Shown in pieces: positions 1 to 35,612 of a DNA stretch of 35,612 nucleotides. The notes below the pieces were generated by a model. It ran no database searches. It was given only the letters and a program-made list of their open reading frames with translations, and was not told where the DNA came from. A program made the translations under genes and the position numbers. Position 1 is the stretch's first letter, and the number at the start of each line of letters is the position of its first letter. Origin of the DNA: a virus; the IMG/VR virus record IMGVR_UViG_3300025086_000105, positions 1-35,612 of that record. One strand, given 5' to 3'.

Positions 1-109
1 TCATAACGGCCCATCCTTCGTGAAGACTAGCCGGGTGGTCTACGCCGCTGATCTCCTTTAAGTGTAGGTTGGTCAGCTTCTTAACTTTACGCTTGAACAT
101 ATTAGCCAT
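1..109 (-). CDS. scaffold protein, 5' part (duplicate of the gene at the right end)
   Basis: This is the first 36 codons of the scaffold-like gene that is complete at 34904-35584, present again because the contig ends overlap. It starts at the ATG at 109 and runs off the left edge. After circularisation it is the same gene, not a second one. It shows that the scaffold gene lies downstream of the XkdF-like gene (573-2168), separated by the plus-strand cassette at 207-526. Confidence 0.9.
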   Translation of the reverse strand, partial: MANMFKRKVKKLTNLHLKEISGVDHPASLHEGWAVM

Positions 110-137
110 ATCGGAGATGATAACAGCTCTCCCCGGC
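1..137. repeat. terminal direct repeat, left copy
   Basis: Bases 1-137 match 35476-35612 with a single difference (C at 127, T at 35602). This is what an assembler leaves at the ends of a circular or circularly permuted genome. The one mismatch may be population variation or a sequencing error. It could also be a real terminal repeat of the packaged DNA, although 137 bp ending arbitrarily within a scaffold gene makes an assembly overlap more likely. Confidence 0.9.
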
Positions 138-171
138 GCTGTCAGAAATTGCAATAATTTCCTTACATAAG

Positions 172-206
172 TGGATACCGGGGTGTACACCTACTATATT
201 GAATAC
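172..206 (+). promoter_or_regulatory. cassette promoter with leaderless start
   Basis: A TGGATA hexamer (172-177) lies 17 bases from TATATT (195-200), which is followed by six bases and an ATG (207). This is the same spacing as at 9507, 17361, 25172, 30999 and, on the minus strand, 29371. The spacer contains the perfect palindrome GGTGTACACC (182-191), a possible operator. The predicted transcript would start at or next to the ATG. Confidence 0.7.
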
Positions 207-371
207 ATGGAAGCAAATAATGAAACACTATTAGAAACAACTTACACAAATTGTGATGAGTGTGGTAACGATCATCTCGCAAGCGAGGGTTACGCAGAGT
301 GGGAATCGAGGAGCGGGAAATTTACCGTAATAAGATTCATGTGTCTCCCTTGTGCTGATGAAATAATGTAA
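207..371 (+). CDS. small zinc-ribbon-like protein, cassette gene
   Basis: A 54-residue protein of unknown function. It has two CxxC pairs (CDEC near residue 16 and CLPC near residue 46), the arrangement of a small zinc ribbon. The ATG at 207 is chosen because it sits six bases after the -10 box, as in the other cassettes, and it opens with MEA like them. A GTG at 171 would extend the frame but lies upstream of the promoter -10. No Shine-Dalgarno sequence precedes it, so translation is probably leaderless. It forms an operon with the gene at 383 and is inserted against the direction of the flanking head genes. Confidence 0.7.
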   Translation: MEANNETLLETTYTNCDECGNDHLASEGYAEWESRSGKFTVIRFMCLPCADEIM

Positions 372-382
372 AGGAGAAATAA

Positions 383-526
383 ATGTGGGAAACAACCTAT
401 GAATTATCAATAAATGGAGATGTAGACCAAGAAGGACTTTCAGAGGAGGAACTACAACACGAGATTAGAGTCTATCTAGGTATGGGCTTCAAGCGTGAAG
501 CATTAACATATCGAATAGAAGAATAA
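383..526 (+). CDS. 47-residue acidic protein, cassette gene
   Basis: A small open frame starting MWETTYELSI, preceded by AAGGAGAAATAA, a good Shine-Dalgarno site at normal spacing. It begins 12 bases after the previous stop, so the two are likely cotranscribed. The terminator hairpin at 541-562 follows directly. The product has no cysteines, is rich in Glu, and probably has short beta-strand and helix segments. I do not recognise a family. Confidence 0.6.
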   Translation: MWETTYELSINGDVDQEGLSEEELQHEIRVYLGMGFKREALTYRIEE

Positions 527-540
527 GCACTTATATTAGA

Positions 541-570
541 AGCCCCTACTTCGGTAGGGGTTTCTTTTAG
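541..570. terminator. bidirectional Rho-independent terminator
   Basis: AGCCCCTAC (541-549), a TTCG loop and GTAGGGG (554-560) form a strong stem followed by TTTCTTTTAG. It lies between the convergent ends of the plus cassette (stop 526) and the minus XkdF-like gene (stop 573), so it probably serves both. Very similar hairpins end the cassettes at 17747 and 31581. Confidence 0.85.
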
Positions 571-572
571 TT

Positions 573-2168
573 TTAGAGATTAGCGCCTGCGGATAGGTCT
601 ACTTCTACTCTCTGCGCTTGTCCTCCGATAGAGTACCCTCGGAGCTGACCGGACTTGACGAGATCCCACGCCCAATCTTCCCATATAACGCCCATGAATG
701 GCGTGTTCTCGGGGAAGCTATACTTGGTCACTCCTTCTCCGGGTACGATCAGCGATGTTTCTATTTCCATCGGCCAAGTAAGGATCTCAACCATTTCTCC
801 GGCTACTTTCTCCGAATGCTGGAGATAGATACGCCTATCTTCCTTGCGAACCCAGTCCCAGATACTTTCCTGAAGTTCCGCCGCTTCGATAGTTTCTCCG
901 TGCGCATCTTCTAACCCGGGGACGTACACCGGACCCATCGTGTAGCGCTTCTCCGCTTTCACGATAGTAGCGAGCGGAAGATCATCTTCTGCTTTTTCCG
1001 CCGGGACGTAAAACACTGGATGCTCATAACGTTTATTAAGCTCGTCCGAAGTTAACTGAAATACTTGGTAATCGGTTTGTTCTTCGAGTCGTTTGCATAA
1101 AGAGTTGTATGCTTCGACAAGATCCCGGTTATCTAATGCTTTCAAGTTATTACTGAACGATTCGATCTGTTGAAGTCTATCTTCCGCCGCTTCCCGGGAG
1201 ATGTAACAACCGAAGCTCCGGGTTCCGTCCTTCGATCTAACACAGTATTGTCCATCTTCCATAACGATTTCCTTGCTGTATTCATCATCCATGTAAGCTT
1301 TATCTTCTTCGTCATCGTAGTGATATGGCTTTCCTACTTCCATCCGAGGCTTCCCGGCTATTTCATGCTCAAGTGCATGTATTATTTCCATTAAGTCGGA
1401 GCGCATTTCGTGTGCGTCCTCGAAGTCGTAGGAAATCATTTCGTTGTAAGCCATAAGCAGATGCTCCATGGCTTTCGCCGCTTTCGTAACTTCTTTCTGT
1501 TCTTTCTTTTCTTCTTTCATACCTTTTTCTCTTTCTCGCATTATCTGGTCTCTTATTCGTTTACTCCAAGACTTGCCACTGTCTCCTCCCCACAATTCGT
1601 GGGCAACTCTCCCGGCGCTTGGATATCCCGGTTCCCCTGATCGGAAACCCTCCGCATTTGCGTCAACTGCGTGCCGGGAGAAGAATGAGTGCATCCGTAG
1701 AACAGTCGAAGCGCTTAACTCTCGACCGTTTACAATATCTCTCGCTCTCGCTACACCTACCGGAGTTCCTCCTCGGCCGAACTCCCGGCGCATCGCTAAT
1801 CCTCTCCGGGCTGAAGCGACCATTCCCCGAGTCGGCTTGTAGCTAGCCTTCTCAACTGCTTTCGATGATAAAGGATGACCTTTCGGCAACAAATCGGTGT
1901 CGAAGTTACCGCTCCGGAATCGACCGTTGCGCAAAGCGTAGAGGAAAGCGTTGACTCGTGCGTATGCCCATTGTTCTGGGCCGCGCACGTTCGGTCGAAC
2001 GGAACTCGGGTTTGTTCGATACGCTCCTATTCCTCGCCGGAAGACAGCGGAGAGAGTTCGCAGGTTCGTTCGTTTACTCGCAACGTTACCGACTTTCTCA
2101 TTATGTTCTTCTACTTTACGCTTTAATCCTTCACGGACAGCGCCGGTTATTTGTTTCTCCGTAGACAT
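573..2168 (-). CDS. XkdF-like head morphogenesis protein
   Basis: A 531-residue protein. The last ~100 residues resemble the XkdF family (head maturation / putative protease proteins of PBSX-type phages). The segment DWAWDLVKSGQLRGYSIGG near the C terminus fits the family's conserved Trp/Gly-rich motif. Residues 1-215 are basic and contain a WGGDSG motif around 193. The middle (about 215-370) is highly charged and probably coiled coil. The scaffold gene comes next in the transcription direction once the contig is circularised, which suits a protease/scaffold pair. The start is the first ATG, 40 bases after the preceding stop. No catalytic residues were identified with confidence. Confidence 0.65.
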   Translation of the reverse strand: MSTEKQITGAVREGLKRKVEEHNEKVGNVASKRTNLRTLSAVFRRGIGAYRTNPSSVRPNVRGPEQWAYARVNAFLYALRNGRFRSGNFDTDLLPKGHPLSSKAVEKASYKPTRGMVASARRGLAMRREFGRGGTPVGVARARDIVNGRELSASTVLRMHSFFSRHAVDANAEGFRSGEPGYPSAGRVAHELWGGDSGKSWSKRIRDQIMREREKGMKEEKKEQKEVTKAAKAMEHLLMAYNEMISYDFEDAHEMRSDLMEIIHALEHEIAGKPRMEVGKPYHYDDEEDKAYMDDEYSKEIVMEDGQYCVRSKDGTRSFGCYISREAAEDRLQQIESFSNNLKALDNRDLVEAYNSLCKRLEEQTDYQVFQLTSDELNKRYEHPVFYVPAEKAEDDLPLATIVKAEKRYTMGPVYVPGLEDAHGETIEAAELQESIWDWVRKEDRRIYLQHSEKVAGEMVEILTWPMEIETSLIVPGEGVTKYSFPENTPFMGVIWEDWAWDLVKSGQLRGYSIGGQAQRVEVDLSAGANL

Positions 2169-2207
2169 ATAGCAAATGATAACAGACCCGGGAGAGAAGC
2201 GCAGGAG

Positions 2208-2336
2208 TCACTCTGAATCGGTGTCGTCTAATAACTCTTGTAGCTTGCGATTCTGGACTGTGAGGATTGCGATGCGCAACTCGTTAGGAAACTCTTTATT
2301 AAGTTCATTGAGGATCTCTACTGGATCAATCTCCAT
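2208..2336 (-). CDS. small acidic tail-end protein
   Basis: A 42-residue frame starting MEIDPVEILN if the ATG at 2336 is used, which overlaps the fibre stop by 11 bases as in translational coupling. Starts at 2393 or 2366 are possible but would overlap the fibre gene much more. The product is probably one amphipathic helix, perhaps a fibre accessory or chaperone. No family is recognised. Confidence 0.45.
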   Translation of the reverse strand: MEIDPVEILNELNKEFPNELRIAILTVQNRKLQELLDDTDSE

Positions 2337-3225
2337 CGTGGAATTCGTCAATCTCTGTGCGTTCATATTCAACAATAAGTTCGCCTGCTTCATCAGTCAT
2401 GTCGCTGTCGATGATGGCTTGGTCTTTGCGTTCACCTATCACCATCCAACTACACTCCGCTCCGCTTGGTCCGTTAATGGTAAGAGTCTTTCCTGATAGT
2501 GACCAAGTAACCGCATTTCCTGAACTACTAACCATTGACCAAAGATTCTTGTTTAATGCTTCAAAAGTTCCTGCTGTCATATTTGAAACTGTATCTAGAT
2601 CAACGGTTGCGGAACCTCCACTGAGTGTAACGGTTCCCCGATAAATGTTGTCACATGTTGGTCCCTCAATAAAGCTGTGACGCAAACGCCAATCGCCTCC
2701 CTTTGATGGGTGCGGTATGTCAAAAGAACCGGAAGACTTGGAAAGTGAACCAACGACTACAAGCCCAGAGGAACTTAGAGCCATTCTGGTTGAGGATGAA
2801 TCAGTAAACCAAATATGGTAACTGGGTAGGCTACTATCTCCATCACCGTAAATGTTGTATGCCGCTCCAGAAGTGTATGATGTGCCTGTTTTGAACTCTA
2901 AGATTTCCCTACCTGAACTCCTTGAAGATTTGATTGTGAAGTCGTGATTGCCGAACAGAATGAACCGTCCGTCATCATCTACGCCGCAATAATTAACAGC
3001 GTCAATAGCAAAATAAATTGATCTACTTGATGAATCATGCCCAATCCACATTGCGTCGCCATCAAGACTCATGCCGCCATCGTAACCGCTACCATCCATT
3101 GTTATGATGCCGTCCCAGCCACTGTTGTCGGGCGTAACATTAGTTGCTGATCCAACTTTTACAGTATTAATGACAAGGTCGTTTAATTCCGCCGCCGTTA
3201 AAACTGCGCCACTACTAAAAGCCAT
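2326..3225 (-). CDS. tail fibre / receptor-binding protein
   Basis: A 299-residue Ser/Gly/Asp-rich protein. The N terminus (AFSSGAVLTAAELNDL) resembles the tail-attachment segment of many phage fibres. Residues about 165-230 contain a SFDIPHPSKGGDWRLRHSF stretch followed by an EGP...YRGTV...NMTAGTFEAL pattern that I know from C-terminal modules of aquatic phage fibres. The position after the baseplate-like gene supports the call. The gene has no CCCGG or CCGGG at all, unlike its neighbours, and looks more A/T-rich, consistent with exchange of host-range genes. The start has a short spacer (4 bases) from the preceding stop. Confidence 0.75.
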   Translation of the reverse strand: MAFSSGAVLTAAELNDLVINTVKVGSATNVTPDNSGWDGIITMDGSGYDGGMSLDGDAMWIGHDSSSRSIYFAIDAVNYCGVDDDGRFILFGNHDFTIKSSRSSGREILEFKTGTSYTSGAAYNIYGDGDSSLPSYHIWFTDSSSTRMALSSSGLVVVGSLSKSSGSFDIPHPSKGGDWRLRHSFIEGPTCDNIYRGTVTLSGGSATVDLDTVSNMTAGTFEALNKNLWSMVSSSGNAVTWSLSGKTLTINGPSGAECSWMVIGERKDQAIIDSDMTDEAGELIVEYERTEIDEFHDGD

Positions 3226-3229
3226 ATTT

Positions 3230-4603
3230 CTATCCTAACCTAAAAGTATTCAAGATGCCGATATCAGTGTTATTCAGTTTGAGGCTTTGGTTATCTATCG
3301 CACTCACTAAATCGAAGCGTATCTGCGTGTTCTGCGGTGTTGCGTTTATCTCACGACCAACGATCACGCACTTATAGGTTTTGGAACTCCCGGCTCCGGT
3401 AGGTGTGAGAGTTACTTCTGTATAGGTCCAGAGGCAATCGTCACCGCTGAGGAGATCAGTAAAGTTGGTGTTCTGTGATCCTGTGTCTATATGCGGCTCG
3501 ATAGCACCGAGTGTTGTCGTTATCTGTTGCGTTACAAAACTTACGGTGTTATACCGTGTCGTCCACCAGTCCGCCACATTGGTTTTCGCTGTTTGCGAAG
3601 GAGTCGCCTGTGGCAGGATAACATTATTGTAATTGACTGAGCGAACTCCTAAACCCTGCTGGCTTGTCGTGTTGTTGCTGATCACCGCATCTCCGCTCCC
3701 ACCTTGGTCTTGTACGGTTGCTTGGTTAGATACTTGAGAACTATTGAACTGAGTAGATGCGCTCATTATCGGAAAGACTCCGGAGGAGCCGGTTTCGTTA
3801 AAAACATATTTTTTGAATTTGTCGTTACTGCTAACTGTCTCCCGAGTAAGTTTCCGGTTGATGTAGAAAGCGTTGAAATCAAATTTTGTACTAGCACCTG
3901 AACCGGATGTGCTGACGTTCGCCGGGAAAGCTATTCCCGGACCTGTCGGCAATACTTGGTTGTTAATGTAATCCCGAGCGCTACCCGATACAAGGCTTTG
4001 GAGTTTCCCTGTATAACCTATATCATTATCGTTAGCTGGAGCGCTTACTGTAATATCGTTGTTACCTCGTTCGATCGTCATTTGTGAATCAGCGGCGGCG
4101 GCGAAACGTGGGAAAGCTACAGCCGTGATGGCATCTCCTCCGCTACTATAACCGTTCACGATATCTAACATGATTTCATCTAGGGAATCATAAACCGGGC
4201 TACCCAAACTGATTGCTGTTACTTGATCTCTAGCGGCGTAGATAAACGGATCCGCTAATGTAAGCACCGCATTCGAGCGCCGTCCGTCATCATCAAAACG
4301 GATATCAGTACAGACCATAAAGCAAACGTCACTTTCAAGAGTAGAACCGCCGAGATCACTTTGGAGTTTGAACTTATATACGGCATTAAACCAGTCGTAA
4401 TTCTGTAGACTTCCTCCTCCTCCGGGTGTTAAAGCGTTATCCTGATTATCTAGTTGTAGTTGTCCACGACTCGTGCCGAATCTGCCAACCTGCGCTTCTT
4501 GCCGTATCGTAAAGCCCTGCGTGCGTGTCGTAAACGTTTCAAATACTACAGAGCCACTATCAATCGTCATGCCTTGAATGACCCAAGCTGTCGTGACGGT
4601 CAT
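3230..4603 (-). CDS. baseplate / minor tail protein
   Basis: A 457-residue protein directly after the tape measure, where siphoviruses carry distal tail and baseplate hub proteins. The beginning (TVTTAWVIQGMTIDSG) and the repeated beta-strand, Asn/Thr/Ser-rich character fit a baseplate protein. The gene overlaps the tape measure stop by 4 bases. No peptidase or carbohydrate-binding motif was seen. CCSGG sites are present but sparser than in the tape measure gene. Identity rests mainly on position and general character. Confidence 0.6.
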   Translation of the reverse strand: MTVTTAWVIQGMTIDSGSVVFETFTTRTQGFTIRQEAQVGRFGTSRGQLQLDNQDNALTPGGGGSLQNYDWFNAVYKFKLQSDLGGSTLESDVCFMVCTDIRFDDDGRRSNAVLTLADPFIYAARDQVTAISLGSPVYDSLDEIMLDIVNGYSSGGDAITAVAFPRFAAAADSQMTIERGNNDITVSAPANDNDIGYTGKLQSLVSGSARDYINNQVLPTGPGIAFPANVSTSGSGASTKFDFNAFYINRKLTRETVSSNDKFKKYVFNETGSSGVFPIMSASTQFNSSQVSNQATVQDQGGSGDAVISNNTTSQQGLGVRSVNYNNVILPQATPSQTAKTNVADWWTTRYNTVSFVTQQITTTLGAIEPHIDTGSQNTNFTDLLSGDDCLWTYTEVTLTPTGAGSSKTYKCVIVGREINATPQNTQIRFDLVSAIDNQSLKLNNTDIGILNTFRLG

Positions 4604-7473
4604 CTTCTTACCGTTGAAGAAACCGGGAGTTGTAGATTGCCTTCTTGCCGGGTATATCTTTCGAGTTCTCGAACAACGTCTTCACCGGATACGCCTACCG
4701 GCATATTGATTGTTACATTAGTTGTTCCGTTCATATTACCTAATCTGTCAAGGGGAATAACGGCTTCCGGTCCCTGCTCTCCAATTAATGAGAGCTGTGG
4801 CTGTGTAACAATTCCGCCTGTTGCCATTGGCGTAGCTCCGAGGAATGCGGCCACACTGGCTCCGAAGCCAAGAGTATCGAGTTGCCCGGCATCGTCAAAT
4901 AACATATTAATGAAACTTTGCGGAACTCCCCGAGTATCTACTCCTATTTTAATTAGAGCTTCAACTTTATTTAAGTCACGAACTTGTTGCTCTAAATTAT
5001 TAAGAACTTCCGTAAGCCTGCGGTATTCCGCTTCAGCCAGTTCTCCATTTTTGAAAGCATTATTAAGAACAGTTGATTGTTCGTCAAAGAATCCATTGAC
5101 TTCTTCAACCGGTAATCCAACGAGTTCTTTACTTACACCGGCGAGAGAATCGGCGTAACGTTGCGAAGCCCGGAGGAGTTCACCTTCCCTCTCTAGCTGT
5201 GTCTTTTCTTCATCGTTAAGCCCGGCAATAGCTTCGACAAGGGTATTCGCTGTTTCTTTTACTCGGAGGAGCGCTGTATCGAACCCAAAAGCGGTATCGA
5301 CTACATCATTGATCTGTTGAACTAACCTGTCAAATTCATCACGGACTTCGGCGAGTTCTTCCGCTGTCAGCTTACTTGTCGCTTTGAAAGTCCTGAACCG
5401 GGATTCCACTTCCTTCATGGGTTCCTCAACAGTTTCGACAGCCTGCCCATATCCAAGGAAGGAACCTATACCAGCTTGAACCTCCGGGTCTGTTAATTCA
5501 AGCGCTCTCGCTATACGCTTCTGCGCTTCAACGTATGTCATTGAATCCCCGGCGGCATCGAGAAGGTTGGCTCCGTATAATCCGAGTGACCGGGTTATCG
5601 CAATAATCCCTTCGTTACTCGTTAGATAGGCTTTTGCTTCGGACTCGAGAGCTTTCCGGTAGTCATCGAAAGCGTCCGCTGTTTCGTCAATAGCAATCAT
5701 TATCTCCCGGGCTTGCTTCGTTGTTAGCTCCCCGGCTGTGATTTGGTCAGCAAGCTCGTTTGTTACCCCGGCGATTGATTCATCAGCTTCTCGGAGCTTC
5801 TTAACGAAAGCGTCCTCCTGTCGAACAAGATGCTTTGTTTGATCTCCTAATTTATGGAACTCGTCTGTGCCATCCTCGACTAGCGGAATAAGGGAACTCA
5901 TTTCGATATCTAACTTCTGGAACTGCGGAACTACGTCACGCTTAATTAGTTCCGAAAGTAACGTTTGTGAACCTACGAAATCACCAATACTCGGATCCGC
6001 TTCCTCAGCGCTTCCCTTCAGCTCGGACAGCCGGGAAGCTAATTCTTTAACTCTCGCAGTCAAAGTAGCTGTAGGATCACCGGATTCTTCTATTTCTTTC
6101 CGGAGGATAGTCATTCGATCCCGAGCTTCCTGCGCTCGTTTACGGAACCCACGCAATATTAATCCGGTAGCTGTCGCCGCCACGCCCATAGCAATAAACG
6201 CCTTTGGGTGAGCTTTAACAACTTTTAACAATCCGCCAAGGACTCCTCGACCGCCTGCCCCGGTTAGCTTTCCTACGCCAAATGCGACTGGACCGGCCGC
6301 CGCGGCCATCGTTGCCATCGCTACAGCAGTTGATTTAATCGGACCCGGGAGATTACCAAACCCGGAAGCAAGAGTTTTAACGATTCCGCTTAAGTTCTCG
6401 AGGACCGGGACAACTATCGGAATAAGGACATTACCTAAGTCGATAAGCGCTTGCTTAATGTTAGCCATAGCCTGTGACAATTTAAATGCGGCGGTTTCCG
6501 AAGTAGCATCAAACGCCTGATCCAGAGCCCCGGTTGTATCGGTCATGTTCGCAAATATCTGTTCCGTAGTCGCTACGTTCGCACCCATTAGATCCATAAC
6601 ACCTGAAAGCGCTCGGATATTACCAAACACGGATGCCGCCGCCGCTTCATTCCCGGCGAACTCCTCAGATAATGTTTTAAGGGTTGCGAGAAGTCCCTCC
6701 TCCTTTATCTGCTTGCGTAAACCTTCGGAGGATAATCCCATCTTCTTCAGGGCTTTTTCCGCTTGAACGGAAGGACGAAGGAGCGATGATAGGATTCCCC
6801 GGACCTGCGTTGCCGCTTCCGCCGCATTCGTCCCGGTTCTCGATAGGGCCGCAAACGCCGCACCGACTTCCTCGAACTGGACACCCATAGCGGACGCTAT
6901 CGGTAGCACCCGGCCCATGCTCCCGGCGAGTTCCGATGCTTCCAGCTTTCCTTCTCGGACCGCCGCAACCATTACATCTGTCGCTTTCGTAGCGGATATG
7001 TTTGATTCACCGTAAGCGTTAAGCGCTGACGTAGCAAGGTCAGCTATCGTAGCGGTATCGCCTAAACCTACTGCCGCCGCTTTCGCCGCCGCTTCGAGGG
7101 TTTCTGTCGCCGCCGCTCCTCGTAAACCAGCGGACGTAATGAAGAACATAGCATCAGCGAGATCCTTCGGAGCTTGCGCTGTCGTCCCGGCGAGTCTCCG
7201 AACGTCCTGCTCGAATCCTTGTACTGTGTCAGCGGATAACCCAACGAGGGACTGAATCTTGGTCATACTCGCTTCAAAGTCCGCCGCCGCCTTGATTGAA
7301 AGTCCCCCAACTGCAATTAAAGGAGCGGTAACTCCCCGGGTGAGTTTCTTCCCGGTAGCGGTAGCTTTCTCGGAGAACTTATCCATCGAAGCACTAGCAT
7401 CCGCCATTGTCTTCTTCATTTTAGAAGCGTCAGCGGTTATTATCGCTTTCAGAACAGTGGTCATCGCCGCCAT
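4600..7473 (-). CDS. tail tape measure protein (TP901 type)
   Basis: A 957-residue, Ala-rich, mainly helical protein and the longest gene in the window. The N-terminal ~250 residues follow the TP901 tape measure pattern, including ADFEASMTKIQSLVGLSADT, LADAMFFITSAGLRG and TGTNAAEAATQVRGILSSLL. Hydrophobic segments near 345-440 may insert in the host membrane, and a GEQGPEAVIPL motif lies near the C terminus. With the usual ~0.15 nm per residue, the tail would be roughly 145 nm. The ATG overlaps the stop of the frameshifted tail chaperone (TAATG at 7475-7471), the classical arrangement. Confidence 0.95.
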   Translation of the reverse strand: MAAMTTVLKAIITADASKMKKTMADASASMDKFSEKATATGKKLTRGVTAPLIAVGGLSIKAAADFEASMTKIQSLVGLSADTVQGFEQDVRRLAGTTAQAPKDLADAMFFITSAGLRGAAATETLEAAAKAAAVGLGDTATIADLATSALNAYGESNISATKATDVMVAAVREGKLEASELAGSMGRVLPIASAMGVQFEEVGAAFAALSRTGTNAAEAATQVRGILSSLLRPSVQAEKALKKMGLSSEGLRKQIKEEGLLATLKTLSEEFAGNEAAAASVFGNIRALSGVMDLMGANVATTEQIFANMTDTTGALDQAFDATSETAAFKLSQAMANIKQALIDLGNVLIPIVVPVLENLSGIVKTLASGFGNLPGPIKSTAVAMATMAAAAGPVAFGVGKLTGAGGRGVLGGLLKVVKAHPKAFIAMGVAATATGLILRGFRKRAQEARDRMTILRKEIEESGDPTATLTARVKELASRLSELKGSAEEADPSIGDFVGSQTLLSELIKRDVVPQFQKLDIEMSSLIPLVEDGTDEFHKLGDQTKHLVRQEDAFVKKLREADESIAGVTNELADQITAGELTTKQAREIMIAIDETADAFDDYRKALESEAKAYLTSNEGIIAITRSLGLYGANLLDAAGDSMTYVEAQKRIARALELTDPEVQAGIGSFLGYGQAVETVEEPMKEVESRFRTFKATSKLTAEELAEVRDEFDRLVQQINDVVDTAFGFDTALLRVKETANTLVEAIAGLNDEEKTQLEREGELLRASQRYADSLAGVSKELVGLPVEEVNGFFDEQSTVLNNAFKNGELAEAEYRRLTEVLNNLEQQVRDLNKVEALIKIGVDTRGVPQSFINMLFDDAGQLDTLGFGASVAAFLGATPMATGGIVTQPQLSLIGEQGPEAVIPLDRLGNMNGTTNVTINMPVGVSGEDVVRELERYTRQEGNLQLPVSSTVRR

Positions 7474-8020
7474 TAGCGTTTACTCCTGTTCTTCTGTCTA
7501 GCCATTTCGTTTGCTCGGTTTCTTTCGTCTGCTTCTATTTGATAGAGCGCTCTCCATCCGGTCATTTCGGCTGATGACATTCTTTCGAGTAGCTCCCCAA
7601 CTGTCATAGACAGTTCCCGGGCGAGATGAAAGTAAAACCTTAACTCGGGATTTCCTCCTGCGAGTCCGAGGAATCTTTTCCCACTTCGTCCACCGAATCA
7701 GCGGCGAGCCCGGAGACTCGTAAACACTCGGTTGCTACCAGATCAATCGCTTGCGCTGATTTCTCCTCGAGTAGCCACTCAAGATCATCTTCGGTGAAAG
7801 CAGGCTCTCCGGTTTCCGGGTCAAAGCAACAGTGGAGGATAACATTCTTGTAAAGTAACTGCGCTGACTGGTCGCCTTCTACCGTCCAGCTTTGTTGCAT
7901 GTCGCTTCGTTGTTTAGCGGTCATGGAGCGTATACCTATTTTCACTCCCCACGCTTCAACGCCAAGTATTGTTTCCTCCCGGTCACTTGCTTCTCGTATT
8001 CGATCAGCCAATCTAGCCAT
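7473..8020 (-). CDS. tail assembly chaperone, long form made by -1 frameshift
   Basis: The zero frame runs from 8020 to the heptamer GGGAAAA (7682-7676); slipping one base back continues in a frame that is open to TAA at 7475-7473. The extension begins RFLGLAGG and contains LRFYFHLARELSMTVGELLE, which strongly resembles the T-type extension of lambda/HK97-like tail chaperones. The long form has about 182 residues. It should bind the tape measure protein and guide tube polymerisation. The heptamer is phased G GGA AAA, the form used in phage G/GT pairs. Confidence 0.9.
7640..8020 (-). CDS. tail assembly chaperone, short form
   Basis: The zero-frame product has 126 residues and ends DSQEEIPS. 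The mid-section (MTAKQRSDMQQSW, then LHCCFDPETGEPAF) matches the general pattern of short tail chaperones in actinophages. It lies between the tube-like protein and the tape measure, as expected. The short form should greatly exceed the long form in the cell. Confidence 0.85.
   Translation of the reverse strand: MARLADRIREASDREETILGVEAWGVKIGIRSMTAKQRSDMQQSWTVEGDQSAQLLYKNVILHCCFDPETGEPAFTEDDLEWLLEEKSAQAIDLVATECLRVSGLAADSVDEVGKDSSDSQEEIPS
7676..7682 (-). other. -1 frameshift slippery site of the tail chaperone
   Basis: GGGAAAA on the minus strand, read G GGA AAA in the zero frame, fits X XXY YYZ. The stop of the zero frame lies 34 bases downstream. An identical heptamer with the same phase occurs at 29616-29610 before the WhiB frame. 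Confidence 0.85.
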
Positions 8021-8045
8021 TGTGTTCTCTCCTTATATTAAGTTG

Positions 8046-8453
8046 TTAGTAGGTTCCCCGAGTCACAGCACCTGTGACTTGTAGGTCTATGCTGAATGTT
8101 ACTACATCACCGACCGGGTTGCTAACGGCATAATTCGTCATTATAGCTTCTCCGGTGTATTTAACATTTCCGGACGTTGTTCCTGCTGGGCCGTAAATAA
8201 ACGAACGGCTTGCTGGCTCAGTTCCAGAAATATACCCATCAACTGTCGCATCCCATATTCCGGATACACTGATCGTGGTGTCTTTCAAACCTACGATGTA
8301 GGATTTGTTACTCGAACCGAAAGCTGTTGTTTCGGCGGTATCTATTGTCTGAGGAAAGCTAACGTCAGTGAGCGTGTCAGATATATTTCGGCTTGATCCG
8401 CCTGTATCATCAATCGCAAAGTCTGTAGACTTTCCGTGTGCAAATGTTGGCAT
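8046..8453 (-). CDS. tail tube-like protein B (paralogue of the upstream gene)
   Basis: A 135-residue protein starting MPTFAHGKST. The ATG at 8453 has AGGAGG six bases upstream; a start at 8483 would overlap the previous gene. It shares MPTF.HGK, ETTAFG..NK and a G..SGLW-type segment with the upstream protein, so the two are tandem paralogues. The size and position before the tail chaperone suit a major tail (tube) protein. Confidence 0.75.
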   Translation of the reverse strand: MPTFAHGKSTDFAIDDTGGSSRNISDTLTDVSFPQTIDTAETTAFGSSNKSYIVGLKDTTISVSGIWDATVDGYISGTEPASRSFIYGPAGTTSGNVKYTGEAIMTNYAVSNPVGDVVTFSIDLQVTGAVTRGTY

Positions 8454-8463
8454 TTGATTCCTC

Positions 8464-9216
8464 CTAGAATCTTGCGAAGGCAACCATAAATGTTATGGAG
8501 CCACTTGATCCGGCTGTGCTAGCCGTCACCCGCAGGTAACGATTAACTGTGCCAGATACTGCTTTAATTTCCGAAGTCTTGGCTGTTGAGCCGACAACGG
8601 TGAATGAAATAAGATCAGCCCAAGTCGAATCGTTCGCTGAGTGCTGAATCTTAATTGTTGTGTTTCCATTAACTGTGTTAGTGGGAACGTGTAGAGTGCC
8701 TGCTCCTCCGTTAGCGGAAGAAGCGGCGTTATCTACAGAACTTAGAGCGCCGAGGGATCCGTGAGCGATACTAGCCCCGGCGGTTAATTGAACTCCTCCT
8801 GCGAGAGCGAACGATAAGTTCGAGACTTGGTTGGGTGTACACTCGAAATCCGCAGATACCGTGTGAACGTCCGCAACCGGAGAAGTTATTGCGTAACTTG
8901 TTTCATTAGCTTGCGCTATTATCGCCCGGGAGCCGATAGCGGCGGATCCTTCTCGAACGGTAATTATCGGCGTTGTCGCATTCCCGAGAAGCGCTTGTAG
9001 TTCCTCATCGGAGCCATCTGTATCAGCGGCCCATAACCCGGAGAGGGATAGAGTTCCGGCTCGTAACCCGGTTATGAACGTTTTGTTTGTGTCTCCAAAC
9101 GCTGTTGTTTCGGAAACTTCGTTATCTAAAGAAACACTAGAATCCGTGAAATAGCTTGTTAGGTCGAACTCGTCTATGTATACGGCAGTATCTTTACCGT
9201 GAACAAATGTAGGCAT
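8464..9216 (-). CDS. tail tube-like protein A with C-terminal extension
   Basis: A 250-residue protein. Residues 1-130 are homologous to protein B: it starts MPTFVHGKDTAVYIDEFDLT and contains SETTAFGDTNKTFITGL. Residues about 140-250 are an added Ser/Thr/Gly-rich beta domain (SANDSTWADLISFTVVGST..VNRYLRVTAS), resembling Ig-like or discoidin-like decorations of tail proteins. Its ATG overlaps the preceding stop (TAATG). It may be the main tube protein, with B a minor or alternative subunit; the roles cannot be told apart here. Confidence 0.75.
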   Translation of the reverse strand: MPTFVHGKDTAVYIDEFDLTSYFTDSSVSLDNEVSETTAFGDTNKTFITGLRAGTLSLSGLWAADTDGSDEELQALLGNATTPIITVREGSAAIGSRAIIAQANETSYAITSPVADVHTVSADFECTPNQVSNLSFALAGGVQLTAGASIAHGSLGALSSVDNAASSANGGAGTLHVPTNTVNGNTTIKIQHSANDSTWADLISFTVVGSTAKTSEIKAVSGTVNRYLRVTASTAGSSGSITFMVAFARF

Positions 9217-9380
9217 TACTTAACTTCCTTTTTATCGAGCGGAGCTAGATAGCCTTGCTTAACGAGCCAGTCATCGGCTTTCCCGGTTAGCTCTACAGTG
9301 TCGCCGGGAGAATAGACTCGTCCTTTAATTTCGATCTCGGCTATTCCATCCGCTCCGCCGGTTACTTTGTACTTTGGCAT
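9216..9380 (-). CDS. small protein at the head of the tail operon
   Basis: A 54-residue frame starting MPKYKVTGGADGIAEIEIKG with a strong GGAGGTAAAT before the ATG. It contains VYSPGDTVELTGKADDWLVK, a short beta-barrel-like pattern found in small phage head-tail proteins. It is translationally coupled to tube-like protein A. The function is unknown. Confidence 0.7.
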   Translation of the reverse strand: MPKYKVTGGADGIAEIEIKGRVYSPGDTVELTGKADDWLVKQGYLAPLDKKEVK

Positions 9381-9426
9381 ATTTACCTCCAGCATGGCGA
9401 AACCAGAGGTCTAGCCACTTGGACAT
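9325..9426 (-). CDS. possible 33-residue leader frame
   Basis: An ATG at 9426 follows GTGGAGCG and opens a frame beginning MSKWLDLWFRHAGGKY. It overlaps the start of the next gene in another frame and ends at 9325. It may be a coupling leader for the tail operon, or chance. Evidence is limited to the ribosome-binding site and plausible composition. Confidence 0.25.
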   Translation of the reverse strand: MSKWLDLWFRHAGGKYAKVQSNRRSGWNSRDRN

Positions 9427-9506
9427 TCGCTCCACTCGGGAGACTAGGACATCATCAGATTACACCCTTCTACCGGGTTTGTCAGGAGTTCTCAAAAATA
9501 GTCCGA

Positions 9507-9541
9507 TGGAAACCGGATTGTTATTATGCTATGATTGTCTT
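9507..9541 (+). promoter_or_regulatory. cassette promoter with leaderless start
   Basis: TGGAAA (9507-9512), 17 bases, TATGAT (9530-9535), six bases, then ATGGAAGC at 9542. The spacing is identical to the other cassette promoters, although the palindrome in the spacer is lost (only CCGGA remains). Confidence 0.65.
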
Positions 9542-9745
9542 ATGGAAGCAACGAGTAAAGGAGTTAATCCAATGGAAGATATCAACTTTGATGACTTTCA
9601 GACCCGGAAGCGGAAGCGCCGCTCTCGTGGTTTAGCAAAGTTCTATATTAGGTGCTTGGACTGTCGAGCGCTTATCGGTGATTGCGTAATGGACAAGTAT
9701 CCGACTTGCCCATTCTGCGGCGGAGCTAATTGGAGCAATGATTAA
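9542..9745 (+). CDS. small zinc-ribbon protein, cassette gene
   Basis: 67 residues from the leaderless ATG at 9542, or 57 from an in-frame ATG at 9572 that has AAAGGAG upstream. The N terminus MEATSKG.NPM matches the MEAT..KG..SM of other cassettes. The body is basic (RKRKRRSRG) and then has CLDC (near residue 39) and CPFC (near residue 58), a zinc ribbon, so nucleic-acid binding is plausible. It is inserted between MuF and the tail operon on the opposite strand. The stop at 9745 lies just before the MuF stop, and no terminator hairpin was found. Confidence 0.75.
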   Translation: MEATSKGVNPMEDINFDDFQTRKRKRRSRGLAKFYIRCLDCRALIGDCVMDKYPTCPFCGGANWSND

Positions 9746-9747
9746 GA

Positions 9748-10959
9748 TTAGAAGCTAGTTATCTGCCAACCGTCAGCAAACACATATCGATGGGGATCCT
9801 CCGGGATCCCTGTCCCTATTTTTGTAGGAGGGTTCGATAACTCCGGAACCATATCAACCGTACAACGACAGTTAGGATGCGCAGGAGGATAGTCTCCTCT
9901 CCCTCCCTGCCAACTAAACGACTGCTTTAATGGGACTCTCGTCCCTCCGAGCGGAGTGCATATATTACATACGTCCGTTGGTCCGGTTACCCATTCCTTC
10001 TGGGTTCCAGCTCCGACTAGCCCATCGTTTTGTGTTTGTAACATTACATCGACCATTCCACGGTTCTGGGCAAACGCTGTTTCTGTTCGGGCAATCATTC
10101 TCGCCCGGGAGCGCCGCAGTTTATTTCCGTAACGCTCTCCGTGGTTCTCCGTCCTTCGGATAATCTCCTCCGCTTCGAGTCCCTGATTCGCAAGTCGATT
10201 CGCATAGGTGTTCATGCTTCTATCGACTGCTATCGCCCAGCGAGGAAACAAACCATTGGTATAAGGAAGGATCCTCCCGGCGTAGTCCGCTCCGGTTATC
10301 GGGACAGCGGCGGTTTCCGCAAGAAGCCCGAATAATCTCCGGGCGGTCTGTTCCGGAGTTAATCCGGTTACGGTCCTCCCGGTTGAGAAAGTCTGTTGGG
10401 CCGTAAACCCTTCAGCGATTATTCCCTCGATAGACATTTGTATGTCATTCGTTACCGAGCTAATTATTTCACCGGCTCGAAATCGGGCATACACTTTTCC
10501 GGGCATATCATCGGGTTGCTGGTCGAATAAATCGACTCCGGCGATTGGGGCATCCCAGTCGAAGGGTTGCCATACGAGCTTGTCTTTGGCTTTCTCGACT
10601 TCTCCCGGGTGTACGATTCGTGCGTCAATACCTAGCTTCTGGAGTTCCCGGTTAATGCTTTCACGCACTCTCTTTGCCATAGTTCTAGCTGAATCAGCGT
10701 AAACGGCGAAGATAGGGGCCGCTATCCTGTCGGTTTCCCGGGTTAGTTCTTCTTTTAATTGGTCTATTTCCCGGCGCTCATTAACTGTATTAAATAGAAA
10801 CCGTTGATAGAAGTTCTCCGGGATTTCCTCGATTGTTGTCATAACGGCATCGAATATCCGCTTTTCTTGCGCCGCTAACCTATCTGAATCAGTAGGACGG
10901 AACCGGGGAAGGTGATTATCTCCCCGGCGCTTCTGCGTCCATTCAACTCGAACGGTCAT
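9748..10959 (-). CDS. MuF-like minor head protein (SPP1 gp7 family)
   Basis: A 403-residue protein. The C-terminal MuF domain shows ARMIARTETAFAQNRG, then TDVCNICTPLGG and PPAHPNCRCT, the family's Cys and His/Asn/Arg landmarks (about residues 285-370). It is a minor capsid protein made with the portal, which it follows with a start/stop overlap at 10959. No toxin domain was seen at its C terminus. Confidence 0.9.
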   Translation of the reverse strand: MTVRVEWTQKRRGDNHLPRFRPTDSDRLAAQEKRIFDAVMTTIEEIPENFYQRFLFNTVNERREIDQLKEELTRETDRIAAPIFAVYADSARTMAKRVRESINRELQKLGIDARIVHPGEVEKAKDKLVWQPFDWDAPIAGVDLFDQQPDDMPGKVYARFRAGEIISSVTNDIQMSIEGIIAEGFTAQQTFSTGRTVTGLTPEQTARRLFGLLAETAAVPITGADYAGRILPYTNGLFPRWAIAVDRSMNTYANRLANQGLEAEEIIRRTENHGERYGNKLRRSRARMIARTETAFAQNRGMVDVMLQTQNDGLVGAGTQKEWVTGPTDVCNICTPLGGTRVPLKQSFSWQGGRGDYPPAHPNCRCTVDMVPELSNPPTKIGTGIPEDPHRYVFADGWQITSF

Positions 10960-12257
10960 TAATCAACTGATTCTTCTTCGTCTGCTGGTAATCCAGCGAG
11001 TTCTCGCAAGTAATCGTTGAGGTTGTCGTCCGGCAACATAGCTCCGGAAGCTGTTAGTTTGCTAACGTAATCACCTAGGATTCCAATATCGGGATCCCGG
11101 GGAGCGGAGTATTTAAGAAGCGGATAGTTTTCTTCATCTACTCCGTTTAATTTAAGCAACCGGGGAATCGCATAATTATTGAATACGTCCGCTATTCCCC
11201 CAAGCCACGCTTCGATCGTATCCATAAAGAGTTCAATCTTCGATACGGAAAGCGCTTGGGTTCCTATCTTTTCGTGGCCGAGCAAAATAAAATCTGCGAG
11301 GATGCTCATAGCAATTTTTTGGTCGTATCTGTTAATAATTTGATTCGTGTCAAATTGTCGTTTTCCGCCGCTGGCAAGGAGTTGAATATCGTAGGCTTTC
11401 TGACCTGTCTCCGGGTCGTATGCCAAAGGAAATACTAAACCTTCTTGCTCATCACGGCGAATGTTTCTGACTATCCTTTTTATTTCTGTCAGTGCGGCGG
11501 TTTCTTGAGAAGTCGCATTATCGGAAAGTAGCTGTGGCGGTACATACGCAACCGGGAGTCCGCAAAGGTCACGCTCGATGCCAATCGCTTCGATAGTCTG
11601 TATACGTTTCTGGTAATACCACGAAGTGTAAGCGGAGCGGAGGATTGATCTTCCTCGGGGATTGTTAAGTTTCGTTGTTGTTCTAAATAGGAGAGCTTTC
11701 TCGATAGGGATAAATACTGGGCCGGTCCCGGCGATAGGATTCATTTGCGTCATTCCCTCGATACCGCCATTCTTATCGAACTTCCACTGATATACGGTAT
11801 CTTGCGAACGAACCGGGAGCTTTCGCCAGCCGATTCTCCCATCGTTATGTTTCGAGGAGGAGCCATCATCGGCGTGTCCTTCCCGGCGCTTGTACACGAT
11901 TTCATTAAAGGAGAAGCCGTAAGTAAGCATTGAGAGGATGTTATTAAGGGTGTCTTGCCACGAAATGCTCATATCGTTTAGGCAGGAAGCGACAAACTCG
12001 GCTTCGTCAATAGCGGTCTGGCTATCTTTATCACTAGGCTCGACCGTCCAATCTACGGAGCGGAACAACATTTCAATAGCTTGTAGGATACCGCCGATGA
12101 CCGGATGGTTCTCCGCCATCTCCCGGTAAATCGCATATCCACGCTTGCCTTGAAGTTGTCGAAGGAAGTCCTCCTCTACTCGTCCGCCGTATTGGACAAG
12201 CCCGGAGGATCCTATCTCCATATAATCGGTTGAGGTTGCTCGTGCCTGTTTTTCCAT
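10959..12257 (-). CDS. portal protein
   Basis: A 432-residue protein with portal family features: EDFLRQLQGKRGYAIYREMA, NHPVIGGILQAIEMLFRSVD and a GFSFNEIVYKRR strand, close to the Mu gp29 / DUF935 type. It forms the dodecameric DNA channel at the capsid vertex. It lies between TerL and MuF. The ATG at 12257 is preferred; a GTG at 12269 is possible. Neither has a strong ribosome-binding site. Confidence 0.9.
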   Translation of the reverse strand: MEKQARATSTDYMEIGSSGLVQYGGRVEEDFLRQLQGKRGYAIYREMAENHPVIGGILQAIEMLFRSVDWTVEPSDKDSQTAIDEAEFVASCLNDMSISWQDTLNNILSMLTYGFSFNEIVYKRREGHADDGSSSKHNDGRIGWRKLPVRSQDTVYQWKFDKNGGIEGMTQMNPIAGTGPVFIPIEKALLFRTTTKLNNPRGRSILRSAYTSWYYQKRIQTIEAIGIERDLCGLPVAYVPPQLLSDNATSQETAALTEIKRIVRNIRRDEQEGLVFPLAYDPETGQKAYDIQLLASGGKRQFDTNQIINRYDQKIAMSILADFILLGHEKIGTQALSVSKIELFMDTIEAWLGGIADVFNNYAIPRLLKLNGVDEENYPLLKYSAPRDPDIGILGDYVSKLTASGAMLPDDNLNDYLRELAGLPADEEESVD

Positions 12258-12276
12258 AATTACACCCACTTAGATA

Positions 12277-13602
12277 TTAACTGATTTCCCACGGAGATGC
12301 TTGGGTTGTCCCAAAAGGTATTACCGCAGGCGGCGCTTTACTTCCGATCATTAACTCTGTTAAGCCCCAAACCAGCGCATCTAACCTATCTGGGGAGTCG
12401 CTTTCCGGTGTCCATGAACACATTTGATCTTCGAGAACCGGGAAAGCTCCTACATGTTTCACCTTCCCTTGTTCGTATAAAGCGGATATTGGTTCAGCCC
12501 GGGTACGCTTTCCCCGGGTTGCGTGAACGGTTTTAATCGGTATTTGGCTCTCAACTGTTTGTAATGTATGTCGAACCATATCGCCGCCTTGGTTCGCTTC
12601 GACAACGATTCGATCAGCGGAGGAGCGATGATATAAAGCGATTGCGGCGTTCGCCCATTCCACCGGGGAACCCTTTAATGACCTATCATCGAGGACATAC
12701 CCGGTTCCGTTAGCGTCTACTCCTACCGCTACAATCCCGGTTTCGGCGGAATCCTCCCGGGAAGTAATCGCCGGATCTACTCCAATTACAATTCTTGTTA
12801 AGTCAGGGAGATTATTTACCCGGCTCTGTTCGATCATCTCCCGGGTCCATAAGGCTCCTTCAACGTCATCGAGGATTTCTGCGTACAATTCTTGGCGGCC
12901 CAGTCGGGTTCCTTCATACCGGGCTTTGACTTCTTCAAGGAAAGTAGTAGCTAGATTCATTTGATTCTCGTATGTGCTTCCCCGGGTGACAATAACATCT
13001 TCTCGTTCTACCAAGCTCCGGATTAGCCGGGTTGGTCTAGGTGTAGTTGTCGCTACTACTCGAGGATCGTCACCTATACGCAAACCGAATATGAGCTGAT
13101 CCCATGCCTCTGGATACCGCCACGCCGCAATTTCATCTGTCCAAGCACAATCATGGTTTGGTCCTCGAAGCCTGTCCGGCTCATCGGCACTGTAAGTGGT
13201 TGCTTTCGCTCCGTTCTTGAAGGTTATTCTTCGCTTGCTTGGTTCATACCGGGGACGTTCTCCCGGGGGAAATATGCGCAATAATCCGGATTCTCCTTCG
13301 ACCATCGTGTCTCGAACGTCAGCGGCGGTAGCTCCTATGAGCGCTATTCTCCCGGCTTCGTTATTAATTACCTTCTGACGTATCCATTCGGCTCCGCTCC
13401 GGGTCTTTCCGAACCCTCTCCCGGCGAGGATTAGCCATACACGCCAGTTTCCCGGCGGAGCTAGTTGCTTCTCTCTAGCCCATACCGACCAATCCCACAT
13501 AGCTTGTTCTTGTTCTTCCGGGGATAAAGTATCGAATACTTCCGGGTCTAGTCGAAGTAACCGGGTTACTACGCTCTCGCCGCTCATTGCATTTGTTTGC
13601 AT
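12277..13602 (-). CDS. terL: terminase large subunit
   Basis: A 441-residue packaging motor. Walker A-like LAGRGFGKTRSGAEW is near residue 60, with Walker B-like DHDCAWTDEIAAW near 150. The nuclease domain includes IVIGVDPAITSRE (near 270), IVVEANQGGD (near 335) and SPDRLDALVWGLTEL (near 415), giving the acidic cluster of the RNase H-like fold. The ATG at 13602 lies inside the tandem 10-bp array; an in-frame ATG at 13587 is the alternative start. Confidence 0.97.
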   Translation of the reverse strand: MQTNAMSGESVVTRLLRLDPEVFDTLSPEEQEQAMWDWSVWAREKQLAPPGNWRVWLILAGRGFGKTRSGAEWIRQKVINNEAGRIALIGATAADVRDTMVEGESGLLRIFPPGERPRYEPSKRRITFKNGAKATTYSADEPDRLRGPNHDCAWTDEIAAWRYPEAWDQLIFGLRIGDDPRVVATTTPRPTRLIRSLVEREDVIVTRGSTYENQMNLATTFLEEVKARYEGTRLGRQELYAEILDDVEGALWTREMIEQSRVNNLPDLTRIVIGVDPAITSREDSAETGIVAVGVDANGTGYVLDDRSLKGSPVEWANAAIALYHRSSADRIVVEANQGGDMVRHTLQTVESQIPIKTVHATRGKRTRAEPISALYEQGKVKHVGAFPVLEDQMCSWTPESDSPDRLDALVWGLTELMIGSKAPPAVIPFGTTQASPWEIS

Positions 13603-13668
13603 TCTTTACATTTCCTCGCATTTGTTTGCATTTGCCTGCATTTTGCTACATTTGTTTGCATTTCCTAG
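13584..13668 (-). repeat. 10-bp tandem array at the TerS/TerL junction
   Basis: On the minus strand ATGY (as ATGC or ATGT) recurs with plus-strand starts at 13589, 13599, 13608, 13618, 13628, 13638, 13648 and 13658. The spacing is 10 bases throughout except one of 9. The best unit is ATGCAAACAA, present three times. The array fills the gap between terS and terL and enters the first codons of terL. Helically phased repeats here suggest a site bound by TerS (pac or cos recognition), by inference. Confidence 0.8.
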
Positions 13669-14147
13669 CTTCCCGGGGTGAGTTCGGCGGTTTCCTCGGG
13701 AATGTTTGCCTTGTTTTCGAGTTGTTTTAACCGGGAGCGGAGTAAATCGCCTATATCTGTGCGTAAAGCTCCACCGTCAGCCCCGGCGAGTTCGACCTGT
13801 CGAGGAGCGTCTAGACCATTTAGGGCCGAGCGGCGAGCCGATACTCGGAGAGCGCTATTCACGGCGTGGATTACTGTTACCGGGTCACCTTTAGCTCCTT
13901 CGATCTGACTTATTGCTGTCCTCCATAGATAGTCGAGTCTCTCATTTTCAAGGATTCTATGCTCCTCTACGGCTTCTCCTCCCCACATTTTAATAGCTTC
14001 GGTATACGCCGCCTTGGCTCCGCTTCTCCCGGCGTAGCCTACTCGGTCAGCTATCTGCTGGAAAGATAAACCGATTGAACGCAGACGGACAACTTCCTCG
14101 TATTTAGCGAGGACTTCCGGCGTTTTATTGGTTTGTATCTTCGACAT
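13665..14147 (-). CDS. terS: terminase small subunit
   Basis: A 160-residue protein directly upstream of terL. The N-terminal region (LRSIGLSFQQIADRVGYAGR, residues about 22-42) is a helix-turn-helix, followed by helices with WRTAISQIEGAKGDPVTVI, as in TerS oligomerisation regions. It should recognise the packaging site, for which the adjacent 10-bp array is the obvious candidate. Confidence 0.85.
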   Translation of the reverse strand: MSKIQTNKTPEVLAKYEEVVRLRSIGLSFQQIADRVGYAGRSGAKAAYTEAIKMWGGEAVEEHRILENERLDYLWRTAISQIEGAKGDPVTVIHAVNSALRVSARRSALNGLDAPRQVELAGADGGALRTDIGDLLRSRLKQLENKANIPEETAELTPGS

Positions 14148-14158
14148 TTGTACAGAGC

Positions 14159-14836
14159 CTAGTGTATTCCCGGTAATTTCTCAAAGATGTACCCGGCGAA
14201 CTCTCCGACTTGTAGCCATTTAACGTATTCCCGGCGGAGGAGATGGGTTTCTACGTCTACCGGACGTTGTACTCCTACGAGGGAAAGCTCCTTTTCGGCT
14301 ATTTCGTTAAGGGTTATCCCTCCTATTTGCTTCTGTTTCATGGTCCAGCGGTGTATTGTCGAGCCTAGATATCCTGAAGCGAGCGGTATTTTGTCTACAA
14401 TTATGATCGCTCCTCCCGGGTTGAGTCGCTTATGTAGCTTATTTAAGAGGGTTTCCCGGCTGTTTACCGGGATAAACATTAATGTTAGGAATAGGACAGC
14501 GATATCGAAGTTCTCATATTCGTAGTCGAGAGCGTCCGCTATTAGGAGCTTTCCCGGCGCTTTGTACATTTCTTGCATCTCCCGGGCGCTTTCGATACCT
14601 ATTAAGTCGATTCGGCGGGTTTCGACTGTTTCGGCTATCGAGCGGCCTATATTCCCGGTTGAGGCTCCTATGTCGTAGATTCTTCCCTTCTCCGGGGCGT
14701 AGGCTTTAATTAAGTGTGCGGTTCCGTGTGTCGCTAGATCGTACCAAGGGAGGGTTTCCCGAACGTGTGAGTCAAAGCGTTTAGCGACTTCCGGGTCTTT
14801 GAATGTCCAGTTCCCGGGGATCCATGAATCAGGCAT
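14159..14836 (-). CDS. SAM-dependent methyltransferase (class I)
   Basis: A 225-residue Rossmann-fold methyltransferase. Motif I is IYDIGASTGNIG (about residues 54-65), the acidic end of strand 2 is LIGIESA, and LNPGGAIIIVDK is the usual post-motif segment (about 140-150). The general plan resembles CmoA-like and UbiE-like small-molecule or tRNA methyltransferases. It lacks the NPPY or PPC motifs of DNA methylases. It overlaps the cytosine methylase gene by 8 bases, so a shared pathway is possible. The substrate is unknown. Confidence 0.8.
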   Translation of the reverse strand: MPDSWIPGNWTFKDPEVAKRFDSHVRETLPWYDLATHGTAHLIKAYAPEKGRIYDIGASTGNIGRSIAETVETRRIDLIGIESAREMQEMYKAPGKLLIADALDYEYENFDIAVLFLTLMFIPVNSRETLLNKLHKRLNPGGAIIIVDKIPLASGYLGSTIHRWTMKQKQIGGITLNEIAEKELSLVGVQRPVDVETHLLRREYVKWLQVGEFAGYIFEKLPGIH

Positions 14837-15974
14837 TGTCGAGTAATTCCTTTACTTTTCCGGCGAGTTGCGCTGACATGAGAGGAGGGACCGCTCGGCC
14901 TATTCGCTCCCAGCGTTGTCGAAAGTTCCCGGTTAGCTTAAAATCATCAGGGAATCCTCCAAGGCGGCGGAGTTCCAGAAGGGTAAATTTCCTTGGTTCG
15001 CTCGGGTGTGTTATCCCGGCGGCTCCGGTAGCTCCGGCTGTTTGCGTAATACAAGGGCATGTTTTCTCGGCATTAGCTCGGGTAAGGTTTAGGTATTTAT
15101 TGCTTGATTCTCCCGGGCGTAGCTTCAGCCATTCATTGTAGATTGCGTAGGGTTCTTCAGGGTTTCTTCCTTGCCGGGAGATATCCGCCGATTCCCACTC
15201 GTTTCTGTCTCCCGGGTCTGGATGCCCGGAAGATAACGCTTTATCGAACCAGTCGCCGGGGAGCTTTCCGTATTCTCCCCGGTTCGTTATCCAAGGGCAA
15301 GCATCTCGTATCGAGTAGGTATATGGGAGGGGACTCGGCCACATAGGAGCCATATTAAGGTCATTGCGTACTCCGTAGAAGAATAACCTCGTCCGGGTTT
15401 GTGGAACTCCTAAATAACGAGCATCGAGAACTTTAGCTTCGACTCGATACCCGCATTCCTTTAATTCTTTAAGGATTAGCTTGAAATATCCCTTTGCGGA
15501 TCCCTTTACTAACCCGGCGACATTCTCGGCTGTGAAGACTTTAGGCTGTAAACCCTTAAGGATCCGGGCGAACTCGAAGAACAAATCATCTGTTTGTTGG
15601 GCCGCTTCCGAGTATTTCTTGACTTTACCCCAGTCTTTTTCCCGGTTTCCGGAAGTCGAGAAGCTACTACACGGCGGAGATCCCTCCAAAACATCTACTT
15701 CCCCGGCGGATAACCCGGCGATTTCAAGGATATCTCCCGGCGTGACTTGTCGAATATTGCGTGTATCTACCGGGACTCCCGGGTGATTAAGTTCGTATGT
15801 TTCCCGGGCTTCCTTAATAAATTCGTTGGCGTATCTAACTTCAAACCCGGCGATTTCGTAACCCAAGCAGGCTCCGCCGCAACCGCTGAAAGTCGATATC
15901 AGGTTATATCCGCTCTGTCCTCGGAGCTTCTCGATCTCTTTCATAGATGGGACTACATACGGTGGTTTCGTCAT
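14829..15974 (-). CDS. DNA (cytosine-5) methyltransferase 1
   Basis: A 381-residue enzyme with the motifs in order: FSGCGGACLGYEIAGF (I, near 29), GSPPCSSFSTSG (IV, catalytic Cys near 99), ENVAGL (VI, near 153), PQTRTRLFF (VIII, near 190), then RRLGGFPDDF and IGRAVPPLMSAQLA (IX-X) at the C-terminal end. It appears intact and methylates cytosine C5. It overlaps the PP-loop gene by 4 bases (ATGA). Its target is unknown; the enriched CCSGG sites are a candidate (inference). It resembles orphan methylases, as no restriction enzyme gene was recognised beside it. Confidence 0.93.
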   Translation of the reverse strand: MTKPPYVVPSMKEIEKLRGQSGYNLISTFSGCGGACLGYEIAGFEVRYANEFIKEARETYELNHPGVPVDTRNIRQVTPGDILEIAGLSAGEVDVLEGSPPCSSFSTSGNREKDWGKVKKYSEAAQQTDDLFFEFARILKGLQPKVFTAENVAGLVKGSAKGYFKLILKELKECGYRVEAKVLDARYLGVPQTRTRLFFYGVRNDLNMAPMWPSPLPYTYSIRDACPWITNRGEYGKLPGDWFDKALSSGHPDPGDRNEWESADISRQGRNPEEPYAIYNEWLKLRPGESSNKYLNLTRANAEKTCPCITQTAGATGAAGITHPSEPRKFTLLELRRLGGFPDDFKLTGNFRQRWERIGRAVPPLMSAQLAGKVKELLDNA

Positions 15975-16813
15975 AGTTTCCCGGCTTTCGCTAATTTGTC
16001 GAGTTTATTCATTCCCGGGAGCGGAGACTTTGAACCGGGAGATAGCTCGGATATTACGACTTTGGCGATTATTTCCGATATTCCGTTATCGCCGCTTTGT
16101 AAGTTTTGATGCACGTTGCTCGATATCCCTTCGACTTCCGGAAACTCTCTCCTTACGACTTCCTTCTGTCTCGGTTTATTTACTTCATACCAGTCCTTCC
16201 CGGCGTACAAATCGAATATGCGCTTATCGAAATATGGGCATATTACATCTATTCCGTACTGCTTCGAGAGAATAGCCCGGCTGATTATCTGATTAACATC
16301 AGGCTTATTAAACATTTTGCGGCGATACTCCTGAAACTTCTCTCGAGTCTCACGGTAATGAATATAGGCTTCTTTGCTTAGCGCAAAGTGTCCGTCCGCT
16401 CCTATCCCGGTTGCAAGCGTAGATATCTTGACTTCCTGTAGCTTCGCAAAGGTATCTATCCACGGAAACAAACAATCAACGGTTGTTTTCTTAAGTTTGA
16501 GATCATAGTTGCTTCCGGGTAATCGAAGAACTCTGATGACTTCCTCTACCCGGCGGAGGACCGGCTCGGGAAGAACCGGGAGAAATACCGGAATAAACTC
16601 CAAACCGAACTTTCGAGCGAGTCCCCGAGCGGTTCTAAAGTCTTTCGATTGCCTATCAGCGAGCGTGAAGCTAATCACAGAAACTTCCTTATCGCAGTCA
16701 AGGGCCGCTATTAGTATGCTAGCGCTATCTATACCGGAGGAAGTAGCTACGGCGAGCTTATCGGGGAGCGGAGAGATAATATCCTGAAGGATGGGCCGTA
16801 TTTCAGAACTCAT
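15971..16813 (-). CDS. PP-loop ATPase, asparagine synthase-like
   Basis: A 280-residue protein. The P-loop-like motif ATSSGIDSASIL (SxGxDS type, near residue 31 of this start) and a downstream GIGADGHFALSK segment resemble the synthetase domain of asparagine synthases, without the glutaminase half. Such enzymes adenylate a substrate before amide or sulfur chemistry. The ATG at 16813 overlaps the ParB-like stop by 11 bases; longer starts at 16849 and 16897 are possible. Placement between a ParB-like and a cytosine methylase gene hints at DNA base modification, by inference. Confidence 0.7.
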   Translation of the reverse strand: MSSEIRPILQDIISPLPDKLAVATSSGIDSASILIAALDCDKEVSVISFTLADRQSKDFRTARGLARKFGLEFIPVFLPVLPEPVLRRVEEVIRVLRLPGSNYDLKLKKTTVDCLFPWIDTFAKLQEVKISTLATGIGADGHFALSKEAYIHYRETREKFQEYRRKMFNKPDVNQIISRAILSKQYGIDVICPYFDKRIFDLYAGKDWYEVNKPRQKEVVRREFPEVEGISSNVHQNLQSGDNGISEIIAKVVISELSPGSKSPLPGMNKLDKLAKAGKL

Positions 16814-17297
16814 ATCCACACTTAGGGCAGGTGTTATTTGTTTCGATATCATCACCGAAACTCGGGAAGTCTCCCGGGTCACCGTCACTAAGGTCATTAA
16901 TTAAATCATCAAGGTCATCCGTATCGAACCCGGTTCCGATTAAGTCTCCATCCTCTATGGCTATTCCTCGGAGGATATCGAGGAGAGCGTGATCATCGTA
17001 ACTAGCTAGGTCTGATGTTTTGTTATCGGCGAGGAGAATCTTCCGGGCTTCCTTATCGTCTACATCTACCCAGAACACTGGCACTTCTTCTATCCCGGCG
17101 GCGATAGCCGCTTGAAGTCTGTGGTTCCCGGCGAGAACCCGAGAGGAGTTCCGTTGAACAACGAGCGTACCGTAGAAGCCATTCTCTTGTATAGAGGTTA
17201 CTATCGCTCCGATATCTCCCTGCCGGGGATTATCCGGATGTATCTCTAACTTCTTCACAGATACATATTCAACCGGCGCTTTACTGCGGCCCACCAT
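16803..17297 (-). CDS. ParB/Srx-fold protein with C-terminal Cys motif
   Basis: A 164-residue protein. Residues 8-110 follow the ParB N-terminal domain: KKLEIHPDNPRQGDI, IQENGFYGTLVVQR, and the nucleotide-binding-like LAGNHRLQAAIAAG. The C terminus is very acidic and ends TCPKCGYEF, half of a zinc ribbon. ParB-fold proteins in phages include CTPases, nucleases and kinases, so biochemistry cannot be assigned. It is the first gene of the operon leading to terS and has a good AAAAAGGAGA site. Confidence 0.85.
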   Translation of the reverse strand: MVGRSKAPVEYVSVKKLEIHPDNPRQGDIGAIVTSIQENGFYGTLVVQRNSSRVLAGNHRLQAAIAAGIEEVPVFWVDVDDKEARKILLADNKTSDLASYDDHALLDILRGIAIEDGDLIGTGFDTDDLDDLINDLSDGDPGDFPSFGDDIETNNTCPKCGYEF

Positions 17298-17314
17298 ATT
17301 CTCTCCTTTTTCAT

Positions 17315-17343
17315 AGGTTAATCAGGAGCGGAAGAAATATCAA
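17315..17343 (-). promoter_or_regulatory. minus-strand promoter for the modification/packaging operon
   Basis: TTGATA (17343-17338), 17 bases, TAACCT (17320-17315) on the minus strand, about 20 bases before the ParB-like ATG. The spacer contains TTCTTCCGCTCC, also found in the endolysin promoter at 30971-30943. It is divergent from the cassette promoter at 17361. Confidence 0.6.
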
Positions 17344-17360
17344 TTATTTCCTGTTTAATG

Positions 17361-17395
17361 TGGTAATACCCGGGTATTCACGTTAATATGAATAC
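17361..17395 (+). promoter_or_regulatory. cassette promoter with palindromic spacer
   Basis: TGGTAA (17361-17366), 17 bases, TAATAT (17384-17389), six bases, ATG at 17396. The spacer region carries the perfect 14-bp palindrome AATACCCGGGTATT (17365-17378), a likely operator that also contains two overlapping CCSGG sites. Confidence 0.75.
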
Positions 17396-17431
17396 ATGGA
17401 AGCAACGAACAACCAAAGGAGAAATTCCATG
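17395..17431 (+). promoter_or_regulatory. leader hairpin with RBS in the loop
   Basis: CATGGAA (17395-17401) pairs perfectly with TTCCATG (17425-17431). The loop of 23 bases holds AAAGGAGA and the stem closes over the second ATG (17429). Equivalent structures occur at 25207, 31034 and, with changed bases, at 24021. Confidence 0.6.
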
Positions 17432-17698
17432 AAAGCAATTAATGTAAAGCAAAACATAGTGGCAGTAAAGAACCTCTGCCCAGAGTTCAACGAAAATGAT
17501 CTTAAGTATCTAACCGTTAAACAAGAGCAAGTTAATAGAAAGAATGAAATCCGAGAGCTACAAGCACAAATTGACATAATACGTGAAACAGCCAGACTAG
17601 CATCAAGGCTGATGGAGTACTACCGAGGAGAAGTTGATAGCATCCGAGATCTCGAAGAAGTCCTAACAGAACTTAATGGCGAAGGGTGGAGCGAGTAA
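17396..17698 (+). CDS. coiled-coil protein, cassette gene
   Basis: 100 residues from the leaderless ATG (MEATNNQRRNSM), or 89 from the ATG at 17429, which has its own Shine-Dalgarno sequence. Both are in frame. Residues about 40-95 are rich in Glu, Gln, Arg and Leu (VKQEQVNRKNEIRELQAQID) and predict a coiled coil. Function unknown. It sits alone between the ParB-like operon (divergent) and the RusA operon (convergent). It has no CCSGG sites, unlike the neighbours. Confidence 0.75.
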   Translation: MEATNNQRRNSMKAINVKQNIVAVKNLCPEFNENDLKYLTVKQEQVNRKNEIRELQAQIDIIRETARLASRLMEYYRGEVDSIRDLEEVLTELNGEGWSE

Positions 17699-17746
17699 GA
17701 TGGACACCGTAAACGTGGAATGACGCACTTTAATTAACCTTAGAAG

Positions 17747-17780
17747 AAGCTCTTCACTTCCGTGAGGGGCTTCTTTTAGT
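17747..17780. terminator. bidirectional terminator
   Basis: AAGCTCTTCAC (17747-17757), a TTCC loop and GTGAGGGGCTT (17762-17772), followed by CTTTTAG, form a stem with some G-T pairs. It is shared by the cassette gene and the RusA-like gene that ends at 17776. Confidence 0.75.
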
Positions 17781-18180
17781 TTTCGGAGCCCATATCGGTA
17801 ATCACTAACCGCAAACCGTTATGTTTAGAATCTACTGGGGCATAGAAAGATATCTGCGTTAAATGCTTACTATTATCGTCAGGGATAACTCCTGCGTCCA
17901 CGAGTCCATCTATTCCGGCTTTAACCGCAGGATAGCAGGCTCCTATGTCCGCTATTGGTTTGCTCCGGTCGTTAATTAAAGGAACCGCATCCACCTTTAT
18001 CCGGTCGAGTTTCGGTATGTTCTCCATCTTCGCTAACCAGAAGAAGCGCTCCCGAGTCTCTTTCGTTACCTTCGCTCTCTGCGACCAATGCCAAGTCCTC
18101 TCCTTGTTCATCGTCCAAGGTCGTTCGTGATCTTCTAAGTACCAGCGAGCTGGAACTTTGTAGGGTTTAGGATTTACCAT
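17776..18180 (-). CDS. RusA-like Holliday junction resolvase
   Basis: A 134-residue protein. The motif DIGACYPAVKAGIDGLVDAG (about residues 83-102) followed by VIPDD is the RusA signature with its conserved acidic residues. RusA-like enzymes cleave branched DNA, here probably before packaging or during recombination with the annealing-like protein at 21932. The ATG overlaps the stop of the HNH gene. The N-terminal 20 residues are longer than usual. Confidence 0.85.
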   Translation of the reverse strand: MVNPKPYKVPARWYLEDHERPWTMNKERTWHWSQRAKVTKETRERFFWLAKMENIPKLDRIKVDAVPLINDRSKPIADIGACYPAVKAGIDGLVDAGVIPDDNSKHLTQISFYAPVDSKHNGLRLVITDMGSEN

Positions 18181-18515
18181 TAGCTCCTCCCGGGCGGTGC
18201 GGATTTAATTAAGCCCAGCTTCTTCGCTTCGCCAACGTTATCATGTACCCAACGATGACACATACGACAGATAGCAACGGAGTTCTCGACATCTAAGATA
18301 GAACCACCGAGGGAGCGGAGGATAGGCTCGTGTAACTCTGTCGAGTATCTCGTACAAACTTCCGGAATCCTAGCTTCGCAGAATTGTCTCTTATCGAGTT
18401 CTTCCTTAACGAAAGCCCGGCGCTTTGTATTCGTTTTGGCTCGCTTCTTGCTAACCGGGTTGAGGGAACCGCTCCGCCGCAGAGGTGTTTTCCGTTTGAG
18501 CGGAGTTCTTTTCAT
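18180..18515 (-). CDS. HNH endonuclease
   Basis: A 111-residue protein. The basic N terminus (MKRTPLKRKTPLRRSG) is followed by CEAR..EVCTR, ELHEPILRSLGG and ICRMCHRWVHDN, an HNH fold with a four-Cys zinc site. The ATG at 18515 forms ATGA with the previous stop and is preferred over 18524. HNH proteins in phages often take part in packaging or recombination; this one is in a recombination operon, far from terS. Confidence 0.85.
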   Translation of the reverse strand: MKRTPLKRKTPLRRSGSLNPVSKKRAKTNTKRRAFVKEELDKRQFCEARIPEVCTRYSTELHEPILRSLGGSILDVENSVAICRMCHRWVHDNVGEAKKLGLIKSAPPGRS

Positions 18516-19345
18516 ATCCCGCACATACCTTCACATTCTTGGTCGAACAAGGAGTATTGTCCTAAATCTTCTTCATTGCGGAAATCTATTTGGTCTAAAG
18601 GTATGCAAGCCCTATGCAAATACGGAGTTCCATTAATCGTTGCTAATTGCGTCCCGGGGAGTGGATTTTGCATACGCTTTTCAAACTCTACTGCGTCATT
18701 AAATGCTTCGATATCTTCATGTTTCATTCGCCGCCATTCTTTATCGCTGTGATAGGGGCAACCGATACAAGCACTTCTTGGTGGTGGCGGATATCCGTGA
18801 TTTTTAATCCACACCAAACAATCGTGTCGTGTCATCCGCAGATCAATAAGTGGATATTCGTTTGTAATAAATTTAAGTTGATTGTCTTTCATTCTTTGTA
18901 TTTCGTCAAGCGATATGCCCATTACGTTAGTTATTTCACCATTTTCAGGTTTCCATTTCTCTCCGGGAGCTAGTCCAATAATTTCTCTTTCTTTCTTCTG
19001 GACTGGAATTACCTTGTATTCAGTTGTGCATTGTCTCCGGAGTGTCCCGGTTGTTCCATCCTCTCCTTTAGTAAAGACTGGAATTGAAGCGTGTCTTTTC
19101 CCAAGTAAAATATCTTGTTTGATATTTCCATAATTCTTGTCGCTTTTTACCTTATGAAATTTGATACCTGCCGCTCGAAGTTTCGGAATTAACCACTCTA
19201 AATGCTTGTAAACATCGGGTGGCTCCCAACCAGTATCAGCAAATATTGCATGTTCTATTGGGGCGATTTCTTTATGAATTGCAAGCAACGCAACAGTAGT
19301 AGACTGTACGCCAGCTCCTAGAGATAATATACGTGTTGCTTTCAT
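18512..19345 (-). CDS. PAPS reductase-like (PP-loop) protein
   Basis: A 277-residue adenine nucleotide alpha-hydrolase fold protein. ILSLGAGVQSTTVALLA (near residue 6) is the PP-loop and IFADTGWEPPDVYKHL (near 34) is typical of the phage PAPS reductase-like family. SACIGCPYHSDKEW (near 192) and a C-terminal CEGMC provide cysteines for a metal or Fe-S site. Members have been linked to sulfur transfer, such as DndC in DNA phosphorothioation, but the phage family's reaction is unknown. The start overlaps the gene at 19342. Confidence 0.85.
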   Translation of the reverse strand: MKATRILSLGAGVQSTTVALLAIHKEIAPIEHAIFADTGWEPPDVYKHLEWLIPKLRAAGIKFHKVKSDKNYGNIKQDILLGKRHASIPVFTKGEDGTTGTLRRQCTTEYKVIPVQKKEREIIGLAPGEKWKPENGEITNVMGISLDEIQRMKDNQLKFITNEYPLIDLRMTRHDCLVWIKNHGYPPPPRSACIGCPYHSDKEWRRMKHEDIEAFNDAVEFEKRMQNPLPGTQLATINGTPYLHRACIPLDQIDFRNEEDLGQYSLFDQECEGMCGI

Positions 19346-19557
19346 TGCCCTTCAACTCCATAATATGATCTCATGATCGGCCAACAGAAATCTCGGGAAC
19401 CGTATTGCTCAACATATTCCATATAAAGAGGGAAGTCGCCCGGGGCTACCGTGTCGTGATTCTCGCAGTAGACATCGGAACAGTAACCCTTCTCGATTCC
19501 TTCCGCAAGCCACCTATAATAATCTTTCTCAGTTGGTTTCTTTGTTGGTTTTCTCAT
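19342..19557 (-). CDS. small protein of unknown function
   Basis: A 71-residue protein starting MRKPTKKPTEKDYYRWLAEG, with CSDVYCENHD in the centre and a Tyr/Trp-rich C terminus. The C-x4-C-x2-H pattern might bind a metal. It overlaps the cytosine methylase stop by 29 bases and the PAPS reductase-like start by 4. I recall similar small proteins in other phages but no function. Confidence 0.65.
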   Translation of the reverse strand: MRKPTKKPTEKDYYRWLAEGIEKGYCSDVYCENHDTVAPGDFPLYMEYVEQYGSRDFCWPIMRSYYGVEGQ

Positions 19558-20797
19558 TGCTAGTTACCCTCTCCAATAGTATTGCATAAGCACGTTCGGC
19601 TTGCTGTGGGACTACGCCATTCCCTAGTAGTTCAAGCTTCCGGGTATATGACAAATCAACGCCAGTTACCCAGCGCGGCGGAACTCCCATCATCCATTCG
19701 ATAAACTCGGGAGAAACTTTAATTGATCCATTCTCGTGGTGATATGTTAAATCCTCTGGGACTCTCCGGTTCAGAACAGCTTCCCATCGTCCGATTGCTG
19801 GGCCGTATTCTTTGTATTTTCCCAATCTTCCCGAGCTATCTCCCACATTATTACCGCCGGGAGAACTCTCTTTTTCGCTTGTCTCTCGTAATCCACTTCT
19901 GGTGTGTTGTCCTTCGGATCCTTCGCCGTGGGAGTCGGAAGGAGCTTCGTGATAGATCCGTATTCCTGTATGTGGCGCTGGAGATCCTCGACCGATAGTT
20001 TGCTCCCATCGTCTAATTGCTGGTTGATATCGTTCAAAAGACGATCCAGAAAGACTAAATCGTTCAGGTTCACTCGTAGGAGTCCTGTTGATCCCGGCTT
20101 CCTCCCTGTCCCGGTAGCCATCCCCGATGTCAAACTCCTCCCCTGTCCGGTTGTCGGAGTCGGCAAAAGTTCTAGATGCGCCAAGACTCCCTGCACGTTT
20201 ACTGTCCCCTTCGCTCCACTCGGTCGTTTGCCATCTCCTGTCCTCCCGGAGTAGTCCGGCGATTTCCTTGCGTCCCGGTTCGTCATCGTTGGTAGCAACG
20301 CAAAACCATCGCTCTCGTTTATGTGGGGCTCCGACATCACTCGCTCGAATAACAAGCCACTCCCATCTGATGTAACCGTTTTCGGCCAACGCTTCACAGA
20401 CTCGTCCCATAGCTTCTCCGTTGTTAGCGGTAAGTATGGCTGAGACATTTTCAAGGAGGAGATATCTTGCTCCAGCAAGCCGGGCAACTTTGCAAACATC
20501 CGATATGAGCCATCTTTCATCTTTAATTCCTTTTCTTAAACCGCCTGAACTAACCGGCTGACAAGGAAAGCCTGCGGTGACGATATCGACTTTCTCCGGT
20601 TCAAATAGTTGTTGTGATATTTCTGTCAGATCTCCTAAGTTCGGTATGTTCCCGAATCTTTCCTTAATTACTTTGTCGCTCCCGGGGCAGATGTCAGAGA
20701 ACCAAACCATTTCGGTGTCGAGGATATTTCTTAATCCGAGTTCGATTCCTCCGTAACCGGCGCAAAGCGCTCCTACTGACAAACCCAATGTTGCCAT
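19529..20797 (-). CDS. DNA (cytosine-5) methyltransferase 2
   Basis: A 422-residue enzyme of the type common in actinophages. Motifs: LCAGYGGIELGL (I, near 10), AGFPCQPVSSGG (IV, catalytic Cys near 79), LLENVSAIL (VI), GAPHKRERWF (VIII), then a long variable recognition region with two RWE repeats (YQPAIRRWEQ and YGPAIGRWEA), WMMGVPPRWVTG and LLGNGVVPQQAERAY (IX-X). It appears intact. The variable region is overprinted by a long +1 frame (19771-20520). Its DNA target is unknown. Confidence 0.93.
   Translation of the reverse strand: MATLGLSVGALCAGYGGIELGLRNILDTEMVWFSDICPGSDKVIKERFGNIPNLGDLTEISQQLFEPEKVDIVTAGFPCQPVSSGGLRKGIKDERWLISDVCKVARLAGARYLLLENVSAILTANNGEAMGRVCEALAENGYIRWEWLVIRASDVGAPHKRERWFCVATNDDEPGRKEIAGLLREDRRWQTTEWSEGDSKRAGSLGASRTFADSDNRTGEEFDIGDGYRDREEAGINRTPTSEPERFSLSGSSFERYQPAIRRWEQTIGRGSPAPHTGIRIYHEAPSDSHGEGSEGQHTRSGLRETSEKESSPGGNNVGDSSGRLGKYKEYGPAIGRWEAVLNRRVPEDLTYHHENGSIKVSPEFIEWMMGVPPRWVTGVDLSYTRKLELLGNGVVPQQAERAYAILLERVTSNEKTNKETN
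19771..20520 (-). CDS. overprinted +1 frame inside methyltransferase 2
   Basis: A 249-residue open frame lying entirely inside the methyltransferase gene. It contains three ALLPT- or LLPTPT-type boxes (ALLPTMTNRD, ELLPTPTTGQ, KLLPTPTAKD) followed by LPAVIMWE. In other phage cytosine methylases I recall LLPTPT boxes as part of the methylase itself. Here they are in the other frame. It has no clear ribosome-binding site. It may be a remnant of a frame switch, part of an alternative product, or a constrained shadow frame. Confidence 0.3.
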   Translation of the reverse strand: MKDGSYRMFAKLPGLLEQDISSLKMSQPYLPLTTEKLWDESVKRWPKTVTSDGSGLLFERVMSEPHINESDGFALLPTMTNRDARKSPDYSGRTGDGKRPSGAKGTVNVQGVLAHLELLPTPTTGQGRSLTSGMATGTGRKPGSTGLLRVNLNDLVFLDRLLNDINQQLDDGSKLSVEDLQRHIQEYGSITKLLPTPTAKDPKDNTPEVDYERQAKKRVLPAVIMWEIAREDWENTKNTAQQSDDGKLF

Positions 20798-21396
20798 CCT
20801 CCTGCTCTATGCTCGTAAAGTAGCCAAGCTGACGTATTGATATTTGCTATCGGATCAAACGGAGATGCTCCTTCGTAACCAGCCATCTTCGCTCTCCACG
20901 GCCAATAGTTACTTAAATGTTGCATTAACCCGGAAGCGCCGGAAGATTCATTGAAAGCTGAAGGATCTCCGCCGCTTTCGCATTTCATTACTCGGAGGAA
21001 TTTACTAACGTCTGAAGCTGGTCCTCCATATCTTGCTATCGCTGAAATAACTTCGCTTCGATATCTTTCGACCGCTTCACCATAGTCCCGGTCAGGAACA
21101 ACATACTCGTGTATAGGAACCATGATATTCCGCTCCATCGCTCGTTGTCTATGCGCTCGGTTAGTCTGCGGCCCGTAAATTCCATCTTGCTCTATACCAA
21201 GCCAATATTGTAATAACTCTACAACTTCTGAGTTCTCAAACATTTCGTAACCATAAGCGTATGTCCAATTTTCTACCATACCCCAGTCAACAAAAGGTGG
21301 GTAGTTCTTATGATCAGCATTAACTGGTTGCGTTGTAAATATAATCATAAGTGCGGTTAGCCCGGCGATAAGTAAAGCAGAGAACTTCTTAATCAT
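20773..21396 (-). CDS. secreted lytic transglycosylase-like protein
   Basis: A 207-residue protein with a signal peptide (IKKFSALLIAGLTALMIIF, cleavage probably after VNA near 27). Residues 60-90 (ELLQYWLGIEQDGIYGPQTN) look like a peptidoglycan-binding repeat. The C-terminal part has MKCESGGDPSAFNESSGASG (about 140-159), the SLT-type catalytic Glu motif. Such Rpf/SLT-like enzymes cut glycan strands. It lies in the replication block, not with the endolysin, and overlaps the methylase start by 25 bases. Confidence 0.8.
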   Translation of the reverse strand: MIKKFSALLIAGLTALMIIFTTQPVNADHKNYPPFVDWGMVENWTYAYGYEMFENSEVVELLQYWLGIEQDGIYGPQTNRAHRQRAMERNIMVPIHEYVVPDRDYGEAVERYRSEVISAIARYGGPASDVSKFLRVMKCESGGDPSAFNESSGASGLMQHLSNYWPWRAKMAGYEGASPFDPIANINTSAWLLYEHRAGGWQHWVCQ

Positions 21397-21860
21397 TTAG
21401 TTCCTTCCGTCCATTCCCCAACTTCCTCATCGAATACCCATCCATCCTCCGTAACCTTTTTATTACCCAAATTGTTTTTATTTAATGTGTATTTATTTAA
21501 TGGGGTAACTGTACCATTACCCTCGTGGGGAGTCACTTCGTTCGTGGTAATCATTTGAGTACCCTCCGGAGCGATTAAGTAATATACGGAAGAAGTCTCT
21601 CTTCCCTTGTCAAACCTTCGATCTCTACGAATCAGCCCGGCTTGTTCCAATTCCCTTTTCGCCGCCTTCAAAGTATTCAATGCAGTTCCCGAGGGCATCC
21701 GTTCCAGTATCGCTTTATTAGACGGCCAACACGAATCATCGTCATAGCAGAACGAAGCGAGCGAGATCCACGTTCGGAGAGCGCTCGGTGATATTTTCTG
21801 AGTTAGTATTGAACGAGGAATCACAACATAATCCCTCGCTCTCCAGCGTTGTTTCTTCAT
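21393..21860 (-). CDS. helix-turn-helix (replication initiator-like) protein
   Basis: 155 residues from the ATG at 21860, which has GGAGGACATT upstream; a GTG at 21899 is less likely. Residues 15-95 form a winged helix: RSILTQKISPSALRTWISLA, then WPSNKAILERMPSG and LKAAKRELEQAGLIRRDRR, the HTH_36 plan common in phage replication or partition proteins. The C-terminal part is a variable Asn/Lys-rich region. It may recognise an origin, but no repeated site was found nearby. Confidence 0.7.
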   Translation of the reverse strand: MKKQRWRARDYVVIPRSILTQKISPSALRTWISLASFCYDDDSCWPSNKAILERMPSGTALNTLKAAKRELEQAGLIRRDRRFDKGRETSSVYYLIAPEGTQMITTNEVTPHEGNGTVTPLNKYTLNKNNLGNKKVTEDGWVFDEEVGEWTEGTK

Positions 21861-21931
21861 AATGTCCTCCAAGCAAGCCGGGTGAGGAGGTACTAACACC
21901 TATGGACTAAATGCCCCACCCGGCTTACGAA

Positions 21932-22615
21932 TTAAAAAGCTTCTTGAGTTTCGTCAGAGTCTATTACGGTATCTGCAGATTTCGCTATAGCTTCATCAAT
22001 AAGGTTGTACACGTGTTCAAGCTGGTCAGAGTTAAGTTGCTCTCTCCGGGGCAAGCGTTGTTCTTTCCAGAGATGTCGAAGGTCAATCTTCTCCTCATGA
22101 AGGAGCGAGTCTATTCGTTCAACGAGTTTCGCTTGTTCGTCAACTGATATGTACATCGCATTTCTATCAACTTCCTCCGCCGACACTTCGCCCATTCCGA
22201 ATAGATCCGCCGCGGCCCGGTTCTTTGCTCTTGTTTCTGCCGTTGCCGGGATATCATGGTTTGCTTTCCTCCCGGCGTTACGTTCAGCGACACTACAAGC
22301 TCCCCATCCGTCAGCAAATCTTCCGTTTGGAGCGGTAGCTCTAACAATAAACTCTGCTGATTTAAGGTTTCCGTCATCGTCCCAGAACAAGGATCTGTCC
22401 TTGATCTCGAAGGAAACTCCGTAAGCTACAGCGAGCTTCCTCCACGCTGAACGTTTAGGGAATCGCTTTCCCTGTATCGTCTGCCAGTCGTTATCATCTA
22501 GGAGCTTTACGCATAGCTCCTGATATTCTGCCATTGATTCAACAATATCTCCTGCGGATCCTTGCGGTCTAACGAGCGCTAGATTCTGCGGAGACACTTC
22601 TATTTCCTCTCCCAT
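21932..22615 (-). CDS. putative single-strand DNA annealing protein
   Basis: A 227-residue protein. The core (RSAWRKLAVAYGVSFEIKDR, GRFADGWGACSVAER and HDIPATAETRAKNRAAADLF) follows a pattern I know from phage and archaeal-virus proteins annotated as recombination or annealing proteins (Rad52-like or Erf-like). The link to strand annealing is an inference from this pattern and from the RusA and HNH genes in the same operon. The C-terminal 60 residues are mainly acidic helices. It overlaps the preceding small gene by 16 bases. Confidence 0.55.
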   Translation of the reverse strand: MGEEIEVSPQNLALVRPQGSAGDIVESMAEYQELCVKLLDDNDWQTIQGKRFPKRSAWRKLAVAYGVSFEIKDRSLFWDDDGNLKSAEFIVRATAPNGRFADGWGACSVAERNAGRKANHDIPATAETRAKNRAAADLFGMGEVSAEEVDRNAMYISVDEQAKLVERIDSLLHEEKIDLRHLWKEQRLPRREQLNSDQLEHVYNLIDEAIAKSADTVIDSDETQEAF

Positions 22616-22785
22616 TTCCTCTCCTTTGCTTTCTTTAATTCTAGTTCAGCCTTGATCGCTCTAATTCGAGCAAGCGCTTCCTGCTTCTCCGTTTCAACAT
22701 CGGCCCATTGTTTGTAAAGTTCTTTCTTGCTCCCGGGTCCGAAGGGATTATATTCATTGCGCATTCTTGGATCCTTCTCGCTCAT
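22600..22785 (-). CDS. small coiled-coil protein
   Basis: A 61-residue protein. The first 20 residues are Pro/Gly-rich (MSEKDPRMRNEYNPFGPGSK), and residues 25-60 are a Lys/Glu-rich helix. It is coupled by overlap to the genes on both sides (22754-22785 and 22600-22615). It may be a partner of the annealing-like protein. No family is recognised. Confidence 0.6.
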   Translation of the reverse strand: MSEKDPRMRNEYNPFGPGSKKELYKQWADVETEKQEALARIRAIKAELELKKAKERKWERK

Positions 22786-23020
22786 GTAATTCTTCGCAAG
22801 CTTTCTCGAATCCCTCTAGTAACTCATCTAGGATGGTCCGGTCTGAAATACGTACATCTCTTTGCACTATATCTATTTCATTCACATGCGTGTTTGGATA
22901 TTCTCCGGATTCCATCGCTATTGAAATCACTAAGGAAGTCTGATACATCCTTGCTCGTACAGTCAGCTCTCCCTTGCGAGACTCGTTGCTGACAGCATAT
23001 TCTGTCTTATTCCAAATCAT
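22754..23020 (-). CDS. protein of unknown function (88 residues)
   Basis: The N-terminal part has alternating strands (MIWNKTEYAVSNESRKGELT and RARMYQTSLVISIAM), and a C-terminal helix contains ILDELLEGFEKACEELHERE. Strands followed by a long helix could be a small RNA- or DNA-binding or protein-interaction domain. The ATG has GGAGAATA upstream. Confidence 0.65.
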   Translation of the reverse strand: MIWNKTEYAVSNESRKGELTVRARMYQTSLVISIAMESGEYPNTHVNEIDIVQRDVRISDRTILDELLEGFEKACEELHEREGSKNAQ

Positions 23021-23032
23021 TATTCTCTCCTT

Positions 23033-23509
23033 CTATATATCCCGATTCATATCTCGTAGATATTCCGGTAACGGCAATTCATCTTTCATAGCGGCATCCG
23101 AGAACTCGGAAGCGGTGTATTCGATACCCATTCTCTCAAAGTAGATTTCGTAAGTATGCCAACCACGGCTGTTCTTCCCGGGTCTCCAACGAACGTGAAT
23201 CGGCTCGTACATATCTTGGTCATTTCCTCCGTTTACGCCTATCCCGAACCCTTGAGTCCCGGTTAAGAATGTTGGCTTCTCTCCAACTTCCGGCTGAAAC
23301 ACAACGTAATCTTCCGCTGTCATAACGTTAAATAGGATCCTTGTAAAGTACACCGGATCATCTAATCTGTCGTGACCAACTTCGATAGCTGACATAACAA
23401 CCTTATCTAGTTCCTGACCGTGCCAGTGGCTATATAAGTAAAGTGGTTGTGTTTCGTCCTGATCTCCCCAAGTAGGTTGATGGACGATTATGTTATTTCT
23501 CGCTCCCAT
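23033..23509 (-). CDS. protein of unknown function (158 residues)
   Basis: Starts MGARNNIIVHQPTWGDQDET. The middle has PLYLYSHWHGQELDKVVMSA, then DDPVYFTRILFNVM, giving a His/Trp/Tyr-rich alpha-beta protein with no transmembrane segment. I recall similar proteins in actinophages without function. The ATG is preceded by AAAGGAGAAATT. Confidence 0.7.
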   Translation of the reverse strand: MGARNNIIVHQPTWGDQDETQPLYLYSHWHGQELDKVVMSAIEVGHDRLDDPVYFTRILFNVMTAEDYVVFQPEVGEKPTFLTGTQGFGIGVNGGNDQDMYEPIHVRWRPGKNSRGWHTYEIYFERMGIEYTASEFSDAAMKDELPLPEYLRDMNRDI

Positions 23510-23553
23510 AATTTCTCCTTTGTTTAAGCGATTCTAATATGTCGGTAGGACAA

Positions 23554-23934
23554 TTAAACGATCTGTCCCTGCTCGAAGGTTTCCTTAATGAACCATTTCG
23601 GGCTAATCCGGTAATACGCTTGCCTGCGTCCATCTTCCGGCTTATCCATTTTCCGGTCGATAGGAATAGCGAACTCCTCGTTGAGCTGACGGACTCGCCG
23701 CGGCCCATCTCCTCCGTTAAGGACGTTACGAAGATCATCACCGGATACCCAATCGTATGGCTCCCGGGAGCGGAGGAACTCGAAGATGCGTGTACAGCTT
23801 CGATTCATCTCCTCGATGTCTTTAATAGCTTCCTTCTCCAAACCGGGATAATTACCCTCCCGAGTTCGCTGTTCATTATCTGTTTCCAAATATGGACGCT
23901 TGCAATGCGGACAACTCTGTCGTGGTGACTTCAT
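23554..23934 (-). CDS. zinc-finger / winged-helix protein
   Basis: A 126-residue protein. CPHCKRPY near residue 8 provides a half zinc site. Residues 50-115 (RIFEFLRSREPYDWVSGDDL, then RRVRQLNEEFAI, ending in RRQAYYRIS) look like a winged helix used by phage early regulators. It is the first gene of the minus-strand early operon and divergent from the helix-turn-helix gene at 24055, so the pair may regulate each other. It has AAAGGAAGGAGAG before the ATG. Confidence 0.65.
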   Translation of the reverse strand: MKSPRQSCPHCKRPYLETDNEQRTREGNYPGLEKEAIKDIEEMNRSCTRIFEFLRSREPYDWVSGDDLRNVLNGGDGPRRVRQLNEEFAIPIDRKMDKPEDGRRQAYYRISPKWFIKETFEQGQIV

Positions 23935-23970
23935 TATCTCTCCTTCCTTTAGTAGTAGCTTCCAATAATT

Positions 23971-23999
23971 AATTTATCAGATACCTGCGCAATTTGTCA
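23971..23999 (-). promoter_or_regulatory. minus-strand early promoter
   Basis: TGACAA (23999-23994), 17 bases, TAAATT (23976-23971) on the minus strand, followed shortly by TTGGAAGC as in the cassette leaders. It overlaps the divergent promoter at 23986-24014, so one bound protein could affect both. Confidence 0.5.
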
Positions 24000-24014
24000 C
24001 ACCCTTCGTATATT
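23986..24014 (+). promoter_or_regulatory. cassette-type promoter for the 24055 operon
   Basis: TGCGCA (23986-23991), 17 bases, TATATT (24009-24014), six bases, then ATAGGAAGC at 24021. The -35 hexamer is a weak match to TGGTAA but the spacing is identical to the family. The conserved ATG is ATA here, so the first translated start is the ATG at 24055. Confidence 0.55.
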
Positions 24015-24020
24015 ATGACG

Positions 24021-24056
24021 ATAGGAAGCAATTAATATAAGGAGGAAACTTCCTAT
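24021..24056 (+). promoter_or_regulatory. leader hairpin with compensatory base changes
   Basis: ATAGGAAG (24021-24028) pairs over eight bases with CTTCCTAT (24049-24056), which includes the first two bases of the start codon. The 20-base loop contains AAGGAGGAAA. Compared with the CATGGAA/TTCCATG stem at 17395, both arms differ but pairing is kept. Confidence 0.65.
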
Positions 24057-24297
24057 GACAATTAATGATGAACACGTATTAGGGTTGCTGAAAGAAGCAA
24101 CCGATGAGACAAAGCTAATGAAGGAGCTTCAGGATCATATTGCTGTCGCCGGGGAGAACCGGCGGATGATATGGCACGAACTCTGGACGGATGGGTATTT
24201 CACGCAGAAAGAGATAGCTCTAGCGTGCGGAGTAACCCGGGGAGTCGTGTACAAAGAAATTAAGCGATACACCGATTTCCTAGAGTCTCAAGTATGA
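24055..24297 (+). CDS. small helix-turn-helix protein
   Basis: An 80-residue protein. FTQKEIALACGVTRGVVYKE (about residues 49-68) is a clear helix-turn-helix. The N-terminal half is helical and charged. It is the first gene of a three-gene plus-strand operon with overlapping starts and stops. Given its position at the divergent early promoter pair, it may control one or both directions. Confidence 0.75.
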   Translation: MTINDEHVLGLLKEATDETKLMKELQDHIAVAGENRRMIWHELWTDGYFTQKEIALACGVTRGVVYKEIKRYTDFLESQV

Positions 24298-24491
24298 GCG
24301 GTGGATTACCAAGTACCGCTCCTCCAGAAGGGATTGATTCTTTAGTCGAGAAGATAACTGTCTTGGCTAATGGTTTAATGGCGAGACATACGGACGGACT
24401 TTCTGCGGCGGATATTATGTTTGTCGTTCAGGAAGTATGTAAGAGAGTAAGTCATAGATATGACTTTGAGAATGGAGAGGATCCTTTTTAA
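24294..24491 (+). CDS. 65-residue protein of unknown function
   Basis: Starts MSGGLPSTAPPEGIDSLVEK with an ATGA overlap with the preceding gene. It is mainly helical, with a C-terminal acidic tail (NGEDPF). Its stop overlaps the next ATG (TAATG). No family is recognised. Confidence 0.65.
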   Translation: MSGGLPSTAPPEGIDSLVEKITVLANGLMARHTDGLSAADIMFVVQEVCKRVSHRYDFENGEDPF

Positions 24492-25003
24492 TGCCTATTG
24501 AAACAGATGAAACCGGGAGCTGGCACACGAACTGTGAGCGAGCGGAAGAATTTAAGTCGGGAAACCCGGAGGATTACGAAACGGCTTTGAAGAAGTTAGC
24601 AGAGCTTGAAGATATACGTCTCCGAATCAAAGAGTTGCGAGAAATAGAAACAGACCTCTGCGCTGAAGTTTATGAGCTACTTCCAAAGAAAGAGATGGAT
24701 ATCGGAGGAATAGGTCGAGTAACAAAATCGATGGGTTCCTCAAAGAAGTGGGATCACGAAGGTTTATGGTACACGTTATCTGCAAGAGCAAGAGATAAAC
24801 GAATAACAAAAGTAGATCCCGAAACCGGAGAGATTACCGTCCGAGAATCCGTTGAAGCGGCTACGATGCGAATCTTGAAAGAGTGCTCCTATGTCTCTTA
24901 CTGGCGAGCCGGGAAGCTGACTGAATATGGAGTTGATAAGGACGAATACTGCGAGACTACTTGGACGAAACCCGGAATAAGAATCCAAGGCATTAAGGGA
25001 TAA
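24491..25003 (+). CDS. protein of unknown function (170 residues)
   Basis: Residues 30-65 form a coiled coil (TALKKLAELEDIRLRIKELR), followed by ELLPKKEMDIGGIGRVTKS and a C-terminal part rich in Trp and Tyr. The arrangement resembles phage proteins close to recombination genes, but I cannot assign a function. Unlike the small cassette genes, it carries CCSGG sites such as ACCGGGAG, so it has the base pattern of the main genome. Confidence 0.65.
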   Translation: MPIETDETGSWHTNCERAEEFKSGNPEDYETALKKLAELEDIRLRIKELREIETDLCAEVYELLPKKEMDIGGIGRVTKSMGSSKKWDHEGLWYTLSARARDKRITKVDPETGEITVRESVEAATMRILKECSYVSYWRAGKLTEYGVDKDEYCETTWTKPGIRIQGIKG

Positions 25004-25031
25004 AGCGAAGCGGTAACTGTTATCATTATTG

Positions 25032-25108
25032 AAGTGGGGATATAAGGGTAGAACCACTTTGAACACCAAGGTAGGAAGTTGCTTCCAAAATCTCCTTACC
25101 TATCTTGG
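25032..25108 (+). ncRNA. structured 3' region or small RNA candidate
   Basis: The gap after the 24491 gene contains several hairpins before the terminator: AAGTGG (25032-25037) with CCACTT (25054-25059), then CCAAGGTA (25066-25073) with TATCTTGG (25101-25108; one G-T pair), enclosing GGAAG TTG CTTCC. No reading frame was found. It could be a stable 3' untranslated region or a small RNA ending at the 25140 terminator. Confidence 0.3.
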
Positions 25109-25149
25109 GAAGCCCCGAGAGAGCTTTCTCTCGGGGCTTCTTTCTTTTT
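25109..25149 (+). terminator. Rho-independent terminator
   Basis: GAAGCCCCGAGAGA (25109-25122) and TCTCTCGGGGCTTC (25127-25140) form a perfect 14-bp stem with a GCTT loop, followed by TTTCTTTTT. It ends the operon beginning at 24055. Confidence 0.93.
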
Positions 25150-25171
25150 CCGAGTAAATACCTAAATAATC

Positions 25172-25206
25172 TGGTAATACCGGGATATAAGAACTAGGTT
25201 TGACTT
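25172..25206 (+). promoter_or_regulatory. cassette promoter with leaderless start
   Basis: TGGTAA (25172-25177), 17 bases, TAGGTT (25195-25200), six bases, ATG at 25207. The spacer starts TACCGGG and so holds a CCSGG site, but the palindrome is degenerate and the -10 box is the weakest of the family. The leader ATGGAA/TTCCAT (25207-25212 and 25236-25241) can form the same RBS-in-loop hairpin as at 17395. Confidence 0.6.
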
Positions 25207-25446
25207 ATGGAAGCAATTAATAACAAAGGAGAGAATTCCATGAAAGTAACTAGTATTCGATACTTCAAGACCAACCGTGGTGTTGGTTACGAAGCAAAAA
25301 CCGCAAACGGAAGTATTCTTAATGACGGTGACGGTGGTCCAACCTATTTCATAGGAGATACGCCAGAAGCAAATAAGAAATATAGAGATCTCAGCGAATT
25401 TAAGTTGGAAGAATATATTGATATCTATGAAGGAGTAAATCAATAG
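25207..25446 (+). CDS. small protein of unknown function, cassette gene
   Basis: 79 residues from the leaderless ATG (MEAINNKGENSM), or 68 from the ATG at 25240 with AAAGGAGAG upstream. The body has beta-strand character (KVTSIRYFKTNRGVGYEAKT) with a Gly/Asp-rich turn and an acidic helix. No family is recognised. It has no CCSGG sites. Confidence 0.75.
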   Translation: MEAINNKGENSMKVTSIRYFKTNRGVGYEAKTANGSILNDGDGGPTYFIGDTPEANKKYRDLSEFKLEEYIDIYEGVNQ

Positions 25447-25456
25447 CAAGCTCGTC

Positions 25457-25505
25457 AGCTCCTCCGGTCAGTGTCCGCAAACAGACCGGAGGAGCTTTCG
25501 TATTT
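25457..25505. terminator. bidirectional terminator
   Basis: AGCTCCTCCGGTC (25457-25469) and GACCGGAGGAGCT (25484-25496) form a perfect 13-bp stem with a 14-base loop. It separates the cassette gene (stop 25446) from the convergent nuclease gene (stop 25506), with T-rich bases on the plus side. Confidence 0.85.
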
Positions 25506-25871
25506 TTAGCGCTTTCCTCCGTCATAAACGGTTGCGTGTCCTAGCGCTATCATCTCATCGTTCAGGCTCGCTCCGTCAGTATTTAGGATATTCCCAAGGA
25601 TCCTCCCGAACTTTCCCTTCTTATCTAACTGCGTTTGTATGATTACCGCATCGCAGTTACCTATCCAGTCTTCTACAAATCGCTTTGCTTCGAGTCCCTT
25701 CTGCTTCTCTACCAAGTCCCGGGTTCGTGATTCCGGTGCGTTAATACCAGCGAATCTAACCCTTGCTTGTAAATGTAAATCAAACCCAAGGTCGAGAGTT
25801 ACGTCTATTGTGTCTCCGTCTACTACTCTCTCAACTTTAGCTCTGTAATGATATAGGTTATTCTTACTCAT
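25506..25871 (-). CDS. staphylococcal nuclease-like protein
   Basis: A 121-residue protein with the thermonuclease fold: VERVVDGDTIDVTLDLGF (metal-binding Asp residues), RVRFAGINAPESR (catalytic Arg and Glu) and KGKFGRILGNIL (second Arg). It lacks a signal peptide, so it probably acts in the cytoplasm, perhaps on host DNA, or after lysis. It overlaps the holin-like gene by 4 bases and ends the lysis operon. Confidence 0.9.
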   Translation of the reverse strand: MSKNNLYHYRAKVERVVDGDTIDVTLDLGFDLHLQARVRFAGINAPESRTRDLVEKQKGLEAKRFVEDWIGNCDAVIIQTQLDKKGKFGRILGNILNTDGASLNDEMIALGHATVYDGGKR

Positions 25872-26134
25872 TTCTTCTCCTCCGAAGATGGAGCGGAGTT
25901 CATTCTAAACGCCGAATCCAGTTCTTCCATTGTAATTTTTCCATCGTCCGCATAGGCCGCGGCGAGTTTCTGAATAACAGTAGCGGTAGCGGTAAGCCCG
26001 GAGAGAAGCGCCGCCTTGTAAACCGGGATGCCACCGATAATACTTGCTCCTCCGATCACCGCCATCGCTTGATACACAAAAGTTGCGGCGATTCTTCCGA
26101 ATACGCTTCCTACAGTCGCTACTGTCTTATTCAT
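25868..26134 (-). CDS. holin-like membrane protein
   Basis: An 88-residue protein. Residues 8-60 are hydrophobic and Ala/Gly-rich (two probable transmembrane helices), followed by a charged tail with DDGKITMEELDSAF and a Ser/Glu/Lys-rich end. The size and topology suit a holin or antiholin. The DDGKITMEELD segment looks like half of an EF-hand loop. It overlaps its neighbours on both sides by 4 bases. Confidence 0.6.
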   Translation of the reverse strand: MNKTVATVGSVFGRIAATFVYQAMAVIGGASIIGGIPVYKAALLSGLTATATVIQKLAAAYADDGKITMEELDSAFRMNSAPSSEEKK

Positions 26135-26307
26135 TTATTGTCTTGCCAATGTTCGATAGCAACTCCGATAAGGTGCGCTACTAAAGCAATCGCTGAGATG
26201 TATATACCTTTTTGTAGAGTGCTTCCGCTCAGTGTGATTAGCACGAGCAGAGTTCCTCCTATTGTTAAAGATAAAAATAGTATCTCTTTCGATAATCTTT
26301 CAAACAT
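26131..26307 (-). CDS. small two-helix membrane protein
   Basis: A 58-residue frame starting MFERLSKEILFLSLTIGG, with two hydrophobic segments (about 8-26 and 35-50) and a short charged tail. Its stop overlaps the next start as ATGA. It starts 2 bases after the stop of the secreted protein gene. It may be an antiholin or spanin-like partner of the holin-like protein. Function not established. Confidence 0.65.
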   Translation of the reverse strand: MFERLSKEILFLSLTIGGTLLVLITLSGSTLQKGIYISAIALVAHLIGVAIEHWQDNK

Positions 26308-26309
26308 AT

Positions 26310-27878
26310 TTATCTGTTCCTTCCTCTCCCTCGAGAGCCCGGTCCGCTTGCTGTTCCGGCTCCGCCGGGAGTAATTCCTGTTGTTGTCGGTGCTGGTCTT
26401 ATCTGAGTTGCTACTGTTGAAACAACCGCTGTCGCCGCTACGACTGTCCTCCGCTCCTCTACAGTAATGTTTTGACCGGAAGCAACGTAATCATCGAAAG
26501 CACCGCTGAATACATTTACTTCTTCCTGAAACTCTTCCTTAACACTGTCGTCCGCTTGTATGAAGATTTCAGGTTTATCCTCAAATAATTCTTCAAGCGC
26601 TTCTTCCCCGGCTTCTTCAATGAAATCAGGGTTATCTTCAATAATTTCCTCGAGAACATCGTCCTCCTCGAGTTGCTCAATAAGTTCTTCAAGCGCTCCT
26701 TCTTCTTCAAGTAGCTCCTCAATATCAACTTCTTCAAGGTCTAGATCCGGATCATCTTCCCATTCCCCGGTTTCTGGATCGAAGTAGATATCTTCTTCGT
26801 TCGGTGGTCCTTCCTCATATTCTTCAAGAAACTCCTCTTCTGGCTCATATTCTTCTTCTCCCGGCCCAACTTCTTCTTCATCTTCCCGGGCTTCTCCCGG
26901 CTCTCCCGGGTCTAAATCTTCTTCATCTTCTACCGGAAACTCCTCGATTTCCGGCAATTCATCAATAAATATGTCATCTTCCCCGGCGAAATCGTCAAGT
27001 TCTCCCGGGTCTTCTTCCGGGTCTTCTTCCGGGTCTTCTTCCGAGTCAAGTTCGATAATTACCGAATCAAAGTCAAATTCAAAGTCAAACTCGTTTTCTT
27101 CAAACCAATCATCTAAGATGTCATTAAGTTCTTCTTCCGTAGGAGGAGCCGGTATAGGAGTTGGAGTTGGCAAAATTACTGGGGTTGGTTCAGGTGAAGG
27201 TTCAGGACTCGGTTCAGGTTCTTCCTCTAGTGGTGGACCTTCGATGGGCGTTGGCTCAGGCGTTGGCTGAGGAGTTGGAGTGGGTTCCGGCTGAGGCGTG
27301 GGAGTTGGATCAGGTTCAGGTGTGGGTGTCGGAGATGGAGTTGGTTCCGGAGTCTCCTCCTCCTCTGTAATGTCCCACTCTCCTCCGGAGACTTCTAACG
27401 TGTATGCCCCAATTGTATCTTCGCTATAAGCGGAAGCGTAGAGAACATAATCGCCTGCATCTAGCGTTACGCTCAAGTATGAATCCCAGCAAAGATTAGT
27501 GCCATCGTTATGGGCGGCAGAATCGTCATCTTCATATATTAAGGTATCACTAAAGGTTTCACCGACTTGTTCAACAGAGTAAAGTCTCAAAAGGGGATCC
27601 GCCGCATACGTGTCTGTTCCGCTCCCGGTTTCGTGATCATCGCAAGTCAGAGAAGTGTAAGTTATCATCTCGACTACGGTTTGGTCCTCCGTGATTGTGA
27701 AAGTAAACCCGGGATCCTGTCCCCAAGTCGTAATATCGACCGAACAATCCCAGCCATCATCGGTAGTTTCGCAGGTCGTCCCATTCGCATAAGTCGGAGG
27801 AGCTACCCACGCAAGGATTAAAACAGCAATCAAACATACCCGGGAGATGACCTTTAATGTATTGCGTAGAGCTTTCAC
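26310..27878 (-). CDS. secreted acidic protein with PPC-like domain
   Basis: A 522-residue protein. A signal peptide ([19 protein letters not shown], cleavage near residue 31) is followed by a beta-sandwich of about 130 residues with [26 protein letters not shown] and [15 protein letters not shown], which resembles bacterial pre-peptidase C-terminal (PPC) domains. Then come Pro/Thr repeats (about 170-245), an extremely Glu/Asp-rich part (about 250-440) with EEDP repeats, and a basic C terminus. No anchor was seen. It starts with GTG inside a perfect 15-bp inverted repeat. The role may be surface binding, ion binding or superinfection control; none is proven. Confidence 0.7.
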
Positions 27879-27906
27879 GCACCGATTGTAATGCGTGAAA
27901 GCTCTA
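27867..27906 (-). promoter_or_regulatory. 15-bp inverted repeat covering a GTG start
   Basis: On the minus strand TAGAGCTTTCACGCA (27906-27892) and TGCGTGAAAGCTCTA (27881-27867) are perfect complements with a 10-base loop. The GTG start of the secreted protein (27878) lies in the second arm, and no Shine-Dalgarno sequence is visible. No T-run follows, so it is a poor terminator and may be a translational switch. Confidence 0.6.
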
Positions 27907-27916
27907 CTGTCCGAAG

Positions 27917-28171
27917 TTACTTCGTGGTGATTTCGTACCAGTCAGCCCAGATATTCACCGGATGTAAACCTAAACTGACCGCATATCGGTCCGCTCGAAT
28001 ATAGGTCATGATATCGTTCGTGTTTATTCGTTGATACGATGACCGGGAAATCCCTAAACGTTGCCCTTTTTCATGGGCCGATTCTCTCGGATAACGTGAA
28101 TCCATTAGCTCTCGGAGCGGAGCCGTAGGAACCATTATCCAGTTCTTGCTTCCTTGTATTGTGTCAGACAT
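27917..28171 (-). CDS. small helix-turn-helix-like protein
   Basis: An 84-residue protein. [20 protein letters not shown] (about residues 37-56) resembles an XRE-type helix-turn-helix, and the C-terminal part ([12 protein letters not shown]) recalls phage proteins that follow such domains. It overlaps the DUF2958-like gene by 8 bases. It may be a phage regulator. Confidence 0.6.
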
Positions 28172-28499
28172 TTATGTAACCTGCTTCCCGAGCCATTTGC
28201 GCATATACGGAAATAGGTTGATCCGGAGTAAAGTATCGATCTTTCTGGATACCACCAAATCTTTTTAATGATTTAAGCTCCCCGGCGTGAACATATCCGA
28301 GTTCCGGACACTGATGTCCTAAATCGCAAAGCCCGAAACCTTCGCCGCTTTCGGACATTTCCGTTATCAACCACGTTGCCTGCATATAGAAATACTTAAC
28401 AACCGGCTGGTGGTCGAGTCCTCCTTCATGCGCTTGGCTTTCTTTCCAGTTAAGGAGGAGCTTCTTCCGCTCCTTCTCCGTTAATCCCTTCAGCATCAT
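28164..28499 (-). CDS. DUF2958 family protein
   Basis: A 111-residue protein. VKYFYMQATWLITEMSESGE, GFGLCDLGHQCPELGYV and the final RDRYF-like KDRYFT match the pattern of the DUF2958 family found on plasmids and phages. The biochemical function is unknown. It overlaps the small membrane protein gene by 4 bases (ATGA). Confidence 0.8.
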   Translation of the reverse strand: MMLKGLTEKERKKLLLNWKESQAHEGGLDHQPVVKYFYMQATWLITEMSESGEGFGLCDLGHQCPELGYVHAGELKSLKRFGGIQKDRYFTPDQPISVYAQMAREAGYINV

Positions 28500-28642
28500 A
28501 CTCTCTCCTCCGGTGGGTTTAGTCCCAAGTAATCCATAGCCCGGTTGTATGCTTCCGGTATTCTCTTAATCACATGGAAAGTCCAATAGAGACTCGACAG
28601 AACGATGAACATAACAATCGTGTCAAAAATTAATAACCACAT
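28496..28642 (-). CDS. small single-span membrane protein
   Basis: A 48-residue frame starting MWLLIFDTIVMFIVLSSLYW, one transmembrane helix and then a basic tail ending in NPPEERV. The ATG at 28642 overlaps the end of the preceding gene, with a purine-rich AAGGAAGCT upstream. Role unknown. Confidence 0.6.
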   Translation of the reverse strand: MWLLIFDTIVMFIVLSSLYWTFHVIKRIPEAYNRAMDYLGLNPPEERV

Positions 28643-28977
28643 AGCTTCCTTATCTCCTTCTTATAGTTGTCTATTATCTTCTGCATTAAGCAATCAAGCT
28701 GGTAATGCACTTCTTTAATTATCTGGGTTTCCCGAATAAACCACTTGTCGCAATCATCGCAAGGGCATCCCCGGGCGACAGCTTTATCTATCCACCAGAG
28801 AGTCTCGTCAGTCCAAGAGTTCTCTGCGTAGGTTTGATATCGCATCTCCAGATTTAGATAGGCCGTATTTACAGCCTGATCAATGATTATGTCCTTCTCC
28901 GGATGTAGTCCGAAGTTCCTCGATAACCATAAGTCATTAGCGTGACCGGATAGGATCCGGTGTGTATCAGCTTCCAT
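28630..28977 (-). CDS. protein of unknown function with CxxC
   Basis: A 115-residue helical protein starting MEADTHRILSGHANDLWLSR, with GCPCDDCDKWF (CxCxxC) near residue 70. The Shine-Dalgarno sequence AAGGAGAATT is at proper spacing. It follows the cassette-type promoter at 29036, whose leader lost the leaderless ATG, and it is the first gene of an operon that runs to the secreted acidic protein. Confidence 0.7.
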   Translation of the reverse strand: MEADTHRILSGHANDLWLSRNFGLHPEKDIIIDQAVNTAYLNLEMRYQTYAENSWTDETLWWIDKAVARGCPCDDCDKWFIRETQIIKEVHYQLDCLMQKIIDNYKKEIRKLCGY

Positions 28978-29007
28978 AATTCTCCTTCTTTAGTTGCTTC
29001 ACTTACA

Positions 29008-29036
29008 AGCGTAACGTGAATACCCGACTATTACCA
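29008..29036 (-). promoter_or_regulatory. cassette-type promoter, minus strand
   Basis: TGGTAA (29036-29031), 17 bases, TACGCT (29013-29008), six bases, then TGAAGCAAC. The -35, the spacer with GTCGGGTATTCACGT and the distance are as in the 17361 promoter. The start triplet is TGA instead of ATG, so only the later RBS-dependent start at 28977 can be used. Confidence 0.65.
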
Positions 29037-29046
29037 TTATTCCCAA

Positions 29047-29075
29047 AAAGGAATTAGGACCGCCTAAGCGGTCCC
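29047..29075 (-). terminator. Rho-independent terminator
   Basis: On the minus strand GGACCGC TTAG GCGGTCC (29074-29057) is followed by TAATTCCTTTTT. It ends the endolysin-WhiB transcript downstream of the gene at 29148 and lies directly before the 29036 promoter. About 75 bases between the gene and this hairpin hold nothing recognisable. Confidence 0.8.
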
Positions 29076-29147
29076 AGTGTCCTGTCAAGGCTTAACGATC
29101 CCAAACAACCGGTTTCTTTTTACGAGGATTTCTACCTCAAACCTTTA

Positions 29148-29336
29148 CTAGATAGCGTGATATGCTTCGATTAATTCTTTTGCTCTTGCTTCAGCTTTGT
29201 CGATATTGATGCTTCTTGCGTTTACTTGTTGATAGAGTTCCTCAACCTTTTCTCTAATGATAGCTCGCTTTGCATTGTCCATTAGTTCTTTCACTGTCAG
29301 CTCCATTTTGTCTCCTTTATTTTGCGTTGCTTCCAT
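29148..29336 (-). CDS. small helical protein, cassette gene on the minus strand
   Basis: 62 residues from the leaderless ATG (MEATQNKGDKM), or 52 from the ATG at 29306, which has AAAGGAGAC before it. The body (LTVKELMDNAKRAIIREKVE) is predicted to be entirely helical and charged. No family is recognised. It is placed between the WhiB frame and the terminator, with its own promoter at 29371. Confidence 0.75.
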   Translation of the reverse strand: MEATQNKGDKMELTVKELMDNAKRAIIREKVEELYQQVNARSINIDKAEARAKELIEAYHAI

Positions 29337-29371
29337 GTATTAAATATAGTCTGTACACCCGGGTATTACCA
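29337..29371 (-). promoter_or_regulatory. cassette promoter with leaderless start, minus strand
   Basis: TGGTAA (29371-29366), 17 bases, TATATT (29348-29343), six bases, ATG at 29336. The spacer contains ACCCGGGTGTACAG. It begins 3 bases after the stop of the WhiB frame. It shows that the family works in both orientations. Confidence 0.75.
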
Positions 29372-29373
29372 CA

Positions 29374-29906
29374 TTATTGGGGGATTTCTTCAATAAATTT
29401 CTTCCGTTGAAATTCACGCAAACCTCCCCAAATCCCGAACTCTATATTCATAGATATCGAATAATCTAAACACTCAGACGTTACTGGGCAGATAGCGCAG
29501 ACTTCTCTCCCATCAAAAAGGTTTCGGTTAGTCTTTAACGGAAAGAACCATTCTGTCGGTAGCCCGGAACATTCCGCTCGGGTGAACCAATCATTATTTA
29601 CTTCTTCGCTTTTCCCGATGCCTTCTTTGCTGGCGCTTTCTTCGCAGGGGCTTTCTTCGCAGGAGCTTTCTTCTTCGCCGGGGCTTTACCTCGGAGCGCT
29701 TCCCAAGTAGCTTCATCCGCTATCCCGGTTGGTTCTAGTTTGTTCTCGGCCTGAAATTGTCCGAGCGCTCTCTGAGTTCCTATCGCAAAGCGTCCATCTA
29801 TTCTTATTCCAGCTCCCTTCGATACGAGTAACTCTTGGAGAACTCTTACCGCTCTAGCGTTCGAGTTATTCGTTACCGAAAGTGGGGGTGTTCCTATATC
29901 GCTCAT
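29374..29906 (-). CDS. peptidoglycan-binding/WhiB fusion by putative -1 frameshift
   Basis: The zero frame (99 codons from 29906) reaches GGGAAAA (29616-29610, phased G GGA AAA). A slip of one base leads into a frame open to TAA at 29376-29374, adding 78 residues. These are a WhiB domain: WFTRAECSGLPTEWFFPL, then VCAICPVTSECLDY (C-x2-C-x5-C) and FGIWGGLREFQRKK. The WhiB frame has no ATG, GTG or TTG before its first conserved residues; it opens after a stop at 29688-29686. WhiB proteins bind an Fe-S cluster and control transcription in Actinobacteria. Alternatives: a sequencing indel or a rare start codon. Confidence 0.55.
29598..29906 (-). CDS. peptidoglycan-binding protein with Lys/Ala tail
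   Basis: A 102-residue protein. Residues 15-72 form a PG_binding_1 domain (ARAVRVLQELLVSKGAGIRI, then GTQRALGQFQAENKLEPTG and ATWEALRG). The tail is a repeated APAKK sequence, like the histone-type tails of actinobacterial DNA-binding proteins. It has no signal peptide. It lies directly after the holin-like gene. It may attach to the wall at lysis, or the basic tail may bind DNA. Confidence 0.8.
   Translation of the reverse strand: MSDIGTPPLSVTNNSNARAVRVLQELLVSKGAGIRIDGRFAIGTQRALGQFQAENKLEPTGIADEATWEALRGKAPAKKKAPAKKAPAKKAPAKKASGKAKK
29610..29616 (-). other. candidate -1 slippery heptamer before the WhiB frame
   Basis: GGGAAAA, zero frame G GGA AAA, ten bases before the zero-frame stop codon (29600-29598). 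A purine-rich AAAGAAGG lies six bases upstream and could act as the upstream Shine-Dalgarno stimulator known from bacterial frameshift sites. A downstream hairpin is weak (CCCG with CGGG near 29583-29565). Confidence 0.55.
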
Positions 29907-29915
29907 TTTGTTTCC

Positions 29916-30194
29916 TTATATGTAAAGTTGTTCTTCTGCGTCATCTGGGATATCTTCCCGGGTCTTGAGAACCGAGCCTGTCGGATCTCCTATCGGCCCA
30001 CCGGCGCAGATAGCTGATTTAATAACAGCGAAAGCGGCAGGTAATCCACCGAGCGCCGCGAGTTTCAATGTGGATAATCCTCCCATATCCACACCTACTC
30101 CAGAGGCTGTCCACAGCCCGAGGAAGGTTTGAATATAAGTAGAGATTGCTCTCTCGAGAATATCCTTGACTTGTTCTTTGTTTAGATTAAACAT
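29916..30194 (-). CDS. holin (r1t-like)
   Basis: A 92-residue protein. ILERAISTYIQTFLGLWTAS (about residues 12-31) and LKLAALGGLPAAFAVIKSAI (about 43-62) form two hydrophobic helices with the ERA..TY.QTFL pattern of the r1t-type holin family. The tail is acidic. It lies 10 bases after the endolysin stop, as expected of a lysis pair, and has AAGGAGATCAC before the ATG. Confidence 0.8.
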   Translation of the reverse strand: MFNLNKEQVKDILERAISTYIQTFLGLWTASGVGVDMGGLSTLKLAALGGLPAAFAVIKSAICAGGPIGDPTGSVLKTREDIPDDAEEQLYI

Positions 30195-30203
30195 GTGATC
30201 TCC

Positions 30204-30935
30204 TTATCCGAATAATGCTTTCCACGTTGCTGGGCCGACTATCGAATCAACAACTAAACCGGAAGCTCGTTGAAAGTTACGAACAGCTAGGGCTGTCTTT
30301 CTCCCAAATATCCCATCCGGGTATCCCGGGTTGAATCCTTTGTTCGCTAATCCTTGTTGTAATACTTTCACGGCGGTGTTCTTCGATCCCCGGCGGAGCG
30401 GTTGCCGTTTAACGGTTTCGGCTAGTTGCGCAATAGCGGCTCCGACTCCCTTCATATCTACTTTCTCTTTTAGGGCTTTCTTCGTTTCTGTTGGCTTTCC
30501 TTCCATCGCCGGAGCTTGGAATATGCCGTTGCTGTTTCTCCACTGGAAGTGCCACCACTCGAATGGGTTAAGAACCGTTTGCTTGATTCCGTAATCTTTC
30601 GCTATCCGGGCGACATCGCCGGTTGTTAGTCCTCTCCCGGTAATGCGTAGATCAACTGCGTGTCCGTAGCCATCGGATTGCTGTTGATGGTAGGAGCCTT
30701 GCCACCCGGGAGCAAACTTCCGATCAGGGTTCGCCGCTAGATTGAAACCGGGCTTTCGAGCCACCCATCCGTCATAGAGTCGTTTCTGATCTGCGTAGCT
30801 CCGAACACCTGAAACAATCTTAACTTTCCCAGAGATTCGGGAATCCTGATTAAGTAACGCATCGAGTCGTGCTTTGAAAGTCGGATGTAATAAATCCGTG
30901 CGCACCCATTTCGATGTTGTCGGCAAGTTAGCCAT
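30204..30935 (-). CDS. endolysin, VanY-type peptidase with PG-binding domain
   Basis: About 243 residues. The M15 peptidase domain (about 1-150) has GSYHQQQSDGYGHAVDLRI (zinc ligands His and Asp) and NPFEWWHFQW (catalytic Glu, third His). After a Lys-rich linker comes PG_binding_1 (about 170-240) with VKVLQQGLANKGFNPGYPDG and ending ATWKALFG. The ATG at 30935 is chosen because it lies eight bases after the TAACAT -10 box and would be leaderless; 30941 is an alternative. An upstream extension to 31079 would overlap the opposing cassette. Confidence 0.92.
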   Translation of the reverse strand: MANLPTTSKWVRTDLLHPTFKARLDALLNQDSRISGKVKIVSGVRSYADQKRLYDGWVARKPGFNLAANPDRKFAPGWQGSYHQQQSDGYGHAVDLRITGRGLTTGDVARIAKDYGIKQTVLNPFEWWHFQWRNSNGIFQAPAMEGKPTETKKALKEKVDMKGVGAAIAQLAETVKRQPLRRGSKNTAVKVLQQGLANKGFNPGYPDGIFGRKTALAVRNFQRASGLVVDSIVGPATWKALFG

Positions 30936-30942
30936 ACCCATT

Positions 30943-30971
30943 ATGTTAAACCCGGGAGCGGAAGATATCAA
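30943..30971 (-). promoter_or_regulatory. endolysin promoter
   Basis: TTGATA (30971-30966), 17 bases, TAACAT (30948-30943). The spacer TCTTCCGCTCCCGGGTT shares TCTTCCGCTCC with the promoter of the ParB-like operon. The ATG at 30935 would be at or next to the transcription start. Confidence 0.65.
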
Positions 30972-30998
30972 GAATCCTAAAGAAATATGTAAATAGTG

Positions 30999-31033
30999 TG
31001 GTAATACTCGGGTGTACACCTTAAGATCAATAT
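30999..31033 (+). promoter_or_regulatory. cassette promoter with palindromic spacer
   Basis: TGGTAA (30999-31004), 17 bases, TAAGAT (31022-31027), six bases, ATG at 31034. The spacer contains the palindrome GGTGTACACC (31011-31020). It is divergent from the endolysin promoter 28 bases away, as at 17343/17361. Confidence 0.75.
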
Positions 31034-31066
31034 ATGGAAGCAACAAACAAAGGAGAAGATTCCATG
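31033..31066 (+). promoter_or_regulatory. leader hairpin with RBS in the loop
   Basis: ATGGAA (31034-31039) pairs with TTCCAT (31060-31065), extended by a T-G pair. The loop contains AAAGGAGAAG. The second ATG (31064) is partly in the stem. Confidence 0.55.
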
Positions 31067-31558
31067 GATAAAGAAGCAATCAGAGCCGAAGCTCAAAAGC
31101 TCGGACTACCAACAGCGGAGGAGATGTATCTCTTCGCAGAAAGAATGAATGGCTTTCGCCAAAATGATTTATTAGAAGCTAGCGGAGCGGATGTAGACCG
31201 TGTAGATTACGAACCACTCAGAGAATACGCTAATTGCGCAAACTTTCTAAAGCGTTGCGCAGGCTCCGTAAATAAAGAATCAGATAGGCTTTATACGAAG
31301 AAAGCAGAAGAGAATAGCGTTATTGAAGAAGGAGACTTAATGGTTCTCCGTAACACGAGCCCTAAATATCTCAATGGAGTAGTTGTGCTAATTGAAGAAA
31401 TAGAGAAGCGCCCACAAGGTAAGACAGTTATCTGGGCGAAGATAGCGGAAGATACTGGCAAGGGAAGAAGTTTCGGTGACATCATTGGATACCCAAGCTC
31501 ATGTTTCGCAGAAGCTACCCAAACGGAGAAGGAAAGAAGTCCCTACTTCGTTCACTAA
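31034..31558 (+). CDS. protein of unknown function, cassette gene
   Basis: 174 residues from the leaderless ATG (MEATNKGEDSM), or 164 from the ATG at 31064. The N-terminal half is helical (MDKEAIRAEAQKLGLPTAEE). The second half has EEGDLMVLRNTSPKYLNGVV, a beta-barrel-like segment that could be an SH3 or KOW-type fold. No family is recognised. The gene lacks CCSGG sites and is inserted between the lysis and head modules. Confidence 0.8.
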   Translation: MEATNKGEDSMDKEAIRAEAQKLGLPTAEEMYLFAERMNGFRQNDLLEASGADVDRVDYEPLREYANCANFLKRCAGSVNKESDRLYTKKAEENSVIEEGDLMVLRNTSPKYLNGVVVLIEEIEKRPQGKTVIWAKIAEDTGKGRSFGDIIGYPSSCFAEATQTEKERSPYFVH

Positions 31559-31580
31559 TCTCTAGGAGTAGAGGTAGGAG

Positions 31581-31612
31581 AGCCCCACTTCGGTGGGGCT
31601 TCTTCTATTTTT
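31581..31612. terminator. bidirectional terminator
   Basis: AGCCCCAC TTCG GTGGGGCT (31581-31600) is a perfect stem with a TTCG loop, followed on the plus strand by TCTTCTATTTTTC. It ends both the cassette and the minus-strand head operon, whose last stop is at 31605. Confidence 0.92.
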
Positions 31613-31778
31613 CGGTGTAGTTCTTACAATAGCGACAGAACAATCTAAAGGGAGAAGTAACTAACTCCGCTAATAACTTATTACAAGTTTCACAACGGAC
31701 GTTAGAGAGCGTCACAGAGCCCTCTGTGGGCTTCTCAGCGTAGTAATCTATAGGGCTTTGGCGATTATGTAGTTGCAC
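31605..31778 (-). CDS. Com-like zinc-finger protein
   Basis: 57 residues from a GTG at 31778 that overlaps the previous gene, or 36 from a GTG at 31715. The core NVRCETCNKLLAEL followed by LFCRYCKNY has the CxxC...CxxC and CNKLL pattern of Mu Com-like proteins. In Mu, Com binds mom mRNA and allows translation of a DNA-modifying enzyme. A similar role here is only a suggestion; no mom gene was identified. Confidence 0.65.
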   Translation of the reverse strand: MQLHNRQSPIDYYAEKPTEGSVTLSNVRCETCNKLLAELVTSPFRLFCRYCKNYTEK

Positions 31779-32152
31779 GACATTACCTGTCGCTCCTGAT
31801 CGTCACGAAGGAGAGCGAACGGAGACTGTTGCGCTTCTATCTTTAAGTAAAGCGTAGACGTAAGCGTTGCGTTCTCTACCGCCGCTAATGCCTTGAATAC
31901 GTCTACAGCGAGAGATTGAGCGGTTGCGTAGCTAGTCGCTCGAATGAGCGTTTGTAGTCCCTGATTCTCTAAAGGAGGGAAAGAAGTCCCGAACGTATCT
32001 GTCGGAGCTACTCCGGCTGTTTGTACGAGCGCAACGCAGGTGTCCGGACTCTCCGGGAGTCGGCCCAGAAATAAGTTGGTTCCGAGAGTTAAGTCCTGCG
32101 TAGATATCGAAGCGCTATTAAGGAAGCTCCCTATGTCGGTAAGTAGGCTCAT
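31748..32152 (-). CDS. tail terminator / minor capsid-like protein
   Basis: A 134-residue protein starting MSLLTDIGSFLNSASISTQD, with LFLGRLPESPDTCVALVQT and LQTLIRATSYATAQSLAVDV. This order (small alpha-beta protein with P-D-x-C near residue 37) is typical of phage tail terminator proteins. It overlaps the preceding gene by 4 bases. Confidence 0.75.
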   Translation of the reverse strand: MSLLTDIGSFLNSASISTQDLTLGTNLFLGRLPESPDTCVALVQTAGVAPTDTFGTSFPPLENQGLQTLIRATSYATAQSLAVDVFKALAAVENATLTSTLYLKIEAQQSPFALLRDDQERQVMSCNYIIAKAL

Positions 32153-32601
32153 TTTCGTCCTCGAAGCTGTTTATTAATCGTGCTAATAAGTAACGCATTA
32201 AAGGAACCAACTTTGCGTTGGAGCGGATAAGAGAGATACTTCGGACCTCTCCCCGAACCGGGAGCTACCGGACCTGTTCCCTGTCGTCCCCCAACTTTAG
32301 ACTTCCCGGGCGGTTTCGGTGGGTGAAATAAGGTTTCATCTTCGTGCTGGATAACCGCATACGGAGCGCCGGGTCCGCCATACGAAATCTCTCCCTTCGG
32401 TTTATCACTGTTAATCTTCGGATATTTAACGACTCTCGACCGGGCTAGATTACCTGTATCGAAGGGAACAAGCTGGCGTGATTCCCTAGCTACATCGTTC
32501 GTTATTTCCGTAACTGCTTTGCGAGCCGCTTCGATAACAGCAAGATTACCTTCCTTCATAGCTCTATTAAGTTGGTCTATATTCTTAATAATGATTGTCA
32601 T
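32149..32601 (-). CDS. neck / tail completion protein (HK97 gp10-like)
   Basis: A 150-residue protein. The N-terminal helices (MKEGNLAVIEAARKAVTEIT) and RQLVPFDTGNLARSRVVKYP, then YGGPGAPYAVIQHEDETLFH, match the HK97 gp10-like pattern (PVDTG.L..S and Y..QE). It joins the head and tail. Overlaps on both sides. Confidence 0.85.
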   Translation of the reverse strand: MTIIIKNIDQLNRAMKEGNLAVIEAARKAVTEITNDVARESRQLVPFDTGNLARSRVVKYPKINSDKPKGEISYGGPGAPYAVIQHEDETLFHPPKPPGKSKVGGRQGTGPVAPGSGRGPKYLSYPLQRKVGSFNALLISTINKQLRGRK

Positions 32602-32975
32602 CCTCGCCTGCTTCCTATGAAAGCTACTACTCCGACTTGTCCGACAGCATCGGAGCGGATATCCACCTTGACGATAGGCCGAGTTCCGGATATCGGAGCC
32701 GGGAGAGTTATCTGATCATCAACTTCGAGCGTTAAGGTTTGATCAGGAATATAAGCTACAAACTCGCATCGAGCGAGATCATTATCAATATCCCGGTCAG
32801 CGGCGGTTATGCGGCGGACATAGGCAGGGTAGGTTGTAGCGCCACCACTGTAAGATATCTCCCCATAATTATTCCGGGAGGGAGTCGTTCGGATATCAAC
32901 CGTTGTCGGTGTCATCTGAACTTTCAGATCAGTAGCGAATACTGCGGAAGGACTAGCCCCTGTCACGATGACCAA
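32598..32975 (-). CDS. head closure / head-tail connector
   Basis: A 125-residue beta-rich protein (VDIRTTPSRNNYGEISYSGG, later FVAYIPDQTLTLEVDDQITL), the size and character of head-closure proteins between the adaptor and gp10-like genes. Assignment depends on synteny. It overlaps the adaptor gene by 13 bases. Confidence 0.7.
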   Translation of the reverse strand: MVIVTGASPSAVFATDLKVQMTPTTVDIRTTPSRNNYGEISYSGGATTYPAYVRRITAADRDIDNDLARCEFVAYIPDQTLTLEVDDQITLPAPISGTRPIVKVDIRSDAVGQVGVVAFIGSRRG

Positions 32976-33454
32976 CCATCATCTAGCATGTTCCCGGGCG
33001 CTGTAGCAGGTCCGGCTCCGTAATCCGAAGTGTTCGCAAATTGCCCCATAGCGAATGATGGCTTAACAAGATCACTATTTTCAAGGTCGATTTCTTTATC
33101 GGATACGGTTATTCCACCAGAGTACGGTGTCGGAGTTCCTCCTTCCGATTCCGCTAATCGCTTCAATTCCTTTGCCTGTTCCCGGGCTCCTATAGCTTTC
33201 TGCGACATACTTACACGCATATCACCAACGGCTTGATCTGCGAGCCGGGAGAACTTCGATGCGATAGTTACTAAACAACGGAAAGCGACTGTGTAAAGGG
33301 AATCCGTGGAAGTCGTGCTCCCGGTTACTTGGCTATTCGTCCAAGAGATTTCCTCATTCGCAAGTAGCTGGTCGTTTGTATCGGTGTCGCCAATAAGGAA
33401 TCGAATCGCATCTAAAGCACTTGAGTCCGGGTCACCCGAATAACTCCAAGCCAT
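32963..33454 (-). CDS. head-tail adaptor
   Basis: A 163-residue protein. The start AWSYSGDPDSSALDAIRFLI with GDTDTNDQLLANEEI is a pattern known from phage adaptor proteins located after the capsid gene. The middle is helical (MSQKAIGAREQAKELKRLAE). It should bind the portal. The C-terminal 40 residues are Gly/Ala-rich. Confidence 0.85.
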   Translation of the reverse strand: MAWSYSGDPDSSALDAIRFLIGDTDTNDQLLANEEISWTNSQVTGSTTSTDSLYTVAFRCLVTIASKFSRLADQAVGDMRVSMSQKAIGAREQAKELKRLAESEGGTPTPYSGGITVSDKEIDLENSDLVKPSFAMGQFANTSDYGAGPATAPGNMLDDGWSS

Positions 33455-33479
33455 ATAATCTCCTTATCGGTAATAATAA

Positions 33480-33515
33480 TTGTTGGGCGGCGGAGAGAAC
33501 ACCACCGCCCAACAA
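33480..33515 (-). terminator. hairpin downstream of the major capsid gene
   Basis: TTGTTGGGCGG (33480-33490) and CCGCCCAACAA (33505-33515) are complementary over 11 bases with a 14-base loop. On the minus strand the stem is followed by TTATTATTA, not a pure T-run. It probably weakens read-through or protects capsid mRNA ends, giving more capsid than connector. Confidence 0.65.
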
Positions 33516-33547
33516 CACTCAAATTATAGAGAGGGTTGCGTCTCTTA

Positions 33548-34504
33548 TTAGGAAACGCAGTTTGAGAAGAAATATCCGAGAGCGGAAGAAATTACTTTGT
33601 AACTCCAAGCGCTTTCGATTTCGATTCTGTCTGCTCTAAGGTGGTCAAGTCGGAATCGACTTATCGCCGTGTTGGTTCCGATTCCTCCGGATTGGGCGAG
33701 CCCTGTCCATGAGAAATTGTACCCGGCTGATGGAGCCATGATCCCGGGGGAATCCGCTGTGTAGCAAAGGAGAGCATCTTTATCGCCAATTTGGGCGTAG
33801 GAAGCTGAAGCTCCTTCAGCGGCGGTATTCTTAATTCCACCCATAACTAGCACGCGATCAACTCCGACTACGGAAGCGATGAGATCAGTAGTAATACTTG
33901 CTGAACTCGTGTACTTGTAGCGGTCGACAATATCTGCGTGGTTTTTTAGGATACTAAATACTGCGTATGACATAACTAGTGTGTTTGGCTTGTAGCCGGT
34001 GTTAGTCAATACGGTATTTATACCTGTTTGGATATCTCCGATTGGGTCAGATCCGGAAGCGGCACTCCAAAGAGTTGAAGGTGTGCTGTCGGTTCCCCAG
34101 ATAGAAGTTCCAAAGTATTTGCTTGCCCAGTCAATTTCTTGACTTAGCAACATTTGTTGGGTTAGGAATCGGGTAGCGTCCTGATCCGGGCTCAAAGGAG
34201 CGTCACTATTTGCTCGCACCTGATCTCCGATATCTTTATGGAGAGCATAGACGAGAGCTGAATATGTGTCCGTTGATAGGCCGTATCCGGTTCCTGCTGA
34301 CTCTGTTCCGTCTGCTCGTAGTTCTACGGCATCACGAAAGAAGTCTTCTTGGGTGTATGTAAAAAATTTGTCACTTTGTTTTTGCACTGGAACTGTCGGA
34401 AAGACTTTCCCGGCGACAAAGTGATCTTGGTCCTGCATGTAAGCAATCGACATATTTGTCAAAATTGCGTCAATATGGACATCTCCTGTTGTTGGTTGTG
34501 GCAT
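33548..34504 (-). CDS. major capsid protein (HK97 fold)
   Basis: A 318-residue protein starting MPQPTTGDVHIDAILTNMSI. MQDQDHFVAGKVFPTVPVQK and DFFRDAVELRADGTESAGTG, then DIGDQVRANSDAPLSPDQDA, resemble phage major capsid proteins of the E/HK97-fold group; IQTGINTVLTNTGYKPNTLVM and YAVFSILKNHADI are typical. It is preceded by a DUF2190-like protein and a scaffold and followed by connectors. No N-terminal delta domain is visible, in line with a separate scaffold gene. Confidence 0.93.
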   Translation of the reverse strand: MPQPTTGDVHIDAILTNMSIAYMQDQDHFVAGKVFPTVPVQKQSDKFFTYTQEDFFRDAVELRADGTESAGTGYGLSTDTYSALVYALHKDIGDQVRANSDAPLSPDQDATRFLTQQMLLSQEIDWASKYFGTSIWGTDSTPSTLWSAASGSDPIGDIQTGINTVLTNTGYKPNTLVMSYAVFSILKNHADIVDRYKYTSSASITTDLIASVVGVDRVLVMGGIKNTAAEGASASYAQIGDKDALLCYTADSPGIMAPSAGYNFSWTGLAQSGGIGTNTAISRFRLDHLRADRIEIESAWSYKVISSALGYFFSNCVS

Positions 34505-34514
34505 CGTTTACTCC

Positions 34515-34901
34515 TTACGCCGCTCTGCTGTTTGATATTGTTATCAATACTGATTGTAAGGTTCCTGCGGCTCCAGCAGTTAAAGCTTGACCACAGTTAA
34601 ACACCGTTGTCTCTGAGCCTGCGGCCACTGGTTGTCCTTGACCGTCAGCGGATGTTCCCACAACGTCACCTGCGGCGAGAGTAGCATCGGCTGAAACTTT
34701 GGAAACACCAAAGACTCGAACGACTGCTTGCTCACCGGAAGCTGGTTTGTTCTGAAGTACTCCGATTGGTTTATCGGTTACTGCGGCGCAAACTGTCACG
34801 GTATTTTCGGCTGACATTTTTACAAAATAGTATTGCTTTGCGGATAGATCAGCGGAAGCTGTAAAAGTTCCGATGTCTATGCCCGGTGATTCGTATGCCA
34901 T
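34515..34901 (-). CDS. head decoration protein (DUF2190-like)
   Basis: A 128-residue Ala/Val/Gly-rich beta protein. LSAKQYYFVKMSAENTVTVC and AAVTDKPIGVLQNKPASGEQ with AAGDVVGTSADGQ match the capsid-cement DUF2190 pattern. It lies just upstream of the capsid gene and should trimerise on the capsid surface. Confidence 0.85.
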   Translation of the reverse strand: MAYESPGIDIGTFTASADLSAKQYYFVKMSAENTVTVCAAVTDKPIGVLQNKPASGEQAVVRVFGVSKVSADATLAAGDVVGTSADGQGQPVAAGSETTVFNCGQALTAGAAGTLQSVLITISNSRAA

Positions 34902-34903
34902 AA

Positions 34904-35584
34904 TTAGGCTCCCATCTCAGCGACATAAGCGCTGTATAGTTCTGGATTATCGGTTGCAACCCGGGAGATACCTTCAGATAGACTCTTGACGGTTCCCTCG
35001 GTTACCATAGCTTTTGCCATAGCTTCGATTTGTCCGTAAGCGTCATCATGTTCAGCATTACCTTCGCTACCTATTTCCTTCAAGATGCCAGCTTCGCCCA
35101 AAGCGATTGCAACGGCATCAAGTATTGATTCTACTTTTCCTGAAGTCTCGGCATCGAAGCTCCTGAGAGAACGGAGGACCGGGGCAAATTCTTCCGGGTC
35201 AAGTTGCGGTACGATTGCCCAGCGTTGAGCATCGTTTAGCGCTTTCTCAATCTCGGAGGATTCCCGGAGAGAGTCTACCTGCGCTCTAGCGTCAGCTAGT
35301 TCTTTACGAACGTCAGCCAATTCTTTCGCAACGGTATCGTCTGCTTTCTCCATTGTTTCTTCGATAACCTCAACCTCTGGTTCGGTGGTTTGTGTTTCCA
35401 CTGTTTTCTCCATTGGTTCGGTTGATTCTTCTACGGCTTCTATTAACGCTCTATCAAGATCACTGTCCGAGGACTTCATAACGGCCCATCCTTCGTGAAG
35501 ACTAGCCGGGTGGTCTACGCCGCTGATCTCCTTTAAGTGTAGGTTGGTCAGCTTCTTAACTTTACGCTTGAACATATTAGCCAT
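34904..35584 (-). CDS. scaffold / capsid assembly protein
   Basis: A 226-residue protein. The basic start (MANMFKRKVKKLTNLHLKEI) with SGVDHPASLHEGWAVMKS is seen in actinophage head assembly proteins. It is followed by a Glu/Thr-rich part and a long coiled coil (TVAKELADVRKELADARAQV), as in scaffolds. The C-terminal part is helical. It is upstream of the decoration and capsid genes. The first 36 codons are present again at the left end of the window. Confidence 0.8.
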   Translation of the reverse strand: MANMFKRKVKKLTNLHLKEISGVDHPASLHEGWAVMKSSDSDLDRALIEAVEESTEPMEKTVETQTTEPEVEVIEETMEKADDTVAKELADVRKELADARAQVDSLRESSEIEKALNDAQRWAIVPQLDPEEFAPVLRSLRSFDAETSGKVESILDAVAIALGEAGILKEIGSEGNAEHDDAYGQIEAMAKAMVTEGTVKSLSEGISRVATDNPELYSAYVAEMGA

Positions 35585-35612
35585 ATCGGAGATGATAACA
35601 GTTCTCCCCGGC
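35476..35612. repeat. terminal direct repeat, right copy
   Basis: The same 137 bases as 1-137 except T at 35602. Joining the ends gives a circle of about 35475 bp in which the scaffold gene is intact. Confidence 0.9.

Follow-up and report, generated by a model that had tools for sequence, protein, structure and literature searches.

Recoding by which a fixed proportion of a phage protein receives an extra domain is already known. In the G-T tail chaperones, exemplified by lambda G/GT, a fixed proportion of ribosomes reads on, close to the end of the gene, into an extra C-terminal domain, and the Ig-like domains found on coat or tail proteins of T3, A2 and Listeria phages are likewise accessory domains fused in a set ratio (PMC5009743). 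The Ig-like additions are virion domains, joined by -1, +1 or in-frame fusion as it happened (PMC5009743). WhiB (Wbl) proteins are familiar from phages as stand-alone genes, and whiB serves as an actinophage marker gene (PMC6802176). Stand-alone phage WhiBs, such as WhiBTM4 of mycobacteriophage TM4 and those of many other actinophages, have four cysteines and a G[IV]WGG turn, start at a codon of their own and probably act on host transcription. A Wbl domain is also part of a fusion protein in the known Wbl-sigma factor fusion, although this is an ordinary gene fusion for which recoding has not been described. The locus considered here shares features with each of these systems. As in G-T, a set share of ribosomes would add a C-terminal domain close to the end of a gene, but the genes, their place and the product differ, because it is a peptidoglycan-binding protein of a lysis cassette that would gain a transcription-factor domain. 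In contrast to the Ig-like cases, what is added here is a Wbl regulator, and every lineage keeps the -1 route. The Wbl domain itself has the four cysteines and turn of the stand-alone phage WhiBs, whereas it has no start codon, always accompanies a gene for a peptidoglycan-binding domain (PGBD) with a Lys/Ala-rich (K/A) tail, and has a short C-terminus. Among the open-access papers searched, none was found to describe frameshifting as the source of a Wbl or other transcription-factor domain, or of a lysis-cassette protein.

The whole stretch of DNA that was analysed (35,612 nucleotides, IMG/VR record IMGVR_UViG_3300025086_000105; the window) is a complete phage genome of ~35.5 kb, since it carries a 137-nt direct terminal repeat (1-137 and 35476-35612, 99% identical). 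No Rfam families or tRNAs were found in it. The lysis cassette lies on the minus strand in the order endolysin, holin, PGBD-K/A gene and, in the -1 frame, WhiB:

30204-30935, minus strand: endolysin (VanY-like peptidase plus PG_binding_1, from a domain search), first gene of the cassette; the start at 30935 is probable and was chosen by eye
29916-30194, minus strand: holin of the r1t type (phrog_443), directly upstream of the PGBD-K/A gene
29598-29906, minus strand: 0-frame gene of 102 amino acids, PG_binding_1 (PF01471, E 3.5e-13) plus Lys/Ala-rich tail ending ...KKASGKAKK*
29686-29688, minus strand: TAA that opens the -1 frame, read from the sequence
29610-29616, minus strand: slippery heptamer G GGA AAA, in phase, five codons before the 0-frame stop, read from the sequence
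29374-29610, minus strand: -1 frame part after the slip (linker, WhiB domain, TAA), read from the sequence
29377-29592, minus strand: WhiB (Wbl) domain with four Cys and GIWGG, without its own start codon (PF02467, E 6e-17)
29055-29076, minus strand: terminator-like hairpin plus T-run downstream of the cassette, from a pattern match only

The preliminary description of this DNA had placed a WhiB domain without a start codon in the -1 frame of the PGBD gene, with a G GGA AAA heptamer five codons ahead of the stop, and all of its coordinates, as well as the position and phase of the heptamer, were confirmed. The PGBD-K/A gene runs from the ATG at 29906 to the TAA at 29600-29598 and ends in the codons TCG GGA AAA GCG AAG AAG TAA. 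The -1 frame is open from 29685 to the TAA at 29376-29374, and contains no ATG, GTG or TTG ahead of residue 79, which is within the conserved domain. A slip at the heptamer gives the codons AGC GAA GAA GTA AAT AAT GAT TGG and a predicted fusion of 177 amino acids, join(29906..29610, 29610..29374). Both domain assignments are above their Pfam cut-offs (PG_binding_1, 50 bits against 23; Whib, 62.4 bits against a curated 23.6), and the WhiB domain matches solved WhiB structures with a best E of 1.4e-12. An AlphaFold model of the WhiB part reached a modest pLDDT of 70 and gave no useful fold match. A search of the window's own record with the WhiB frame found one place only. As follows from these domains, the predicted fusion couples a transcription-factor domain to a predicted peptidoglycan-binding protein.

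We consider it highly probable from the sequence that this PGBD-K/A-Wbl fusion is made by programmed -1 ribosomal frameshifting. One cistron of the lysis cassette would then give two proteins from two nested reading frames. Most ribosomes would terminate after 102 residues, yielding a PGBD protein with a Lys/Ala tail, while at G GGA AAA a minority would shift back by a single base and go on to translate the Wbl domain, so that the 177-residue fusion would be a set share of the product. By analogy with tail chaperones, the share of ribosomes that slip may be a few percent.

The tail assembly chaperone of the same genome provides a direct comparison, and the same heptamer in the same phase, as previously pointed out for this DNA, is indeed present there at 7682-7676:

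7640-8020, minus strand: tail assembly chaperone, 0 frame (phrog_344)
7676-7682, minus strand: heptamer G GGA AAA of the tail chaperone, read from the sequence; the -1 frame continues to 7473

The G-T pair of the window thus spans 7473-8020, ahead of the tape measure gene, and the -1 frame continues past the stop into the T part. Across the 51 genes of the window (10,924 codons) there are 15 in-phase XXXYYYZ heptamers, and only two of them give access to a -1 frame that extends past the 0-frame stop, by 74 codons in the PGBD-K/A gene and by 55 codons in the tail chaperone; both are GGGAAAA. GGGAAAA recurs in the tail chaperone of both the L011 and the L012 phage. That the PGBD-K/A gene is itself a G-T tail assembly chaperone was ruled out, as it sits in the lysis cassette and not before the tape measure gene.

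Two further features of the window were recorded. A leader element, ATGGAAGCAA...AAAGGAG, is present in five copies (9542-9563, 17396-17421, 25207-25231 and 31034-31055 on the plus strand, and 29336-29312 on the minus strand) upstream of short ORFs, where none is expected by chance. Most copies are preceded by a TGTGGTAATACYCGGGT-like sequence, the minus-strand copy lies just beyond the WhiB stop, and the element looks like a repeated promoter/leader or start-associated sequence. Separately, a 249-aa ORF (19771-20520, minus strand) is nested, in another frame of the same strand, in the gene for a C5 cytosine methylase (19529-20797, minus strand; PF00145, E 7.8e-38). It repeats LLPTPT and its middle part matches a phage methyltransferase family (phrog_1008, E 1.7e-7), making dual coding or a frame change in the variable region of the methylase possible.

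IMG/VR was searched with the WhiB frame, the PGBD gene and the endolysin, and 13 contigs were recovered besides the window. These relatives are metagenomic and mostly fragments, and with the window they make up ten lineages (window/L001, L006/L097, L011, which is the same contig as L098, L012, L013, L021, L094, L096, L175/L176 and L177/L178). All 14 contigs share the order holin, PGBD-K/A, WhiB in -1, with identities to the window of 53-70% for the PGBD and 39-53% for WhiB; the holin of L096 is more distant, and was read directly ahead of the PGBD gene. No usable WhiB start codon was found near the domain in any of the ten lineages. The open -1 frame extends further upstream in L013 and L175/L176, where the overlap with the PGBD-K/A gene contains ATG or TTG codons, but these are absent from the other lineages and lie some 40 or more codons ahead of the domain. 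Alignment of relatives, as suggested in the preliminary description, therefore places WhiB in -1 in ten of ten lineages with an in-phase slippery heptamer that is kept while its letters vary, and among them there is neither a WhiB with its own start, nor an in-frame fusion, nor a WhiB frame kept without the heptamer. The end of L011 and the start of L098 (IMGVR_UViG_3300030372_002192) overlap by ~100 nt within the PGBD-K/A gene, so that the frameshift junction is broken by the contig ends and a gene caller would find each part incomplete.

In sequence, the domain in the -1 frame fits the Wbl family. The four cysteines (C-x(n)-C-x2-C-x5-C) and the WGG of the turn are invariant across the ten lineages, and all have GIWGG or GVWGG. 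The WhiB frame evolves as a coding frame under purifying selection, judging from its substitutions: L006 and L097 differ by three synonymous and three nonsynonymous changes (L/F, L/I, I/L), L175 and L176 by three synonymous changes and one nonsynonymous change, and diverged pairs give pN/pS of 0.28-0.75 with synonymous sites near saturation. In each of the 13 relative contigs the frameshift-placed WhiB is the only one, whereas a relative that lacks the fusion, G016 (49 kb, which holds L022), has two separate WhiB genes, and this suggests that the frameshift product takes over the role of the ordinary phage WhiB. In cultured phages no WhiB match shown exceeds about 44% identity, and those that carry an annotation are genes of their own; the PGBD matches are few and mostly lysins. 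Five candidates for further cases (L185-L187, L102 and L106) were rejected, being ordinary WhiBs with starts. Three other phage WhiB frames (L133, L144 and L155) lack a start codon near the domain and may be other cases of odd starts, some perhaps being cut by contig ends.

An in-phase XXXYYYZ heptamer is found in all ten lineages. It is GGGAAAA in five (window, L012, L021, L175, L177), CCCAAAA in four (L006/L097, L011, L013, L094) and AAAAAAA in one (L096), and lies 4-8 codons before the 0-frame stop in nine of the ten, the exception being L013 at 25 codons. In E. coli, G_GGA_AAG and C_CCA_AAG are reported to be highly shift-prone (PMC5009743). The APAKK repeat pattern of the K/A tail is interrupted at the shift site in the nine GGG/CCC lineages (SGK, AGK, SPK, APK). 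Mapped onto a tree built from PGBD plus WhiB, the heptamer shows at least four changes of type, indicating that slipperiness is kept and the letters are not. L175-L178 were found with the PGBD alone, and all have WhiB in -1 together with GGGAAAA. Conversely, none of six related K/A-tailed genes without WhiB (L007, L008, L014, L018, L022, L074) has an in-phase heptamer in its last 60 codons. In two of these, L007 (3416-4090) and L074 (2194-2850), the PGBD-K/A gene is ahead of the holin gene and overlaps it in -1, but the holin of these phages starts at an ATG of its own and the K/A tail is without a heptamer. Any XXXYYYZ would arise by chance at 0.33-0.79 per Lys-rich tail and, since such tails often give these heptamers, that test alone is weak; the weight of the argument rests on the phase, the controls and the test for GGG/CCCAAAA specifically. 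Across the ten K/A tails, one per lineage, GGGAAAA or CCCAAAA occurs nine times in the slipping phase, and zero times and once in the other two. The joint chance of this is ~1e-8.6 by synonymous resampling to 1e-9.6 by codon shuffling, values that take the lineages as independent and are too small, because the lineages share ancestry. Programmed -1 shifts often, though not invariably, have a stimulator in the form of a downstream structure or an upstream Shine-Dalgarno-like element. No downstream RNA structure conserved across the lineages was found at the shift sites. Strong hairpins follow those of L012 and L096 only, and the structure in the window is weak (z -0.8). AAGAAGG is present ~4 nt upstream of the heptamer in several lineages, although this motif is common in Lys/Ala codons. 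Low-efficiency phage frameshifts without stimulators have been described (PMC5009743).

WhiB begins within a few codons of the 0-frame stop, where ribosomes are present, and some lineages have an ATA or ATT codon near that stop, so that WhiB could be translated separately from a non-AUG codon or by re-initiation. This is nevertheless very unlikely: no start-like codon common to the lineages was seen, an ATA or GTA in -1 at the stop is dictated by the stop together with the Lys codon before it, and the ATG that follows the stop in the window is in the wrong frame. A separate start would, moreover, need neither the constant -1 relation in ten lineages nor the heptamer that K/A tails without WhiB do not have. 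A transcriptional origin of the frame change, with RNA polymerase slipping at the A-run and the fusion being read from mRNAs with one base more or less, is more improbable still. There are A-runs at all sites and L096 has seven A, but in nine of the ten lineages the run is only four long, which is too short for the polymerase to slip, the usual length being about 8-9. The conserved G GGA or C CCA part would, in addition, be needed for two-tRNA slippage and not for slippage by the polymerase.

A homopolymer does adjoin the frame change, and the preliminary description had named a base-calling indel in the A-run as the main alternative to recoding. Both a second assembly and the relatives exclude this. 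L001 (3300025102_000648), an independent metagenome assembly, is 99.95% identical to the window over 7,675 bases with no gaps and, by reading, matches it from the PGBD start through the WhiB stop, which by itself leaves a chance base-calling slip very improbable. The same frame relation recurs in all ten lineages. A decaying pseudogene would not be expected to retain intact cysteines and GIWGG, nor purifying selection, and we regard base error or decay as the least probable account of all. Translational recoding, as originally proposed for this DNA, is by comparison supported by the pairing of a startless -1 WhiB with an in-phase heptamer in every lineage and by the lack of the heptamer in K/A tails without WhiB.

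What the fusion does is a separate question. The Wbl domains placed by frameshifting have only 10-23 residues after the GIWGG turn (median 12.5, against a median of 37 in other phage WhiBs, unweighted for kinship), with a median of four K+R in that segment against eight, and have a strongly basic arm on their N-side. A positively charged C-terminal segment is usual in the Wbl family but does not define it. Region 4 of the main sigma factor is the binding site of several Wbl proteins, which for contact with DNA mostly have just C-terminal positive charges or partners (PMC6282962); WhiB of TM4 has been reported to inhibit WhiB2 (reference cited in PMC3861242). Given the short Wbl C-terminus, the basic N-side arm and sigma binding by Wbl proteins, the fusion may regulate transcription late and at low dose in an actinobacterial host, a reading that we put at an even chance from its domains. 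The Fe-S Wbl domain would either bind the main sigma factor of the host or be a competitor of a host Wbl protein. DNA contact, for which the C-terminus is too short, would come from the basic K/A arm, and frameshifting would tie the dose of the fusion to lysis-protein synthesis. Such a regulator would activate late transcription or displace the host Wbl.

It is also conceivable, though rather less probable, that the frameshift is real but that the Wbl domain is no transcription factor and works in lysis or at the cell wall, where the peptidoglycan-binding domain would lead it; it might, for instance, time lysis as an Fe-S redox sensor. This competes only with the functional part of the frameshift explanation. 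In all lineages the gene follows the holin within the lysis cassette, and peptidoglycan-binding domains act at the wall, but an export signal is not evident by eye, the Wbl proteins examined so far have the main sigma factor, at its region 4, as their target (PMC6282962), and the arm, being basic, suits DNA.

The phages that carry the predicted frameshift probably have actinobacterial hosts, a reading that follows from the value of WhiB as a marker; a genome-contig search with the PGBD gave no host genome, its matches being unrelated proteins. Their samples appear to be marine, as read from the company kept by the contigs and not from sample records. A practical consequence is that gene callers dependent on start codons will miss or misplace WhiB in the phages of these ten lineages. 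More broadly, frameshifting seems to set the dose of a transcription-factor domain in the lysis cassette of diverged ocean phages, in which the shift site persists although its letters have been exchanged. Tentatively, this might represent a new type of phage regulator, a sigma-binding Fe-S domain present solely on a fixed proportion of the copies of a lysis-cassette protein. Late transcription, or the shut-down of the host, would then be coupled to how much lysis protein is made, and the PGBD might place the fusion at the cell wall or act as a switch.
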